Part shown: positions 1 to 64,000 of the stretch, one piece after another
Numbering within the stretch: the stretch's first letter is position 1
How the letters are laid out: every line of letters starts with the position of its first letter
NCBI GenBank assembly: GCA_005518185.1
Contig: RKSN01000001.1
Span: 1,054,501 to 1,118,500 of the forward strand
DNA from: Chakrabartia godavariana
GTDB taxonomy: Bacteria; Pseudomonadota; Alphaproteobacteria; Sphingomonadales; Sphingomonadaceae
Reading direction: 5' to 3'
DNA: 64,000 bases
Notes under the pieces: generated by a model
What the model was told of the DNA's origin: nothing
What the model saw: only the letters and a program-made list of their open reading frames with translations
Database searches by the model: none
Made by a program: the position numbers and the translations under genes

Positions 1-1
1 C

Positions 2-148
2 AAGAGCACCGACTATTATGAACGCGTGGCGGCGCGCTTCCGCGAACTGGCGGTACAGGAGCCCGGTCGCTTCCGCGTGACCGATGCCAGCGGATCACCG
101 GAAGAGGTGACGGCGCGCATCCTTGACGCCCTGGCGGACCTTCTGTGA
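2..148 (+). CDS. tmk: Thymidylate kinase, C-terminal fragment (gene starts before the window)
   Basis: The window opens inside a reading frame whose last 48 residues end at a TGA at 146-148. The visible tail (beginning KSTDYYE, ending ALADLL) fits the C-terminal helices of bacterial thymidylate kinase, which makes dTDP from dTMP and ATP in the cytoplasm. The P-loop and lid motifs are outside the window, so the call rests on the tail and on context: the next gene is holB, and tmk-holB-metG-tatD is a common order in alphaproteobacteria. Its stop overlaps the holB GTG start as GTGA, suggesting translational coupling. Confidence 0.75.
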   Translation, partial: KSTDYYERVAARFRELAVQEPGRFRVTDASGSPEEVTARILDALADLL

Positions 149-1170
149 CCGCGATCCTCGGCCATGACGCCACCATCGCCGCGTTTCGCGCAGCGCTCCA
201 TGGCGAACGGCTGCATCATGCATGGCTGTTGACCGGCCCCCAGGGGGTGGGGAAGTTCGCCACCGCGATGCAGTTCGCAAAGCGGATGCTCGCGGAAGGC
301 ATGGGCCTGTCGCCCGACACGCCGGGCATTTACGTGCCGCTGCAGCACCCGACGTCCAAGTTGTTCGAGGCGTGGAGCCATCCGGACTTTGCGCTGCTCG
401 ACCGTCTGCCCAAGGATGACAAGGTGGCGGCCAAACCACGCGTGGACTGGCCGGAGGGCGAAGAACTGTCGCGCAGCATCCGTGTGGGACAGGTGCGGGC
501 CCTCAACCAGATGTTTGCCACTGTGCCATCCATGTCCGCGCGCCGGGTGATCGTCATCGATGATGCCGAGACCTTTGAAGTGTCTGCTGCCAACGCCCTG
601 CTCAAGCGTCTGGAAGAGCCGCCACAGGGCACGATCTTCCTGATGGTGTCGCACAGTCCCGGACGACTGCTGCCCACGATCCGGTCGCGCTGCCGCGTGC
701 TCCGCTTCGGCAAGCTCGACGACGCCACCATGACGTCAGTGTTGCGCGCCCAGCTGCCCGAGAGCGACCCTGCGGAAATTGCCGCCCTGGTGGAGGCGGG
801 GGAAGGTTCGCCCGGGCGCGCGCTGAACTATGCCGGGCTCGACATTGCGGCGATCGACGCTGCCCTGCGCGACCTTGCCACGCGCGGCGATGCGGACAAC
901 GCGCTGCGTCTCGCCCTGACACAACAGCTGTCCGGGAAATCAGCCCAGGCACGCTATGAAGTGTTCCTGCAGCGCGCACCGTCCTTCCTCGCGGCCGAGG
1001 CCCGCCGACGCACGGGCGACGCGCTGGGCCACGCGCTCAAACATTGGGAAGCCGCGCGCAGTCTTGCCGCCCATGCCGTTGCCGGCTCCCTCGATCCGCA
1101 GAATGTCGTCTTCAGCATGGCCAGCCATGTTGCAGCGCTTGCCCCGGCGGGATCATCCGCTAAAGCCTGA
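145..1170 (+). CDS. holB: DNA polymerase III subunit delta'
   Basis: A 341-residue AAA+ protein starting with GTG inside the tmk stop. The N-terminus carries a Walker A-like loop (GPQGVGK, about residues 31-37) after the LHHAWLLTG lead-in typical of clamp-loader subunits. Further on there are a Walker B/sensor region (VIVIDDAE), the NALLKRLEEPP box and an SRC-type motif (TIRSRCRVL). Delta' is part of the clamp loader that places the beta clamp on primed DNA. Length and motif order are normal for the alphaproteobacterial form. It is followed by metG after a 4-base gap. DnaX (gamma/tau) is a less likely alternative because the protein is short and lacks the tau C-terminus. Confidence 0.92.
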   Translation: MTAILGHDATIAAFRAALHGERLHHAWLLTGPQGVGKFATAMQFAKRMLAEGMGLSPDTPGIYVPLQHPTSKLFEAWSHPDFALLDRLPKDDKVAAKPRVDWPEGEELSRSIRVGQVRALNQMFATVPSMSARRVIVIDDAETFEVSAANALLKRLEEPPQGTIFLMVSHSPGRLLPTIRSRCRVLRFGKLDDATMTSVLRAQLPESDPAEIAALVEAGEGSPGRALNYAGLDIAAIDAALRDLATRGDADNALRLALTQQLSGKSAQARYEVFLQRAPSFLAAEARRRTGDALGHALKHWEAARSLAAHAVAGSLDPQNVVFSMASHVAALAPAGSSAKA

Positions 1171-1174
1171 CACC

Positions 1175-2740
1175 ATGTCTGGCACACCCTTCTACATCAC
1201 CACAGCGATCGCCTATCCCAATGGCCGTCCGCACATCGGCCACGCTTATGAGGCCATCGCAACCGATGCGATTGCGCGCTTTCAGCGGCTGATGGGCCGC
1301 GACGTCCGGCTTGTGACCGGCACCGACGAACATGGCCTGAAAATGGTTCAGACCGCCCGTGCGGCGGGCAAGGACACACTGGCCTTCGCAGATGAAATGT
1401 CATCCTATTTCAAGGAGATGTGTAACACTCTCCAGATCTCTTACGATCGTTTCTGTCGCACGACCGAGGCGGATCACAAGCGCGCGAGCACGGCGTTGTG
1501 GGAAGCGATGGCGGCCAATGACGATCTCTATCTCGACCGCTATGAAGGCTGGTATTCCGTCCGCGATGAGGCCTTTTACGACGAGAGCGAACTGACCGAC
1601 GGGGAAGGGGGCCAGAAACTTTCCCCGCAGGGCACGCCGGTGGAATGGACCAAGGAAGAAACCTGGTTCTTCCGCCTGTCCAAATATCAGGATGCGCTGC
1701 TCGCCCTGTACCGCGACAATCCGGACTTTATCCGGCCCGAAAGCCGCCGGAACGAGGTGCTGCGCTTCGTGGAAGGTGGCCTCAAGGATTTGAGCGTCTC
1801 GCGCACCAGCTTTGACTGGGGCGTGCCGGTGCCCGGATCACCCGGACACGTCATGTATGTCTGGGTCGACGCACTGACGACCTATATGACGGGCATCGGC
1901 TATCCCGACACGGATGGTGATTTTGCGCGATTCTGGCCCGCCGATCTGCACATCATTGGCAAGGACATCGTCCGCTTTCACACTGTCTATTGGCCGGCCT
2001 TCCTGATGTCGGCCAAGCTGCCTTTGCCAAAGCAGGTCTTTGGCCACGGTTTTCTGCTCAGCCGGGGCGAGAAAATGTCCAAATCGCTGGGCAATGTCGT
2101 CGACCCGATGGACCTCGCGCGCCTCTTTGGCGTCGATGCGCTGCGCTATTTCCTGATGCGCGAAGTGAGCTTCGGACAGGATGGCAGCTACAGCCCGGAA
2201 GCCATCGTGACCCGTGTCAATGCCGAGCTTGCCAACAGCTATGGCAATCTGGCGCAGCGGACATTGTCGTTCATTTTCAAGAACCTTGACGGAAAACTCC
2301 CCAATGAGGGTGAGGACGCCCCGGATGACGCGGCCTTGCTCGCACTGGTGCATGACGCCTGCGCCAATGACGTGCCACGCGAATTTGCCGCTCTGGCCTT
2401 CTCGCAGGGCCTCGATGCCTGGATGCGCGCGGTCTTTGCGTGTAATCAATATATCGACGCACAGGCCCCTTGGGCACTGCGCAAGACCGATCCGGCGCGC
2501 ATGGGCGTCGTCCTGCGTACGCTTGTGAAGGCGATCCGTGATCTGACCTTGGCCGTGCAGCCGATCATTCCCGAATCCGCCGGCAAGATGCTCGACCAGC
2601 TCGGCATCCCGGCAGGCGAACGTGACTATGCGGCCTTCGCCGATTCAGAATGGTATGGCCGGCTCTGCGGTTCCGGCTTCACATTGCCGGCACCAACCCC
2701 GCTTTTCCCGCGGCTTGAACTGCCCGCTGACGAAGCCTGA
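1175..2740 (+). CDS. metG: Methionine-tRNA ligase
   Basis: A 521-residue class I aminoacyl-tRNA synthetase that charges tRNA-Met, including the initiator. The HIGH signature appears as HIGHAYEAIATD near residue 18 and the KMSKS loop as GEKMSKSLGN in the middle. The ATG at 1175 (MSGTPFYIT) is preferred over an upstream in-frame ATG because the extra 73 residues overlap holB and look unlike the family. The insertion between the catalytic halves (FYDESELTD onward) contains no CxxC pairs, so this is probably the zinc-free MetRS class. There is no C-terminal tRNA-binding extension. Its TGA overlaps the tatD start (TGATG). Confidence 0.96.
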   Translation: MSGTPFYITTAIAYPNGRPHIGHAYEAIATDAIARFQRLMGRDVRLVTGTDEHGLKMVQTARAAGKDTLAFADEMSSYFKEMCNTLQISYDRFCRTTEADHKRASTALWEAMAANDDLYLDRYEGWYSVRDEAFYDESELTDGEGGQKLSPQGTPVEWTKEETWFFRLSKYQDALLALYRDNPDFIRPESRRNEVLRFVEGGLKDLSVSRTSFDWGVPVPGSPGHVMYVWVDALTTYMTGIGYPDTDGDFARFWPADLHIIGKDIVRFHTVYWPAFLMSAKLPLPKQVFGHGFLLSRGEKMSKSLGNVVDPMDLARLFGVDALRYFLMREVSFGQDGSYSPEAIVTRVNAELANSYGNLAQRTLSFIFKNLDGKLPNEGEDAPDDAALLALVHDACANDVPREFAALAFSQGLDAWMRAVFACNQYIDAQAPWALRKTDPARMGVVLRTLVKAIRDLTLAVQPIIPESAGKMLDQLGIPAGERDYAAFADSEWYGRLCGSGFTLPAPTPLFPRLELPADEA

Positions 2741-3519
2741 TGTTCGTCGATAGCCATTGCCACCTCAACTATAAGGGTCTGGTTGAGGATCAGGACGCCG
2801 TGCTGGCGCGTGCGGCGGCGGCCGGCGTAACGGCGATGCTCAACATCTCGACGCGCAAGCGCGAATGGGCGGACATCATTGCAACGGCTGAAAAAGCGCC
2901 CAACATCTGGGCCTCCGTCGGCATCCACCCGCATGAGGCGGACAGCCACGCCGATGTCGACACAACGCAACTCGTAGCAGCCACTGCGCATCCCAAGGTC
3001 GTCGCCATCGGCGAAACCGGGCTCGATTATTATTACGACCATAGCGACCGGGAGCAGCAACAGACCAGCTTCCGCGCCCATCTGGCCGCGGCCCGGGAGA
3101 CTGGTCTGCCTGTCATCGTGCACACGCGCGATGCAGAAGACGATACGGCGCGCCTCCTGCGGGAGGAAATGGGGAAGGGGGCCTATACGGGCGTCATCCA
3201 CTGCTTCACCGCGAGTGGAGAATTTGCAGATATTGCATTGGAACTGGGTCTTTTTATCTCCATCTCGGGGATCGTGACGTTCAAGAATGCGGAGGACCTG
3301 CGACAGACAGCAGCGCGCATCCCGCAGGACCGGCTGCTGATCGAAACCGACTCGCCCTTTCTGGCGCCTGTGCCGCATCGCGGAAAAAGCTGCGAACCCG
3401 CGTTCGTCGCCGACACTGCCCGCTTTCTGGCCGATGTGCGCGGCGAAGCGGTTGACGAGTTGGCAAAGCAGACCGCGGACAATTTCTACCGCCTCTTTGC
3501 CAAGGCCGAACGCCAATGA
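2740..3519 (+). CDS. tatD: TatD-family metal-dependent DNase/hydrolase
   Basis: A 259-residue TIM-barrel hydrolase of the TatD family. The first metal-binding motif DSHCHLN is at residues 4-10, followed by IGETGLDYYYD, a His in VIVHTRDA, the HCF motif in VIHCFT, and IETDSPFL near the C-terminus, which carries the last metal-binding Asp. Family members are 3'-5' exonucleases or deoxyribonucleases; the physiological substrate here is unknown. Start and stop overlap both neighbours (TGATG with metG, ATGA with the downstream protease), so it is probably in one transcription unit from tmk. Metal-dependent hydrolases next to metG are common across bacteria. Confidence 0.9.
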   Translation: MFVDSHCHLNYKGLVEDQDAVLARAAAAGVTAMLNISTRKREWADIIATAEKAPNIWASVGIHPHEADSHADVDTTQLVAATAHPKVVAIGETGLDYYYDHSDREQQQTSFRAHLAAARETGLPVIVHTRDAEDDTARLLREEMGKGAYTGVIHCFTASGEFADIALELGLFISISGIVTFKNAEDLRQTAARIPQDRLLIETDSPFLAPVPHRGKSCEPAFVADTARFLADVRGEAVDELAKQTADNFYRLFAKAERQ

Positions 3520-4109
3520 CCGACCAGACGGGCAGCCTGATCTATGCGGTCCTGCTGCTTGTCCTCGTTGGTTCGAGCCTCTTGGCGCGCCGCCTGCCAC
3601 TTGGCGAAACCCTGAAGATGCTGCTCACCTGGGCGCTAATCTTTGCAGCCCTGTTCGTTCTGTTCACCTTCAGATCCGATCTCAAGATTGTATGGGATCG
3701 CGTTGCCGTAGAGCTCGGCCTTGAGAGCGCGACACAGAAAGATGGTCCGCTCCGGGTGCCGCGTGATGCCAATGGGCATTTTAGCGTGACGGCACGCGTC
3801 AACGGGCGCGACATACGCTTCATGATTGACAGTGGCGCGACGACAACGTCGATGTCGCTCGCCGATGCGCATGCGGCCGCTGTGGACGTCAGTGAAGCCG
3901 GTTTTCCCGTAATCGTGGAAACGGCGAACGGCACCGCCGAAATGCGTCGGGCGCGCGTAAACCGTCTGTCCATTGGGTCGATCCGGCGCGACGATGTTGC
4001 GATTCTTGTGTCCGACACGCTCGGCGACACCAATCTGCTCGGTATGAATTTCCTTAACACGCTCAAAGGTTGGCGCGTCGAAGGCGACACGCTGGTCCTG
4101 AACCCTTAA
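3516..4109 (+). CDS. Membrane-anchored retropepsin-like aspartic protease
   Basis: A 197-residue protein with two predicted N-terminal membrane segments (about residues 8-25 and 34-53) and a soluble C-terminal domain. That domain carries the retroviral-type aspartyl protease signature IDSGATTTSMS around residue 108 and a later hydrophobic LLGMNFL motif. Single-domain retropepsins like this (the TIGR02281 clan) are widespread in alphaproteobacteria and are expected to act as dimers on the periplasmic side of the inner membrane; the substrate is not known. It overlaps tatD by 4 bp and appears to be the last gene of the tmk-holB-metG-tatD unit. Confidence 0.85.
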   Translation: MTDQTGSLIYAVLLLVLVGSSLLARRLPLGETLKMLLTWALIFAALFVLFTFRSDLKIVWDRVAVELGLESATQKDGPLRVPRDANGHFSVTARVNGRDIRFMIDSGATTTSMSLADAHAAAVDVSEAGFPVIVETANGTAEMRRARVNRLSIGSIRRDDVAILVSDTLGDTNLLGMNFLNTLKGWRVEGDTLVLNP

Positions 4110-4135
4110 ACCGCAAACTGCACGCAATTCCGCGC

Positions 4136-4165
4136 GAGGGGGCTTTCCCACCTCATCTATATTTT
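4136..4165 (+). terminator. Possible terminator after the retropepsin gene
   Basis: A GC hairpin (GAGGGGG, 4136-4142, with CCC-A-CCTC, 4147-4154, one bulged A) lies 26 bases after the protease stop and is followed by the T-rich run TATATTTTA. The position suits the end of the forward operon. The stem is imperfect, so this is tentative. Confidence 0.4.
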
Positions 4166-4167
4166 AC

Positions 4168-4181
4168 ATAATATATATTAT
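4168..4181. other. AT-only 14-bp palindrome in the convergent intergenic region
   Basis: ATAATATATATTAT is self-complementary over 14 bp. It lies in a roughly 40-bp AT-rich patch between two convergent transcription units in an otherwise GC-rich region. It may be part of the transcription-end region or simply relaxed intergenic sequence. No function is assigned. Confidence 0.4.
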
Positions 4182-4203
4182 CGGTTTTATATGAAGGTGA
4201 AGC

Positions 4204-4228
4204 GAGGGGTGCCTGTTGGACACCCCTC
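4204..4228 (-). terminator. Hairpin after the acyl-CoA dehydrogenase gene
   Basis: A perfect 8-bp inverted repeat (GAGGGGTG at 4204-4211, CACCCCTC at 4221-4228, 9-nt loop) lies 8 bases beyond the stop of the minus-strand acyl-CoA dehydrogenase gene. The U-tract on the minus side is weak (TCACCTTCATAT), so it may be a moderate intrinsic terminator or an mRNA 3'-end stabiliser. Confidence 0.6.
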
Positions 4229-4236
4229 ACATCAAA

Positions 4237-6036
4237 TCAGGCAGCAAACGCCTCGACAGGAAGCGACATGATCGTCTCGGCGCCCGCTTCAAGCTTGCGG
4301 CGCAGGGAAATCGTCTCGGGCAGGCTGCGCTCGGCATAGAAACGTGCCGTGATCAGCTTGGCCTCCATGAACGCCCGGTCTTCGGTTCCGGCCTCCAAAG
4401 CCGCCTGTGCGGCCGTCGCCATGCGCAGCCACATAAGCCCCAGCGCCACAACCCCGGTCAGATGCATGAACGGCGTTGAGGCCGCACCGGCATTGTCCGG
4501 ATTGGTCAGGCCATTGGCCATCAGCCACATCGTCGATGCCTGCAGGTCCCCCAAGGCAGCCTCCAGCGCGGTCGCGATCTTTTCAAGCGCGGGGTTGCCC
4601 TTCGCTGCCGCACATTCGCTGGCGACGATCCCGAAGAAGGCCTGGATGGCGCGTCCCCCATTGGCCGGCAGCTTGCGACCTACGAGATCGAGCGCCTGAA
4701 TGCCGTTCGCACCTTCGTAGATCTGGGCAATGCGCGCATCGCGGACGCGCTGGCTCATGCCCCATTCCTCGACATAACCATGACCGCCAAAGACTTGCTG
4801 CATGTTGGTGCAGACTTCATAGCCCTTGTCGGTGCCATAGCCCTTGATGACTGGCATCAGAAGCGACAGCAGATCGTCGGCCAGCTGACGCTCTTCCGGC
4901 GTCGGGGCATTGTGCGCGAGGTCGGACTGGAAACCACCCCAAAGCGCAAAGGCGCGCATCCCTTCGGTAAAGGCTTTGGCCTCCATCAACATGCGGCGGA
5001 TGTCGGGATGGACGAACAGCGTATCCGCCTTTTCGTTCGGCTCCTTGGCACCGGTCAGCGAACGGCCCTGACGGCGATCCTTCGCATACTGCACAGCGTT
5101 CTGATACGCGCCTTCGGCCTGTGCGAGGCCCTGCACCCCGACGCCGAGACGCGCGATGTTCATCATCACGAACATGCCCGCCAGGCCCTTATTCTCTTCG
5201 CCGACCAGATAGCCGGTCGCGCCGTCATAATTCATGACGCAGGTCGCGCTGCCGCGGATGCCCATCTTGTGTTCGATCGACCCGCAGCTGACGGCGTTCT
5301 TGTCGCCCAGCGAGCCGTCTGCATTGACGAGGAACTTCGGCACGATGAACAGCGATATGCCCTTCGTGCTGTCCGGCGCGCCCGGTGTCTTGGCGAGGAC
5401 GAGATGGACAATGTTCTCTGTAAGATCTTGATCTCCGCCGGAAATAAAGATCTTGGTGCCCGTGATCCGGTAGCTGCCGTCCGCCTGTGGTTCGGCGCGC
5501 GTGCGGATCATGCCTAGGTCCGTCCCGCAATGCGGTTCGGTCAGGTTCATCGTCCCGGCCCATTTACCCGACACGATATTGGGGACGTAGGTCTGCTTCT
5601 GTTCCTCCGACCCCGCAACAAGGATCGCGGAAACCGCCGCGCCTGCGAGGCCGGGATACATTGCAAAGGCCTGATTGGCGGTCGCCTGAAACTCTTCCAT
5701 GGCGATGCTGATGACGTGCGGAAGCCCCTGCCCGCCGAATTCCGGCGGCGCACCGAGCGTGGTCCAGCCAGCCTCGGCATAGGCCTTATAGGCTTCTTTG
5801 AAACCGTCGGGCGTGGTCACCGTGCCATCGGGATGACGTGTGCAGCCCTGCTCATCGCCGACCTTATTCAGCGGAAAAAGGACTTCCGCCATGAACTTGC
5901 CACCCTCTTCCAGGATTGCGTCGACCATGTCGGGCGTCGCATTCTCAAAGCCGGGCAGATTGGCATAACGGTCCAGCCCGATGACATGATCGAGCACAAA
6001 GCGAGTATCGCGGACAGGCGCGGTATATTGCGGCAT
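4237..6036 (-). CDS. Acyl-CoA dehydrogenase, large DmdC/FadE-like form
   Basis: A 599-residue FAD-dependent acyl-CoA dehydrogenase, longer than the 380-residue core family because of a C-terminal extension. The family's [11 protein letters not shown] segment is at about residues 160-170 and [12 protein letters not shown] follows. [12 protein letters not shown] and [12 protein letters not shown] lie in the C-terminal half; the Glu of the latter is the usual catalytic base. These features match the DmdC-like group, which oxidises acyl-CoA or methylmercaptopropionyl-CoA; the actual chain length cannot be read from sequence. It lies 25 bp downstream of a MerR-type regulator on the same strand, so the two are probably one autoregulated fatty-acid or branched-chain catabolic unit. 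Confidence 0.93.
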
Positions 6037-6061
6037 TACGGGTCTCCGAAACGAACTGCGG

Positions 6062-6478
6062 TTACTTGCCGAGTGCGGGATCGGCCTTCTTCACGACATC
6101 GATAAAGCGCGACAGCTCTTCGATATGGGCGTCAATATCGACGCGCTGCTGCTTCAGCAGATCAATACGCGCCTGACATTTTTCGACCGTGACCTGACGC
6201 TGGAGATGGCGGCCATCCCCGATGTCGTAAAGGTCGATCATTTCCCGGATTTCCGACAGGCTGAACCCGACGCGCTTGGCCCGCAGGATCCACGCGAGAC
6301 GTGCCCGGTCCCGCTTTGTATAAACCCGGGTCAGCCCCCTGCGGATCGGCGAGATGAGACCCTCATCTTCGTAGAAGCGCAGCGCACGCGGCGTGACATC
6401 AAACTCATCCGAGAGGTCTGAAATGGAATATTGATGACGGTCGCGCGGATCGGCGATATCAACGGTGGCACTCGACAT
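6062..6478 (-). CDS. MerR-family transcriptional regulator, LiuR-like
   Basis: A 138-residue regulator with an N-terminal winged helix-turn-helix ([20 protein letters not shown], about residues 17-36; then [12 protein letters not shown]) and a C-terminal dimerisation coiled coil. There is no Cys cluster for metal sensing. Arrangement and length fit the LiuR-type MerR regulators that control acyl-CoA, branched-chain amino acid or fatty acid catabolism in proteobacteria. It lies directly upstream of an acyl-CoA dehydrogenase on the same strand, and a perfect palindrome of LiuR-box type lies 13-30 bases upstream of its start. Autoregulation together with the dehydrogenase is inferred. Confidence 0.87.
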
Positions 6479-6490
6479 GCCCCGTTTCTA

Positions 6491-6508
6491 CTTTACGTTC
6501 ACGTAAAG
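6491..6508. promoter_or_regulatory. LiuR-type operator palindrome
   Basis: CTTTACG-TTCA-CGTAAAG is a perfect 7-4-7 inverted repeat immediately upstream of the MerR-family gene. Its core TTTACGTTCACGTAAA closely resembles the LiuR operator (TTTACGT-ACGTAAA type) described for MerR-family acyl-CoA regulators. It most likely controls the regulator and the acyl-CoA dehydrogenase behind it. Confidence 0.75.
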
Positions 6509-6555
6509 ATCAACAGGCTGTTTCAGCCCCGTGACACGCGTGTCCGGGCAGTGGC

Positions 6556-6906
6556 TCAGGCGTCGGGGATCAGCTTTTCCGGCCCGATTACGCGGTAAAA
6601 ACAGCTCCGGGCGCCCGTGTGACAGGCTGGCCCCGCCGGACGGCATTTCAGCCACACAGCATCCTGATCGCAATCGATCCGCGCCTCCACGACCTCAAGC
6701 ACATTGCCGCTGGTTTCGCCCTTGGTCCACAGCGCCTGACGGCTGCGCGACCAGAAGGTGGCCTTTCCGCTCGCAAGTGTCTTGTCCAGTGCGTCGCGGT
6801 TCATATGCGCCAGCATCAGCACCTCGCCGCTGTTCACATCGGTGCAGATGGCGGTCAGGAGACCCTTATCGTCAAACTTGGGCGCAAAAACGGTCTCGTC
6901 AGTCAT
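6556..6906 (-). CDS. hisI: Phosphoribosyl-AMP cyclohydrolase
   Basis: A 116-residue single-domain HisI that opens the purine ring of phosphoribosyl-AMP in histidine synthesis. The metal site is visible as the DCDQD cluster with Cys ([14 protein letters not shown]), followed by the [10 protein letters not shown] motif; the WSRSRQALW segment lies before it. The ATG at 6906 (MTDETVFAP) is chosen because an upstream in-frame ATG adds 21 residues unlike the family. HisE is not fused and no other his genes are nearby. It is divergent from purF across a 120-bp gap and points the same way as the LiuR-like regulator downstream. Confidence 0.93.
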
Positions 6907-7026
6907 GCTTTGCCTATAGCGGCGCTTCCCGGCCCTGTCGCGCATATTGCCACCCTTTGCGCCTTCCATTTCCAGTGCTTGGGCCTATATGCGCCTTCTG
7001 TCGGGCGAAATTGCGGGCGATTTAGA

Positions 7027-8484
7027 ATGCTCTCCACCAATCCATATGATGATGACAAGCTGCGCGAAGAGTGCGGCATTTTCGGGGTGTGGGGTGCGGA
7101 TACCGCGTCTGCCGTCGTCGCGCTGGGCCTTCATGCCCTGCAGCATCGCGGGCAGGAGGCGGCAGGCATTACCAGCTGGGACGGCGAGCGTTTCCACTCG
7201 CACCGCGCGATGGGCCATGTGGCCGGCAATTTTGACCGTGACGAAATCATCCGCGGCCTGCCCGGCCATGTTGCCTGCGGCCATGTCCGCTATTCGACCA
7301 CTGGCGAAACCTCGATGCGCAACGTCCAGCCGCTCTTTGCCGACCTTGCGTCTGGCGGCTTTGCGGTGGCGCACAATGGCAACATTTCAAACGCGATGAC
7401 GGTCAAGCGCGACCTTGTCCGAAAGGGCGCGATCTTCCAGTCGACGAGCGATACCGAGGTCATCATTCACCTCGTTGCCACCAGCACCTATCGCACGCTG
7501 CTCGACAAGTTCATCGACGCGCTGAAGCAGGTTGAGGGCGCCTATGCGCTGATCTGCATGACGCCCGAAGGCATGATCGCCTGCCGCGATCCGCTCGGCA
7601 TTCGTCCGCTCGTTATGGGGCGCGTTGGCGACGCCGTCGTCTTCGCGTCGGAAACGGTCGCGCTCGATATCGTTGGCGCTGATTATGAGCGCGATGTGGA
7701 GCCCGGCGAAATCGTCATCGTCACGGGTGATGGCATCCGCTCGATCAGCCCCCTCCCCGCCGCAGACCCCCGCCCATGCATCTTTGAGCACATCTATTTC
7801 GCGCGGCCGGACTCGATCACGGGCGGGTCGAGCATCTATTCGGTGCGCAAGGCCATCGGCGCACAGCTCGCCATCGAAAACCCGGTTGAAGCTGACCTTG
7901 TCGTGCCCGTGCCTGACAGCGGCACCCCGGCGGCGATCGGCTATGCGCAGCAATCGGGGATCCCCTTTGAGCTCGGGATCATCCGGTCCCACTATGTCGG
8001 GCGTACTTTCATCCAGCCGACCGACAACATCCGGCATCTTGGCGTCAAACTGAAGCACAATGCCAATCGCGCGCTGATCGAAGGCAAGAGCATCGTCCTG
8101 ATCGATGACTCGATCGTGCGCGGCACCACCAGCCTCAAGATCGTGCAGATGATGCGCGATTCCGGCGCGCGCGAAGTTCACATGCGGATCGCCAGCCCGC
8201 CGACGCGCCACAGCTGCTTTTACGGGGTCGATACGCCGGAGAGGGCAAAGCTGCTGGCCGCGAACCATGATGTCGAGGGGATGCGTGATTTCATCCAGGC
8301 AGACAGCCTCTCCTTCATCTCGATCGACGGCCTGTACAAGGCGGTTGGTGAGGAACGGCGCAACGACATCCGACCGCAATATTGCGACGCCTGCTTCACC
8401 GGCCATTATCCGACCCGCCTGACCGATCAGGACGAGATGGAGCCGATCAGCCAGTTGAGCCTGCTTGCCGAGCGGGTGGTATGA
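7027..8484 (+). CDS. purF: Amidophosphoribosyltransferase
   Basis: A 485-residue protein catalysing the first committed step of purine synthesis, PRPP + glutamine to phosphoribosylamine. The start at 7027 ([10 protein letters not shown]) gives a 15-residue propeptide before CGIFGVWG, whose Cys16 would become the N-terminal glutamine-hydrolysing nucleophile. The PRPP-binding motif is seen as [12 protein letters not shown]. Cysteines in [14 protein letters not shown] and YCDAC match the ligands of the Bacillus-type enzyme, so a propeptide-processed [4Fe-4S] form is likely. The SDR gene starts within its stop (ATGA). Confidence 0.97.
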
Positions 8485-9200
8485 CCGAACAACCGTTGAA
8501 GGGCCGGGTCGCCCTTGTCACAGGTGCCAGCCGGGGAATTGGCGCTGCAACGGCTGAAGCCCTCGCGGCAGCTGGAGCGCATGTCATCCTGACGGCGCGT
8601 GCCGCCGATGGGCTAGAGGCCGTCGAAGACCGCATCCACACAGCTGGCGGCAGCGCGACGATCGCCCCGCTCGATCTGAAGGATGCCGAGGCCATTGGTC
8701 GCTTGGCGGAAGCCGTACATGGCCGCTGGGGCAAGCTCGACATCCTGATCCTGAATGCCGCGATGCTCGGCACGCTCGCCCCGGTGCAGCACGCCGATGC
8801 GCGGGAGTTTGCCGACGTCTTCACCCTCAATGTGAGCGCGCAGCAGGCAATGCTCGCTGCGTTTGATGCGCTTTTGCGCAAGAGCGACGCCCCTCAGCTT
8901 GTCGGCGTCACATCGAGCGTCGCGACCAAGCCGCGCGCCTTCTGGGGCGTCTACGGGGCCTCCAAGGCTGCATTTGAGGTGCTCCTTTCCGCCTATGCGG
9001 AGGAAAACCGGAACATCGGTCGCATCAAGGTGGCGATCATCGATCCGGGCGCGACCGCCACCAAGATGCGCGCCAAGGCCTATCCGGGCGAAGACCCGGC
9101 AACGCTGCAACAGCCCGAAGCCGTTGGAACCCGCATTGCGGCCCTGCTGTCGGCTGGATTTGAAACGCTCCACCGCGAACGCGTTAACCAGTCCGCTTAA
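8481..9200 (+). CDS. Short-chain dehydrogenase/reductase
   Basis: A 239-residue classical SDR. The Rossmann motif TGASRGIG is at about residues 15-22, NAAML follows near residue 93, and the catalytic Ser and Tyr-x-x-x-Lys are visible in VTSSVATK and VYGASKA. It is expected to be a cytoplasmic NAD(P)H-dependent oxidoreductase; the substrate cannot be told from sequence. It overlaps the purF stop by 4 bp and may be co-translated with it, although no purine role is known for this family. A PilZ protein follows 67 bp later on the same strand. Confidence 0.87.
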   Translation: MTEQPLKGRVALVTGASRGIGAATAEALAAAGAHVILTARAADGLEAVEDRIHTAGGSATIAPLDLKDAEAIGRLAEAVHGRWGKLDILILNAAMLGTLAPVQHADAREFADVFTLNVSAQQAMLAAFDALLRKSDAPQLVGVTSSVATKPRAFWGVYGASKAAFEVLLSAYAEENRNIGRIKVAIIDPGATATKMRAKAYPGEDPATLQQPEAVGTRIAALLSAGFETLHRERVNQSA

Positions 9201-9267
9201 CCGTCCCAAAACCAAATCGGCGCAAAGCTGCCATCGTTTTGAAACGTTCAAGGAAAGGGCTTGGGCG

Positions 9268-9603
9268 ATGGCAGGCAATTTTACGACGACAACCAACGAC
9301 CCCTATATGCGCGCCGCTCAGGAAGACCGGTGCGCGCCGCGCGTCTCGCTGAAAATGCCGGCGACGCTGCGCCCGTCTGGCGCACCCGGCTTTCAGGTGA
9401 TCGTGACGGACCTGTCGCTGGGTGGCTTCTCCTGCGAGGCGGTGACGGGGATGCGCCAGGGTGCGCTGTGCTGGATCACGCTCCCCGGGCTTTCCGGACT
9501 TCAGGCCGAGGTTGCCTGGAATGACGGCGCTCGCGTGGGCTGTGCCTTCGCGAACCTTCTGAACCAGGCGGTCCTCGACAATCTCGTCGCGCGTTACGGC
9601 TGA
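9268..9603 (+). CDS. PilZ-domain protein (probable cyclic-di-GMP effector)
   Basis: A 111-residue protein that is essentially one PilZ domain. The two c-di-GMP binding motifs are present: RxxxR (RCAPR, about residues 22-26) and DxSxxG (DLSLGG, about residues 46-51). The family binds c-di-GMP and changes motility, adhesion or polysaccharide synthesis through partner proteins. The start at 9268 (MAGNFTTTTND) is preceded by AAGGAAAGGG. Its 3' end overlaps the convergent serine hydrolase gene by 10 bp. The partner is unknown, and the chemotaxis locus is 35 kb away. Confidence 0.87.
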   Translation: MAGNFTTTTNDPYMRAAQEDRCAPRVSLKMPATLRPSGAPGFQVIVTDLSLGGFSCEAVTGMRQGALCWITLPGLSGLQAEVAWNDGARVGCAFANLLNQAVLDNLVARYG

Positions 9604-10784
9604 ACCTCCGCATCGACGGCGGCTTGTGCGGCGCGATAGAAAGCGAGCCGGGCTTCACCGATCGCCTTGTCAGTCGCCTTGGGCCAGTTTCCATTGCTCG
9701 CGATCACCAGCTTGCGCTTGGGATCGATGAAGATCCCCTGCCCGAAAATGCCCTGTGCGGCAAAGCTGCCATCGTCATAAGTCCACCACTGGAAACCATA
9801 ACCGCGGCCCGGTGCGCCGATGTCTGCCTGCTTGGTGGTCGCCTGTGCCAGCCAGCCGTCCGGAAGGACCGGCTTGCCTGAGATGCGTCCGCCATCGAGG
9901 ATGAACATGCCGAAGCGCGCCATGTCCCGCGTTGCCGCCTGGAAACAGCAGCCGCTGATTTCATGGCCGGTCGACCCCAGCAGCCATGTCGCATCCCGTT
10001 CCATGCCGTAGGGCTTCCAGATCTTCTCGCTCAGATACTGGGCCAGCGGCTTCTTGGTCGCGCTCGACACCAGCACGCCGATCAGGTTGGTTTCACCGGT
10101 CTTGTAAACCCATTTGCTGCCGGCGGGCACCTCGCGGGGCAAAGTGCGCATATAGCTGACGGTCGCATCCATTCCCGGCGTCGGCTTATGCTCGTTGAAG
10201 CGAGCAACGTCGGACTTGGGGTCCTCATAGTCTTCGTTCCAGCGGACCCCCGATGTCATGGTCAGCAGTTGGCGGACGGTCACATCCTCATAGGCCGATC
10301 CCTTTAGATCAGGGATATAGGCAGTCACCCTGTCCTCAAGGCTACGGATCGCGCCGTCCTTCACCGCCGCCCCGACCAGCGTTGAGGTCAGCGATTTTGC
10401 GACCGAAAAGCTCGTCCATTTGCCGCTTTTGGTGAAACCGAGGCCATAATATTCGCCGCGCAGTTTGCCATCCTGCACAATGACGAGAGCGGCTGTGCGC
10501 TGGCTTTTCATATAGGCCGGTATGTCGATCTTGATGTCCAGCGGCTTGCCCGGCGGCAGCGGCCTGACCATGCCGCCAGCGGAGACGGTCGAGGCCTTGG
10601 CAAGAATGGGCATGGCATCCAGCGCCCGGAAGGCCGCGTCGCGCTGCGGTTCAGACCAGAAGAGAACATCACGGTTCGTCGGCAAATGGGCAATCAGGTT
10701 TCGGGTATCCTGATCCGCCGACAGCCAAAATCCACCGCCCGCCAACACCAACGCGGCCACGCCGCCCAAGACCCATTTGCGCAT
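9594..10784 (-). CDS. Serine hydrolase of the beta-lactamase/class C family
   Basis: A 396-residue protein with an N-terminal signal or anchor segment (MRKWVLGGVAALVLAGGGFW) and a class C beta-lactamase-like domain. The SxxK catalytic motif is SVAK in SFSVAKSLTST, and a YKT-like lead to the Tyr motif is seen in WVYKTGETN. The family includes esterases, D-amino peptidases and 6-aminohexanoate-dimer hydrolase; which applies here cannot be decided. The ATG at 10784 is used because the upstream in-frame ATG would add 20 residues before the signal peptide. It is the last gene of a minus-strand run from korA, 69 bp after the photolyase gene. Confidence 0.85.
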   Translation of the reverse strand: MRKWVLGGVAALVLAGGGFWLSADQDTRNLIAHLPTNRDVLFWSEPQRDAAFRALDAMPILAKASTVSAGGMVRPLPPGKPLDIKIDIPAYMKSQRTAALVIVQDGKLRGEYYGLGFTKSGKWTSFSVAKSLTSTLVGAAVKDGAIRSLEDRVTAYIPDLKGSAYEDVTVRQLLTMTSGVRWNEDYEDPKSDVARFNEHKPTPGMDATVSYMRTLPREVPAGSKWVYKTGETNLIGVLVSSATKKPLAQYLSEKIWKPYGMERDATWLLGSTGHEISGCCFQAATRDMARFGMFILDGGRISGKPVLPDGWLAQATTKQADIGAPGRGYGFQWWTYDDGSFAAQGIFGQGIFIDPKRKLVIASNGNWPKATDKAIGEARLAFYRAAQAAVDAEVQP

Positions 10785-10853
10785 GCTTCTCCCCCGTGCT
10801 GTTCTGTTGTTCCGTGATGTTACGACAAAGTCGGCGCGCGCCAAGCGAAAGAT

Positions 10854-12236
10854 TCAGCCGTCCACCCGTTCCTTTTCGTCGCGGGTGAAACGCATCGCCT
10901 CTAGGGCCCGGTCCCGCGCCGCGCGGTGCGCGATGATCTTGGCGGGATAGGACCGCGGCCGAACGCCGAACTCGTCCGGATCGTGCACATAGGGATCGCG
11001 CAGACCAGCCAGCTCGGGCACCCACTTGCGAATATAGGCCCCGGCATCGAATTTTTCGGATTGGGACAGCGGCGCCATGATCCGGGAAAAGAGCGGCGCA
11101 TCAACGCCCGTCCCGGCGACCCACTGCCAGTTGGAGCCGTTCGCGGCATAGTCGGCATCGAGCAGCGTGTCCCAGAACCACTGTTCCCCGCGCCGCCAAT
11201 CGATCAGCAGGTGCTTGATGAGGAAGGAGGCCGCAATCATCCGGACCCGGTTGTGCATGAAACCTGTCGCCCAAAGCTCGCGCATCCCCGCATCCACAAT
11301 GGGATAGCCGGTGCGCCCCTTGGTCCAGGCCAGAAAGTCCCGATCCGCATCGGGTCCATCGCGCCAGGGGAAGCGATCATAAGCCGGTTTGCCGTTGCGG
11401 AGCGGATAATCGGGGAACTGGTCGATAAGGTTGGTCGCATAATCGCGCCAGCCTACCTCGCGCAGGAAAGGCTCGGCAGCGGCCCCAGCCTCGCGCGCGG
11501 CGATGTGCCAGACGGTGGCCGGACTGATTTCGCCAAAATGCAAATGAGGTGACAGGCGCGACACGCCCGCGACGGCAGGCAGATTGCGGGCGCTGTCATA
11601 GTCCTTCAGGCGCGGCACGAAGGCCTTGAGCGCAGCGCGCGCGCCCGCCTCCCCCGGCGTCCAGTCACCGAACCCGGTCGACCAGTCTGGCTTTGTCGGA
11701 AGCAGATGCCAATCATTGAGGTCGTCGGACGCAATGCCCGAACGGCATCCGGACAAATCGGGCATGGCCAACGGCTTGGGCGGCGGCATCTGCGCAAGCA
11801 GCGCGCGCCACCACGGAGTGAAGACCTTGTAGCGTGTGCCGCCGCCGGTCAGGATCGCCTCGGGCCGGGCGAGGTGGTTGCCGTCATGAAGGACGAGGTC
11901 AAACTCCGCCGCAACCTCGCTCTCCGCCGCGCGCCACCAGGGTTCGTAATGGCGGATGGCATGAATGCGCGTCGCCCCGGTGTCGGCCGAGAGTCGCGCG
12001 AGTTCCGCCATGCCGGACCCGCGGCGAAGCACCAAGCCGGGCAGCGCCGCCTTCAGCCGCGCCAGCGAATGATGCAGCCACCAGCGCTGGGCACCACCCA
12101 TGCGCCGGTCACCGGGCGTCTCGTCATCAAGGATATAGACGGGGACAAAGGCCCCCTCACCTGCGGCCGCAACAAGGGCGGCCTGATCATGCAGGCGCAA
12201 ATCCTGCCGGAACCAGAGAATGGATGTTGTGCTCAT
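10854..12236 (-). CDS. phrB: Deoxyribodipyrimidine photolyase
   Basis: A 460-residue cryptochrome/photolyase protein, expected to repair UV-induced cyclobutane pyrimidine dimers using blue light. The N-terminal antenna domain begins ILWFRQDLRLHDQ. The C-terminal FAD domain carries GRTGYPIVDAGMREL, MHNRVRM and NGSNWQWVAGTG, with the tryptophans expected for electron transfer to FAD. Length is normal for a CPD class I enzyme. It is 15 bp downstream of the membrane hydrolase gene on the same strand. A cryptochrome role cannot be excluded but the conserved repair residues favour photolyase. Confidence 0.93.
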   Translation of the reverse strand: MSTTSILWFRQDLRLHDQAALVAAAGEGAFVPVYILDDETPGDRRMGGAQRWWLHHSLARLKAALPGLVLRRGSGMAELARLSADTGATRIHAIRHYEPWWRAAESEVAAEFDLVLHDGNHLARPEAILTGGGTRYKVFTPWWRALLAQMPPPKPLAMPDLSGCRSGIASDDLNDWHLLPTKPDWSTGFGDWTPGEAGARAALKAFVPRLKDYDSARNLPAVAGVSRLSPHLHFGEISPATVWHIAAREAGAAAEPFLREVGWRDYATNLIDQFPDYPLRNGKPAYDRFPWRDGPDADRDFLAWTKGRTGYPIVDAGMRELWATGFMHNRVRMIAASFLIKHLLIDWRRGEQWFWDTLLDADYAANGSNWQWVAGTGVDAPLFSRIMAPLSQSEKFDAGAYIRKWVPELAGLRDPYVHDPDEFGVRPRSYPAKIIAHRAARDRALEAMRFTRDEKERVDG

Positions 12237-12251
12237 CCGACCTCCCTTAGG

Positions 12252-13178
12252 TCAGTCGATCCGGACGTTGAACCTGTCCCTTGTGACCGGGTTGTCAAAG
12301 CGCTGGTCGCCGATGGTCAGCGCGCGGCCATTCCGGACAGCGAAGGGCATGCGCGCCCAGAAGAGGAAGGCGCGGACATCGGCCCGCGCGGACGCGGCGG
12401 GACCAATACGGCGATCGACCATGCCGATAGGCTGGGAGACCCCGTCGAGTGTAAGGCCGCGCAACAGATCATAACGGCCCCGGCCAAACCGTTCCCGATC
12501 TCGCCAGAGAACCTCGCGCTGCCAGAAGAGGACCGGCACCGGGCTCGCCACGACAAGCGTCGGCGCTCTGCCTTGTGCGGCCAACGTCTGCGCAGCCTGC
12601 CGCTCAATGTGCATCGTGAGCCCCACGTTGAACGCCACATAGGCCAAGGTCGCCACAATCGCCGCGCGAGCCGGACGCGTCCAATCGGCGCGGCGCGCCT
12701 TTTCCCGTTTGCGCGACAGCCAGACCGCCAGCCCGAGACCGATCCACATCCACAGATCGATGATGAAGATGCTGTCCCCATAGAACCAGCGGCTCGAAAA
12801 CGGCTCCAGCAGGCGGATGCCGTAATTGTTGAGCCAGTCAAAGGCCGGGTGGCTGAGCGTTCCGATCAAGGCGAGGAGGAAGAGTGCCATCGGCCTGACT
12901 TGGAGACGGTCGCCGGGGCGGGTCCCGCGCTTGGCCTGCCATCGGTCCCACGCGACCATGATCCCCGTCAGAAGTGCGGGCAGCACCAGCCACGCAATGG
13001 GGCCGTGCGTCAGACCCCGGCGCATGGCGAGCGACTCGATCCCGTAGATCGTGCAGCCCGCGTCGATATCAGGAATGTTGGCCGCGATGATGAGCGTCGG
13101 CAGACCGAGGCCCGACAGGCGCTTGAGCCCCGCTTGACCCAGGACCGCGCCGACGAGGGAATGGGTCAGATTGTCCAT
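12252..13178 (-). CDS. Membrane-bound metal-dependent hydrolase (YdjM/DUF457 family)
   Basis: A 308-residue integral membrane protein of the YdjM-like family. It begins MDNLTHSLVGAVLG, with the conserved THS, followed by AANIPDIDA (the PD.D metal-binding motif) and RRGLTHGPIAW with a second His. At least four hydrophobic segments follow. Members are thought to be membrane metal-dependent hydrolases related to phospholipase C-like folds; their substrates are unknown. It sits between korB (23 bp upstream) and the photolyase gene (15 bp downstream), so it is probably co-transcribed with them. Confidence 0.82.
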   Translation of the reverse strand: MDNLTHSLVGAVLGQAGLKRLSGLGLPTLIIAANIPDIDAGCTIYGIESLAMRRGLTHGPIAWLVLPALLTGIMVAWDRWQAKRGTRPGDRLQVRPMALFLLALIGTLSHPAFDWLNNYGIRLLEPFSSRWFYGDSIFIIDLWMWIGLGLAVWLSRKREKARRADWTRPARAAIVATLAYVAFNVGLTMHIERQAAQTLAAQGRAPTLVVASPVPVLFWQREVLWRDRERFGRGRYDLLRGLTLDGVSQPIGMVDRRIGPAASARADVRAFLFWARMPFAVRNGRALTIGDQRFDNPVTRDRFNVRID

Positions 13179-13201
13179 TGCCCCCGTCGTCCCGTGTCGA
13201 C

Positions 13202-14215
13202 TTAGGCGTCGACCGTCCAGGTCTGACCGGTCGAGATCAGCTTTTGCAGGTCCGGCGTCTTGCCGGCGGCAACGGCCTCATTCTGCGCAATGACGGCAGA
13301 ATCGAAAGTCGGGCGCGGGTCATCGTAAAGAACGCCAAGTGCCATCGGGAACGCACCGAACGGCATTTCGACGAGCATGTGCGCAACCGCGCGGTTGGTC
13401 ACGTCATGGACAATGACGCCTGCGGCTTCCCAATTGCCATCGACCACGTCGACGACCTGCAGGCTCAGCGACTTCATGTCCATCGTAATGCCCTTGGTGC
13501 CGCCTGCGAACAACATCGGCTTTCCGTTTTCGAGCCAGAGCTGGTGGTTCTGGTTCGCCTTTTCGGTGAAGCCGCCAAACACGTCGGCATTGTAGACGAT
13601 GCAGTTCTGGAAGATCTCGACGAAGGACGCGCCCTTATGGGCGTGGGCCGCCTTCAGGACATCGACGGTCTGCTTGGCGACGTCATAGGTGCGCGCGACA
13701 AAGCGGGCCCCTGCCCCCAGCGCGAAGGCGCAGGGCGTTGCGGGACGATCGACCGAACCGAACGGCGTCGAGGGCGAACGCGTTCCTTCCCGACTGGTCG
13801 GCGAATATTGGCCCTTGGTCAGACCGTAAATCTCATTGTTGAACAAGAGGAACTGACAATCGAGATTGCGGCGCAGCAGGTGCATCGTGTGGTTGCCACC
13901 GATGGAGAGCGCATCGCCATCGCCGCTGATCACCCAGACGTCGAGGTCCGGATTGGCGAGCTTCACGCCCGTCGCCACCGCCGGTGCACGCCCGTGGATC
14001 GTGTGGAAGCCGTAGGTTTCCATATAATAGGGAAAGCGCGAGGAGCAGCCGATACCCGACACGAACACCGTGTTCTCCGGCGTTCCGCCAATATCCGGCA
14101 TTGTGCGCTGCACGGCCTTCAGGATCGCATAGTCACCGCAACCGGGGCACCAGCGGACCTCTTGGTCGGTTTCCCAGTCCTTGGGCGTGGTCTTGATCGG
14201 GGTCATGTCGTTCAT
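13202..14215 (-). CDS. korB: 2-oxoacid:ferredoxin oxidoreductase subunit beta (probably 2-oxoglutarate)
   Basis: A 337-residue thiamine-diphosphate subunit. WCPGCGDYAILKA near residue 22 carries the conserved CxxC-type region, and VISGDGDALSIGGNH is the ThDP/Mg binding motif. It works with the alpha/gamma subunit to oxidise a 2-oxoacid to acyl-CoA, passing electrons to ferredoxin. This two-subunit architecture in aerobic actinobacteria and alphaproteobacteria is usually the oxygen-tolerant 2-oxoglutarate form (KorAB). Its start overlaps the korA stop by 4 bp. No ferredoxin gene is adjacent. Confidence 0.9.
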   Translation of the reverse strand: MNDMTPIKTTPKDWETDQEVRWCPGCGDYAILKAVQRTMPDIGGTPENTVFVSGIGCSSRFPYYMETYGFHTIHGRAPAVATGVKLANPDLDVWVISGDGDALSIGGNHTMHLLRRNLDCQFLLFNNEIYGLTKGQYSPTSREGTRSPSTPFGSVDRPATPCAFALGAGARFVARTYDVAKQTVDVLKAAHAHKGASFVEIFQNCIVYNADVFGGFTEKANQNHQLWLENGKPMLFAGGTKGITMDMKSLSLQVVDVVDGNWEAAGVIVHDVTNRAVAHMLVEMPFGAFPMALGVLYDDPRPTFDSAVIAQNEAVAAGKTPDLQKLISTGQTWTVDA

Positions 14216-16095
14216 GCGAGTGCTCCCTCAATGGCAGCTTCAATTTCGGCGATGCGGAACGGCTGTCCCGACACCTTGTTCAGCGGCTTGGCGTCGACCA
14301 GATACTGGTCGCGCAGCACAGTCTTCAACTGGCCAGTGTTCATTTCGGGCACGATCACCTGGTCAAAGCTGTGCAGCAGTTCACCGAGGTTGTTCGGCAT
14401 CGGCCAGATGTGGCGGATGTGGATATGGCTGACATCCAGGCCCTTGGCGCGGGCACGGCGGACGGCCTGATGCACGGCACCATAGGTCGACCCCCAGCCC
14501 ACCATGGCGAGCTTGCCACCCGCGGCCCCAAGACAGACGTCCTGATCCGGAATGTGGTTCGCAATGCCATCGACCTTGTTCTTGCGCAGGTCGGTCATCG
14601 CCTGATGGTTTTCAGGCGAATAGTTGATGTGGCCGGTATCGACCTGCTTTTCGATGCCGCCGATGCGGTGACGCAGGCCGGGCGTGCCGGGCTTCACCCA
14701 CGGACGCGCGAGCTTGTTGTCTCGGCCATAAGGCTTGAACCCGCCTTCGGGCACATGATCAAGGAAGGTCACCGGGAACGGCTGATAGCTGCTCATGTCC
14801 GGCACCTTCCACGGCTCAGCCGCGTTGGCGATATAGCCGTCGGTCAGGAGGATGACCGGCGTCATGAACTGCGTGGCAATCCGGACCGCCTCAATCGCGC
14901 AATCGAACACGTCGCTGGGCGAGCGCGCAGCAATGACCGGAAGCGGCGTATCCCCGTTGCGGCCATAGACCGCCTGATAGAGGTCGGACTGCTCAGTCTT
15001 GGTCGGCAGACCGGTGGACGGGCCACCGCGCTGTGAGTTGACGATGACGAGCGGAAGCTCGGTCATGACCGCAAGGCCAATGGCTTCGGTCTTGAGCGCG
15101 ATGCCCGGACCGGACGAGGACGTGACGCCAAGCTGACCCGCATAAGATGCGCCAATGGCCGAGGCGATTGCCGCAATCTCGTCTTCCGCCTGGAAGGTGG
15201 TGACGCCATATTCCTTCAGGCGCGACAGGGCATGCAGGATCGAGGATGCCGGCGTGATCGGGTAACCGCCGAAGAACATCGGAACGCCCGCCAGCTGGCA
15301 ACCCGCGACCAGACCATAAGCCACTGCGTCCGCACCGGTGATCGTGCGATACAGACCCGGCTCAACCGGTGCTGCGTTCACATGACGCTGCGGAATGGCG
15401 ACGGTGCCCGGCTGACCGATTTCGGCGGTTTCGCCATAGGCATGGCCCGCGTTGAGCGCGGCGATGTTCGCATTGGCCAGGACCGGGTTCTTGGCGAACT
15501 TCTCATTCAGCCAATCGATGATCGGCTGCCGGTCGCGGTCGAACATCCACAGTGCCAGGCCGAGCGTCCACATGTTCTTGCAGCGCAGCGCTTCCTTGTT
15601 GCCAAGGCCGAACGGCTTCACGGCGTCCATCGTCAGCTGCGAGATGTTGAACTGGATCAGCTGCCACTTGCCAAGGCTGTCATCCTCAAGCGGGTTGGCG
15701 TCATATTCGGCCTTCGCCAGATTGCGCGCGGTGAATTCCCCGCTGTCGGCAATGATGAGGCCGCCGGGCTTCAGATCCTTGACGTTGGTCTTGAGCGCCG
15801 CCGGGTTCATCGCGATGAGCACGTCCGGCGCATCGCCTGCCGTTTCAATTTCGGTGGACCCGAAGTTGATCTGGAATGCGGACACACCGAACAAGGTGCC
15901 CAAAGGCGCGCGAATTTCGGCCGGAAAGTCCGGGAATGTGGCGAAGTCATTTCCCGCCAGCGCGGAGGACAAGGTAAACTGCCCCCCGGTCAGCTGCATC
16001 CCATCCCCGGAGTCCCCCGCAAAGCGGACAACAACGGCTTCGGATGTTTCAAGGGCGGTGGTATCAGTTGCGTCAATGCGCGCGGCGGTAGCCAT
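14212..16095 (-). CDS. korA: 2-oxoacid:ferredoxin oxidoreductase, fused gamma-alpha subunit
   Basis: A 627-residue protein in which the gamma domain comes first (VRFAGDSGDGMQLTGGQF, about residues 22-40) and the pyrimidine-binding alpha domain follows (GCQLAGVPMFFGGYPITPASS onward, after residue 255), with SSGPGIALKTEAIG and SQRGGPSTGLPTKTEQ. The N-terminal fusion order and length match KorA of two-subunit oxidoreductases. It is the first gene of a minus-strand run korA-korB-hydrolase-phrB-serine hydrolase. A 160-bp gap to the divergent esterase gene should contain its promoter. The complex can bypass or supplement the NAD-linked 2-oxoglutarate dehydrogenase. Confidence 0.92.
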   Translation of the reverse strand: MATAARIDATDTTALETSEAVVVRFAGDSGDGMQLTGGQFTLSSALAGNDFATFPDFPAEIRAPLGTLFGVSAFQINFGSTEIETAGDAPDVLIAMNPAALKTNVKDLKPGGLIIADSGEFTARNLAKAEYDANPLEDDSLGKWQLIQFNISQLTMDAVKPFGLGNKEALRCKNMWTLGLALWMFDRDRQPIIDWLNEKFAKNPVLANANIAALNAGHAYGETAEIGQPGTVAIPQRHVNAAPVEPGLYRTITGADAVAYGLVAGCQLAGVPMFFGGYPITPASSILHALSRLKEYGVTTFQAEDEIAAIASAIGASYAGQLGVTSSSGPGIALKTEAIGLAVMTELPLVIVNSQRGGPSTGLPTKTEQSDLYQAVYGRNGDTPLPVIAARSPSDVFDCAIEAVRIATQFMTPVILLTDGYIANAAEPWKVPDMSSYQPFPVTFLDHVPEGGFKPYGRDNKLARPWVKPGTPGLRHRIGGIEKQVDTGHINYSPENHQAMTDLRKNKVDGIANHIPDQDVCLGAAGGKLAMVGWGSTYGAVHQAVRRARAKGLDVSHIHIRHIWPMPNNLGELLHSFDQVIVPEMNTGQLKTVLRDQYLVDAKPLNKVSGQPFRIAEIEAAIEGALA

Positions 16096-16255
16096 TCAAT
16101 CGGGTCCTGCGTGTTTCTGTTTGTCGGCCTCTATGCAGCTATTCGCCGGAAACCAAAATAGGAAAACTGTCAGATTGGGGAGATGTGCTTTGCCGGTGGA
16201 CGGGCGCGGGATCGACCGATAAGCAACGGTGAAAATAGAAGTAAGTGGAGAGACC

Positions 16256-17185
16256 ATGTCAGAGCCTTTCGTTCGGCCCGATTCTGCCGCCTTCCTGCAG
16301 TTTCTGAACAGTCAGACCGGCCCCAAAATGCACGAGATTCCGGTGGCGGACGCGCGCAACATGATGCTGGCGATGCGGCATGTGGCCGACGCTGAGGTCG
16401 GCGACCTCGCCATCACGCGCAATCTCGACATCCCCGGCCCGGCAGGTACGATCCCGGCGCGCCTCTATGATGCACGCGCAGACAGGACGCCCGGCCCTGT
16501 TATGGTCTTCTACCATGGTGGCGGCTTCGTCATCGGCGACATCGACTCGCATGAACCCTATTGCGCCGAAGCAGCCCGCCAGCTCGACATGCCGGTCATC
16601 TCGATCGACTATCGCCTTGCGCCGGAGAACCCCTTCCCTGCCGCACCCGAAGACTGCGAGGCCGCCACGCGCTGGATTGCGGACAATATTCCGTGCACCG
16701 GCCTGATCCTTTCCGGAGACAGCGCGGGCGGCAATCTGACGGTCGTCACGGCCATGGCGCTGCGCGATGCGCCGGCGTCCAAGCCCGTCATTGCACAATA
16801 TGCCATCTACCCCGCCGTCGCCGAGCACGAGCCGTGGCCGAGCTATGAAGCGTTCAAGCAGGGGTATCTGCTGACCGAAGATTCGATGAATTTCTTCATG
16901 TCGTCTTATGCGGGCGACGGCAGCTGGCGCGTCGCCCCGCTTCACCGTGATCTGGCGGGAATGCCGCCCGCCGTCGTCATCACGGCCGGGCTTGACCCGC
17001 TGCGCGATCAGGGCCGGGCCTATGCCGCCCGTCTGATCGAGGCGGGTGTCCGCACGACCTATCTGGAGGCGGCGGGCAATATCCACGGCTTCATCTGCCT
17101 TCGCAAAGGCATCCCGTCCTCGCATCAGGACATCACGAACGGCCTCAATGCATTGAAGGAACTGCTCGGAGAACTGGCCGCGTGA
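16256..17185 (+). CDS. Alpha/beta hydrolase of the hormone-sensitive lipase/esterase family
   Basis: A 309-residue esterase of the HSL (family IV) type. The oxyanion motif HGGGFVIGD is at about residue 86 and the nucleophile elbow is GDSAGGN. The expected acidic residue lies in AGLDPLRDQG and the His in GNIHGF. The ATG at 16256 (MSEPFVRPD) is preceded by GGAGAG at a good distance; an upstream ATG at 16229 is less likely. It overlaps rppH by 4 bp. The substrate is unknown; such enzymes hydrolyse short-chain acyl esters. Confidence 0.88.
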   Translation: MSEPFVRPDSAAFLQFLNSQTGPKMHEIPVADARNMMLAMRHVADAEVGDLAITRNLDIPGPAGTIPARLYDARADRTPGPVMVFYHGGGFVIGDIDSHEPYCAEAARQLDMPVISIDYRLAPENPFPAAPEDCEAATRWIADNIPCTGLILSGDSAGGNLTVVTAMALRDAPASKPVIAQYAIYPAVAEHEPWPSYEAFKQGYLLTEDSMNFFMSSYAGDGSWRVAPLHRDLAGMPPAVVITAGLDPLRDQGRAYAARLIEAGVRTTYLEAAGNIHGFICLRKGIPSSHQDITNGLNALKELLGELAA

Positions 17186-17661
17186 GCGATCCTTATGCCA
17201 ATCTGCCCTATCGCCCCTGCGCGGGCATCATGCTGCGCAATGCCGACGGGCTGATCTTCGTCGGACAGCGGCTCGATAACATGGTCGAAGCCTGGCAGAT
17301 GCCGCAGGGCGGCATTGACGAGGGCGAAGACCCGCTGACAGCAGCGCTGCGGGAGCTGGGCGAGGAAGCAGGCATCCAGCCGCATCTTGTCGAACTGGTG
17401 GCCACATCGGCCGACCAGCATCTTTATGACCTGCCCGATGAGCTGATGGGCAGGATCTGGGGCGGAAAATATCGGGGGCAAAGCCAGCACTGGTTTCTGT
17501 TCAATTTCCTCGGGCAGGACAGCGATGTCGACATTGAAACCGCGCATCAGGAATTCCGGGCCTGGCGTTGGGCCCATCCACATGAATTGATCGACCTGAT
17601 CGTCCCCTTCAAGCGGGAGTTGTACGCCAATGTCCTCAGAGAATTCGCAGACCACCTATGA
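17182..17661 (+). CDS. rppH: RNA pyrophosphohydrolase
   Basis: A 159-residue Nudix protein with the complete Nudix box running from GGIDEGEDP to REL-x-EEAGI. The surrounding residues (YRPCAGIMLRN, WQMPQGGIDEGE, YDLP and WFLF) match RppH, which removes pyrophosphate from 5'-triphosphate mRNA ends to start decay. The GTG start overlaps the esterase stop. Its 3' end overlaps the next gene by 32 bp in another frame, more than the usual 4 bp. Ap4A hydrolase activity is a possible alternative within this family. Confidence 0.93.
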   Translation: MSDPYANLPYRPCAGIMLRNADGLIFVGQRLDNMVEAWQMPQGGIDEGEDPLTAALRELGEEAGIQPHLVELVATSADQHLYDLPDELMGRIWGGKYRGQSQHWFLFNFLGQDSDVDIETAHQEFRAWRWAHPHELIDLIVPFKRELYANVLREFADHL

Positions 17662-18289
17662 TCCCAAGCCCGCCGGATGGTGGGACCGCGTCATGGTGCC
17701 GAAGCTCATCGGCTGCTGCTGCGCCCAGCCGCAGATCATGAAGGCCCGCAGCCGTATCGTCCCGCAGGCCGATGGCGACGTTCTGGAACTCGGCTGCGGC
17801 GGCGGGATCAACATGGAGTTCTATGATCCCGCGCGGATCAAGAGCTTTGCGGGCCTGGATCCCTCCCCGGCCTTGCTCGACCGCTCGCGGGAAGCGGCGC
17901 AGGCCAGGGGCATGGTGGCCGACATTCGCGCGGGGGTTGGTGAAGCGATGCCGTTTGCGGATGCGAGCTTCGACACCGTGCTCGTCACCTTCACTCTGTG
18001 TTCGGTGCATGACCAGCAGCAGGTCCTGTCCGAAATGCGGCGGGTGCTGCGCCCCGGCGGAAAGGCGCTGTTCCTTGAACATGGGGCCGCGCCTGATGCG
18101 GGTGCGGCCAAGTGGCAGCGCCGGATCGAACCCGTGTGGAAGCGCCTCAGCGGCAACTGCCACCTGACGCGACCGATCACGGGCGCCTATCAGAAGGCCG
18201 GGTTCAACATCGCCCATTCGGAGAAGGGCTATATGCCCAAGACACCCAAGCCGTTCGCCTGGGTCGAATGGGGTGAAGCGCGCCTCTGA
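17630..18289 (+). CDS. Class I SAM-dependent methyltransferase
   Basis: A 219-residue methyltransferase. The SAM-binding motif I ELGCGGGIN is near residue 51, followed by an acidic strand (GLDPS) and the VLRPGGKALFLEHG post-motif of UbiE/Coq5-like type 11 enzymes. The motif CCCAQPQIMKAR in the N-terminus is unusual, with three consecutive cysteines. The substrate is not evident. The start ATG at 17630 lies inside rppH, with GGAG 11 bases upstream; a later in-frame ATG at 17693 would avoid the overlap but would drop the conserved-looking GWWDRV lead-in. Confidence 0.83.
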   Translation: MSSENSQTTYDPKPAGWWDRVMVPKLIGCCCAQPQIMKARSRIVPQADGDVLELGCGGGINMEFYDPARIKSFAGLDPSPALLDRSREAAQARGMVADIRAGVGEAMPFADASFDTVLVTFTLCSVHDQQQVLSEMRRVLRPGGKALFLEHGAAPDAGAAKWQRRIEPVWKRLSGNCHLTRPITGAYQKAGFNIAHSEKGYMPKTPKPFAWVEWGEARL

Positions 18290-18292
18290 GCC

Positions 18293-19513
18293 TCAATTCG
18301 GGCGGATCACCACCGGCATCCGCGTAAAGCCATGGAGGAAGCAGCTCGACAGCCGGTCGGGCTTGCCCTGCATCTCTATGGTGATGTTGCGGCTGACGAT
18401 CTCGTTGATCAGGCTCGTCAGCTGCAGCTCGGCAAGACGCGCGCCGACACAGCGGTGGACTCCATAGCCAAAGGCGACATGGCGCCGCGCATTCTCGCGC
18501 GTGACGTTGAACAGGTCAGGATTGGCAAAGACGCTCTCATCGCGATTGCCCGAGATATACCACATGATGACCATGTCGCCCTTGGACAGCTTCTGGCCAC
18601 CCAATTCGGTATCCTCGGTACAGGTGCGCCGCATATGGGTCACCGGGGACTGCCAGCGGATGATCTCCTGAACCGCTGTCGGGATGAGCGCTGGATCGGC
18701 GCGGAGCTGTGCCAGCGTGTCCGGGAACAGACGGAAGGCGTCGATCAGCCCGCTCATGGAATTGCGCGTAGTGTCGTTCCCGCCCACAATCAGAAGCGCG
18801 ATGTTCGCGATCCGCTCCATCGGATCCATATTGCCCATCGCTTCGCTGTGGATGATACGCGACATCAGATCGTCGGCGGGCGGAAGCTGGCGCTTCTCCT
18901 CCAGCAGCCGGTCAAAGCGGGCGAGCATCTGCCCCATCTGTTCAAGGAACTGGCCATAGCGTTCCTCGCTGTTGTCGGGCGTCACGTCGCTCGCCCAATC
19001 GGACCAGCGCTTGAGATCATGCCGTTCCTCAAACGGAAAATCGAACAGGATGCACAGCATCCCCATGGTGAGCGGGATGGAGACGCGTTCCACCCAGTCA
19101 AACGTCTCGCCCACTGGCAGGCTGTCGAACAGGGCCCTGGTCCGGTCGCGGATCTCGACATCGCGCCGCGTCATCTCGCTCGGGTTGAAACTCGGCTGCA
19201 CCACCTTGCGCTGCGCCGCGTGGCGTTCCCCATCCATTGCGATGAAGTTCGGGAACTCCCGGTCCGACGATTCGATGTTCGCGCCGATCGTGATGCCGCC
19301 AAGCTTGTAAGACGACGAGAAAACGGCCGGGTTGGCCTCCACCTGCTGGATCAGGTCCAGCGTGCAGACCGACCAATAGGGCCCGTAGGGACTGTCCGGC
19401 AGATAACTGACCGGCGCTACGCGCCGCTGCTGCGCGAAGGGTTCGCGCCAGACATCATCCACATAGAGCCGTGCATCGCTCGGGTCGAACGTTGTGATGG
19501 ACGCGTCAGTCAT
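18293..19513 (-). CDS. Cytochrome P450, CYP153-like
   Basis: A 406-residue soluble P450. The I-helix oxygen-activation motif is [12 protein letters not shown], the K-helix ExxR is EIIR, and the haem-binding loop is [15 protein letters not shown] with the axial Cys. The segment [16 protein letters not shown] and the GGNDTTRNS form resemble the CYP153 family of terminal alkane hydroxylases; that family assignment is from memory. The start at 19513 (MTDASITTF) has a strong GGGAGAG site. It lies 55 bp downstream of a GST-fold gene on the same strand. No ferredoxin or ferredoxin reductase is adjacent, so redox partners are encoded elsewhere. Confidence 0.88.
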
Positions 19514-19568
19514 CTCTCTCTCCCTTTTCCGCCATCCTTGGGAAAAACAGGGGCATGTCAACTGACGC

Positions 19569-20708
19569 TCAGATCAGGACGAGAACGTTGTCCTCCCGTT
19601 TCATTCGGCGCGCGGGCGCCAGCGCAAAGGCAGCTTCCCCGCCAGTCGCCTGAAGCAGTGTCTCCAAGCGCGCCGCTGCGCCGCTCTCCAGATTGCGCGC
19701 CTGATCCAGAACCGATGTGAACATCCAGAGGGCGTGGGGTGCGCTGCCTCGCTTCATTTCGATCCCGTGGAAGGGGTAGCGGACGGGGCCGATATTCGGA
19801 TGCACCTGCCGCTGGCCGTCAACGGAAACGATCGCGCCCTCCGACTTGTCAGCGGCCCATGTGTTGAAGCATTCGACTTCGGCCACCAGCCCCGGCGTCC
19901 AGTCCCGGAATATCAGCGACAGCACCGGCATCAGCGTGTCCGGAATGGCATCGTGGGGCGCATAGTCTTCCCCATAGCCCGCAAATTCGCCGTCGCTGAT
20001 CGCCGCCATGTTCATCCGTTCGGTCCAGCGATACAGGTTGGGTGCCTTGCGCTTCATCAACCCGGCGGGAACCGGGTCACGCCCCAAATGCGCAAAGAGC
20101 GACGCCATCATGCCGAAATCGCCCCGGCAGGGCCGGCCACCGAGCAGATAGGGATGATATTGAAAATGTTCGTCGAGCGCCTCGAGCCAGTCGGCATAGG
20201 CCGTCTCCAGTGCATCGACCGTTTCCGGAAAGACGCCCAGATTGGGCAGGAACCCGGCGAAGAAATCCATCATGCCCGCGGCCATGGCGCGGCGTTCGTC
20301 GCGACTGTGCCCGGAGACCATGGTCCGCCCGAACTCCGCCTGAAGAAATGTCTCCTGCTCGGCCCGATAGGTCCAGCGATAGTGCATGGCGAGCGGCAGG
20401 AGATATTCCGAACCCACGGCGTCAAAAAGGCTCGAGATCAACCGCTGAATGGGCGTGACCGGATCGAGCAAGGGAAGCGCATGCCGCGCTTCCAGATGGT
20501 CGATGATATCGCCCGTATCCTGAAGGATTTCACCCGAGGGCGTCTCCAGCGCCGGAATGACGAAGTGCTTGATGGCCGGGAGGATGCGCGCCGCAAATTC
20601 CGGATTGGCCGGCACCTTCTCCTGAAATGGAAGCCCCTTCTTGATGAGGTAGGCGCGCAGCTTGCCCGTGTAGAGCGAATGGGGAGAGCCCCAAAGAACA
20701 TACGTCAT
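19569..20708 (-). CDS. Glutathione S-transferase-fold protein, extended form
   Basis: A 379-residue protein, much longer than a 200-220 residue GST. The N-terminus ([19 protein letters not shown]) is a thioredoxin-like domain with Ser/Tyr in the usual active-site area, and a cis-Pro region is seen in [13 protein letters not shown], followed by [13 protein letters not shown] helical GST C-terminal domain follows ([18 protein letters not shown]) and then about 120 further residues of unknown fold. The substrate is unknown. It lies between malate synthase (26 bp upstream) and the P450 gene (55 bp downstream), so the three may form an operon. Confidence 0.78.
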
Positions 20709-20734
20709 GCAGCGCCCCTCCCCGGCGATATCTG

Positions 20735-22819
20735 TTATCGTGCCGCCTTCTTTGCCTGCCGGAATTTGTGAAGCAAGGGTTCAGTATAGCCATTGGGCTG
20801 ATCGATCCCCTCAAATACCAGTGCGCGCGCGGCCTGAATGGCGATGCTGTCGGGCGTGAGCTTCTCGTAGAGCGGGTCACTGGCATTCTGCGCGTCGACC
20901 TTGGCCGCCATCTTGGCGAAGGCGGCGTCCACTTGCTCTGCCGTGCACACGCCGTGGAGCAGCCAGTTGGCGATATGCTGCGATGAGATGCGCAGCGTCG
21001 CGCGGTCTTCCATCAGCCCGATATCGTTGATGTCAGGCACCTTGGAACAGCCGATCCCCTGGTCGATCCAGCGCACAACATAGCCGAGAATGCCCTGCGC
21101 GTTGTTCTCCAGCTCGGCGCGCACCTCCTCATCGGACCAGTTATGGCCCGGGGGGGCAACAGGGATGGTCAGCAGCGGGTCCAGACCCGGCGTCGCGCCT
21201 CTGGCCAGTTCCCGCTGGCGGGCGAAAACGTCCACCCGGTGATAGTGCGTGGCGTGCAGCGTGGCCGCCGTGGGGGACGGCACCCAGGCGGTGTTCGCGC
21301 CCGATTTGGGATGGCCGATCTTCTGGTCGAGCATGTCGCGCATCATGTCGGGCGCGGCCCACATGCCCTTGCCGATCTGCGCCTTGCCAGACAGACCACA
21401 GGCCAGCCCGATCTGGACGTTGCGGGCTTCATAGGCCTGGATCCAGTCGCTCGATTTCATCGCCGCCTTGCGGATCATCGGTCCGGCGCGCATCGCGGTG
21501 TGCATCTCGTCACCGGTGCGGTCGAGGAAGCCTGTATTGATGAACACGATCCGGTCCTTCACGGCATGGATGCACGCGGCGAGATTGGCCGAGGTCCGGC
21601 GTTCCTCGTCCATCACGCCCACCTTGATCGTGTGCCGTGCAAGGCCCAGCAGGTCTTCGACGGCATCGAACAGGTCATTGGTGAAGGCGCATTCCTCCGG
21701 CCCATGCTGCTTTGGCTTCACGATATAGATGCTGCCCGTCCGGCTGTTGCGGAGGGTGCCGAGACCGAGCAGATCGTGCATCGCGCACAGCGAAGTGAAC
21801 ACCGCATCCAATATGCCTTCGGGCGCCTCACCGCCCTCAGGCAGCAGGACCGCCGGATTGGTCATCAGATGGCCGACATTGCGCACGAACATGAGGCTGC
21901 GGCCATGCAGCAGCTCATCGCCCCATTCCCGGTCGGGCTCCATCGTGCGGGTCATCGTCTTCCCGCCCTTTTCAAAGGTCGCGACAAGATCACCGCGCAT
22001 CAGGCCGAGCCAGTTGGTGTAGGCGGCGACCTTGTCATCGGCGTCCACGGCCGCGACCGAATCCTCAAGGTCGATGATTGTCGTCAGCGCAGATTCGAGG
22101 ACCACGTCCTTGATCCCCGCGGGATCATCACGGCCAATGGGGTGCGCCCGATCGATCAGGATTTCGATGCCGAGCCCGTTGTGGCGCAGCAGGATGTCGT
22201 CCCCGCGCCGGACAATCGGGATCGACGCTTCCGCGAGCGTCAGGCCTCCGCCTGCCCAGTCGGCCCAATTGCCGCTGGCCAGCGGCACCACATCGTCGAG
22301 AAAGGCTTTCGCCGCAGCGACAACGGCGGCGCCACGCACGGGATCATATCCGCCGGGCTTTGCCGGATCGGCCGCAAGCGCATCGGTGCCGTAAAAGGCA
22401 TCATAAAGGCTGCCCCACCGCGCATTGGCGGCATTGAGGACAAAGCGGTCATTGAGCGAGGGAACCACAAGCTGCGGCCCCGCCATGACGGCGATTTCGT
22501 CATCGACGTTTTTCGTTCCGATGGTGAAGGGGGCCGGTTCGGGCACGAGATAGCCAATCTCGCGCAGGAACGCCTGATACGCCGCCATATCTGCAATCGG
22601 GCCGGGATGCGCCGCGTGCCACGCATCGAGCTTCGCCTGGATCTCGTCCCGCTTGGCCAGCAGGTCGCGGTTGCGGGGCGCAAAGCGCGCGAGGAGATCG
22701 GCCAAGCCCTGCCAGAGCCGGTCCACGCCGACGCCCGTCCCGGCCAGAGCCTTGTTTTCGACGAACGCGGCAAGCACCGGCGAAACCTGAAGACCGGCGC
22801 GCGTGACATAGGCAGACAT
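20735..22819 (-). CDS. glcB: Malate synthase G
   Basis: A 694-residue malate synthase of the single-chain G type, condensing glyoxylate and acetyl-CoA to malate in the glyoxylate cycle. [44 protein letters not shown] and GKGMWAAPD are family landmarks. It is slightly shorter than the roughly 720-residue enterobacterial enzyme but all blocks are present in order. Isocitrate lyase is not in this window. It is divergent from the LigF-like gene across 179 bp. Grouping with a P450 and GST suggests growth on two-carbon or fatty-acid-derived carbon, which is inference. Confidence 0.96.
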
Positions 22820-22998
22820 GGAATACCCTTTTCTGGACTGTTGCGATCAACATATCCCTGGGGAGGAAAAGGGCAAAGCGCCTATGATCGAATTGGCACC
22901 AGTTGGCAAGCGCGCACGCTACCGTCAATTTGTATGTGTTGCATATCAGTTCGAGCTGCGTCATATTTGTTAGAACACATAACAGTTTGGAGAGACAG

Positions 22999-23754
22999 AT
23001 GCTCAAACTCTACAGCTTTGGCCCCGGCGCCAATTCCCTGAAGCCCATGCTGGCGCTGTATGAAAAGGGTGTCGACTTCACGATCCACCGGCTCGACCCG
23101 ACCAAGTTCGAACATCATGAGGACTGGTTCAAGGCGATCAATCCGCGCGGACAGGTGCCTGCGCTGGAGCACAATGGGAAGATCATCACCGAATCCACGG
23201 TGATCTGCGAATATCTGGAAGACGTGTTTCCAGATGCGAACCCGCTGCGCCCCAAGGACCCCTATGACGTGGCGCAGATGCGGGTCTGGACGAAGTGGGT
23301 TGACGAATATTTCTGCTGGTGCGTCTCCACCATCGGCTGGGAACGCCATATCGGCCCGATGGCGCGCGCCTATTCCGACGAGGAATTTGAGGACTATGTC
23401 GCGCGCATTCCAGTCCCAGAACAGCAGACCAAGTGGCGCAATGCGCGCAAGGGTTTCCCCAAGGAGCTGCTTGACGACGAGATGCGCAAGATCGGCGTCT
23501 CGGTAAAGCGTCTGGAGGACCAGCTCTCCCAGACCGAATGGCTGATCGGCGATCAATATACGCTGGCCGATATCTGCAACTATGCCATCGCCGGCGGGAT
23601 GCAGTTCGGTTTCCTCGAGTTCGTGAACGCAACCGACACACCGCATCTGCTCGCCTGGATCGAAAAGATCGCCGCGCGGCCGGCAGCGAAGCGGATGTAC
23701 ACCGAAGTGCCATCCGAATTCGCTCGTCCTCAGGCGGACGCCGCCAAGGCCTGA
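22999..23754 (+). CDS. Glutathione S-transferase, LigF-like beta-etherase
   Basis: A 251-residue GST with an N-terminal thioredoxin domain (LKLYSFGPGANSLKPMLALY) and a helical C-terminal domain. Several stretches (GPGANSLKP, NPRGQVPALEHNG, TESTVICEYLEDVFP, RVWTKWVDEYFCWCVSTIGW) strongly resemble, from memory, LigF of Sphingobium SYK-6, the glutathione-dependent beta-etherase that cleaves the beta-O-4 ether bond of lignin model compounds. The start at 22999 has GGAGAG upstream. An alternative is a general detoxifying GST of the same clade. No ligD, ligE or ligG homologue is visible nearby. Confidence 0.8.
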   Translation: MLKLYSFGPGANSLKPMLALYEKGVDFTIHRLDPTKFEHHEDWFKAINPRGQVPALEHNGKIITESTVICEYLEDVFPDANPLRPKDPYDVAQMRVWTKWVDEYFCWCVSTIGWERHIGPMARAYSDEEFEDYVARIPVPEQQTKWRNARKGFPKELLDDEMRKIGVSVKRLEDQLSQTEWLIGDQYTLADICNYAIAGGMQFGFLEFVNATDTPHLLAWIEKIAARPAAKRMYTEVPSEFARPQADAAKA

Positions 23755-23808
23755 ATTCGAACCAATTCGGCCCCTCGCCTTCCGGTCTGCCGCTCGCTAT
23801 GAAGCGGT

Positions 23809-25017
23809 ATGACCGGACTGTCGGGTGAGGAAACAAGGGCACTTGAGCATGCGGGCGATGCCCCGATGCTCGCACAGGTGGAACGCTGGGCGGCGATCAA
23901 CAGCGGCACGACCAACCTTGCCGGACTGAAGACGGTTGCGGGGATGCTCGCCGATGCCTTTGCGGCGCTCCCCGGCGACGTCACTCTGGTCGATCCCGAT
24001 CCGGTCGAAAGCGTCGATGCGAGCGGGCAGGTCAGCGAGATCACCCGTGGTCAGCACCTCCGCGTCTCTGTCCGGCCCGAGGCGCCGGTCCGCGTTCTCC
24101 TGACCGGGCATATGGATACGGTCTTTCCCGCCGGCCATCCGTTCCAGTCACTCCGCTGGCGTGAGCCCGGCGTCCTCAACGGTCCCGGCACGGCGGACAT
24201 GAAGGGGGGCATTGCCGTCATCCTCGCCGCGCTTTCGGCCTTGGAGCAGACATCGCTGGCCGAGCGCATCGGCTATGACGTGCTCGTCAACTCGGATGAG
24301 GAAACCGGCAGTCATGCCTCGGCCCGCCTTATTGCCGAACTGGCGCAGGGCAAGACCGCCGCCCTCACCTATGAACCCGCGCTTCCTGACGGGACGCTGG
24401 CGGGTGCGCGTCCGGGCAGCGGCAATTTCTCGATCATCGTGCATGGCAAGGCCGCACATGCAGGGCGCAATCCTGAGGATGGCCGAAATGCGCTTGTGGC
24501 CGCCGCCGACCTCGCCGTCCGGCTGTCCGCCGCAAAGGCACCCGGCCTCAAGGTCAATCCGTCACGTATCGACGGTGGCGGGCCGAACAATGTGGTGCCC
24601 GACCTTGCCATTCTGCGCGTTAACCTGCGCCCGATGACGCGTGAGGACATGACAGCGGCGACCGACCTCATTCGTCAGACGGTCGCTGCGATCAGGCGGG
24701 ACCATGATGTGTGCTGCCACGTCCATGGCGGCTTCAACCGCCCGCCCAAGCCGGTCGATGAACAGGCCGAGAAACTGTTTCATCTCGTCCGCGATTGCGG
24801 AAGCGAACTGGGTCTGGCAATCAACTGGCGTCCGACAGGGGGCGTATGCGATGGCAACAACATCGCCGCATGCGGCATCCCTGTCGTCGACACCATGGGG
24901 CCGCGCGGCGGCGCCATTCATTCCGGTGAGGAGTTTCTGATCGTGGACAGCCTGTCCGAACGTGCCCGCCTTTCCACCCTTACCCTGCTGCGCATTGCAG
25001 AGCGAGGTGGCCTGTGA
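23809..25017 (+). CDS. M20-family metallopeptidase/deacylase
   Basis: A 402-residue zinc hydrolase of the M20 (carboxypeptidase G2/ArgE) family. The first metal motif GHMDTVFP is at about residue 101, GPGTADMKGG follows, and VNSDEETGS supplies the catalytic and metal Glu. The dimerisation domain begins near KAAHAGRNPEDGRNA. It overlaps astA by 4 bp (GTGA), so it is probably co-translated with the arginine succinyltransferase genes. No AstE, the usual desuccinylase, is in this cluster, so a desuccinylase role is possible but unproven. A peptidase or N-acyl amino acid hydrolase role is equally consistent. Confidence 0.82.
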   Translation: MTGLSGEETRALEHAGDAPMLAQVERWAAINSGTTNLAGLKTVAGMLADAFAALPGDVTLVDPDPVESVDASGQVSEITRGQHLRVSVRPEAPVRVLLTGHMDTVFPAGHPFQSLRWREPGVLNGPGTADMKGGIAVILAALSALEQTSLAERIGYDVLVNSDEETGSHASARLIAELAQGKTAALTYEPALPDGTLAGARPGSGNFSIIVHGKAAHAGRNPEDGRNALVAAADLAVRLSAAKAPGLKVNPSRIDGGGPNNVVPDLAILRVNLRPMTREDMTAATDLIRQTVAAIRRDHDVCCHVHGGFNRPPKPVDEQAEKLFHLVRDCGSELGLAINWRPTGGVCDGNNIAACGIPVVDTMGPRGGAIHSGEEFLIVDSLSERARLSTLTLLRIAERGGL

Positions 25018-26045
25018 GCTTCGTCATCCGCGCGGCGCAGCCCGACGACGTCCAGCATCTCTATGAAATGGCCAAGCGCACCGGCGGGGGCTTCACCAAT
25101 CTGCCCCCGGACCGCAAGGCGCTCACGACAAAGCTCGAACGTGCCGCCGCGGCCTTTGCCCGGACCGAGGACGAGATTGACGACGATCTCTTTGTCTTCG
25201 TCATGGAAAACACGGCGACCGGCGAGGTGCGCGGCACCTGTCAGATCTTCTCGCGCGTCGGACAGAAGTGGCCCTTCTACTCCTACCGTCTCGGTATGCT
25301 GACCCAGCACAGCGTGGAACTGGACAAGACCTTCCGCGCCGAAATGCTGACGCTGACGACCGATCTCGAAGGCTGCACCGAGGTGGGCGGCCTGTTCCTC
25401 CACCCCGGCGAACGTTCGGGCGGCCTCGGCATGCTGATCGCGCGCAGCCGCTATCTCTTCATCCGCAACCACCGCCCCCGCTTTGGCGACAAGACGCTCG
25501 CCGAGCTGCGCGGCGTCATCGACGAAGCTGGTGGCTCGCCCTTCTGGGACGGCGTGGCGGGCCGCTTCTTCGGGATGAACTTCCAGCAGGCGGACCAGTT
25601 CAATGCGGTCCATGGCAACCAGTTCATTGCGGATCTGATGCCCAAACATCCCGTTTATACCGCGATGCTCCCCGAAAGCGCCCGTGCCGTCATCGGCATG
25701 CCGCATCCCTCTGGGCGCGCAGCCATGCGGATGCTGGAGAATGAGGGCTTTCACTGGGAAAACTATATCGACATCTTCGATGGCGGGCCGACGATGACAG
25801 CGCGGACCGACCAGATCCGCAGCATCCGCGAGGCGGCGGACTCACGCATCATCGCGATCGACCCGAAGCTGGGCGACCATAAGGCGGGTGAGAAGGATCT
25901 GATCGCCCATGGGAAGCTTGAGGGCTTCCGGGCGACCTATGGCTGGCTGGAACGGCGCGACGGCGGAATTGCGATCGACCCAGAGGGTGCTGCGCTTCTG
26001 GGCGTTGGTGAGGGCGATACCATCACGCATGTGGCGCGGTGGTAA
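25014..26045 (+). CDS. astA: Arginine N-succinyltransferase
   Basis: A 343-residue protein of the AstA family, transferring succinyl from succinyl-CoA to the alpha-amino group of arginine as the first step of ammonia-producing arginine catabolism. Family segments include VIRAAQPDDVQHLYEMAKRT, GGGFTNLP, the CTEVGGLFLHP motif, FWDGVAGRFFGM and MPKHPVY. The GTG start lies in the stop of the M20 hydrolase. Three bases separate it from astB. astC and astD are not in the window, so the rest of the pathway must be elsewhere. Confidence 0.95.
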   Translation: MSFVIRAAQPDDVQHLYEMAKRTGGGFTNLPPDRKALTTKLERAAAAFARTEDEIDDDLFVFVMENTATGEVRGTCQIFSRVGQKWPFYSYRLGMLTQHSVELDKTFRAEMLTLTTDLEGCTEVGGLFLHPGERSGGLGMLIARSRYLFIRNHRPRFGDKTLAELRGVIDEAGGSPFWDGVAGRFFGMNFQQADQFNAVHGNQFIADLMPKHPVYTAMLPESARAVIGMPHPSGRAAMRMLENEGFHWENYIDIFDGGPTMTARTDQIRSIREAADSRIIAIDPKLGDHKAGEKDLIAHGKLEGFRATYGWLERRDGGIAIDPEGAALLGVGEGDTITHVARW

Positions 26046-26048
26046 GCC

Positions 26049-27296
26049 ATGCTGACCGAAATCAATTTTGACGGCATTATCGGTCCCAGCCACAATTATG
26101 CCGGGCTGAGCCTCGGCAATCTGGCCTCGGCCAAGAATGCGGGCGGCACATCGCAACCGCGCGCGGCCGCGCTGCAGGGCATCGAAAAGATGCGTGCAAA
26201 CCTCCGGCTGGGCCTGACGCAGGGGATATTCCTGCCGCACGACCGGCCCGACACGCGCTGGCTCACGCAGCTGGGAACTACCCCGGAACAGGCTGATGCG
26301 CGGCTGCTCGCCAATGCGCTGTCCGCCTCCGCCATGTGGGCCGCCAATGCCGCAACTGTTTCGCCTGCCCCCGACACCGCCGATGGCAAATGCCATCTGA
26401 GCGTCGCGAACCTCGTCACCATGCCGCACCGGAGCCACGAATGGCCCGGCACGCTGGCGCAACTGCGCGTGGCCTTTGCCGACCCAGCCTTCGCCGTGCA
26501 CGGCCCGGTGCCCCCACCCTTTGGCGATGAAGGCGCAGCAAACCATATGCGGCTCTGTGCCCATCATGGCGCACCCGGCGTCGAAGTCTTTGTCTATGGC
26601 GTCTCCGGCGGCCCCTTCCCCGCCCGCCAGCATGTCGAGGCTGCCCGCGCCGTCGCCCGCGTTCATGGCGTGCGCAGTTCACTCTTCGTGCAGCAGTCCG
26701 AAGCCGCGATTGCGGCAGGGGCATTCCACAACGATGTCGTGGCCGTCGCGAATGAGCGGGTGCTCTTCGCGCACGAACAGGCCTTTGAGGATCGTGATGC
26801 CTTTTACGCCGATCTGCGGGCCGCTTTGCCTGAGGTAGAGATCGTCGAGGTCCCGGCGGCGCGGGTCTCACTCGCTGATGCGATCCAGAGCTATCTGTTC
26901 AATGCGCAGCTGGTCACGCTGCCCGACGGCGGTATGGCCCTGATCCTGCCGACCGAAGCGCGCGACAATGCGACCGTCTGGGCGTGGCTGCTGGAGATGA
27001 TCGCCGGCAACGGCCCGATCCGGCAGCTCGTGCCCGTCGATGTCCGGCAGTCGATGGCCAATGGCGGCGGCCCGGCCTGTCTGCGCCTCCGCGTCGTCTG
27101 CGATCCGGCGACCGTGGACACCCGCTTTCTGGTGGATGAGGCTAAACTCGACGCCATTGCGGACGTCATTGCAGAATATTGGCCCGAGGAAATCGCGCCC
27201 GACGGCCTGACCTCGCCCGCCCTCTGGGCGGATATCCGGCGCGCCCGCGCGGCCCTGCTCACCGCGCTCAAACTCGATGCGCTTCTGTCGGATTAA
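26049..27296 (+). CDS. astB: N-succinylarginine dihydrolase
   Basis: A 415-residue enzyme of the amidinotransferase-like fold that releases two ammonia and CO2 from succinylarginine to give succinylornithine. It begins EINFDGIIGPSHNYAGLSLGN, the AstB N-terminal block. The later NHMRLCAHH and GAFHNDVVAVANE segments carry catalytic His and Asp/Glu candidates, and the C-terminal half contains MANGGGPACLRLRV with the expected Cys. The length is normal for the slightly shorter alphaproteobacterial form. It is the last of the three linked arginine-catabolism genes. Confidence 0.95.
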   Translation: MLTEINFDGIIGPSHNYAGLSLGNLASAKNAGGTSQPRAAALQGIEKMRANLRLGLTQGIFLPHDRPDTRWLTQLGTTPEQADARLLANALSASAMWAANAATVSPAPDTADGKCHLSVANLVTMPHRSHEWPGTLAQLRVAFADPAFAVHGPVPPPFGDEGAANHMRLCAHHGAPGVEVFVYGVSGGPFPARQHVEAARAVARVHGVRSSLFVQQSEAAIAAGAFHNDVVAVANERVLFAHEQAFEDRDAFYADLRAALPEVEIVEVPAARVSLADAIQSYLFNAQLVTLPDGGMALILPTEARDNATVWAWLLEMIAGNGPIRQLVPVDVRQSMANGGGPACLRLRVVCDPATVDTRFLVDEAKLDAIADVIAEYWPEEIAPDGLTSPALWADIRRARAALLTALKLDALLSD

Positions 27297-27372
27297 CTTA
27301 CACTTTACCACGCCTGTTAAGTAAAGAATGGCGCAAATCTTAGGTTGGCCCAGCCCTTGCAGTGATTGCGCC

Positions 27373-27588
27373 ATGCTGCGGATCATCAAACGCCCGTTCG
27401 TCATCAAGACCCGGTTTGAAGCCCTGTTCATCATCTATGCCCTCGCGCTTGGCGGGGCGGAGCGCGGCAAGGCCTATCTCACGCAGTTTCCCGGCAAGAT
27501 CGGATGGATCATGTTCGGCGCGTGCCTTCTCGCCGTGCTGATGGCCGGTGCCAAGATCTTCGACGCGGTCAGCACGCACCGGGATTGA
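27373..27588 (+). CDS. Small hypothetical membrane protein
   Basis: A 71-residue protein with a basic N-terminus (MLRIIKRPFVIKTRF) and two hydrophobic stretches (ALFIIYALALGGA and IGWIMFGACLLAVLMAG), so probably two membrane spans or one span plus an amphipathic helix. No family is recognised. The ATG at 27373 is chosen over 27328, which would add 15 residues of unlike composition. It sits alone between astB and mazG. Coding potential is supported by third-position GC and an in-frame stop. Function is unknown. Confidence 0.68.
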   Translation: MLRIIKRPFVIKTRFEALFIIYALALGGAERGKAYLTQFPGKIGWIMFGACLLAVLMAGAKIFDAVSTHRD

Positions 27589-27638
27589 CCCCAAGGCTGG
27601 CTTCCGCCACGTGACGGGCGTCCAACCTGGAGGCCCCC

Positions 27639-28391
27639 TTGTCCACAGACCAGCCCAGACCGATTGACCGCCTTCTCGCGATCATGGAGCAGCTGCGCTC
27701 GCCAGAGACGGGCTGCCCCTGGGACATCGAACAGAATTTCGCGACGATTGCGCCCTATACGATCGAGGAAGCCTATGAGGTGGCAGACGCGATCGAGCGC
27801 GGCGACATTCCGGCGCTAAGGGACGAACTGGGCGACCTCCTCTTTCAGGTCGTCTTCCATGCCCGCATGGCCGAAGAACTTGGGCATTTCGACTTTGAAG
27901 GCGTGGCCGAGGCCATTTCGGACAAGATGCTGCGGCGGCACCCGCATGTCTTTGGCGATGCCGAAAAGCCCGATTGGGAAGGCCTCAAGGCCGCAGAGCG
28001 TGCAGGGAGCGCGGATGACAGCGCACTGGCCGGCGTGGCGCTCGGCATGCCCGCCCTGCTGCGCGCGGAAAAGCTGCAGAAGCGTGCGGCACGCACCGGC
28101 TTTGACTGGCCCGACGCCGATGGTGCCAAGGCCAAGATCACCGAAGAAATGGCCGAGGTCGAAAGCGCCCCGGACGCTGATGCGCGTGAGGAAGAGGTCG
28201 GCGATCTTCTGTTCGCCGTCGTCAACTGGGCACGCAAGCTGGGCATTGATCCCGAAGTCGCCCTGCGGCGCGCAAACGGAAAGTTCGAACGCCGTTTCCG
28301 CGCCATGGAGGGCATGGCCGAAGGCCGCTTTGCGGACCTTGACCTCGATGCGCAGGAAGCCCTCTGGCAGAAGGCGAAGCGCCCGGCCTAG
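27639..28391 (+). CDS. mazG: Nucleoside triphosphate pyrophosphohydrolase
   Basis: A 250-residue MazG with two repeated all-alpha NTP-PPase domains. The first has CPWDIEQNFATI, EEAYEV and ELGDLLFQVVFH (the ExxE and ExxD metal-binding helices); the second has EEMAEVE and EEEVGDLLFAVVNW. MazG hydrolyses damaged or non-canonical dNTPs to NMPs. The start is a TTG at 27639 supported by a GGAGG site five bases upstream. The 3' end overlaps the convergent hflX stop by 4 bp. Confidence 0.94.
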   Translation: MSTDQPRPIDRLLAIMEQLRSPETGCPWDIEQNFATIAPYTIEEAYEVADAIERGDIPALRDELGDLLFQVVFHARMAEELGHFDFEGVAEAISDKMLRRHPHVFGDAEKPDWEGLKAAERAGSADDSALAGVALGMPALLRAEKLQKRAARTGFDWPDADGAKAKITEEMAEVESAPDADAREEEVGDLLFAVVNWARKLGIDPEVALRRANGKFERRFRAMEGMAEGRFADLDLDAQEALWQKAKRPA

Positions 28392-29686
28392 CTGTGGCGC
28401 GCTCCAAACCGGCCAAAGTCGACGTCGGACATCCGGACGTGGAGCGTCACCTGATCGCCCTCGGCCTGCTGGTCCAGCACGCGGCCATGCGCATGGACCC
28501 AGGCCATACCTGCGCCATCGGACGATGACAGGGTGATCGTGCGCAGCCGGTGCGCCGACGTCAGATGCGTGGAGCACAGCTCCTCAATATCCTGCACGCC
28601 CTCGCCTGTCAGAGCAGACGCCAGCACGACATTCTCGCGCCGCGCGGCCTCCTCGGTGTGAAAGGCCAGCGCATCGGGGTCGAGCCGGTCGATCTTGTTC
28701 CACACCTCGATCATCGGTGCAGCCCCCTCGCCGCGCGCACCAATCTCGGTCAGCACCGATTCCACGTCGGCGCACTGCGCATCACTATCGGGATGCGAGA
28801 TGTCGCGCACATGGACGATCAGGTCGGCCGCGTTGACCTCTTCAAGCGTCGCCCGGAATGCGGCAACCAGCTGCGTCGGCAGGTCAGAGACGAAGCCCAC
28901 CGTGTCCGACAGGATCGCCTTTTCGACGCCCGGCAGAGAAATCTGCCGCATCGTCGGATCGAGCGTTGCGAACAGCAGGTCTTCCGCCATCACCGTCGCG
29001 CCGGTCATCCGGTTGAACAGCGTGGACTTGCCCGCGTTGGTATAGCCGACGAGCGCGATGACTGGCCAAGGCGCCTTTTTACGCCGGTCCCGGTGCAGGC
29101 CGCGCGTGCGGCGTACCTGTTCCAGCTCCCGCCGCAACTTGGCCATGCGATCGCGGATCAGGCGACGGTCGGCCTCGATCTGGGTTTCCCCCGGCCCCCC
29201 AAGGAAGCCGAAGCCCCCGCGCTGGCGCTCAAGGTGGGTCCAGCTGCGCACAAGGCGCCCCGCCTGATAGTCGAGGTGCGCCAGCTCAACCTGAAGGCGG
29301 CCTTCCGCCGTCGCGGCGCGCTCCCCAAAGATTTCGAGGATCAGGCCGGTCCGGTCGATCACCTTGGCCTTCAATTCCTTTTCAAGATTGCGTTGCTGAA
29401 CGGGGGTCAGCGCACCGTCAATGATGACCAGATCGGCCTCAACGGCGGCCGCGCGGGCCGCCATGTCTTCCACCTGACCGCCGCCGAACAGCGTTGCAGG
29501 CCGCGCCGCACGAATCCGGAAGGTGGCACGGTCCACGATGTCGAGGCCAATCGCAGCCGCCAGTCCCGCTGCCTCATCAAGGCGCGAGTTGGCATTCCGG
29601 TTGCTCGTACCGATTTCGGGATAGACGACGATGGCCCTTGCACCACGTGCAAAGCCATCGTCATCCTGTCTGTTGAAAACGCTCAA
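28388..29686 (-). CDS. hflX: GTPase HflX
   Basis: A 432-residue GTPase of the HflX family that binds the 50S subunit and splits stalled ribosomes. The N-terminal HflX domain includes [16 protein letters not shown] and [21 protein letters not shown], with [15 protein letters not shown] following. The G domain starts with Walker [13 protein letters not shown], then [10 protein letters not shown] (G3) and the G4 motif NKID. It overlaps hfq by 4 bp in the same strand, the classic hfq-hflX arrangement. The C-terminal extension is short. Confidence 0.95.
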
Positions 29687-30165
29687 TCGCCGTCCGATTC
29701 TTCCTCGGCGAGGTTCAGCGGATGGGCCGGCTGAACCGTCGAAATTGCGTGCTTGTAAACCAGCTGCGCCATCGAATCGCGCTGCAGCAAAAGGCAGAAC
29801 AGGTCAAAGGTCGCCACTTCGCCCTGCAGCATCACACCGTTCACCAGAAACATCGTGACCGGCGTCTGCGTCCGTTCGGTCGCCCCGAGGAAGACATCCT
29901 GCAGCGACTTCTGGCGCTTGCCCTCACCAATGGCGGCGCGCATCGCCGGAATGTCGATGGGCTGGCCGGGCATGATCGTGGAAATCGCATGCTTGTAGAT
30001 CAGCTGCGATTGGCCGTCGCGACGCAACAGGACGGAAAAATTGTCAAACCAGGTGATGATACCCTGAAGCTTGACGCCTTTCACGAGGAACATCGTCACC
30101 GGGACCTTGGCCTTGCGGACGGTGTTCAGGAAAATATCTTGGAGGTTGTTGGTCTTATCAGCCAC
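29683..30165 (-). CDS. hfq: RNA chaperone Hfq with two tandem Sm domains
   Basis: A 160-residue Hfq, about twice the usual size for one Sm domain plus tail. Domain 1 spans about residues 6-71 and has [16 protein letters not shown] and the YKHAIST proximal-face motif. Domain 2 spans about residues 86-152 and repeats SLQDVFL-like, LVNGVMLQG and YKHAIST. Both keep the Gln and KH residues needed for RNA binding. The rim differs: domain 1 has a basic VRKAKVP where domain 2 has TERTQTP. The protein probably assembles as a trimer-of-dimers pseudohexamer. It precedes hflX by a 4-bp overlap and lies downstream of ntrX. Confidence 0.95.
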
Positions 30166-30234
30166 TGTTTATTCCTTTTCTTTAATTGGCGGGCCATTCT
30201 TCCCGCGATCGCACCTGTTTGCAGGCGTCTGTCG

Positions 30235-30260
30235 CCGTTCCCCAAAAAACCCGGGAACGG
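30235..30260. other. Perfect 8-bp inverted repeat between ntrX and hfq
   Basis: CCGTTCCC (30235-30242) and GGGAACGG (30253-30260) pair perfectly around a 10-nt loop containing an A6 run. It lies 43 bases beyond the ntrX side and about 70 bases before the hfq start on the minus strand. It may be a terminator without a strong U-tract, a processing site, or a stem in the hfq leader. Confidence 0.5.
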
Positions 30261-30302
30261 GATGTATATACCGTCAGCGGCGGACATGGTCCACCGCGCT
30301 GT

Positions 30303-31691
30303 TCAGTCGTCTCCGGACTCGCGATCCTCCACCATGCCCAGAATCTTGAGCTTCCGGTGCAGGGCAGAACGCTCCATCCCGATAAAATGCGCGGTCCGCG
30401 AAATGTTCCCGGAGAAACGGCGGATCTGGACACGCAGATACTCGCGCTCAAAGGCTTCGCGCGCCTCACGCAACGGCGCGCCCATGATGGCGGAGGACGG
30501 GCTGTTCCCCTGCCCGCTCGCAGGATCGTTGACGATTTCCGATGGCAGCATGTCGACATCGATCCGCGACATCCGGTCCCCCGGCGCAAGGATGATCGTG
30601 CGCTCCATGATGTTGCGCAGCTGGCGGACATTGCCCGGCCAGTCATAGGCCTGCAGCGCGACCATCGCATCGGGCGCCACATCGGGCGTCGGCACCCGTC
30701 TATCCGCTGAATAGCGCGCGATGAAATGCTCGACGAGCATCGGAATGTCCTCCCGCCGCTCCGACAAAGCGGGAATGAAGACCGGCACGACGTTGAGCCG
30801 GTAATAGAAATCCTCGCGGAAGCGGCCCGCATCGATCTCGTCTGTCAAGGTGCGCGCGCTCGATGAGAGCACACGGACATCGACCTTGACCTGCCGCTGC
30901 CCGCCGACGCGGGTAAAGCTCTGATCGGTGAGCACGCGCAGGATCTTGCCCTGCGTCGTAATCGGCATGTCGGCGATTTCATCGAGGAACAGCGTCCCCC
31001 CATGGGCGCGTTCCAGCAGCCCCGGCGTGATCGTCCCATCGACGCGTTCCGACCCGAACAGTTCCTCTTCGACACGTTCGGGCGTCATCCGCGCGGCGCT
31101 GACGACGACGAACGGCGCATTGGCGCGCGGGCTCCAGCTGTGCAGCATCCGCGCGGCGACTTCCTTGCCGACGCCCGCTGGACCGCTGATGAGCACGCGG
31201 CTTCCCGTCGGGGCCACGCGCTTTAACGTGGCGCGCACATGGTTGATCGCGCTCGACGTGCCGCTCAGCTGCTCATCAAGCCCGTACTGGGCTTTCAGCG
31301 TCTCATTCTCCGCGCGCAGACGTTCGGTCTCGGTCGCGCGGGAAACCAGATGCAAGAGCCGCTGCGCCTCGAACGGCTTTTCGATGAAGTCGGATGCGCC
31401 CCGCCGGATCGCGGTCACGGCGGTGTCGAGATTGCCATGCCCCGAAATGACGAGGACCGGCTGCGTCGGGTCGCGCCGCTTGATCTCATCGAGGAGATCA
31501 AGACCATCGAGCCGCGACCCCTTCAGGAAGACGTCGAGCAGGACCAGCGAGGGGCGCCGGTCCGCTATTGCGGCAAGCGCGGAGTCGCTGTCGGCCGCAG
31601 TGCGCGCGGTATAGCCTTCATCTTCCAGCACACCGGCCACGAGATCGCGGATATCCGCTTCATCGTCGACGACAAGAATGTCGAGTGCCAT
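30303..31691 (-). CDS. ntrX: Response regulator NtrX, lacking the GAFTGA loop
   Basis: A 462-residue NtrC-family response regulator paired with NtrY. The receiver has the acidic pocket in VVDDEAD and phosphoacceptor Asp53 (LLDVF). The AAA+ domain has Walker A GPAGVGKE (170-177) and GTLFLDEIADMP. Where sigma-54 activators carry GAFTGA it has GSERVDGTITPG (213-224), so direct sigma-54 activation is unlikely, as reported for other alphaproteobacterial NtrX. The Fis-type HTH is near the C-terminus. It is 3 bp after ntrY and ahead of hfq in the order dusB-ntrBC-ntrYX-hfq-hflX. Confidence 0.95.
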   Translation of the reverse strand: MALDILVVDDEADIRDLVAGVLEDEGYTARTAADSDSALAAIADRRPSLVLLDVFLKGSRLDGLDLLDEIKRRDPTQPVLVISGHGNLDTAVTAIRRGASDFIEKPFEAQRLLHLVSRATETERLRAENETLKAQYGLDEQLSGTSSAINHVRATLKRVAPTGSRVLISGPAGVGKEVAARMLHSWSPRANAPFVVVSAARMTPERVEEELFGSERVDGTITPGLLERAHGGTLFLDEIADMPITTQGKILRVLTDQSFTRVGGQRQVKVDVRVLSSSARTLTDEIDAGRFREDFYYRLNVVPVFIPALSERREDIPMLVEHFIARYSADRRVPTPDVAPDAMVALQAYDWPGNVRQLRNIMERTIILAPGDRMSRIDVDMLPSEIVNDPASGQGNSPSSAIMGAPLREAREAFEREYLRVQIRRFSGNISRTAHFIGMERSALHRKLKILGMVEDRESGDD

Positions 31692-31694
31692 GGC

Positions 31695-33941
31695 CTACTT
31701 CTCCTTGTTGCGCGTGAGTGCGGACGGCAATTGGTCAGCGACGGGTGCCGCCTGCGCCTGCCGCGCCATTGCAGCGGCCAGCGCCGCCGGGTCGATACGA
31801 ATGGTGACGACGGTGCCGCCGCCATCCCGGTCGCCAAAGCTGATCGTGCCCATATGTTCTTCGACAATCTTCTTCACGATCGCGAGGCCGAGGCCAGTGC
31901 CGCCCGGACGTGTTGTCATGTAGGGCTCGATGATCCGGTCACGCTCCAGCGGCAGGCCTATCCCGCTGTCGGCGACCCGGATAACGACCGCGCCAGCCGC
32001 TTCGGTCTCAATGGTCAGGGCGATGTCCGGGGCCTTGGCATCGGTGCGCTGTGTGATCGCCTCGACGCCGTTCTTGACGACGTTGGACAGGGCCTGCGCC
32101 AGTTGCCGCCGGTCACAGACGAGCACCGGCGACGGATTGGGTGCGGTGATCGAGAACTTGATCGCAGGATTGGCGACTTCATGCAGGAACATCGCTTCGC
32201 GCGCGATGTCCACGATCGCCTCTTGCGCGAATTCCGGCTTGGGCATCCGTGCAAAGGAGGAAAATTCGTCCACCATCCGCCGCAGGTCGCCCACCTGCCG
32301 CACGATCGTGTCAGTCAGCCGGTCAAAGGCGGCCTGATCGGACGTGACTTCCTTGGAAAAGCGGCGTTGCAACCGCTCGGCCGCCAGCTGGATCGGCGTC
32401 AGCGGGTTCTTGATCTCATGCGCCACACGACGCGCCACGTCGGACCAGGCGGCCCGGCGCTGGTCGATCAGCTGCTGGGTGATGTCGTCAAAGGTGAGGA
32501 TCTGGCCAAATTCGCTGTCGACCACCTTCACCGCGAGCGTCCGGGCATCCCCGCCGGTTGCCAGCTGAAGCACGGTTTCGCTGCGGCCATCCGCCAGCAA
32601 CTGCCCGAATTCCGGGACAAGGCCAGCCAGAGGCTCGCCCACGGCAGCGTCGGGCGAGATGTGCAGGATGTCGCACGCCGAGCGGTTGATCACGCGGACA
32701 TAGCCCTCGGGCGTCGCGGAAATGACGCCCGCCGTGACGCCCGACAGCACCGCCTCAATAAGCACGCGTCGCCGGTCGAGCAGATCGTTCGAGGCAATCA
32801 GGTCCATGTTCTGCTCGCTCAGCCGCTCGGTCATGCGGTTGAAGGCACGTGAGAGCACACCAACCTCGTCGCGGTTGCGCGACGTCGTCACCCGGACGGA
32901 CAGGTCACCGGCGGCAACCTTGCGCGCGGCATCGACCAGCTCGCCCACGGGCCGCACCAGCCGGTCCGCCACGCGCAGCGCGGTCCACACCGCGGTCCCG
33001 ATGATCAGAAGCGAGAGCAGGTAGAGCGCGGCATTGAGCCGGAACTGGAGCTTCGCCGAACGTTTGAGCAGCGCATTATAATCGCGCAGGACGAGCGAGG
33101 CCCGCTTGGCCTGTGCCAGTGTCTCGTCATCGGCCACGCGCGAGGCATACAGGAAAAGATCGGGCGTGCCCGGCATCGGCGTGACCGACTCCATGCGGCT
33201 CCCGGTATCCCGGAAGACGGCCTGTCGCTTGGCCAGCAGTTCGCGTGCGACTTCGGGCGGCACCCAGTTCTGCGTGGCGCGCTCATAGGGGTTCACTATG
33301 GCCAGCGTCTGGACGCCATTCTTGGCCGAAATCGCAAGAACGGCCGCTTCTGACAGCTCGCGCTGATAGACCTGAAAGGCAAACTGGTTGGCAAAGGCCT
33401 GACTGTCGATGGGCGCCACCTGCAGCGCCTGCACAAGGTCTCCGGCCATGACCGCGGTTTCGTCCATCACGCGCTTCTGCTTTTCGGAATAAAGCTGCTG
33501 CGCCAGCGCGGTGGTGTTTTCAAACATCCCCTGCGCACGCTTCGAATACCAGATGTCGACGCCATATTGGAACAGCAGCGACGCGATCAGAACCATGAGG
33601 ACGACAGGGATCGTCGCAATCAGCGAGAAGAGCGCAACCAGCCGGACGTGGAGCCGGCCATTGGCACCGACCAGCGATTTCTCCGCGCGCCGCATGGCGA
33701 GCCGCCGGCCGCCCAGCACGAGCAGGACGACCGCCGGGATGAGATTGCCCAAAAGAAGGAGCACGCCCGAAAAGGCGCTCAGCACGCCGTCACTGCTCAG
33801 GATCAGCCAGGTAGTGACGGCCATGACGGCGGCACCCGTTGCCGCGCCCCAGCTGGCGAGCGTGATCCATTCTTGCCGGCGCGCAAAAAGTGCGAGCCGT
33901 CGCTGCCAGAGTTGCAGGGTTGTGACCTCAGGTCTTGCCAT
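31695..33941 (-). CDS. ntrY: Membrane sensor histidine kinase NtrY
   Basis: A 748-residue kinase. Three N-terminal membrane spans lie at about residues 28-49, 55-77 and 101-123. A periplasmic sensor region follows, with a fourth span near 300-320 leading to a HAMP domain (RPVGELVDAARKVAAGDLSV). Then come a PAS domain, the HisKA box [15 protein letters not shown] and the ATP-binding domain (NVVKNGVEA, ADSGIGLP, GTGLGLAIVKKI). It phosphorylates NtrX in response to nitrogen or redox cues. The ATG at 33941 (MARPEV) is preferred over one 12 codons upstream. Confidence 0.94.
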   Translation of the reverse strand: MARPEVTTLQLWQRRLALFARRQEWITLASWGAATGAAVMAVTTWLILSSDGVLSAFSGVLLLLGNLIPAVVLLVLGGRRLAMRRAEKSLVGANGRLHVRLVALFSLIATIPVVLMVLIASLLFQYGVDIWYSKRAQGMFENTTALAQQLYSEKQKRVMDETAVMAGDLVQALQVAPIDSQAFANQFAFQVYQRELSEAAVLAISAKNGVQTLAIVNPYERATQNWVPPEVARELLAKRQAVFRDTGSRMESVTPMPGTPDLFLYASRVADDETLAQAKRASLVLRDYNALLKRSAKLQFRLNAALYLLSLLIIGTAVWTALRVADRLVRPVGELVDAARKVAAGDLSVRVTTSRNRDEVGVLSRAFNRMTERLSEQNMDLIASNDLLDRRRVLIEAVLSGVTAGVISATPEGYVRVINRSACDILHISPDAAVGEPLAGLVPEFGQLLADGRSETVLQLATGGDARTLAVKVVDSEFGQILTFDDITQQLIDQRRAAWSDVARRVAHEIKNPLTPIQLAAERLQRRFSKEVTSDQAAFDRLTDTIVRQVGDLRRMVDEFSSFARMPKPEFAQEAIVDIAREAMFLHEVANPAIKFSITAPNPSPVLVCDRRQLAQALSNVVKNGVEAITQRTDAKAPDIALTIETEAAGAVVIRVADSGIGLPLERDRIIEPYMTTRPGGTGLGLAIVKKIVEEHMGTISFGDRDGGGTVVTIRIDPAALAAAMARQAQAAPVADQLPSALTRNKEK

Positions 33942-33955
33942 TCGTTGCAATACTA

Positions 33956-33969
33956 CAACACATGCGTTG
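33956..33969. promoter_or_regulatory. Possible regulatory inverted repeat upstream of ntrY
   Basis: CAAC-N6-GTTG (CAACACATGCGTTG) lies 15 bases upstream of the ntrY start, inside a longer stretch with repeated CGTTGCA at 33943 and 33965. A related GTTGC/GCAAC palindrome lies upstream of dusB. It may bind a regulator of the ntr genes; no protein is assigned. Confidence 0.35.
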
Positions 33970-34010
33970 CAGATCAAGCACAGTCCGGCACAGCGCGACC
34001 AAGCGAGCGG

Positions 34011-35456
34011 TTAGCGGCGACCAATTGATGGATCGACGCCGAGATCGGTCAGTTTTTTGCGCAAGGTGTTGCGGTTGATGCCCAGCAGCTTGGCCGCCCG
34101 CAGCTGATTGCCGCGCACCGCCGCCATAGTCGCGACAAGCAATGGACGCTCCACATCCTCAAGAATGCGATCGTAAAGCCCATCCGGCGGCAGACTTGTG
34201 CCGAACTCGGCAAAGTAGGCGGCCAGATGGTGCTCGACCGCGCTGCTCAGGCCAGACCGGGCGACAATGACGGGCGCATCGCTGCTGCGCGCCGGGCGGC
34301 CGCCGAGCTGTGCCTCGATCATGTCCCCGCCGATCAGGTCATCACGTGCGAGCACGGCGAGGCGGCGCATGAGATTTTCGAGCTCGCGGACATTGCCCGG
34401 CCAGTCATGCTGACCCAGTCGTGCGATGGCGTCGGTCGAGATGGCCTTGCGGGGCAGTCCTTCCGCCGCCGCGCGATCAAGAAAATGCTGCGACAGCAGG
34501 CCGATGTCCGCGACGCGCTGGCGCAGCGCCGGCAGCGCGACGGGGACGACGTTCAGGCGGAAATACAGGTCTTCGCGAAACTGTCCCGCCGCGATCAGCG
34601 CGGGCAGATCCTTGTGCGTGGCCGCGATGATCCGCACGTCCGCTTTGATCGAGCGGCTGCCGCCCACGGTCGTAAACTCGCCCGACTGCAGGACGCGCAA
34701 GAGACGCGTCTGCGCATCCATCGGCATGTCGCCAATTTCATCGAGGAAAAGCGTGCCGCCCGCCGCCTGTTCAAAACGCCCGGCGGTGCGCTGCTGCGCG
34801 CCGGTGAAGGCGCCGCGCTCATGCCCGAACAGCTCGGCCTCGATGAGTTCCCGCGGGATCGCCGCCATGTTGATCGCGATGAAGGGCGCTGCCTTGCGCG
34901 CACCCAGATCATGGATCGCACGCGCGACCAGTTCCTTGCCAGTGCCGCTTTCCCCGAGGATCAGCACAGTCAGATCATTGGGCACGACGCGCGCAATCGT
35001 CCGATAGACCTCCTGCATGGCCGGAGACCGCCCGATCAGCGGCATGGCCGCGTCAGCTTCGGTCAGCGCCGGACCAGTGACGGCGATGCCGCGCCGCCCC
35101 ATGCCGTCGCGCACCGCCTGGCACAGCTCATCCAGATCAAAGGGCTTGGGCAGATATTCGAACGCGCCCTGCTCCGTCGCGCGGACGGCTGTCGCCAGCG
35201 TGTTCTGCGCCGACAGGACAATCACCGGAAGGCCGGGGCGTTTGGCGAGGATGTCGGGGACGACATCCAGCCCGTTGCCATCGGGCAGGATCACGTCAGT
35301 CACCAGCACGTCGGGATCAAAATCCTCAAGCACCTGGCTCTGTTCGGCGACGCTCGCCGCGCACCGGACATCGTGTCCCTCACGCGACAGCGCCTCGGTG
35401 ATCACCAGACGGATGGCGTCGTCATCATCGACGACAAGTACCCTGCCCTGTCCCAT
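34011..35456 (-). CDS. ntrC: Nitrogen regulator NtrC, sigma-54 activator
   Basis: A 481-residue bacterial enhancer-binding protein. The receiver has DDDD at 10-13 and phosphoacceptor Asp54 (TDVILPDG). Walker A is GESGTGKE and the sigma-54 contact loop GAFTGA is intact at residues 215-220, unlike in NtrX. GTLFLDEIGDMPMDAQTR and a C-terminal Fis HTH (MAAVRGNQLRAAKLLGINRNTLRKKL) complete the architecture. It should activate nitrogen assimilation genes such as glnA under nitrogen limitation, so the genome should encode RpoN. Its start overlaps the ntrB stop. The start chosen ([11 protein letters not shown]) removes a 72-residue spurious extension. Confidence 0.96.
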   Translation of the reverse strand: MGQGRVLVVDDDDAIRLVITEALSREGHDVRCAASVAEQSQVLEDFDPDVLVTDVILPDGNGLDVVPDILAKRPGLPVIVLSAQNTLATAVRATEQGAFEYLPKPFDLDELCQAVRDGMGRRGIAVTGPALTEADAAMPLIGRSPAMQEVYRTIARVVPNDLTVLILGESGTGKELVARAIHDLGARKAAPFIAINMAAIPRELIEAELFGHERGAFTGAQQRTAGRFEQAAGGTLFLDEIGDMPMDAQTRLLRVLQSGEFTTVGGSRSIKADVRIIAATHKDLPALIAAGQFREDLYFRLNVVPVALPALRQRVADIGLLSQHFLDRAAAEGLPRKAISTDAIARLGQHDWPGNVRELENLMRRLAVLARDDLIGGDMIEAQLGGRPARSSDAPVIVARSGLSSAVEHHLAAYFAEFGTSLPPDGLYDRILEDVERPLLVATMAAVRGNQLRAAKLLGINRNTLRKKLTDLGVDPSIGRR

Positions 35457-36556
35457 CAGCTCCGTCCGTCCGCGCGCGGCAGCAGGAGGCGGAAGACCGT
35501 CTGCTCCGGTGCGCCTTCCCGCGCATATTGGACGATCCCACCCATATCGCGCGTCAATTTGTCCACAAGGGCAAGGCCGAGCCCCTGCCCCTTCGGTTTG
35601 CTGCTGACAAAGGGATCGAACAGGTTGTCGACGATTTCGGGGGGCGCGCCCGGGCCGTCGTCGATGATGCACAGTTCGATGGGCAGCGAAATGCGCCGGC
35701 CCCCTTCATCCACCGCCACGGAAACGCCATGGCGGAACGACGTGGTGATCGTCACGCGCCGCTTCTTGCCCGGTTCGGCGGTTTCGGCGGCATTCTTCAG
35801 CAGATTGAGGACCACCTGCACCATCGTATCGCGGTGCACGAGCACATCCGGCAGCGACGGATCATAGAGTTCCCGAATGACGAGACGGTCGCCAAAGCCG
35901 GACAGCGCCACTTCGCGCGCATGATCCACAATCGCGTGGATATTCTCGGCCTGACGCTCAAGCTTGCGCGTATCGGTAAAGCCCTCCATCCGGTCGATCA
36001 GGCTCGCCACGCGGTCCACCTCATCCTGGATCAGGCGGGTCAGGCGCTGCGCGCTGCTGTCCACGCTGCGGGCGAGCAATTGCGCGGCGCCCTTGATCCC
36101 CGCCAGCGGATTCTTGATCTCATGCGCCAGCATCGCCGCGATCCGGACCGCCGCGCGCGCGCCGCCGCCATGAGCGCGGTTCCCCACCCTGTGCGTGGCC
36201 GCGCCCGAATACATCGACACGAGTTTCCAGCCCGCATATTCGGCGAAAGGTGTGACAAACACATCCGCCCGCAGGGCCCCGCCGCGCGCCAGACGCAGCG
36301 TTGCATCATAGGCGGCGAAGGGAGCGTCCTCCCCTGCATAGCCGTCCGGCATGGCCAAAATGTCCGGCAGGACGCGGCCGACAATATTTTGCGCGCTCAG
36401 ATTGATCAGCATTTCTGCGGCGGCATTGACATGCTGCACGCGCGCCGCCTCATCGATGACGATCATGGCGATCGGCGAGGCCGCGACAACATCATCGCCG
36501 GTCAGTTGCCCAACCGGCGTGTCGATGACCTTCAGGCGGCCGCGCGGCTGAGCCAT
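35456..36556 (-). CDS. ntrB: Nitrogen sensor kinase NtrB
   Basis: A 366-residue soluble histidine kinase/phosphatase that controls NtrC and is usually regulated by the PII protein GlnB. A PAS domain occupies about residues 24-125 ([21 protein letters not shown]). The H-box is [20 protein letters not shown] and the ATP-binding region has [22 protein letters not shown] and [13 protein letters not shown]. The start at 36556 lies 25 bp inside the end of dusB, so translation is probably coupled. The gene order dusB-ntrB-ntrC is the classical nifR3-ntrBC operon. Confidence 0.95.
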
Positions 36557-37530
36557 GGTTCGTAAAAGCGTTCGAGCATGGCAAGGACAGTGCGGGCATC
36601 GTTGATCTGGTTGACGGCATTGCGGAACTCGGCCGAGCCATGCAGGCCCTTGGTGTACCAGCCGATATGCTTGCGCGCCATGTTGACCCCGGTCACCTCG
36701 CCATAATGGGCAAGCATGTCCTCATAGTGCCGCACGATGATGTGATATTGTTCCTCAATCGACGGGTCAGGCTCGTCTGCGCCGGTCGTCAGCGCGGCCA
36801 TGACCTGCGAGATGATCCACGGCCGGCCATAGGCGCCACGTCCGATCATCACGCCGTCTGCGCCGGACAGGTCAAGCGCGGTCTGCGCGTCTTCGACCGA
36901 GCAGATGTCGCCATTGACGATCACCGGAATCTTCACGGCATCCTTGACCTGACGGACAAAGGCCCAGTCGGCCGACCCCTTGTACATCTGGTTGCGCGTG
37001 CGGCCGTGCACCGTCACCATCTGCGCACCAAGGTCTTCCGCGATCCGGGCAAGCTCGGGCGCGTTCAGGCGGGTTTCGTCCCAGCCCATGCGCATCTTGA
37101 CCGTGACGGGGACCTTCACCGCCTTCACCGTCGCCTCGATCAGGCTGGCGGCGAGCGGCAGATCCTTCATCAGCGCGGACCCGGCATCGCCATTCACGAC
37201 TTTCTTGACCGGGCAGCCCATGTTGATGTCGATGATGGCCGCACCACGATCTTCATTCAGCTTCGCGGCTTCCGCCATTTCGGTCGGCGTGCAGCCCGCG
37301 AGCTGCATTGACACGGGCTCTTCGATCGGGTCCCACGCCGCCTTCTGCAGGCTCTGGCGCGTCTCCCGGATCATGGCCTGGCTGGCGATCATTTCGGTGA
37401 CGTTGAGGCCGCAGCCAAACTGCCGAACGATCTTGCGGAACGGCATGTCGGTCACGCCCGTCATGGGGGCGAGCACGACCGGGACGTCGATGCGGACATT
37501 GCCGACTGAGATGGGGTTCAAGCGCTGCAT
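36532..37530 (-). CDS. dusB: tRNA-dihydrouridine synthase B (NifR3)
   Basis: A 332-residue FMN-dependent enzyme of the Dus family that reduces specific uridines in tRNA D-loops. The motifs [15 protein letters not shown] at the N-terminus, [20 protein letters not shown] with the catalytic Cys, KMRMGWDE, and [14 protein letters not shown] are all present. The ATG at 37530 ([10 protein letters not shown]) starts the conserved region; an ATG 18 codons earlier is not conserved-looking. It is the first gene of the long ntr operon and is divergent from ispDF across 81 bp. Confidence 0.95.
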
Positions 37531-37571
37531 GGATTTGCCTAAAATTTCAGCAGATGCCCTACGCATTTTTG

Positions 37572-37586
37572 TGTTGCGGCGCAACA
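37572..37586. promoter_or_regulatory. Palindrome between dusB-ntr and ispDF
   Basis: TGTTGC-GGC-GCAACA is a perfect 6-3-6 inverted repeat located 42 bases upstream of dusB and 26 bases upstream of ispDF. It resembles the GTTG/CAAC elements before ntrY. It could be an operator for one or both divergent promoters. Confidence 0.45.
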
Positions 37587-37611
37587 GTCTTGAGTGTCTA
37601 AGCCGGGCCGC

Positions 37612-38757
37612 ATGTCAACCGCCGCGATCATTGTTGCCGCAGGTAAAGGGGAACGCGCCGGATCGTCCCTGCCCAAGCAGTACGTTCCCATCGGCGGCAC
37701 CCCCGTTCTGGCCCATTCCATCGCCGCATTCGCCCGCCATCCCGGGATCGACCGGATCGTGGTTGTGATCGGCGACGGACAGCAAGCGCACGCCCGAGCT
37801 GCCCTTGAGGGCTTCTCCGTCGACGCCCTGGTGGTGGGCGGCGCGGAACGGCAGGATTCGGTTGCAGCGGGCCTCAGGGCGGCGGGCGGTGCCGACCTTG
37901 TCCTGATCCATGACGCCGCGCGACCATTTCTCCCCGCAGCCGTCATCGATCGCCTGCTTGACGCCCTTGCCTCGTCCGATGGCGCGGTGCCTGCGCTCCC
38001 CGTCGTGGACACGCTGGCGCGTGACGATGGCGCTCTGGGCGACGTGGTCGACCGCAACGGCCTCGTCCGCGTCCAGACCCCGCAGGCCTTCCGCACCCCC
38101 GCGCTTCGCGCAGCCCATGCGCAATGGACCGGCAATGCCGCAACTGATGACGCGCAGATGGTCCGCGCTGCGGGATTTCAGGTCGCTGTCGTCGAAGGCC
38201 ACACCATGCTTGAAAAGATCACCCGCCCGGCAGATTTCGATGAGGCCGAACGCCGCCTTTCCCATCGGATGATCGTGCGCACCGGCTCCGGCTATGACGT
38301 CCACCGGCTCGTTCAGGGCGGGGAACTGTGGTTGTGCGGCGTGCGACTGGACCACAGCCATGGCCTTTCGGGGCACAGCGATGCCGACGTTGCGCTCCAT
38401 GCGCTGACCGACGCGCTGCTCGGTGCGCTGGGCGATGGCGATATCGGATCACATTTCCCGCCCAGCGACCCGCAATGGCGCGGGGCGGCCTCACACCGCT
38501 TTGTCGAACATGCCGCATCGCTGATCGCCCGCGCCGGTGGACGCATCGATCATGTGGATGTCACGATCATCTGCGAGGCCCCCAAGATCGGTCCACATCG
38601 CGCCCAGATGCGGGGGGTGGTTGCCCAGATGCTCAACATTCCGGTGTCACGCGTCAGCATCAAGGCAACCACGACCGAGCGGCTTGGTTTTACCGGGCGC
38701 GGCGAAGGAATTGCGGCGCAGGCCATCGCCACCATCCGCCTGCCCGAGGAGGAATAG
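37612..38757 (+). CDS. ispDF: Bifunctional IspD/IspF isoprenoid synthesis enzyme
   Basis: A 381-residue fusion covering two steps of the non-mevalonate (MEP) pathway. Residues 1 to about 220 are IspD, with the CTP-binding loop [19 protein letters not shown]-like IHDAARPF, and VRVQTPQAF. From about residue 223 it is Isp[10 protein letters not shown] (metal-binding Asp and His), [28 protein letters not shown] and [13 protein letters not shown]. The fusion is common in alphaproteobacteria. The ATG at 37612 (MSTAAIIVA) is favoured over 37594. A secreted protein gene follows at once. Confidence 0.96.
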
Positions 38758-38758
38758 G

Positions 38759-39337
38759 ATGCCAAAGACCATGTTCCGCTACGCTGCCGGACTTACGCTC
38801 GCGCTCGCCTTGCCCGCTGTTGCCACCGCGCAGACGGCCAAGCAGTGCCTGACGCCAAAGGAAGCACAGAGCCTCATTACCTTTGCGCTGCCGGATGTGA
38901 TCACCTCCGTCGGCGCCAAGTGCGCGCCAGCCATCGGGCCAGAGGCTTATCTTGCCAAGGCTGGTCCGGACCTAGCCGCCCGCTACCGCACGGCCGCCGC
39001 CCCCAACTGGCCGACGGCCAAGCAGGCGCTTCTGAAATTTGTCGACATGGACGCGGCTTTGCTGGCCAATTTGCCGGATGAGGCGCTCAAGGGCTTCTTC
39101 GGGGCCGGTGTGGCCACTGCAATCGTCAAGCAGGTCGATGCCGCCCAATGCGCCGATATTGACCGGATCATGAAGACGCTCGCCCCGCTTCCGCCCGAGA
39201 ATATGTCGCAGTTGGTTGGAATAATGCTTGAAATCGGAGCCCGACCAAAGGCACAGGCCGCCGCTGCCAAGGCAAAAGCACCCTTTTCCATCTGTCCCGC
39301 ATCCTCGGGCAGCGGGAAACCGGTCACAACAAAGTAG
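38759..39337 (+). CDS. Secreted hypothetical protein
   Basis: A 192-residue protein with a clear Sec signal peptide (MPKTMFRYAAGLTLALALP, cleavage expected after ATA-Q). The mature part is helical and contains three or four cysteines (QCL near the start, AKCAP, AQCAD, SICP) that could form disulfides in the periplasm. No family is recognised. A GAGGAGG ribosome site overlaps the end of ispDF and the start is 2 bases after its stop, so they are co-transcribed. pncC follows 6 bp later. Confidence 0.82.
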   Translation: MPKTMFRYAAGLTLALALPAVATAQTAKQCLTPKEAQSLITFALPDVITSVGAKCAPAIGPEAYLAKAGPDLAARYRTAAAPNWPTAKQALLKFVDMDAALLANLPDEALKGFFGAGVATAIVKQVDAAQCADIDRIMKTLAPLPPENMSQLVGIMLEIGARPKAQAAAAKAKAPFSICPASSGSGKPVTTK

Positions 39338-39343
39338 TCGGAC

Positions 39344-39856
39344 ATGGAAGACGCCCTCCCCGTTGAACTGATCGAAGCCGCGCGGCGTGTCATCGCCGAA
39401 AACCGCGCGAAAGGCCGCCGTGTGGCGGTTGCAGAGAGCTGCACGGGCGGTCTTGTGTCAGCCGCGCTCACCTCCATTGCGGGGTCGTCCGATGTCTTTG
39501 AGGTGGGCTTCGTCACCTATTCCAACGACGCGAAGATGAGCGCGCTGGGCGTCGATTCGAACATTCTGGAAACCTTTGGTGCCGTTTCGATCGCAACCGC
39601 ATGGTCGATGGCGCAGGGCACGCTCGATCATTCGACGGCTGATGTCTCGGTTTCCATCACAGGCATTGCCGGGCCGGATGGCGGATCGGCAAAGAAGCCG
39701 GTGGGCACCGTCGTGTTCGCCCGCGCGCGCCGCGGCGCTGATCCCGAAGACGTGATTGCCGACATCAAATATTTCGGCGATCTGGGCCGCGGGCCAATCC
39801 GCGTTCAGGCGGCGCTCGTTGCCCTTGAACTGCTGCTGCCCGGCGCGGAACTGTAA
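39344..39856 (+). CDS. pncC: CinA-family nicotinamide-nucleotide amidohydrolase
   Basis: A 170-residue CinA C-terminal domain protein. The catalytic motif VAVAESCTGGLVSAAL is at about residues 27-42, with SVSITGIAGPDGGSAKKPVGTV later. The family deamidates nicotinamide mononucleotide to nicotinic acid mononucleotide in NAD recycling. The MoCF-like N-terminal domain of full CinA is absent, which is normal for PncC. Its 3' end overlaps the convergent coq10-like gene by 52 bp. Confidence 0.92.
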   Translation: MEDALPVELIEAARRVIAENRAKGRRVAVAESCTGGLVSAALTSIAGSSDVFEVGFVTYSNDAKMSALGVDSNILETFGAVSIATAWSMAQGTLDHSTADVSVSITGIAGPDGGSAKKPVGTVVFARARRGADPEDVIADIKYFGDLGRGPIRVQAALVALELLLPGAEL

Positions 39857-40278
39857 AGCGCGGCCGCGCGCGTTTCGAACGCGTCAGTCATCTTGTGCAG
39901 CGCGCGTTCGAACACCTGTCCTGCCAGCGCCTCGAAAATCCGGGACTTGAACTGAAAGTCGACCATGAAGCCGACGGCGCACCCGCCTTCGGGCAGGTCG
40001 CGGAACGTCCATTCATTGTGCAGATATTTCATCGGCCCATCGAGATAATCGACGGTAATCTGGTGCGGCCGGGACTTGACCACGCGGGACGTGAACGTCT
40101 CCTTGATCGCCTTGAACCCGACAAGGAGGTCCGCCACCATCTCGGTCTCGGAGTTGGACCTGACGCGGACACCGCTCACCCAGGGCAAGAACTCCCCATA
40201 GCGCGCGACATCGGCGACGAGCGCATACATCTGCTCCGCGCTCCACGGGAGCGTGCGGGTCTCGCTATGCCTTGGCAT
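39805..40278 (-). CDS. COQ10/RatA-like SRPBCC-fold protein
   Basis: A 157-residue START-like lipid-binding protein. The N-terminus ([32 protein letters not shown]) and the [30 protein letters not shown] segment match the ubiquinone-binding COQ10 family, also called RatA-like. It is expected to bind or deliver coenzyme Q for respiration. The toxin RatA label given to an E. coli relative is less likely here. The start lies 14 bp inside the end of lipA, so they are probably co-expressed, and lipA-coq10 adjacency is common in alphaproteobacteria. The C-terminal Ser/Ala-rich tail lies antisense to the end of pncC. Confidence 0.88.
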
Positions 40279-41182
40279 TGGCCAATTGGGCCGCGCGGGC
40301 ATCGCGCATGGCGGCAAAGTCTCGGTCGGCGTGATAGCTGGACCGGGTCAGCGGCGAGGACGCCACCAGGAGGAACCCCTTGGCTCGTGCAATCGCGGCG
40401 TACGCGTCAAAAGTCTGCGGTGTGATATAGTCCATCACCTTCGCATGTTTGGGCGTCGGCTGAAGATACTGACCGATCGTCAGGAAATCGATGTCGGCGG
40501 ACCGCATGTCGTCCATCACCTGATGCACTTCGAGGCGTTCTTCACCCAGACCGACCATGATGCCCGATTTGGTAAAGATGGTCGGATCATGCCGCTTCAC
40601 CGTTTCCAGCAGGCGCAGCGACGCATAATAACGCGCACCGGGGCGGATCATCGGGTAAAGGCGCGGCACGGTTTCCAGATTGTGATTGTAGACGTCGGGA
40701 CGCGCGGCGACGATGGATTCGACCGCGGCCTGCATCTTGTTCCGGAAATCAGGCGTCAGGATCTCGATGGTCGTCTCGGGCGTGGTCCGCCGCAGCGCCT
40801 CGATCACCTTCACGAACTGGGACGCGCCGCCATCCGGCAGGTCATCGCGGTCCACCGAAGTGATGACGATGTGCTTCAGGCCCATTTCGGCGGCGGCATC
40901 GGCCAGGTTCTGCGGCTCGTTGCGGTCAACCGGGCGCGGCATGCCGGTCTTCACATTGCAGAAGGCGCAAGCGCGCGTGCACACGTCGCCGAGGATCATC
41001 ACCGTGGCGTGCTTCTTGGTCCAGCATTCACCTATGTTAGGACAAGCGGCCTCTTCGCACACGGTATTGAGGGACTTTGCGCGCATCAGCGCCTTGGTCT
41101 CGGCAAAACCGACCGAAGTCGGCGCCTTCACGCGGATCCAGTCCGGCTTGCGGACACGTTCGGCTTGAGCAGGAACAGTCAT
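40265..41182 (-). CDS. lipA: Lipoyl synthase
   Basis: A 305-residue radical-SAM enzyme that inserts two sulfurs into octanoyl-lysine of 2-oxoacid dehydrogenases and the glycine cleavage H protein. The auxiliary cluster motif CxxxxCxxxxxC is seen as [12 protein letters not shown] (about residues 45-56) and the radical-SAM motif CxxxCxxC as CTRACAFC. The C-terminal conserved Ser lies in [11 protein letters not shown]. The ATG at 41182 ([10 protein letters not shown]) is chosen over 41218. It is divergent from the carbonic anhydrase gene over 80 bp. Confidence 0.97.
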
Positions 41183-41262
41183 GCGCCCGCCTCTACTCCC
41201 CCGTTCGACACTTGCCAACCTTGGGAACGCTGGCTAGCGCGCAACCACCTGAGGAGATTGTC

Positions 41263-41886
41263 ATGCCCGAGTTCAAGGCCCTGATTGAAGGGTATCTCCG
41301 CTTCCGTGCGGACGCCTATCGCCAGCAAAAGGCCCGGTATGACTCGCTCGCCAATGATGGCCAGTCTCCGCCGGTCATGGTCATTTCCTGCTGCGACAGC
41401 CGCGTCGACCCGGCCACCATCTTCGACACCGTCCCCGGACAGGTTTTTGCCCTGCGCAACGTCGCCAATCTTGTGCCGCCGTTTGAAATGGGCGGCGGCC
41501 TCCACGGCGCCTCGGCAGCGATCGAATTCGGTGTGCTCGGTCTTGAGGTCAAGCACATCGTCGTCCTTGGCCATGGCCAGTGCGGCGGCATCAAGGCCGC
41601 GCTTGCGGACTCGCATCCCGGCTCTGGCAACAACATCTTCATCGACAACTGGATGGGGATCGTCCGCTCCGCCCGCGATGACGTCGTCGCCCGCGCGCCC
41701 GAAGACCCGCAGCGCGCGCTGGAATGGGAAGCGATCAAGGTCAGCCTGGCCAATCTGCGGACCTTCCCCTTCATTGCCGAACGCGAGGCGGCGGGGCAGC
41801 TCAAGCTCCACGGCGCATGGTTCGCGATCGCCGAGGGAGACCTTTACGTGCTCGATGAGGAAGACGGGGACTTCGCACTCGCGTGA
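41263..41886 (+). CDS. Beta-class carbonic anhydrase
   Basis: A 207-residue zinc enzyme interconverting CO2 and bicarbonate. The metal ligands and catalytic dyad are visible: Cys and Asp-Arg in SCCDSRVDP (about residues 43-51) and His-x-x-Cys in LGHGQCGGIKAAL (about residues 103-115). GQVFALRNVANLVPP is the family segment between them. A GAGGAG site precedes the ATG. Its stop overlaps the GTG start of the FMN-binding protein gene, so the two are coupled. Confidence 0.95.
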   Translation: MPEFKALIEGYLRFRADAYRQQKARYDSLANDGQSPPVMVISCCDSRVDPATIFDTVPGQVFALRNVANLVPPFEMGGGLHGASAAIEFGVLGLEVKHIVVLGHGQCGGIKAALADSHPGSGNNIFIDNWMGIVRSARDDVVARAPEDPQRALEWEAIKVSLANLRTFPFIAEREAAGQLKLHGAWFAIAEGDLYVLDEEDGDFALA

Positions 41887-42491
41887 CAAACCGGGGCGCG
41901 CTTCCAGATCTGGATCAGGTTCTCGCCGATGCCAAGGCGCGCTGGCTGTGTGCCGTGCGCGACCGGCACAGCCCGTTCCACACGCCCGTCGTCTGTTCGG
42001 CACAGGATGCCGTCGCCCATCCCCGGATCATGGTGCTGCGCGACGTTCAGGAAGGCTGCACAGCCCTGCGGTTCCACACCGATGCGCGGTCGGCCAAGAC
42101 GGCGCACATTGGCGCCGGCGCGCCTGTCACCGTCCTTGGCTATGACCCGGAGGCCCGCATCCAGCTGACGCTGCGCGGCATGGGCCGCATCGAAACCGAT
42201 GGCGCCGCCGCGGATGCCGCTTGGGCCGCTTCAGCCCCCTCGAGCCGCCGCTGCTACCTCGCCGCCTTTGCGCCCGGCACGGAAGCCGCCTCGCCCACCA
42301 GCGGCCTGCCCGATCATCTGCTGAACCGGGCGCCCACCGCCGCCGAAAGCGAAGCAGGACGGCCGAACTTCGCCATCGTGATGATCGAGGCGCTGGAGAT
42401 GGAATGGCTGAAGCTGACCAGCTGCGGCAATCAGCGTGCCCGCTTCCGGCGCGACGACGATATTTGGCACGGCCAGTGGATCACCCCCTGA
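41883..42491 (+). CDS. Pyridoxamine 5'-phosphate oxidase-fold FMN-binding protein
   Basis: A 202-residue split-barrel protein of the PNPOx superfamily. RIMVLRDVQEGCTALRFHTDARSAKTAHI is the FMN-binding block shared with PdxH, and NFAIVMIEALEMEWLKL is a second conserved strand. It lacks the C-terminal WRG-type dimerisation domain of true PdxH, so it is probably the Alr4036-like group rather than the pyridoxal phosphate enzyme. Start GTG at 41883 overlaps the carbonic anhydrase stop. Function is not known beyond flavin binding. Confidence 0.82.
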   Translation: MTNRGALPDLDQVLADAKARWLCAVRDRHSPFHTPVVCSAQDAVAHPRIMVLRDVQEGCTALRFHTDARSAKTAHIGAGAPVTVLGYDPEARIQLTLRGMGRIETDGAAADAAWAASAPSSRRCYLAAFAPGTEAASPTSGLPDHLLNRAPTAAESEAGRPNFAIVMIEALEMEWLKLTSCGNQRARFRRDDDIWHGQWITP

Positions 42492-42527
42492 CCTGACCGT
42501 TTACCGGGTGTTCCGCCGGTGCTGGGA

Positions 42528-42563
42528 ACGGGCCTATCCTCTCTTCTTGGAGATCAGGCCCGT
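42528..42563. terminator. Possible bidirectional terminator between convergent genes
   Basis: ACGGGCCT (42528-42535) and AGGCCCGT (42556-42563) form a perfect 8-bp stem with a 20-nt loop that holds further TCTC/GAGA pairing. It lies between the convergent FMN-protein and ettA stops. There is no good U-tract on either side. Confidence 0.45.
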
Positions 42564-42581
42564 CCTGCGGCGTCTATTGGG

Positions 42582-44255
42582 TTAGCGCGTCAGCTTCTTG
42601 TAAGCGAGACGCGTCGGACGGTCGGCGGCGTCACCCAGACGACGGCGTTTGTCCTCTTCATAGGCCGCGAAGTTGCCTTCGAACCATTCGACGTGGCTGT
42701 TGCCTTCAAACGCAAGGATGTGCGTTGCCAGACGGTCGAGGAAGAAGCGGTCGTGGCTGATGACCACGGCGCAGCCCGCGAAGTTTTCGATCGCATCTTC
42801 AAGCGCCGCCAGCGTTTCGACGTCGAGATCGTTCGTCGGTTCGTCGAGCAGCAGCACGTTGCCGCCGCGCTTCAGCATTTTGGCCATGTGGACGCGGTTG
42901 CGTTCCCCGCCCGAAAGCTTGCCGACGTTCTTCTGCTGATCCTGACCCTTGAAGTTGAACGCGCCCACATAGGCACGCGTCGACATGTCGTGGCCGTTGA
43001 CCTTCACATAATCGAGACCGTCCGAGACTTCTTCCCAGACGTTCTTCGACGCGTCGAGGTGATCGCGGCTCTGGTCGACATAGCCGAGACGCACGGTCTC
43101 CCCGATCTCGATCGTGCCGCTGTCGGGCGTTTCCTGACCGGTTATGAGCTTGAACAGCGTGGACTTACCCGCACCGTTGGGCCCGATAACGCCGACAATG
43201 CCGCCCGGCGGCAGCATGAAGGACAGGTCTTCGAATAGGAGCTTGTCGCCATAAGCCTTTGAAATGCCTCTGGCTTCAATGACCTTGCCACCCAGACGCT
43301 CCGGCACCTGAATGACGATCTGCGCCTTACCGGGCGTGCGGTTTTCCTGGCTCGCGACGAGCTGTTCGAACTTGGAGATACGCGCCTTGGACTTGGTCTG
43401 GCGGCCCTTGGGCCCCTGCCGGATCCACTCAAGTTCTTCCTTGATCGCTTTCTGGCGGCCGGAATCCTCGCGGTCTTCCTGCTCAAGGCGCTTGGCCTTC
43501 TTCTCCAGATAGGTCGAGTAATTGCCTTCGTACGGGAAGTACTTCCCGCGATCGAGCTCAAGGATCCAGTCGACGACCGTGTCGAGGAAATAGCGATCGT
43601 GGGTGATCATCAGCACCGCACCCGCATATTCCTTGAGATGGTTTTCGAGCCACTCGACGCTTTCGGCATCAAGGTGGTTGGTCGGTTCGTCGAGCAGCAG
43701 GATCGACGGCTTCTGCAACAGCAGGCGGGTGAGCGCGACGCGGCGCTTTTCGCCGCCCGACAGGTTTTCGACCGACCAGTCCGACGGCGGGCAGCGCAGC
43801 GCTTCCATCGCGATTTCCAGCTGGTTGTCGAGCGTCCAGCCATCGACTGCGTCGATGCGTTCCTGAAGCGTGCCCATTTCTTCCATCAGCGCGTCGAAAT
43901 CGGCGTCGGGCTCCGCCATCAGGGCGGAGATTTCGTTGTAGCGGTCGACCATGTCCGCAGTCTCCCGCGCGCCGTCCTTGACGTTTTCAAGGACGTTCTT
44001 GGTCGGGTCGAGCTGGGGTTCCTGCTCAAGATAGCCGATGGTGATGTTCTCGCCCGGCCAGGCTTCGCCCGTGAAATCGGTGTCGATGCCAGCCATGATC
44101 TTGATCAGCGTGGATTTACCGGCACCGTTGGGGCCGACGATGCCGATCTTGGCACCCTGATAGAATTGCAGGTTGATGTTGCTCAGCACCGGTTTTTGCG
44201 CACCGGGGAAAGACTTGGTCATGTCCTTCATGACAAAGGCATATTGCGCGGCCAT
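42582..44255 (-). CDS. ettA: Energy-dependent translational throttle protein EttA (ABC-F)
   Basis: A 557-residue ABC-F ATPase with two nucleotide-binding domains and no membrane part. Walker A motifs are GPNGAGKSTL in both halves, the signature motifs are LSGGEKRRVAL and LSGGERNRVHM, and Walker B is followed by LLLDEPTN in each. The linker between domains (about residues 245-325) is charged and helical. EttA binds the ribosomal E site and gates elongation according to ATP/ADP ratio. The length matches E. coli EttA and the ATG at 44255 (MAAQYAFVM) is family-typical. Confidence 0.96.
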   Translation of the reverse strand: MAAQYAFVMKDMTKSFPGAQKPVLSNINLQFYQGAKIGIVGPNGAGKSTLIKIMAGIDTDFTGEAWPGENITIGYLEQEPQLDPTKNVLENVKDGARETADMVDRYNEISALMAEPDADFDALMEEMGTLQERIDAVDGWTLDNQLEIAMEALRCPPSDWSVENLSGGEKRRVALTRLLLQKPSILLLDEPTNHLDAESVEWLENHLKEYAGAVLMITHDRYFLDTVVDWILELDRGKYFPYEGNYSTYLEKKAKRLEQEDREDSGRQKAIKEELEWIRQGPKGRQTKSKARISKFEQLVASQENRTPGKAQIVIQVPERLGGKVIEARGISKAYGDKLLFEDLSFMLPPGGIVGVIGPNGAGKSTLFKLITGQETPDSGTIEIGETVRLGYVDQSRDHLDASKNVWEEVSDGLDYVKVNGHDMSTRAYVGAFNFKGQDQQKNVGKLSGGERNRVHMAKMLKRGGNVLLLDEPTNDLDVETLAALEDAIENFAGCAVVISHDRFFLDRLATHILAFEGNSHVEWFEGNFAAYEEDKRRRLGDAADRPTRLAYKKLTR

Positions 44256-44355
44256 GGGTCGTTTCTCTCGTCTATGGGCTGTGGGATTTGACGCGGCACT
44301 AGCCCAGCGAAACGGCGTTGGCAAACCCGCAGCGACGGGCTAGCCAAGCAAAACG

Positions 44356-44580
44356 ATGAAAAAGCGCCTCCTCATCCCCGTCGTCGCCCTCTCTCTCCTT
44401 TCGGCCTGCGACAGCGCGCCCAAGGCCAGCGACAGCGAGACCGAACAGGCCATTGCCAAGCGCGCGGCGGACATCCGGAACGATACGGACGCCGAGATCA
44501 ATCGCCAGATTGCGGACATTGATGCCGCCGCCAATGCCGAAGGCGCACGCATCCCGACCGACGAGACCAACGCCCAATAG
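44356..44580 (+). CDS. Small lipoprotein
   Basis: A 74-residue protein with a lipoprotein signal peptide: a basic start (MKKR), a hydrophobic core and the lipobox LLSAC, so Cys18 is predicted to be lipidated. The mature 57 residues are highly charged and helical (ETEQAIAKRAADIRNDTDAEINRQIADID) and have no recognised domain. It stands alone between divergent ettA and the chemoreceptor gene. Function is unknown; it may be an outer-membrane or periplasmic lipoprotein. Confidence 0.78.
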   Translation: MKKRLLIPVVALSLLSACDSAPKASDSETEQAIAKRAADIRNDTDAEINRQIADIDAAANAEGARIPTDETNAQ

Positions 44581-44697
44581 CCGCCCCTTGGCGCTTCTTC
44601 GCTAAATCATTGCGCTTCGCTGCCGTTTCTTAACCGGTAGGCGACCCCGTGCGGTGCGTCGCTGCACAGTTTTCTGCGGTGAAGGAGCGAAGCAGAC

Positions 44698-46548
44698 ATG
44701 AAGATTCAACGCATCAGCCAGATCGGTGCAGGCGTGATGGGCGGGCTTTTCGCCCTTGCAATTGGCATTGGCGCGTATGACGTGAACTACATCCGCATCG
44801 GCGGCACGCTGCACGACCGCGAACAGGCGGCCGCAGATTTGCTTTCAGATACCATGCCTCCGCCCTTGGACGTCTCTGAAGGTTACCTCGTTGCAACGCG
44901 CGTCATTCTTGGGAACGTCTCCAACCGTGAAGCTACGAAGCAGCTCCGCGAAAAGGCGCAGGCATTCAAAGAGCGGCGAGGCTTCTGGGACAAGAACGAG
45001 CATATTTCCAAAGACATCCAGGACGAGTTTCAGCAGAAGATTCTGCCGACCGGTGATCGTTTCTGGAGTGAGGTGGAAGACAATTTTGTTCCGGCAGTTG
45101 AAGCAGGCAATACCGATGCGGCTAAGGCAAGTTTTGCCCGCCTCACCCGGCTCGAGGATGAGAACACCGCGTCGGTGACACGTGCGGTTGACGATCTTCT
45201 GAAGGAAGATGACACTATCGAAGGCGAGGCGTCTTCTGCCGTCATCAGCGCGTCGATCCAACTCGGCCTGATCATGCTGCTCCTCGCTGGCGCCGTGAGT
45301 GCCGCGGTCTGGTTCCTGATGCGCAAGATCCTCGCCCCCACCAATGGCATGATTGCCGTCATGGATAAGATGACCGGTGGCAACTACGACGTCGCCATTC
45401 TCGGCAAGGACCGTGAGGACGAGATTGGCGACATGGCGCGCTCGATCGAAGTCTTCCGCGTTGCCGCCAAGGAACGTCAGGAAGATGAAGCCGCCCAGCG
45501 GATCGTCGTGGCCGAACTGGCCAGCGGTCTGAAGGCAATTGCCGATGGCAATCTGACGCACCGCATCACCGTCCAGTTTGCGCCGAAATATGACTCGCTG
45601 CGCGGCGACTTCAACGATGCCGTGGAGGAACTGAACAGCGTTGTTGGTCGCGTCGCGCGCTCGGCGACAAGCGTCAACACCGGCTCGACCGAAATCAGCA
45701 CAGCCGCCGACGATCTGGCGCGCCGCACCGAACAGCAGGCGGCCTCGCTCGAGGAAACTGCGGCTGCCATGAATGAAGTGACCCAGTCGGTCCGCAGCGC
45801 CTCTGAAAACGCCCGCACCGCCAATCAGGCCGTTGGTCAGGCGATGGACGAAGCCACCAATGGCGGCAAGGTCGTCGGCGAGGCCGTGACTGCCATGGGC
45901 GACATCGAAAAGTCGGCGCAGGAAATCTCGCAGATCATCAACGTGATCGACGGCATCGCCTTCCAGACCAACCTCCTTGCCCTCAACGCGGGCGTCGAAG
46001 CGGCACGCGCCGGGGACGCCGGCAAGGGCTTCGCGGTCGTCGCCAATGAAGTGCGTGCCCTCGCTCAGCGCTCGGCGGATGCGGCCAAGGACATCAAGCA
46101 GCTCATCACCGAATCGAACGTTCAGGTCGAAAAGGGCGTCAGCCTGGTCGGCAAGACCGGCGATATGCTCGCCCGTATCGGCGAACAGGTGGAACAGATC
46201 AGCGGTCTTGTGTCCGGCATCTCGGCGGCGGCCGAAAGCCAGGCGGCCAGCCTGCAGCAGATCAACATCGCGGTTGGCGACATGGACAAGATGACGCAGC
46301 AGAACGCAGCGATGGTCGAAGAAAGCACGGCAGCATCGCGCAGTCTTGCTGGCGAGGCGTCCGAACTGGCCGAACTGGTCGCCCGCTTCCGCACCTCGCT
46401 GTCCGAAGAAGTGTCGCGTTCCACGGCGCGTGCCCCGGCAGCCGCTTCGGTTGCCCGCATCAAGCCCGCCCCCCGCAAGGCGGCGCGCGTGGTCGGCAAC
46501 CTCGCCGTCAAGCAGGACCTGGCCGACGAAGACTGGTCGGAATTCTGA
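44698..46548 (+). CDS. Methyl-accepting chemotaxis protein
   Basis: A 616-residue chemoreceptor. TM1 is at about residues 10-27, a periplasmic helical sensor follows, and TM2 is at about 181-205. Then come a HAMP domain (to about residue 262) and the cytoplasmic signalling helices with the hairpin IAFQTNLLALNAGVEAARAG. The QQAASLEETAAAMNE region holds methylation-type Gln/Glu sites. The last five residues, DWSEF, resemble the CheR/CheB-tethering pentapeptide (NWETF, DWEEF). It is first in the che cluster, with GAAGGAG upstream, so it is probably the cluster's dedicated receptor. Confidence 0.95.
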   Translation: MKIQRISQIGAGVMGGLFALAIGIGAYDVNYIRIGGTLHDREQAAADLLSDTMPPPLDVSEGYLVATRVILGNVSNREATKQLREKAQAFKERRGFWDKNEHISKDIQDEFQQKILPTGDRFWSEVEDNFVPAVEAGNTDAAKASFARLTRLEDENTASVTRAVDDLLKEDDTIEGEASSAVISASIQLGLIMLLLAGAVSAAVWFLMRKILAPTNGMIAVMDKMTGGNYDVAILGKDREDEIGDMARSIEVFRVAAKERQEDEAAQRIVVAELASGLKAIADGNLTHRITVQFAPKYDSLRGDFNDAVEELNSVVGRVARSATSVNTGSTEISTAADDLARRTEQQAASLEETAAAMNEVTQSVRSASENARTANQAVGQAMDEATNGGKVVGEAVTAMGDIEKSAQEISQIINVIDGIAFQTNLLALNAGVEAARAGDAGKGFAVVANEVRALAQRSADAAKDIKQLITESNVQVEKGVSLVGKTGDMLARIGEQVEQISGLVSGISAAAESQAASLQQINIAVGDMDKMTQQNAAMVEESTAASRSLAGEASELAELVARFRTSLSEEVSRSTARAPAAASVARIKPAPRKAARVVGNLAVKQDLADEDWSEF

Positions 46549-46571
46549 TACGCTGAATTCGGGGAAACGGC

Positions 46572-46856
46572 ATGACGACCATCAGCTTGCCCACGGCGAT
46601 TGACCGCCGCGCAGTGTCCGGCCTCACGGTCGAGATCTCCGATGCCCTGGCCAAGGGCGGTGCGCTCAAGCTGGACGGCAGTGCCGTCCAGCTGGTGGGC
46701 CAGATCGGGCTGCAACTGCTCCTTGCCGCCCGCAAGACGGCATCCGGGCGCGACGCCCGACTGTCCATCGAGACCCCGAGCGACGCCATCCTGACCGCCG
46801 CAAAGATTTCCGGCACCACAGACTTGCTCGGATTGGACACCCACGATGCAGCATGA
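46572..46856 (+). CDS. STAS-domain protein (CheS/CheX-like position)
   Basis: A 94-residue single STAS domain. The fold is suggested by a central LKLDGSAVQLVGQIGLQLLL segment, matching the beta-strand/helix of SpoIIAA-like proteins, but the phosphorylated Ser of DSSGL is replaced (GQIGL), so kinase-phosphatase switching is unlikely. Its place between the receptor and cheA matches small proteins such as CheX in Caulobacter and CheS in Sinorhizobium, the latter known to act with CheA on signal termination. Its stop overlaps the cheA start by 11 bp, so the two are coupled. Confidence 0.82.
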   Translation: MTTISLPTAIDRRAVSGLTVEISDALAKGGALKLDGSAVQLVGQIGLQLLLAARKTASGRDARLSIETPSDAILTAAKISGTTDLLGLDTHDAA

Positions 46857-49056
46857 CGAAATCCAGCAGATATTCCTTCTGGAATGCGATGAAGGGCTGG
46901 ACATTGCCGAGCGCAGCCTGCTCGCGTGCAAGGACGGCTCGGGCGACGCGGAGTCAATCAACTCGATCTTTCGTGCGGTGCACTCGATCAAGGGCGGCGC
47001 AGGCGCCTTCGGCTTTACGCCGCTTCAGTCCTTCACGCACAAGTTTGAAACCGTGCTGCAGCAGGTCCGCGACGGCGACAAGCCGCTGACGCCGGGGCTG
47101 CTCAAGACGCTGATCCGCGCCTTTGACATCCTGACCGACCATGTGTCCGCCATCAAGGGACAGGCCGACGCCCCGTCGGACAACGCCATTTCCGCCGAGC
47201 TGGAAGGCATTGCGACGGGCGAGATCGTCCCCGAAGAAGACTCCGCATCCACCGCTGATCCGGCCCCCCTCCCCGAAGCCGAGCCCGAAGCCACGGCGGA
47301 GGAAGAGAGCGGCCGTGAGATTGCGGCCAATGACGATGCCGATATCGATTTCGATGCGCTGCTGGCCGACCTTGATGTGCCCGAAAGCAAGGAAGGCGGG
47401 CATGTCCTGCACCTTCGCCCGACGGCCCGCGCACTCGACAATGGCAGCGACCCGATCCTGCTGCTGCGTGAACTCCACACCCTTGGCGCGACCGTGCGGA
47501 CCGTCGATGCATCAAGCGTCCCCGATCTCGACAATTTCGCCGCCGAGTCCGCCTATCTCGGCTGGGAGATCGATGTGCCCGCGTCGGTCACGCGGGCCAA
47601 GATCGACGAGATTTTCGATTTCATCGGCGATGCCTGCGATCTCGCCATCTATGTGACAGGCGAAGAGCCGCGCTTTGTCGAACAGGCAGACCCCACGGTC
47701 GTGAAACTGCCGGAGGCAGCGCCGCTTGCTCCAACGCCGGAGCCCGAGGCTCCCAAGGTTGAACCGGCGGCCGCTCCCGTGCCCGCCATTGCCTCCATCA
47801 AGCCTGAAACCGCTGCCGATCCGGTTTCTGCGCCGCCTGCGGTAAACGCGGTCAACTCGGCTGCCGCTGCGGCTCCGGTGGCGACCATTCGTGTCGACCT
47901 CGACCGGCTCGACCGGCTGGTCGACACTGTGGGCGAACTGGTCATCACGCAATCGATGCTGGCACAGCGCCTGAGCGGCGCTGGCGTCGCGGCCGAAGAC
48001 GAGCTGTCGCAGCTCGAATATCTGACGCGCGAGTTGCAGGACTGCGCCATGGCGCTCCGGGCACAGCCGATCCGCTCGGTCTTCAGCCGGGTGCCGCGCA
48101 TTGTCCGCGAACTCGAATCCGAAACGGGCAAGCGCGTGACGTTGACCGTCGAAGGGGAAGCCACCGAGCTCGACAAGACCGTTATCGAACGCATTGGTGA
48201 GCCGCTCACGCACCTCATCCGCAACGCGATCGATCATGGCCTGGAGCCGGTGGAAGACCGCATCACCGCCGGCAAGGCCGCAGAGGGCAATGTCCGTCTG
48301 TCCGCCGAACAGCGAGGAGGCCATATCCTCATCTGCGTCGCCGATGACGGCCGTGGCATTGATCGCGCGCGCGTCTTCCAGAAGGCCGTGGAGCGCAAGA
48401 TCGTCGCCCCCGATGCGCGCCTGACCGATGAGGAAATCGACAACCTGATCTTTGCGCCGGGCTTTTCGACCGCCGAACAGGTGTCCAACATTTCGGGCCG
48501 CGGGGTCGGCATGGATGTCGTGAAGCAGGCCATTCAGGGCCTTGGCGGGCGCGTCAGCATCTCGTCGGAGCCGGGCAAGGGCACTGTCTTCTCGCTCTCC
48601 CTCCCTCTCACCCTTGCCATTGCCGATGGCATGATCGTCAGCAGCGGCGGCGAAACGCTGATCCTGCCGCTCAACAATGTCGTCGAAAGCCTGCAGGCCA
48701 AGCCCGAAGATCTGAAGCGCCTCACGCCGTCCCAGCACGTCATCAACGTCCGCGGCAGCTATCTGCCGGTCGTGCCGCTGACGACCAGTCTGGGCATCGG
48801 ACAGATCGCAGAGGATTCAGCGCAGAATGTGCTGATCGTCGTCGAAACCGAATCCTATGGCCAGATCGCCATTCAGGTCGATGCCATTCAGGACCAGCGT
48901 CAGGTGGTCATCAAGAGCCTTGAGACCAACTTCCGCCCGATCACCGGCATTGGCGGCGCAACCATCCTCGGCGACGGCCGCATTGCCCTCATCGTCGATG
49001 TCGAGGCGCTGGCCGCTGCCGCCCACAGCCCGAAAGAGCTGGACCTCGCTGCGTGA
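46846..49056 (+). CDS. cheA: Chemotaxis histidine kinase CheA
   Basis: A 736-residue CheA. The P1/HPt domain has the phosphorylated His at residue 46 (VHSIKGGAGAFG). A divergent middle region follows: a domain at about residues 184-281 (HLRPTARALDNG...) replaces the classical CheY-binding P2, and an Ala/Pro/Glu-rich linker precedes residue 349. Dimerisation P3 begins at VDLDRLDRLVDTVGEL; the P4 kinase has NAIDHGLEPVEDR, DDGRGID and GRGVGMDVV. P5, the CheW-like receptor-coupling domain, runs from about residue 588. The receptor it serves is probably the adjacent MCP. Stop overlaps cheR (GTGA). Confidence 0.96.
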   Translation: MQHDEIQQIFLLECDEGLDIAERSLLACKDGSGDAESINSIFRAVHSIKGGAGAFGFTPLQSFTHKFETVLQQVRDGDKPLTPGLLKTLIRAFDILTDHVSAIKGQADAPSDNAISAELEGIATGEIVPEEDSASTADPAPLPEAEPEATAEEESGREIAANDDADIDFDALLADLDVPESKEGGHVLHLRPTARALDNGSDPILLLRELHTLGATVRTVDASSVPDLDNFAAESAYLGWEIDVPASVTRAKIDEIFDFIGDACDLAIYVTGEEPRFVEQADPTVVKLPEAAPLAPTPEPEAPKVEPAAAPVPAIASIKPETAADPVSAPPAVNAVNSAAAAAPVATIRVDLDRLDRLVDTVGELVITQSMLAQRLSGAGVAAEDELSQLEYLTRELQDCAMALRAQPIRSVFSRVPRIVRELESETGKRVTLTVEGEATELDKTVIERIGEPLTHLIRNAIDHGLEPVEDRITAGKAAEGNVRLSAEQRGGHILICVADDGRGIDRARVFQKAVERKIVAPDARLTDEEIDNLIFAPGFSTAEQVSNISGRGVGMDVVKQAIQGLGGRVSISSEPGKGTVFSLSLPLTLAIADGMIVSSGGETLILPLNNVVESLQAKPEDLKRLTPSQHVINVRGSYLPVVPLTTSLGIGQIAEDSAQNVLIVVETESYGQIAIQVDAIQDQRQVVIKSLETNFRPITGIGGATILGDGRIALIVDVEALAAAAHSPKELDLAA

Positions 49057-49925
49057 CGATGCCTTCGCTCAACATCGCAAGCCCGTTTGAGGGCGACAAT
49101 GCGCATGTCTTTTCGCGGGGCGACTTCGATACGATCTCGAAGCTGATCTATCGCGAGTCCGGCAATGTCCTGCCCCCCGGCAAGGCGATGCTGGTCTATT
49201 CCCGCCTCGCCCGGCGCCTGCGCGAACGCAACCTCGCCACCTTTTCCGATTATATCGGCCTCATCCGGCAGGACGATGATGAGCGCCGCGTCGCTGTGGC
49301 GCTTCTGACCACGAACCACACCTATTTCTTCCGAGAGGATCATCACTTCGACCATTTCCGCGACCATGTCCGCGACGGGCTGATCGAGCGCGCCAAGGCC
49401 GGGGAGACGGTGCGCTTCTGGTCGGCGGGCTGTTCGAGCGGGGAAGAGGTCTATTCGCTCGCCTTCACGCTGCTCGGGCCTGACCGCAATGCCGGGCTTC
49501 AGCTGGCGCAGAAACCCTTTGCCTTCCTCGCCAGCGACCTGACCGAAAGCGTCCTCGAAACCGGCAAGGCGGCGCTCTACCCCCAGAGCGCGCTTGACCC
49601 GGTTCCCTCTGCCCTGCGCAATAGCTGGACCAAACCCATCGGCACCAATGTCCAGATCGCGGACCAGGTGCGCAACCTAGTCCGGTTCCGCCGCCTGAAC
49701 CTGCTCGGCGAATGGCCGTTCACCCGCGACTTTCAGGTCATCTTCTGCCGCAACGTCATGATCTATTTCGATGAGCCGACGAAGGAAGGCCTCGTCGAAC
49801 GGCTCGCGGCCTGCCTCGAGCCCGGCGGCTACCTCTATATCGGCCATAGCGAACGCCTGCCCGGATCCAGCCACCGCCATTTCGACATGGTCGGCAAGAC
49901 AATCTACAGAAAGCGAGACGCATGA
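49053..49925 (+). CDS. cheR: Chemoreceptor methyltransferase CheR
   Basis: A 290-residue SAM-dependent methyltransferase that methylates receptor glutamates. The N-terminal helical domain is at about residues 18-80, then NHTYFFREDHHFDHF, the SAM-binding FWSAGCSSGEEVYSLA, and NVMIYFDEPTKEG followed by YLYIGHSERLPG. The beta-subdomain that recognises receptor pentapeptides lies in the second half. GTG at 49053 is coupled to cheA; a later ATG at 49059 would remove two residues. Overlaps cheB by 4 bp. Confidence 0.95.
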   Translation: MTMPSLNIASPFEGDNAHVFSRGDFDTISKLIYRESGNVLPPGKAMLVYSRLARRLRERNLATFSDYIGLIRQDDDERRVAVALLTTNHTYFFREDHHFDHFRDHVRDGLIERAKAGETVRFWSAGCSSGEEVYSLAFTLLGPDRNAGLQLAQKPFAFLASDLTESVLETGKAALYPQSALDPVPSALRNSWTKPIGTNVQIADQVRNLVRFRRLNLLGEWPFTRDFQVIFCRNVMIYFDEPTKEGLVERLAACLEPGGYLYIGHSERLPGSSHRHFDMVGKTIYRKRDA

Positions 49926-50956
49926 TCACCCGCGTACTGATCGTCGACGATTCCGCCACGATGCGCGCCATCCTGAAGACGATGCTCGGCAAGGAACCGG
50001 GGATCGAAGTTGTCGGCACCGCCGCCAACGCCGCCGAAGCGCGGACGCTGATCAAGGAACTGAACCCGGACGTCATCACGCTCGACATCGAAATGCCGGG
50101 GATGAATGGCCTCGAGTTTCTCGCAAAGATCATGGCACTGCGGCCCACACCTGTCATCATCGTGTCGGGTCATGCCGGCAATGGCGCCGAAATCACGATG
50201 GAAGCGCTGCAGATCGGTGCCTTTGACTGCTATGAGAAGCCCAACGGCCATGATGGCCAGCTTCTGGCGGGCGATGGCGGGGTGCTCGCGCGGATCATCC
50301 GCCTTGCGGCGCGCCACGGCGTTCGCCCGAAATCGACCGTGGTACAACGCGCCGCCAAGGGTGCGGCCGCAGCGTCCGACGCAACACGTCCCGGCGGCCA
50401 GAAGAAGCTCATCGCCATTGGCGCCTCCACGGGTGGGGTCGAAGCGCTCACCAAGCTCTTGACCCAATGGCCGGCCAATTGCCCGCCCACTGTCATCGTC
50501 CAGCATATCTCCGGCGCGCTGGCCAAGGCGCTCGCCCGCCGGCTCGACACCATCTCGCCTGCCACTGTTTCCCTTGCCGAAAGCGACCGCTTTCTGGAGC
50601 CGGGCCATGTCTATCTCGCGCCCGGCAATGAACGCCATCTCGTCGTGCGGGGGAGCGGACGCCTGCTGACCAAGCTGATGTCGGCCGACCCGATTTCCGG
50701 TCATCGCCCCAGTGTCGATGCCCTGTTTGAATCCGTGGCCGCCATTGCCCCGGCAGCCGCGACCGGCGTCCTGCTGACGGGCATGGGCGAGGACGGCGCG
50801 CGCGGGCTACTCGCCATGCGAAAGGCCGGTTGCGAAACGATCGCTCAGGATGAGGCGACGTCAGTTGTGTACGGCATGCCGCGCGTGGCCGTGGAGTTGG
50901 GCGCAGTCGATCGCGTGCTCCCCATCAGCCGCGTCGCGGAGGCCGTGTTCGCATGA
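49922..50956 (+). CDS. cheB: Chemotaxis methylesterase CheB with complete catalytic triad
   Basis: A 344-residue receptor methylesterase/deamidase. The receiver has DDSATMRAIL and phosphoacceptor Asp55 (TLDIEMPGMNGLEF). The effector domain has the nucleophile Ser169 (GASTGG), His195 (VQHIS) and Asp291 (GMGEDGARG), so the Ser-His-Asp triad is intact. The GHRPSVDALF segment, also typical, is at about residue 260. It is coupled with cheR and cheD by 4-bp overlaps. Phosphorylation by CheA should switch on methylesterase activity in adaptation. Confidence 0.95.
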   Translation: MITRVLIVDDSATMRAILKTMLGKEPGIEVVGTAANAAEARTLIKELNPDVITLDIEMPGMNGLEFLAKIMALRPTPVIIVSGHAGNGAEITMEALQIGAFDCYEKPNGHDGQLLAGDGGVLARIIRLAARHGVRPKSTVVQRAAKGAAAASDATRPGGQKKLIAIGASTGGVEALTKLLTQWPANCPPTVIVQHISGALAKALARRLDTISPATVSLAESDRFLEPGHVYLAPGNERHLVVRGSGRLLTKLMSADPISGHRPSVDALFESVAAIAPAAATGVLLTGMGEDGARGLLAMRKAGCETIAQDEATSVVYGMPRVAVELGAVDRVLPISRVAEAVFA

Positions 50957-51513
50957 CCGTTTCTGGTCTTCTCGCCGACGAGAACCGCATCAACGTCATT
51001 CAGGGCGACTTCCACGTCAGCGACGGGGAACAGATCGTCCTGTCAACCGTGCTCGGCAGCTGCATCGCCATCTGCCTGTACGATCCTGCCATCCGCACGG
51101 GCGGCATGAACCACTTCCTCCTCGCGGCCCCCGGCGGCAACGAGGCCCCCGACCCGCTGAAGCAGCGGCTTTATGGGGCCTTTGCGATGGAGCAGCTGAT
51201 CAACGAGATGCTGAAACGGGGCGCCAACCGGTCGACAATGCGCGCACACATCTATGGCGGGTCCAACATCAACCGGGCCATGGCGCATATCGGCACCACA
51301 AATGCCAATTTCGCGCGTGAGTTCCTGCGCGAGGACGGGATTCCGATCAGCCATGAAGATACCGGCGGCTCGGCGGCCCGGCGATTGGACCTGAAACCGG
51401 CCACGGGCCAGATTCGCTGTAAACATATTCCCACAGAGGACGTTCCACGTATTGCGCTGCCGCCGTTGCGGCCTGTCGAGCGTGCCCCTGCGGGCGATGT
51501 GGAACTCTTTTAA
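50953..51513 (+). CDS. cheD: Chemoreceptor glutamine deamidase CheD
   Basis: A 186-residue CheD. The catalytic Cys lies in VLGSCIAICL (about residue 36) and the partner His in GGMNHFLLA (about residue 56). The rest (LINEMLKRGANRSTMRAHIYGGSNI, RDFL-like FAREFLREDGIP, DTGGSAARRLDL) fits the family. CheD deamidates receptor glutamines, and in some species it forms a complex with CheC, but no cheC gene is visible here. An ATG at 50953 lies in the cheB stop. cheY follows 18 bp later. Confidence 0.95.
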   Translation: MTVSGLLADENRINVIQGDFHVSDGEQIVLSTVLGSCIAICLYDPAIRTGGMNHFLLAAPGGNEAPDPLKQRLYGAFAMEQLINEMLKRGANRSTMRAHIYGGSNINRAMAHIGTTNANFAREFLREDGIPISHEDTGGSAARRLDLKPATGQIRCKHIPTEDVPRIALPPLRPVERAPAGDVELF

Positions 51514-51531
51514 CTGGAAAGGACAGCCCGC

Positions 51532-51900
51532 ATGGGTCCCATCACCATTCTTACCGTGGACGACAGTCCCAGCATGCGGGCGCTTCTGAAGCACGCCCTT
51601 GTTGGCCAGGGACATGTTGTCCACGACGCCGAAGACGGCCTGATCGCGCTCGATTGGCTCAACCGCCATATTCCCGATCTCGTGATCACCGACATCAACA
51701 TGCCGAAGATGGACGGCTTTGGCCTGATCGAAGCGCTGCGCAAGCAGGACCGCTATCGTGACATGCCGATCCTCGTGCTCAGCACCGAAAGCTCCGACGA
51801 AAAGAAAGCACGCGCGCGGGACGCCGGTGCAACCGGCTGGATCGTCAAGCCCTTTGACCCCGACAAGCTCGCTGCGGCCGTCCGCCGCGTAACACACTGA
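51532..51900 (+). CDS. cheY: Single-domain response regulator CheY
   Basis: A 122-residue receiver with no output domain. The acidic pocket is VDDSPSM, the phosphoacceptor Asp is in VITDINMPKMDG (about residue 54), the conserved Thr/Ser is in VLSTES, and the Lys is in IVKPFDPDKL. As CheA-phosphorylated CheY it would bind the flagellar switch or another motor. The motor is not in this window. It is the only stand-alone CheY in the cluster. Confidence 0.94.
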   Translation: MGPITILTVDDSPSMRALLKHALVGQGHVVHDAEDGLIALDWLNRHIPDLVITDINMPKMDGFGLIEALRKQDRYRDMPILVLSTESSDEKKARARDAGATGWIVKPFDPDKLAAAVRRVTH

Positions 51901-51914
51901 TCCGGAGACGCAGC

Positions 51915-52358
51915 ATGCAGCAATATATCACCTTCCAGATCGGCGAGCAGGTTCTCGGCATCGACATCATGGCTGTGCGTGAAATCCGCGCCTGGTCCCC
52001 GACAACCGCGCTGCCGCACGTCGCAAGCCATGTGCGCGGCGTCGTCAACCTGCGCGGCACGGTCCTGCCGGTCATGGATCTGCGCGCCCGCCTCGGCTGG
52101 GGCGCGACCGACCCGTCGGCCCGCCACGTCATCATGGTCGTCCGCGTGAACGAACAGCTCCAGGGCCTGATCGTCGATGCGGTCAACGACATCGTTTCGA
52201 TTGACGATGCGACGCTGCAGCCGCCGCCCGATGTCTCCGGCAATCGTCTCGGCGAAATCATCCGCGGCCTCGCCTCGATCGAGGACCGCATGGTCATGAT
52301 CCTGGCGCTTGAGGCGCTGGCCATCGAACCCGAAGGCAGCGTCGCAGAAGCTGCCTGA
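51915..52358 (+). CDS. cheW: Chemotaxis coupling protein CheW
   Basis: A 147-residue CheW that links receptor and CheA P5. The SH3-like double barrel is seen in YITFQIGEQVLGIDIMAVREIR, HVRGVVNLRGTVLPVMDLRARLG and LQGLIVDAVNDIVSI. It is 14 bp after cheY with a clear GGAGA site, and a 31-bp gap leads to the second CheB-like gene. Length is normal. Confidence 0.95.
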   Translation: MQQYITFQIGEQVLGIDIMAVREIRAWSPTTALPHVASHVRGVVNLRGTVLPVMDLRARLGWGATDPSARHVIMVVRVNEQLQGLIVDAVNDIVSIDDATLQPPPDVSGNRLGEIIRGLASIEDRMVMILALEALAIEPEGSVAEAA

Positions 52359-52389
52359 TCCAAATCCTGTTTAGCTGTGGGGAAATAAC

Positions 52390-53415
52390 ATGTCGGTCGC
52401 AAAAGTTCTGGTCGTTGATGACTCGATCACCATGAGAGCGCTGTTCAGCGACGTCCTGGAACGGACCAAAGGCATTGAGGTCGTAGGCGCCGCACGCGAT
52501 GCCAATGAGGCGCGCGACATGATCGAGGACTTGAGCCCCAATGTCGTCACACTCGACGTCGAGATGCCCGGCATGAACGGTCTCGATTTCCTTGCCGAAA
52601 TCATGAGCACCAACCCCCTGCCCGTTGTCATGCTGTCCACGCGGACGGGCAAGGGCGCCGAAACGTCGCTCCGCGCGTTTGAACTTGGCGCTGTCGAGTG
52701 CTTCCCAAAGCCCCAGCAGGCAACGCCCGACGAGTTTGACAAAATTGCCAACACGCTGGGCAAGCTCGTCCTGTCGGTCGCCAACCACAAGGTCACGGCG
52801 CCAGGCGCTAATGCCGGGGCAGGCTTTACGGGAACCTTCGTCTGGGACGGCACGCTGGTGGCGCTCAGTGCCTCCACGGGCGGCATTGAGGCCATCACCG
52901 AGGTGCTGCGCGGTTTTCCCGAAAACTGCCCGCCGACAATTGCGCTCCTCCGGATTGATGGCGGCTTCGTCGCGCCCTTTGCCGCCAAGCTCGCCGACGC
53001 GATCAAGCCGCAGGTCAAGATCGCAGCCGAAGGCATGGTCCTTGAACAGGGCGTCGTCTATCTCGCCGCCGACCCGTCATCGCACGTCGTCGTCGACCAA
53101 TGGCCAAATGGCCGCATCCGCTTTCTCGATCGGGAACCCGTTCAGGGCTTCAAACCATCGGCAAGCCTGCTCTATGCCTCAATGGCCAAGGCGGGCGGCA
53201 AAATGCTCGGCGCTGTGCTGACCGGCATGGGCAATGATGGCGCGCAGGGTATCAAGGCGCTGAAGGCCGCCGGCGGCAAGACGCTGGCGCAGGACAAGGA
53301 AACGTCGATCGTCTCCGAAGCCCCCGTCAGTGCGGTCGAGACCGGTGCGGTCGATCAGGTTCTTCCCCTGAATGCGCTCGCCGGTGCCATCCTGAAAGCC
53401 TGTCAGGACGCCTGA
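52390..53415 (+). CDS. CheB-like response regulator with a disrupted methylesterase triad
   Basis: A 341-residue protein with CheB architecture. The receiver is intact, with Asp10/Asp11 and phosphoacceptor Asp56 (TLDVEMPGMNGLDF). The effector domain keeps Ser162 (SASTGG) and Asp283 (GMGNDGAQG), but the His site reads LLRID, so residue 188 is Arg instead of His, and the HRPS segment is FKPSAS. Catalysis is therefore probably lost or changed. Since a complete cheB is nearby, this copy may be a regulatory or pseudo-enzyme, for example binding receptors or CheA-P without hydrolysis. It is coupled by 1 bp to the last ORF. Confidence 0.92.
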   Translation: MSVAKVLVVDDSITMRALFSDVLERTKGIEVVGAARDANEARDMIEDLSPNVVTLDVEMPGMNGLDFLAEIMSTNPLPVVMLSTRTGKGAETSLRAFELGAVECFPKPQQATPDEFDKIANTLGKLVLSVANHKVTAPGANAGAGFTGTFVWDGTLVALSASTGGIEAITEVLRGFPENCPPTIALLRIDGGFVAPFAAKLADAIKPQVKIAAEGMVLEQGVVYLAADPSSHVVVDQWPNGRIRFLDREPVQGFKPSASLLYASMAKAGGKMLGAVLTGMGNDGAQGIKALKAAGGKTLAQDKETSIVSEAPVSAVETGAVDQVLPLNALAGAILKACQDA

Positions 53416-53669
53416 TGCCGCTCAATCAGCAACTGGCGGCGCAACTGGAGGATATGGGCCGAAGCCTGGAACGCCTCGGGGAAGCGCTGTGCGCCGACCC
53501 GGCGGTCATTTCCGGCCATATCGGCGCGCTCCAGGAAATTGATCGCATCGCCCAGATGCAGTTTGCCATCTCGGCCATCATCGCCGCGCCCGATCAGGTC
53601 GAGGCCTGCCTCGTCTCACCGCTTGAACGCATCCGCACCCTCGCCTTGACCGAAGCCCTCGCCGCCTGA
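53415..53669 (+). CDS. Small helical protein at the end of the che cluster, with a DxxxQ motif
   Basis: An 84-residue, mostly helical protein that starts in the stop of the CheB-like gene (TGATG). No full-length family is recognised. Helix 2 carries EIDRIAQMQ, in which Asp43 and Gln47 form a DxxxQ spacing like the CheZ phosphatase active site (the Asp and Gln that act on CheY-P). Small CheT-type proteins at the end of some alphaproteobacterial che operons, such as Sinorhizobium, occupy the same place. A CheY or CheB phosphatase role is plausible but not shown. Confidence 0.75.
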   Translation: MPLNQQLAAQLEDMGRSLERLGEALCADPAVISGHIGALQEIDRIAQMQFAISAIIAAPDQVEACLVSPLERIRTLALTEALAA

Positions 53670-53678
53670 GGGCGGTTT
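53662..53678 (+). terminator. Weak hairpin at the end of the che cluster
   Basis: CCGCC (53662-53666), TGAG loop and GGCGG (53671-53675), then TTTAC. The stem is only five pairs and includes the last codons and the stop codon of the final ORF, so a terminator role is uncertain. Confidence 0.35.
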
Positions 53679-53696
53679 ACTGTGGATACTTCATGA

Positions 53697-53776
<80 letters not shown>

Positions 53777-53821
53777 ACGCGGGTGCCATAGACGCCGGAG
53801 ATGCCGGCGGCAAACGCGTTT

Positions 53822-53896
53822 TGGTGGGCCCGGCAGGATTCGAACCCGCAACCTAGCCGTTATGAGCGGCCGGCTCTACCATTGAGCTACAGGCCC
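53822..53896 (-). tRNA. tRNA with CAT anticodon, probably tRNA-Ile2 (lysidine type)
   Basis: A 75-nt tRNA on the minus strand: acceptor GGGCCTG paired with CGGGCCC, D arm GCTC-AATGGTA-GAGC, anticodon loop CTCATAA, variable loop AGGTT, T arm GCGGG/CCTGC, then ACCA encoded. The CAT anticodon allows elongator Met or Ile2. C4-G69 and C5-G68 pairs and A37-A38 are features recognised by TilS, which makes lysidine at C34, so isoleucine decoding of AUA is more likely. It lies 45 bp upstream of tRNA-Pro on the same strand. Confidence 0.92.
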
Positions 53897-53947
53897 ACTG
53901 CCAACGCCCCTGCCCGATAGCGGAGCGGCGGCTTCCCGCGCAAGCCA

Positions 53948-55558
53948 TTAGCTGCTGCGGCCGGCAACGCCGTTTGTGGACACGACGGGGAGCCGGAGCA
54001 CAAAGGCGTCGGCGGCCACCTCAAACACCGCCCCAACGGCGGTCGCCATGCTGTCCACCAGCCGCAACGCAAAGCCCATGCCGAGCGGCGGGCCATCGGC
54101 GCTGTCGTCATTCTGGTCGAGCGAGGTGTCAAACAGCTGCAGCGCAGTCAACCCGGCGAGCGACTGGGGCCGGTCAATCCGGAACTGGACGAACGGACCG
54201 GCACGCTGCAACTGAACGCCGATCTCGTCGTCACTGCGCGAGGCCGAAAGGGCCGCCGTGATCAGCCGGGAAAACAGGCGCTCCAGCGTGACGAGATCGA
54301 GCAGAACCGGCGGCACGTCCGGGTCAGCCTGCACCTGGAGGCGCGAACGATAGGCGCTGCCCGGGGGAGCTGCATCCTGCACGATGGCACGCAATACTGA
54401 GACCGGCTCGACGCCCGCCGCGCTGCGCCCCTCAAAGGCGCCACGCTCGATGCGCGCGGCGACGTCCAGATCATCGAACATCGCCAGCAGCTTGCGTGCA
54501 TCGACGATGATCGCCTCGGCGCGCGAGCGATAGGGTGAGGAGACGGGCCCCAGAAGCTGGGCCGAAATCATCTCTGCAAAACCGCGAATGGCGTTGAGCG
54601 GCGTCCGCAGCTCATGGACAAGCTGGCGCAGCGAGTCGGGCGGCAGCCCCTGCGCTACAAGACCCGTCGCGCGGGGCAGCGGATGCTCCTCGCGTTGCGG
54701 ACGGCGGGCCGTGCAGCGATAGCCCTCGAAACGCCCGGTCGCGTCATCGAACATGGGCAGGCCGGAAATGATCCAGTCGCCCGCGGCCATGCCCTGCCCC
54801 GGAACCCGCATTCGCGCGTTGCGGAAGGGCGTCCGGCGCCGGAAGGCCCCCGCTGCATGACCATCGACGCCATGCTCCCCGATTTCGGCCATCGACCCAA
54901 GTTCGATCCCGATCACGGGACCACGCGGCGCGCCCTCCACCCAGGAAATGATGCCGTCCACGCCGGTTTCAAACCGGAACGCTGAAACAGGCGCGTCGTC
55001 GTCCAGCAATGCAAAGCGAAAAGGACGACCTTCGTCGGCACGTTCCTTGCGAAAGGCCTCGATCCGGGCGACGAGATCCTGGATCTGCGCCACCGTTTCC
55101 TCGCGGGCACTGCCAACGACCGCTGGCAACGCAAAGTCACTGGGGCCGAAGGCGGCGAGCATCTGGTTGACCTGCGCCGGCAGGTCGCGGCGTTCCCGCA
55201 GCAAGGCGCGCGACGGCGCGGAAAGGCCAGGAAGGATGTCCTCCCATTCAGCCACCGACAGGCGTGCGGCCTGCAGCACGGGCGCTGCCACTTGTGGCAC
55301 GTCACGACCGAAGAGCGCGACCAGTTCCGCTGACTGACATTGAAAGGCGACCGCGGCCGCCGCGCTGCGCCGATGCGGCTGCGGAACCTTTTCACGAAGT
55401 TCCTCGACCCGCAGCAAGGCCCGGGCGCGCAAATCAGGGCTGATTGTGCCCTTGTCCTGCGCCAGAATGTCGACAATCTGCATCCACACAGCCGCCGCCC
55501 CGCCGACATCGTCGGTCTGCTGCGCGAGCACGGTGGTCAGGGTGTCGTCAAAGCGCAA
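53948..55558 (-). CDS. PAS-containing histidine-kinase-like protein with degenerate ATPase domain
   Basis: A 536-residue soluble protein. The N-terminal 170 residues are helical and of unknown fold; residues about 195-290 look PAS-like (GVDGIISWVEGA). The H-box LVHELRTPLNAIRGFAEM places the phosphorylatable His at 315. The following ATPase domain is degenerate: the N-box region (FSRLITAALSAS, about 429-440) has no Asn, the DxGxG motif is absent, and only the late PLGMGFALRLVDSM is recognisable. It may be a phosphotransfer scaffold or pseudokinase, similar in idea to DivL. It is divergent from an Lrp-type gene across 165 bp. Confidence 0.85.
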   Translation of the reverse strand: MRFDDTLTTVLAQQTDDVGGAAAVWMQIVDILAQDKGTISPDLRARALLRVEELREKVPQPHRRSAAAAVAFQCQSAELVALFGRDVPQVAAPVLQAARLSVAEWEDILPGLSAPSRALLRERRDLPAQVNQMLAAFGPSDFALPAVVGSAREETVAQIQDLVARIEAFRKERADEGRPFRFALLDDDAPVSAFRFETGVDGIISWVEGAPRGPVIGIELGSMAEIGEHGVDGHAAGAFRRRTPFRNARMRVPGQGMAAGDWIISGLPMFDDATGRFEGYRCTARRPQREEHPLPRATGLVAQGLPPDSLRQLVHELRTPLNAIRGFAEMISAQLLGPVSSPYRSRAEAIIVDARKLLAMFDDLDVAARIERGAFEGRSAAGVEPVSVLRAIVQDAAPPGSAYRSRLQVQADPDVPPVLLDLVTLERLFSRLITAALSASRSDDEIGVQLQRAGPFVQFRIDRPQSLAGLTALQLFDTSLDQNDDSADGPPLGMGFALRLVDSMATAVGAVFEVAADAFVLRLPVVSTNGVAGRSS

Positions 55559-55663
55559 AGCGTATCTTTCCCGTTCGGCGCGGTTCGGCCTCTCCGATGC
55601 CGGAATAGCTCCCCGCCCCGTCTATCGCCAGCCTTGATTCCGGACCGTCGCAAACTGGTACAA

Positions 55664-55679
55664 TTGCAATCGGCTGCAA
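55664..55679. promoter_or_regulatory. Inverted repeat upstream of the Lrp-type gene
   Basis: TTGCA-ATCGGC-TGCAA is a perfect 5-6-5 inverted repeat 45 bases upstream of the Lrp-family start, in the divergent region shared with the kinase-like gene. Its place suits an autoregulatory Lrp site, but Lrp sites are degenerate and this is a guess. Confidence 0.35.
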
Positions 55680-55723
55680 CTTTATTATACCTTCGGGCAA
55701 CTTCCTGAACGGATCATGTCTCT

Positions 55724-56200
55724 ATGCCGCACAATGCGTTCGATCTGATTGACCAGAAAATCCTCGCGGAGCTTCAAAAGGACGGACGCGTGACCAATGT
55801 CGAGCTGGCGAGTCGCGTCGGCTTGACGGCGCCGCCCTGCCTGCGCCGCGTGCGGACGCTGGAGGAAGACGGCGTGATCGAAGGCTATCACGCCCAGCTC
55901 AACGCGATGCGCATGGGCTATACCATCACCGTCTTTGCGATGGTCAGCCTCAAGAGCCAGGCCGAAAGCGATCTGCGCGAATTTGAGGAGCATGTCGCAA
56001 AGCTTGCGCCCGTGCGCGAATGCCACATGCTCAACGGCGAGATCGACTTCATCCTGAAGATCGTCGCGCGCGACCTGCAGGAATTTCAGGAATTCCTGAC
56101 TACCTCGCTCACGACCGCGCCGCATGTGGCAGGGGTGAAGACCTCGCTCACCATCCGGACGTCCAAGAACAAGCCGGGCGTGCCTGTCGGCGACGAATAG
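55724..56200 (+). CDS. Lrp/AsnC-family transcriptional regulator
   Basis: A 158-residue regulator. The N-terminal winged HTH is DLIDQKILAELQKDGRVTNVELASRVGLT with PPCLRRVRTLEEDGVIEGY. The C-terminal RAM domain (MGYTITVFAMVSLK through CHMLNGEIDFILKIVA) binds an amino acid effector and drives octamer formation. This is the usual Lrp size. The effector is unknown. It is followed within a few bases by a strong hairpin and then by the convergent TPR protein gene. Confidence 0.93.
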   Translation: MPHNAFDLIDQKILAELQKDGRVTNVELASRVGLTAPPCLRRVRTLEEDGVIEGYHAQLNAMRMGYTITVFAMVSLKSQAESDLREFEEHVAKLAPVRECHMLNGEIDFILKIVARDLQEFQEFLTTSLTTAPHVAGVKTSLTIRTSKNKPGVPVGDE

Positions 56201-56226
56201 AAAAGGGCCCCGGCAAAGCCGGAGCC
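56199..56226 (-). terminator. Terminator between the Lrp gene and the TPR protein gene
   Basis: GGGCCCCGGC (56204-56213), AAA loop and GCCGGAGCCC (56217-56226) form a 10-position stem with one C-A mismatch. On the minus strand it is followed by TTTT, so it serves the TPR gene ending at 56256; it may also help to stop the Lrp transcript in the other direction. Confidence 0.75.
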
Positions 56227-56255
56227 CCTCCCTTGATCGACAATGACTGGGTGGA

Positions 56256-57506
56256 TCAGGCCGCCGGCGCCTGATCGAGCCACAGCAGCCAGAACTGCGC
56301 GATGTCCTTGCGGGTCGCCCCGGTGACCGCCTGGAACGCCGCCTTGGCCGCGTCCTTCTGGCCCGAACGGGCCAGCGCGATACCGAGGCGCGTATTCACG
56401 ACGTCGGCATCGATGCCACCCTTCTTCTGGGCCAGACGGAACAGGTCGATCGCCTTGGCATAGTCGCCATAGGCCAGATAGGCGCTGCCTGTGTTGGCGG
56501 CGAGACGACCATCAGGCGCCGAAGCCGCCCGCTTTTCGTCCGCGATCACCGAAGCCTTGTCCGACGCGATCTTGTTGTTCGCATCGGTCAGACGCTCCGA
56601 GACGGCGCGGCTCGACTTGCTGACCGCACCCGAGGCGAAGCCCTCTTCGATGACAGCCTTGGCTTCACCGGGAAGCGCACCCGTCACCGCGAGCGAGGCA
56701 TATTCGAAGAAGTCACGTTCACCGGCAAGCGCCTTGGTGTCGTGCATCAGGCGGAACAGATCGAGCATCGCCTGATTGTCGAGCGTCGTCCCGTCACGAT
56801 ATATGACGAGCGCGCTACGCCAGTTTTCAGACGTCGGATAGGCGCGGACCTGTTCACGGGTCCACTTGGCCGTTTCCGAATTCATCTTGGCCTTGTACGC
56901 CATGGCAGCGCCACGCCCGTACCATTCCGGCGGCGCCTTGCGACCGGCGGCCTGTTCAGCCTTGATCGCAGCATCAAGCGCCGCAAGGCCTTCCTGCGTC
57001 GTGCCCGCCTTGAAATTTGCTTCGGCGAGCAGCAGGTGCGCGTCCACGCCGGGATTGCCGAGGCGGATGGACTCAGCAAGATACTTCTTGGCATCGACAT
57101 AATTGCCAGCCTGATAGGCCAGCTGACCTGCGGCCATGTTCAGCTTGGGCGCGTCCACTGCCGCGGCAGAACCGCTGGCGATCATTGCCATGATGCCGTC
57201 CGCCTGGAGCTTCGGATTCTTGGTGGCCTGACCCAGGGTCAGGCGCAGCGTGCCGGCGATGTACTTTTCATCGCCATTCTTCACCGTGGCCTCAGCCGCT
57301 TCGATCTTGGTGACAGCGTCGGGTGCATTCGCCTTAACGGCGGCATCCGCAGCCACATAAGCAGCGCGGAATTCCTTGCTCAGCTGCCACTGCTTGGCGG
57401 GCGCAGGCTTTTCCTTCTTCTCGGCGAGCGCCGGCGACACGGCCAGCGGAACAGCCACACCCATCGCAAACGCAATGCCAATCGCGGCGCGAGAAACGGT
57501 CTTCAT
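56256..57506 (-). CDS. Secreted tetratricopeptide-repeat protein
   Basis: A 416-residue protein with a Sec signal peptide (ending AVSPALA, cleavage before EKKEK) and a helical repeat body with several TPR-like pairs (GNYVDAKKYLAESIRLGNPGV, AYGDYAKAIDLFRLAQKKGG, RLGIALARSGQKDAAKAAF). It should be a periplasmic or outer-membrane-associated protein-protein interaction factor. The ATG at 57506 is preceded by AGGAGGA at good spacing and removes a 99-residue unrelated extension. It is divergent from gyrA across 241 bp. Partner and role are not known. Confidence 0.88.
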   Translation of the reverse strand: MKTVSRAAIGIAFAMGVAVPLAVSPALAEKKEKPAPAKQWQLSKEFRAAYVAADAAVKANAPDAVTKIEAAEATVKNGDEKYIAGTLRLTLGQATKNPKLQADGIMAMIASGSAAAVDAPKLNMAAGQLAYQAGNYVDAKKYLAESIRLGNPGVDAHLLLAEANFKAGTTQEGLAALDAAIKAEQAAGRKAPPEWYGRGAAMAYKAKMNSETAKWTREQVRAYPTSENWRSALVIYRDGTTLDNQAMLDLFRLMHDTKALAGERDFFEYASLAVTGALPGEAKAVIEEGFASGAVSKSSRAVSERLTDANNKIASDKASVIADEKRAASAPDGRLAANTGSAYLAYGDYAKAIDLFRLAQKKGGIDADVVNTRLGIALARSGQKDAAKAAFQAVTGATRKDIAQFWLLWLDQAPAA

Positions 57507-57747
57507 ATCCCTTATCCTCCTGAGTGCCGAAAGGCTTTTCCGGCACGAAATGATGCGCGACTCCGCTAATCCTTTCGTGCAATCTGCACAAGCGGAACCA
57601 TGCGCGGTCCACCTGCCCGCCAGCGCCTGAACGGCGATTGAACCAGTCCACAGAAAGTCTGCGGCCAAGGGCGTTGTTGCTGGCATTTCTGTGCGCAGCG
57701 CACTAGGCCCGCAGCAGCAAAAAGTACCTTTGTGGAAAGTCAGTATT

Positions 57748-60453
<2,706 letters not shown>

Positions 60454-60458
60454 TAAAG

Positions 60459-60488
60459 AAAAGCCCCGGCCAGACGGTCGGGGCTTTT
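60459..60488 (+). terminator. Intrinsic terminator of gyrA
   Basis: AAAAGCCCCG (60459-60468) pairs perfectly with CGGGGCTTTT (60479-60488) around a 10-nt loop, directly after the gyrA stop. The A-run on one side and T-run on the other let it work in both directions, so it may also serve rpmE, which converges on it. Confidence 0.9.
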
Positions 60489-60519
60489 GCTTTGACTAGG
60501 TGTCAATCCGAGGCCGGAC

Positions 60520-60747
60520 TTAGCGCTTGAGCGTGAGACCACCGAAGCGCTTGTTGAACTTCGCGACCTGACCGGCGGTGTCCATCAGACGGGCCGAGCC
60601 ACCGGTCCATGCCGGGTGCGCCAGCGGATCGATGTCGAGGACCATCGTGTCGCCTTCCTTGCCCCAGGTGGAGCGGGTTTCGAACACGGTGCCGTCGGTC
60701 ATCTGGACCTTGATCATGTGGTAATCGGGGTGGCCGTCTTTTTTCAT
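60520..60747 (-). CDS. rpmE: 50S ribosomal protein L31, cysteine-free form
   Basis: A 75-residue L31. [19 protein letters not shown] and [18 protein letters not shown] followed by HPAWTGG are conserved alphaproteobacterial L31 sequence. The CxxC zinc-binding motif of the zinc-containing type is absent, so this is the zinc-independent C- form and is not expected to be zinc-regulated. The ATG at 60747 is chosen because upstream residues are not ribosomal-like. It lies 97 bp downstream of fabZ on the same strand. Confidence 0.95.
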
Positions 60748-60844
60748 GTCTCTTGCTCCAAGTTCGACTGGTTCCGACCAGTCCGGGATGCGGGAAAGCG
60801 CGGGCATTAGCCGCGCATGATCAAATTGGCAAGCGCCGTGTGGC

Positions 60845-61294
60845 TCAGGCCGGCGGATCGGCGATCATTGCGGTAAAGTTGGCCTCGGCGGCCAGCTTTC
60901 CATCGATGAGCGCACGTCCCGCAAATTTGCAGACGCTCGACCGTTTCTGAATGAATTCGGCTTCGAGCGTGAGCAGGCAGCCCGGTTCGACCGGCGTGCG
61001 GAACTTCGCCCCGTCAATCGCCATGAAATAGACGAGCTTGCCGGAGCCCGCCAGACCGAGCGATTCAATCGCGAGGACGCCAGCGGCCTGCGCCAGCGCC
61101 TCCACGATCAAGACGCCCGGCATGATCGGACGACCGGGGAAGTGCCCCTGAAAGAACGGCTCGTTGATGGTGACGGCCTTGATCGCACGGATCGACTGAT
61201 CCGGCACGATCTCTTCCACCCGATCCACGAGCAGCATGGGGTAACGGTGTGGCAGTGCCGCCAGTACCGCACGAATATCCAGCGAACCTGCCAT
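60845..61294 (-). CDS. fabZ: 3-hydroxyacyl-[acyl-carrier-protein] dehydratase FabZ
   Basis: A 149-residue hot-dog fold dehydratase in fatty acid elongation. The catalytic motif [23 protein letters not shown] holds the active-site His and, further on, Glu. [13 protein letters not shown] precedes it. The ATG at 61294 has a GAGGTGAT site. It lies 23 bp after the skp-like gene. In many proteobacteria fabZ follows lpxD in a bamA-skp-lpxD-fabZ-lpxA cluster; here lpxD and lpxA are missing, in line with the sphingomonad replacement of lipid A by glycosphingolipid. Confidence 0.95.
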
Positions 61295-61317
61295 CACCTC
61301 TGCCCCGTTCTGCGCGC

Positions 61318-61944
61318 TTAGCGGCCCTGCGGCTGCTGCTGGGCCGGTGCAGCCGGCTGCTGCGCGCCCGGACGGTTCTGGCCCGGCTGCCAATTAGCCG
61401 GCGGCGTGATCGAGACATTGGGAACGAGCGCGTTGAGTTCGTTCACGATATCCTGCGTGAGATCGGTGCCCGGCGTGTTCTTGATGACGGCGCCACGCTG
61501 CAGCAGCAGGGCAACCTTCTTCTTCGCCATGGCAGCGGTCACTGCGGCATCGAGCTTGGTATCGATCTGCTCAAGAACATAGGCGTTCACGCGCTCCAGC
61601 GGATCGCTGAGGCGGCCGAGTTCTTCCTGCGCAGAGCGCTGCTTGTCCTGAATGGCCTTTGCCTGCGCCTGCAGCGCCGGGTTTTCCGGGTTGGCCTTCT
61701 GGTCGGCCTGGAACTTGACGATCATGGCGTTGAGTTCAGCCTGAAGAACGCGCGAGCGCGATTCCACCTGGTCGTACTGTGCCTTGTACGTCACGCGCAT
61801 CTGCTGTTCGGCCGTCTTGGCCGCTGCCGATGCTGCGAGCACCTGCTGCACGTCGGTATAGGCCACCGACTGCGCCATTGCAGGGGCGGCAGGCGCGAGG
61901 GCGAGCGCCGACGCGGCGAGAATCATCTTGGTCATGGTCTTCAT
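61318..61944 (-). CDS. OmpH/Skp-family periplasmic chaperone
   Basis: A 208-residue protein with a signal peptide (cleavage expected after PAMA) and a coiled-coil Skp-like core ([26 protein letters not shown] onward). The Q/P-rich C-terminal tail ([20 protein letters not shown]) is an extension not seen in E. coli Skp. Skp carries unfolded outer-membrane proteins to the BAM complex, encoded just upstream on the same strand (bamA); the two genes overlap by ATGA. A holdase role follows from the family. Confidence 0.9.
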
Positions 61945-64000
61945 CAGAATTGAGTTCCTACGTTGAAAGTGAACAGTTTTGGATCATCCCCGTCACGCTT
62001 GATAAGCGCCTTGGCTATATCAATCCTGAACGGGCCGAAGGGAGAGCGCCAGTTGACGCCGAAGCCAACAGAAACGCGCGGCTTCCAGGAATCGCCGAAA
62101 TAGCGTTCCTCAAAGGCCGGTACGCTGAAGATCGAAGTGGTACCCGTCGCACAGGTATTTGTGTTCTGAAACTCTGTCACCACGCCCGTCACATTGTCAC
62201 GGCAGCGCGTCAGGCCGTTGGGCAGGCTGTTGAGCACCGGCTTGGTCATGCCGAACACGGAGCCTGCGACCGCGAAGATTGACGGCCGCAGCCCCATTTC
62301 GCGCGCGCCAGACCCGAGCGGAATTTCCAGCTCAAGCCGACCCAGATAATAGGCGCGGCCACCCAGCGAGTCATCGACAACCTGGTTACGCGCCGTGATC
62401 AACTGCCCATTGGTGTCATAGAACAGGCGCTGCACGCGCGGTCCGATGCCGCGAATGTCAAAGCCCGGGAACTGGGGTTCCCCCAGATAGAAACGGTCGG
62501 TCAGGCGGACCTTGTCCAGCCCGGCGCCCCGGCTCTTCTCGAACGAGTGGATATACCCGCCTTCCGTCTGCACCGAGAAGACATAGTTGCCGAACGGCTT
62601 CCAATATTTGCGCGCGTCCACCGTGGTGCGCAGATAGCGGACGCTGCCGCCAAGGCCTGCAAAGTCCTGGCTGACCAGAAGCCGCTGGCCCTTGGTCGGA
62701 CGGATGCGATTGTCCAGATTGTCGAACACGACGCTGTAGCCGAGCGATGACGTCGTCCGCTTGCCGATGGCATCGCAGAGATAGCGCCCGGCGAGGAATG
62801 GATCGCACTGGCCGTTAAAGTAATAGGTCGCCGTATCGAGCGACACGTCGTCATAGCTGAGGCCATAACGGGCGGCGAACGACCAATATTCGGTGATCGG
62901 CACGCCCATGCGCAGCTGCAGACCCGTCGTAACCTGCTGATAGGTCGTCTGGCGGCTCTGGTTGATGAAGTTGAACGAGTTCAGATCGCGCCGGAAAATA
63001 TCGCCGCCGACCGCGATGTTGCGATCGAGGAAATAGGGCTCGGTAAAGCCCAGTTCGATCGACTTCGAATATTGGGAGTAGTTGACGCTGGCGCGCAGCT
63101 CCTGCCCCTTGCCGCGGAAATTGCGCTGGCGGATCGAGAAGTTGATGATGAAGCGTTCGAGCGAGGAGAAGCCAGCGGACAGCTGCAGTTCGCCCGTCGC
63201 CTTTTCTTCCACATTCGCCTCAAGAACGATGCGGTCGGGTGCGGAGCCCGGCTTCTGTTCGATTTCCAGCTTTTCCTGGAAGAAGCCAAGGCTCTGGATG
63301 CGGTCAGACGAGCGCTTGACCTGGAAGCTGTTGAACGGGTCGCCTTCGGCCAGACGGAATTCGCGGCGGACGACCTTGTCCTGCGTCACAGTATTCCCGT
63401 TGATGTCGATCCGTTCCACATAGACACGCGGCGCATCCGCGATCTTGTAGGCGATGGACATCGTGAGCGTGTCCTTGTCCCGCTGGAAATCGGGATTCAC
63501 CTCGGCAAAGGCATAGCCGAACAGGCCCGCCGCCTCGGTCAGCCCCTCAACGGTGTCTTCCACCTGCTTGGCGTTGTACCAGGCACCCTTCTTGGTCGCG
63601 AGCGACTCTGCCTTGGGCTTGTAGTCACGCAGTTCGCTCTCGACGGTCACGTCGCCAAACTTGTAGCGCTGGCCTTCCTCGACAACATAAGTGACGATGA
63701 AGTCACGCTTGTCCGGGGTCAGTTCAGCAGTCGCCGATGTCACGCGGAAGTCCGCATAGCCCTGCGTCAGATAGAACTGACGCATCTTGGACTGGTCATA
63801 TGCCAGCTTGTCGGGATCATAGCTGTCCTTGGACGAGAAGATGCCAAGCGGGCTCGACGGCCGCGTGGCCATCTCGCTGATGATCTTCTTGTCCGAAAAC
63901 TTCTCATTGCCCAGAATGTTGATCTGGCGGACCTTGGACTTCGGCCCTTCGTTGATTTCGAAAACGATATCGACGCGGTTCTGGTCCAGCGTGACCATCT
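61944..64000 (-). CDS. bamA: Outer membrane assembly factor BamA, C-terminal part (start outside window)
   Basis: A 685-residue open-ended frame reading leftward from the window end to a TGA at 61944. POTRA domains are visible in the first part (INEGPKSKVRQINILGNEKFSD, VVEEGQRYKFGDVTVESE, ERIDINGNTVTQDKVVRREFRL). The 16-strand barrel follows from about GELQLSAGFSSLERF, and it ends in a C-terminal aromatic residue (FTFNVGTQF), the beta-signal. BamA is the essential insertase of the BAM complex. The signal peptide and first POTRA lie outside the window. Confidence 0.95.
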   Translation of the reverse strand, partial: MVTLDQNRVDIVFEINEGPKSKVRQINILGNEKFSDKKIISEMATRPSSPLGIFSSKDSYDPDKLAYDQSKMRQFYLTQGYADFRVTSATAELTPDKRDFIVTYVVEEGQRYKFGDVTVESELRDYKPKAESLATKKGAWYNAKQVEDTVEGLTEAAGLFGYAFAEVNPDFQRDKDTLTMSIAYKIADAPRVYVERIDINGNTVTQDKVVRREFRLAEGDPFNSFQVKRSSDRIQSLGFFQEKLEIEQKPGSAPDRIVLEANVEEKATGELQLSAGFSSLERFIINFSIRQRNFRGKGQELRASVNYSQYSKSIELGFTEPYFLDRNIAVGGDIFRRDLNSFNFINQSRQTTYQQVTTGLQLRMGVPITEYWSFAARYGLSYDDVSLDTATYYFNGQCDPFLAGRYLCDAIGKRTTSSLGYSVVFDNLDNRIRPTKGQRLLVSQDFAGLGGSVRYLRTTVDARKYWKPFGNYVFSVQTEGGYIHSFEKSRGAGLDKVRLTDRFYLGEPQFPGFDIRGIGPRVQRLFYDTNGQLITARNQVVDDSLGGRAYYLGRLELEIPLGSGAREMGLRPSIFAVAGSVFGMTKPVLNSLPNGLTRCRDNVTGVVTEFQNTNTCATGTTSIFSVPAFEERYFGDSWKPRVSVGFGVNWRSPFGPFRIDIAKALIKRDGDDPKLFTFNVGTQF

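Follow-up and report, generated by a model that had tools for sequence, protein, structure and literature searches.

A sphingomonad CheB paralogue with a conserved receiver and a broken catalytic triad, a candidate phosphoryl sink in chemotaxis

A response regulator whose output domain belongs to an enzyme family is generally taken to be an enzyme. CheB, the methylesterase and deamidase known from Salmonella (1a2o) and captured by the family entries PF01339 and NF001965, joins a receiver to a CheB_methylest domain. Phosphate sinks are known in CheZ-less alphaproteobacteria (PMC2924250, PMC8429497), such as the CheY1 of Sinorhizobium meliloti and the CheY6 of Rhodobacter sphaeroides, and CheV, which combines a CheW domain with a receiver, is a phosphorylatable chemotaxis protein without enzyme output (PMC12691637). 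A CheB with a dead esterase domain has been engineered by a Ser-to-Ala exchange (PMC8609364). Here we describe a natural protein, CheB2, that shares with CheB both domains and a colinear alignment but has a broken triad, has mostly lost the basic residues of the tether site and carries Glu for Lys/Arg at position 70. Like the sink CheYs, it provides an extra phosphorylatable receiver in a CheZ-less alphaproteobacterial pathway, but it carries a CheB-type effector-like domain, and its sink role is one that we infer. Like CheV it would lack an enzyme output, although it has no CheW domain. It resembles the engineered CheB in coupling a receiver to a presumably dead esterase domain, whereas the laboratory mutant keeps the tether site and CheB2 is mostly without its basic residues. 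In the open-access literature searched, with subscription papers largely outside that search, we found no report of a natural inactive CheB, of a CheB2 family or of a natural pseudo-CheB family of sphingomonads.

The window, a stretch of 64,000 nucleotides from the genome of Chakrabartia godavariana, contains a chemotaxis operon in the order MCP-STAS-cheA-cheR-cheB1-cheD-cheY-cheW-cheB2, with cheB2 as its last gene (Table 1). The genome (3.17 Mb, five contigs) has two CheB_methylest matches, two MCPs and one CheR, and its CheW domains occur in cheW and cheA only. Thus CheB2 belongs to the genome's only such system, and we saw no sign of a second one. Searches of this genome with the CheZ and CheX models gave no match. 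CheZ is nearly absent across the family anyway (found in 4 of 199 genomes), so genomes with CheB2 are not unusual in lacking it, and no specific link between CheB2 and CheZ loss was found. A promoter and terminator scan gave nothing clearly above shuffles. The STAS-domain gene between MCP and cheA is seen again, scoring weakly, in many of the related che operons. The second MCP of the genome (L200:3478-4962, minus strand, contig C2) is protoglobin-coupled and has no xWxxF tail.

Table 1. Features of the che operon in the window, of the cheB2 gene and of cheY-cheB2 pairs elsewhere
Feature	Position	Strand	Basis or remark
MCP	44698..46548	+	C-terminus DWSEF (xWxxF-type tether)
STAS-domain protein	46572..46856	+	Pfam
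cheA	46846..49056	+	Hpt, dimerisation, ATPase and CheW domains
cheR	49053..49925	+	genome's only CheR match
cheB1	49922..50956	+	triad intact, Ser169-His195-Asp291
cheD	50953..51513	+	
cheY	51532..51900	+	sole cheY of the operon
cheW	51915..52358	+	31 bases upstream of cheB2
cheB2, predicted non-catalytic CheB paralogue (341 aa, ATG start)	52390..53415	+	ORF, Pfam, alignments
CheB2 receiver domain, about residues 4-110 (D10, D11, D56, S83/T84, K107)	52399..52719	+	Pfam PF00072 at 6-110
CheB2 Glu70 codon	52597..52599	+	Glu in 91/91 CheB2 rows, 0/136 CheB1-type rows
CheB2 alpha5-linker region, about residues 113-138, CheB2-specific sequence	52726..52803	+	Leu128/Asn132 versus Arg in CheB1
CheB2 methylesterase-like domain, residues 157-334, triad Ser162-Arg188-Asp283	52858..53391	+	Pfam PF01339
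CheB2 Arg188 codon, at the place of the catalytic His	52951..52953	+	alignment
cheY-cheB2 pairs	L211:6424-8056 and L212:6442-8059		two species of one genus, without che operon

CheB2 has the architecture of a CheB, with Pfam scores of 74.5 bits for the receiver and 151.2 bits for CheB_methylest. The first-pass annotation had read this open reading frame as a CheB-like protein with Asp56, Ser162 and Asp283 in place, Arg at residue 188 and altered LLRID and GFKPSAS segments, and all of these lie where it put them (the segments begin at residues 186 and 253). In the alignment with the Salmonella structure (1a2o; E 4e-60), which is colinear and gap-free through the catalytic His, that His is paired with Arg188, as the annotation had anticipated. 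One NCBIfam CheB subfamily model accepts CheB2 (300.2 bits, cut-off 293) and a second rejects it (257.3 bits against a cut-off of 342). Because one model accepts the protein, automatic naming would make it an ordinary CheB, a warning for genome annotation if, as predicted, it is non-catalytic.

Relatives were drawn from named species genomes (the best 80 of 486 relatives with CheB2 as query) and from samples of the family (199 genomes) and the order (396 genomes), some genomes being in both collections. Among 232 aligned CheB rows, in which the window's two CheB proteins are each counted twice (in the window and at the own-genome locus, where CheB2 is L002), 94 are CheB2, two of them without an effector domain. 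The Ser-His-Asp triad occurs in none of the remaining 92 readable CheB2 rows and in all 138 CheB1-type rows, which include CheBs of other systems in genomes of the same family. CheB2 is broken in many ways: the frameshifted row of L057 reads EHA, and there are 16 other combinations (SQD 34, GDD 11, GAD 8, DHD 8, SRD 7, SPD 5, SND 4, EHD 4, DQD 3, and APD, GED, NGD, GQD, ADD, SSD and SGD once each). The L057 gene (L057:8006-9094) is from Sphingomonas beigongshangi, and the apparent frameshift in its effector domain may reflect decay or an assembly error. Arg188 itself is not conserved across these sphingomonad homologues: Arg is found in 7 rows only, those of the window's lineage (the window counted twice) and L020, so that it is lineage-specific, and Gln is commonest (the 34 SQD rows). 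The receiver residues D10, D11 and D56 are kept in all 94 rows and K107 in 93, the other having a gap, so the phospho-acceptor Asp, acidic pair and Lys are present where the Ser-His-Asp triad is not.

That CheB2 is a pseudoenzyme is therefore well supported by these alignments, and the earlier proposal of a pseudo-methylesterase with a phosphorylatable receiver is borne out at the level of the family. Some hydrolase activity might persist through another base or a non-triad mechanism, since the window protein keeps Ser162 and Asp283 and some relatives keep the His (DHD, EHD), but no readable row has kept Ser and His together. The window CheB2 has only two histidines, at 133 and 232, and H232, the sole one in the effector domain, sits in a column where the CheB1 proteins encoded at those loci likewise have His, which makes it an unlikely replacement base. 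We thus judge an alternative catalytic His unlikely on sequence, and residual activity very improbable. As relatives share a CheB2 that is broken in so many ways, it is probably a signalling protein and not an enzyme.

Phylogenetic analysis indicates a single, sphingomonad origin for the CheB2 family. In a careful tree of 96 rows with the triad columns removed (55 CheB2 rows below 85% mutual identity and 41 CheB1-type rows below 62%), CheB2 forms one side of a branch with support of 100/100, recovered in 200 of 200 bootstrap trees. On this tree the triad state changes at least 17 times, with at least four changes between Ser kept and lost and at least three for His. A quick tree, which omits the CheB2 rows L073 and L057 and 15 rows more than 95% identical to a kept row, suggests two independent inactivations, of His in one branch and of Ser in another. 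In the careful tree, the clade that keeps its His lies within CheB2 instead, and catalysis may have been lost once or more often. CheB2 was confirmed in at least 23 of the 199 genomes of the family sample, the window included. Outside the family, 23 genomes of the order are among the matches listed at E 1e-50 or better, with one match each, and the nine of these examined all have Ser-His-Asp.

The operon type of the window, cheA-cheR-cheB-cheD-cheY-cheW, was found at 60 loci, 51 of which have CheB2: it follows cheW in 26, lies divergently at the opposite side in 23 and is placed in some other way in 2. The nine loci without it are L001 (a short piece of the window's own genome), five that end at a contig end (L061, L096, L104, L105, L108), L026 of G128, where CheB2 lies just beyond the locus (L202), L126 of G024, where it is elsewhere in the genome (L127), and L024 of G182, a one-CheY operon in whose genome a whole-genome search found no CheB2. 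(L201, L202 and later loci are in none of the alignment, tree or row-count sets.) All 42 window-type operons with enough flank have one CheY, and 41 of the 42 carry CheB2, G182 being outside this count and L126 the sole miss. In the type cheY-cheA-cheW-cheR-cheB-cheY-cheD, other alphaproteobacteria included, there are two CheYs in 24 of 26 loci and CheB2 in 0 of 26; this type resembles the rhizobial two-CheY systems, where CheY1 is the phosphate sink (PMC8429497). In the loci compared, CheB2 occurs where the extra CheY is missing. Common descent may however account for the linkage of CheB2 to the one-CheY operon, and ancestry and sampling confound the comparison, loci found with CheB2 as query being CheB2-enriched.

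These features lead us to a model in which CheA~P would phosphorylate Asp56 of CheB2, as it does CheB and CheY, and CheB2 would compete with CheY and CheB1 and drain CheA~P, either directly or through back-transfer from CheY~P. As no ester hydrolysis would follow, CheB2 would act as a phosphoryl acceptor and could fill the sink role of the rhizobium-type second CheY in a cell without CheZ, while its retained effector-like domain and re-sequenced alpha5-linker probably set its lifetime or localisation or bind a partner. The reading that we prefer, at roughly even chances, is that CheB2 is a phosphorylatable, non-catalytic CheB which serves as a phosphoryl sink or competes for CheA~P, and which perhaps has a new partner. 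What the comparison provides is an intact receiver, a broken triad, a single origin, selection and a place in the operon; phosphorylation by CheA, lack of catalytic activity and a sink function are, we infer, most likely. A sink-type protein is expected to combine an intact phosphorylatable receiver with no catalytic output, as CheB2 appears to do, and the competition for CheA-P proposed by the first-pass annotation fits the comparative evidence. A sink does need a short-lived phospho-form, and in R. sphaeroides both CheB~P forms outlast CheY6~P (PMC2924250), which speaks against the model. Many sphingomonad genera would thus keep a CheB in which the enzyme is dead and the switch well preserved, in most cases with an active CheB in the same operon. 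If so, phosphotransfer from CheA to CheB serves some purpose other than receptor demethylation, and CheB2 is a natural separation-of-function protein.

CheB2 is also found apart from the che operon. Two genomes of one genus, G114 and G174, have a cheY-cheB2 pair between a TonB receptor gene and a glycosyltransferase gene. None of the cheA or cheW of the window's operon accompanies the pair, and each genome has two CheW-domain matches side by side elsewhere, which in G174 adjoin a CheB of another system with 34% identity. No CheB1 of the window's kind is among the matches listed for these genomes (ten candidates per genome, down to about 2e-32). Between G114 and G174, dN/dS is 0.29 for the CheB2 receiver, 0.32 for its effector domain and 0.18 for CheY, indicating purifying selection. 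In G024, a 2.1 Mb genome, CheB2 comes in a row after a protoglobin MCP and a protein that is CheA-like but gave no Hpt match (L127:2335-7014); the receptor adjoining CheB2 there resembles the protoglobin MCP of L200.

Across 43 loci with both genes (L073 and L057 omitted; 903 pairs), mean identity is 0.655 for the CheB2 receiver versus 0.624 for that of CheB1, and 0.433 versus 0.596 for the effector domains. Taken pair by pair, CheB2 has the less conserved effector domain in 885 of the 903 cases and the better conserved receiver in 613. For 695 pairs, most of them distant and with a dS that is measurable but near saturation, mean dN/dS is 0.34 (receiver) and 0.42 (effector) for CheB1, and 0.29 and 0.64 for CheB2, so that over long distances the putatively dead domain drifts faster. 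There are 34 positions conserved at 90% or more in CheB1 and below 60% in CheB2, counted on a set of 91 CheB2 rows that omits L057 (frameshifted), L073 and L132 (no effector domain). They include, as CheB1 residues in CheB2 numbering, S162, T163, Q187, H188, H254, D259, M280, G310, M311 and P312, and those outside the triad presumably lie at the active site. Over short distances, the CheB2 receiver is identical at 116 of 116 residues to those of L033 and L034 (dN/dS 0, dS 0.84 and 0.80), and effector dN/dS against the same two loci is 0.045 and 0.049 for CheB2 and 0.070 and 0.069 for CheB1. The catalytic site thus appears to be abandoned in a CheB2 effector domain that is itself under purifying selection. 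The drift of the active-site columns, the raised effector dN/dS of distant pairs and the frameshifted copy of L057 might suggest a functionless duplicate in decay, but the identical receiver and the purifying selection on the putatively dead domain (effector dN/dS below 0.05 against L033 and L034) indicate that CheB2 is no decaying gene. The estimates between G114 and G174 agree, and the gene is kept in many genera in a recurrent neighbourhood. We reject decay, which is barely credible.

A pure sink leaves the keeping and selection of a whole effector-like domain unexplained, and the retained, selected domain suggests a further binding function. CheB2 has signature residues of its own. Glu70 contrasts with Lys or Arg in 132 of the 136 CheB1-type rows, and Pro106 (99%), Phe105 (98%), Gly154 (98%), Phe116 (89%), Trp152 (81%), Leu260 and Arg248 are conserved in CheB2, whereas the 44 CheB1 rows that have a CheB2 in the same locus show them seldom or not at all. 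Pro106 and Phe105 are present in about one fifth of the 92 other CheB1-type rows. The linker helix is the more conserved in CheB2 (2.69 versus 2.18 bits per column). These residues and the linker, the purifying selection on the effector domain between close relatives, and the place of the G024 gene, behind a protoglobin receptor and the CheA-like protein that gave no Hpt match, would suit a phospho-regulated adaptor, in which phosphorylation opens the domains and exposes the alpha5-linker and the remodelled active-site face to a partner (e.g., CheD, CheA or the globin receptor). Such a new partner is the main rival to the sink, although we regard an adaptor of this kind as somewhat unlikely. 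Somewhat more probable, though still less likely than not, is the broader view that CheB2 is a distinct, ancient non-catalytic class of CheB, a phospho-switch whose esterase domain has been remade into a module for regulation or docking with a partner specificity of its own (the charge reversal at Glu70, the FPKP motif, the remodelled alpha5-linker), able to work with CheY even without receptor methylation.

The first-pass annotation had suggested that CheB2 could compete with CheB1 for receptors. In such a dominant-negative role, CheB2~P would sit on the tether or methylation helices and slow demethylation by CheB1. The operon MCP ends in DWSEF, and tails of this xWxxF type occur in 73 of 84 distinct MCP tails of the fetched loci, several others being cut at locus ends. 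In PMC8609364, the alpha5-linker of enteric CheB is modelled to bind the receptor pentapeptide through three basic positions (128, 132 and 134), a hydrophobic position (135) and a position with a large residue (138), the authors stressing plasticity, and the Ser-to-Ala CheB still binds the receptor, more weakly where the pentapeptide is present. In the window, CheB1 has Arg128/Arg132/Gly134/Val135/Lys138 and CheB2 has Leu128/Asn132/Lys134/Val135/Pro138, which departs from the basic pattern at 128 and 132 but has the basic residue at 134. Comparing the 44 same-locus CheB1 rows with the 91 CheB2 rows, position 128 is basic in 44 versus 17, 132 in 30 versus 14, both in 30 versus 1 and 134 in 29 versus 20, while 135 is hydrophobic in 27 versus 89 and 138 large in 38 versus 52; both basics occur in just 36 of the 92 CheB1-type rows whose loci have no CheB2. 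The near-loss of both basics speaks against simple receptor competition, as do the relaxed former active-site positions and the presence of CheB2 in G114 and G174 without a window-type CheB1 among the matches listed. The idea is weakened but not emptied, in that the other modelled positions are partly kept (hydrophobic 135 above all), 14 of the 15 rows of the CheB2 clade with Asp or Glu for Ser are basic at 128, and the engineered CheB still binds. We consider receptor binding improbable, and less likely than a new partner.

Three further loci depart from the usual arrangement. In L131, the CheB1 (L131:7976-9007) has an intact triad and changed receiver residues, and in the CheB2 of the locus (L025, L131) the receiver is intact and the triad is broken, on sequence a reverse division of labour. 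A receiver-less CheB with an intact triad (L119:1887-2597) follows an MCP and precedes cheD, cheY and cheW homologues. L132 carries a receiver-only CheB2-like open reading frame (L132:1968-2417), and a full CheB2 is encoded in that genome as well.
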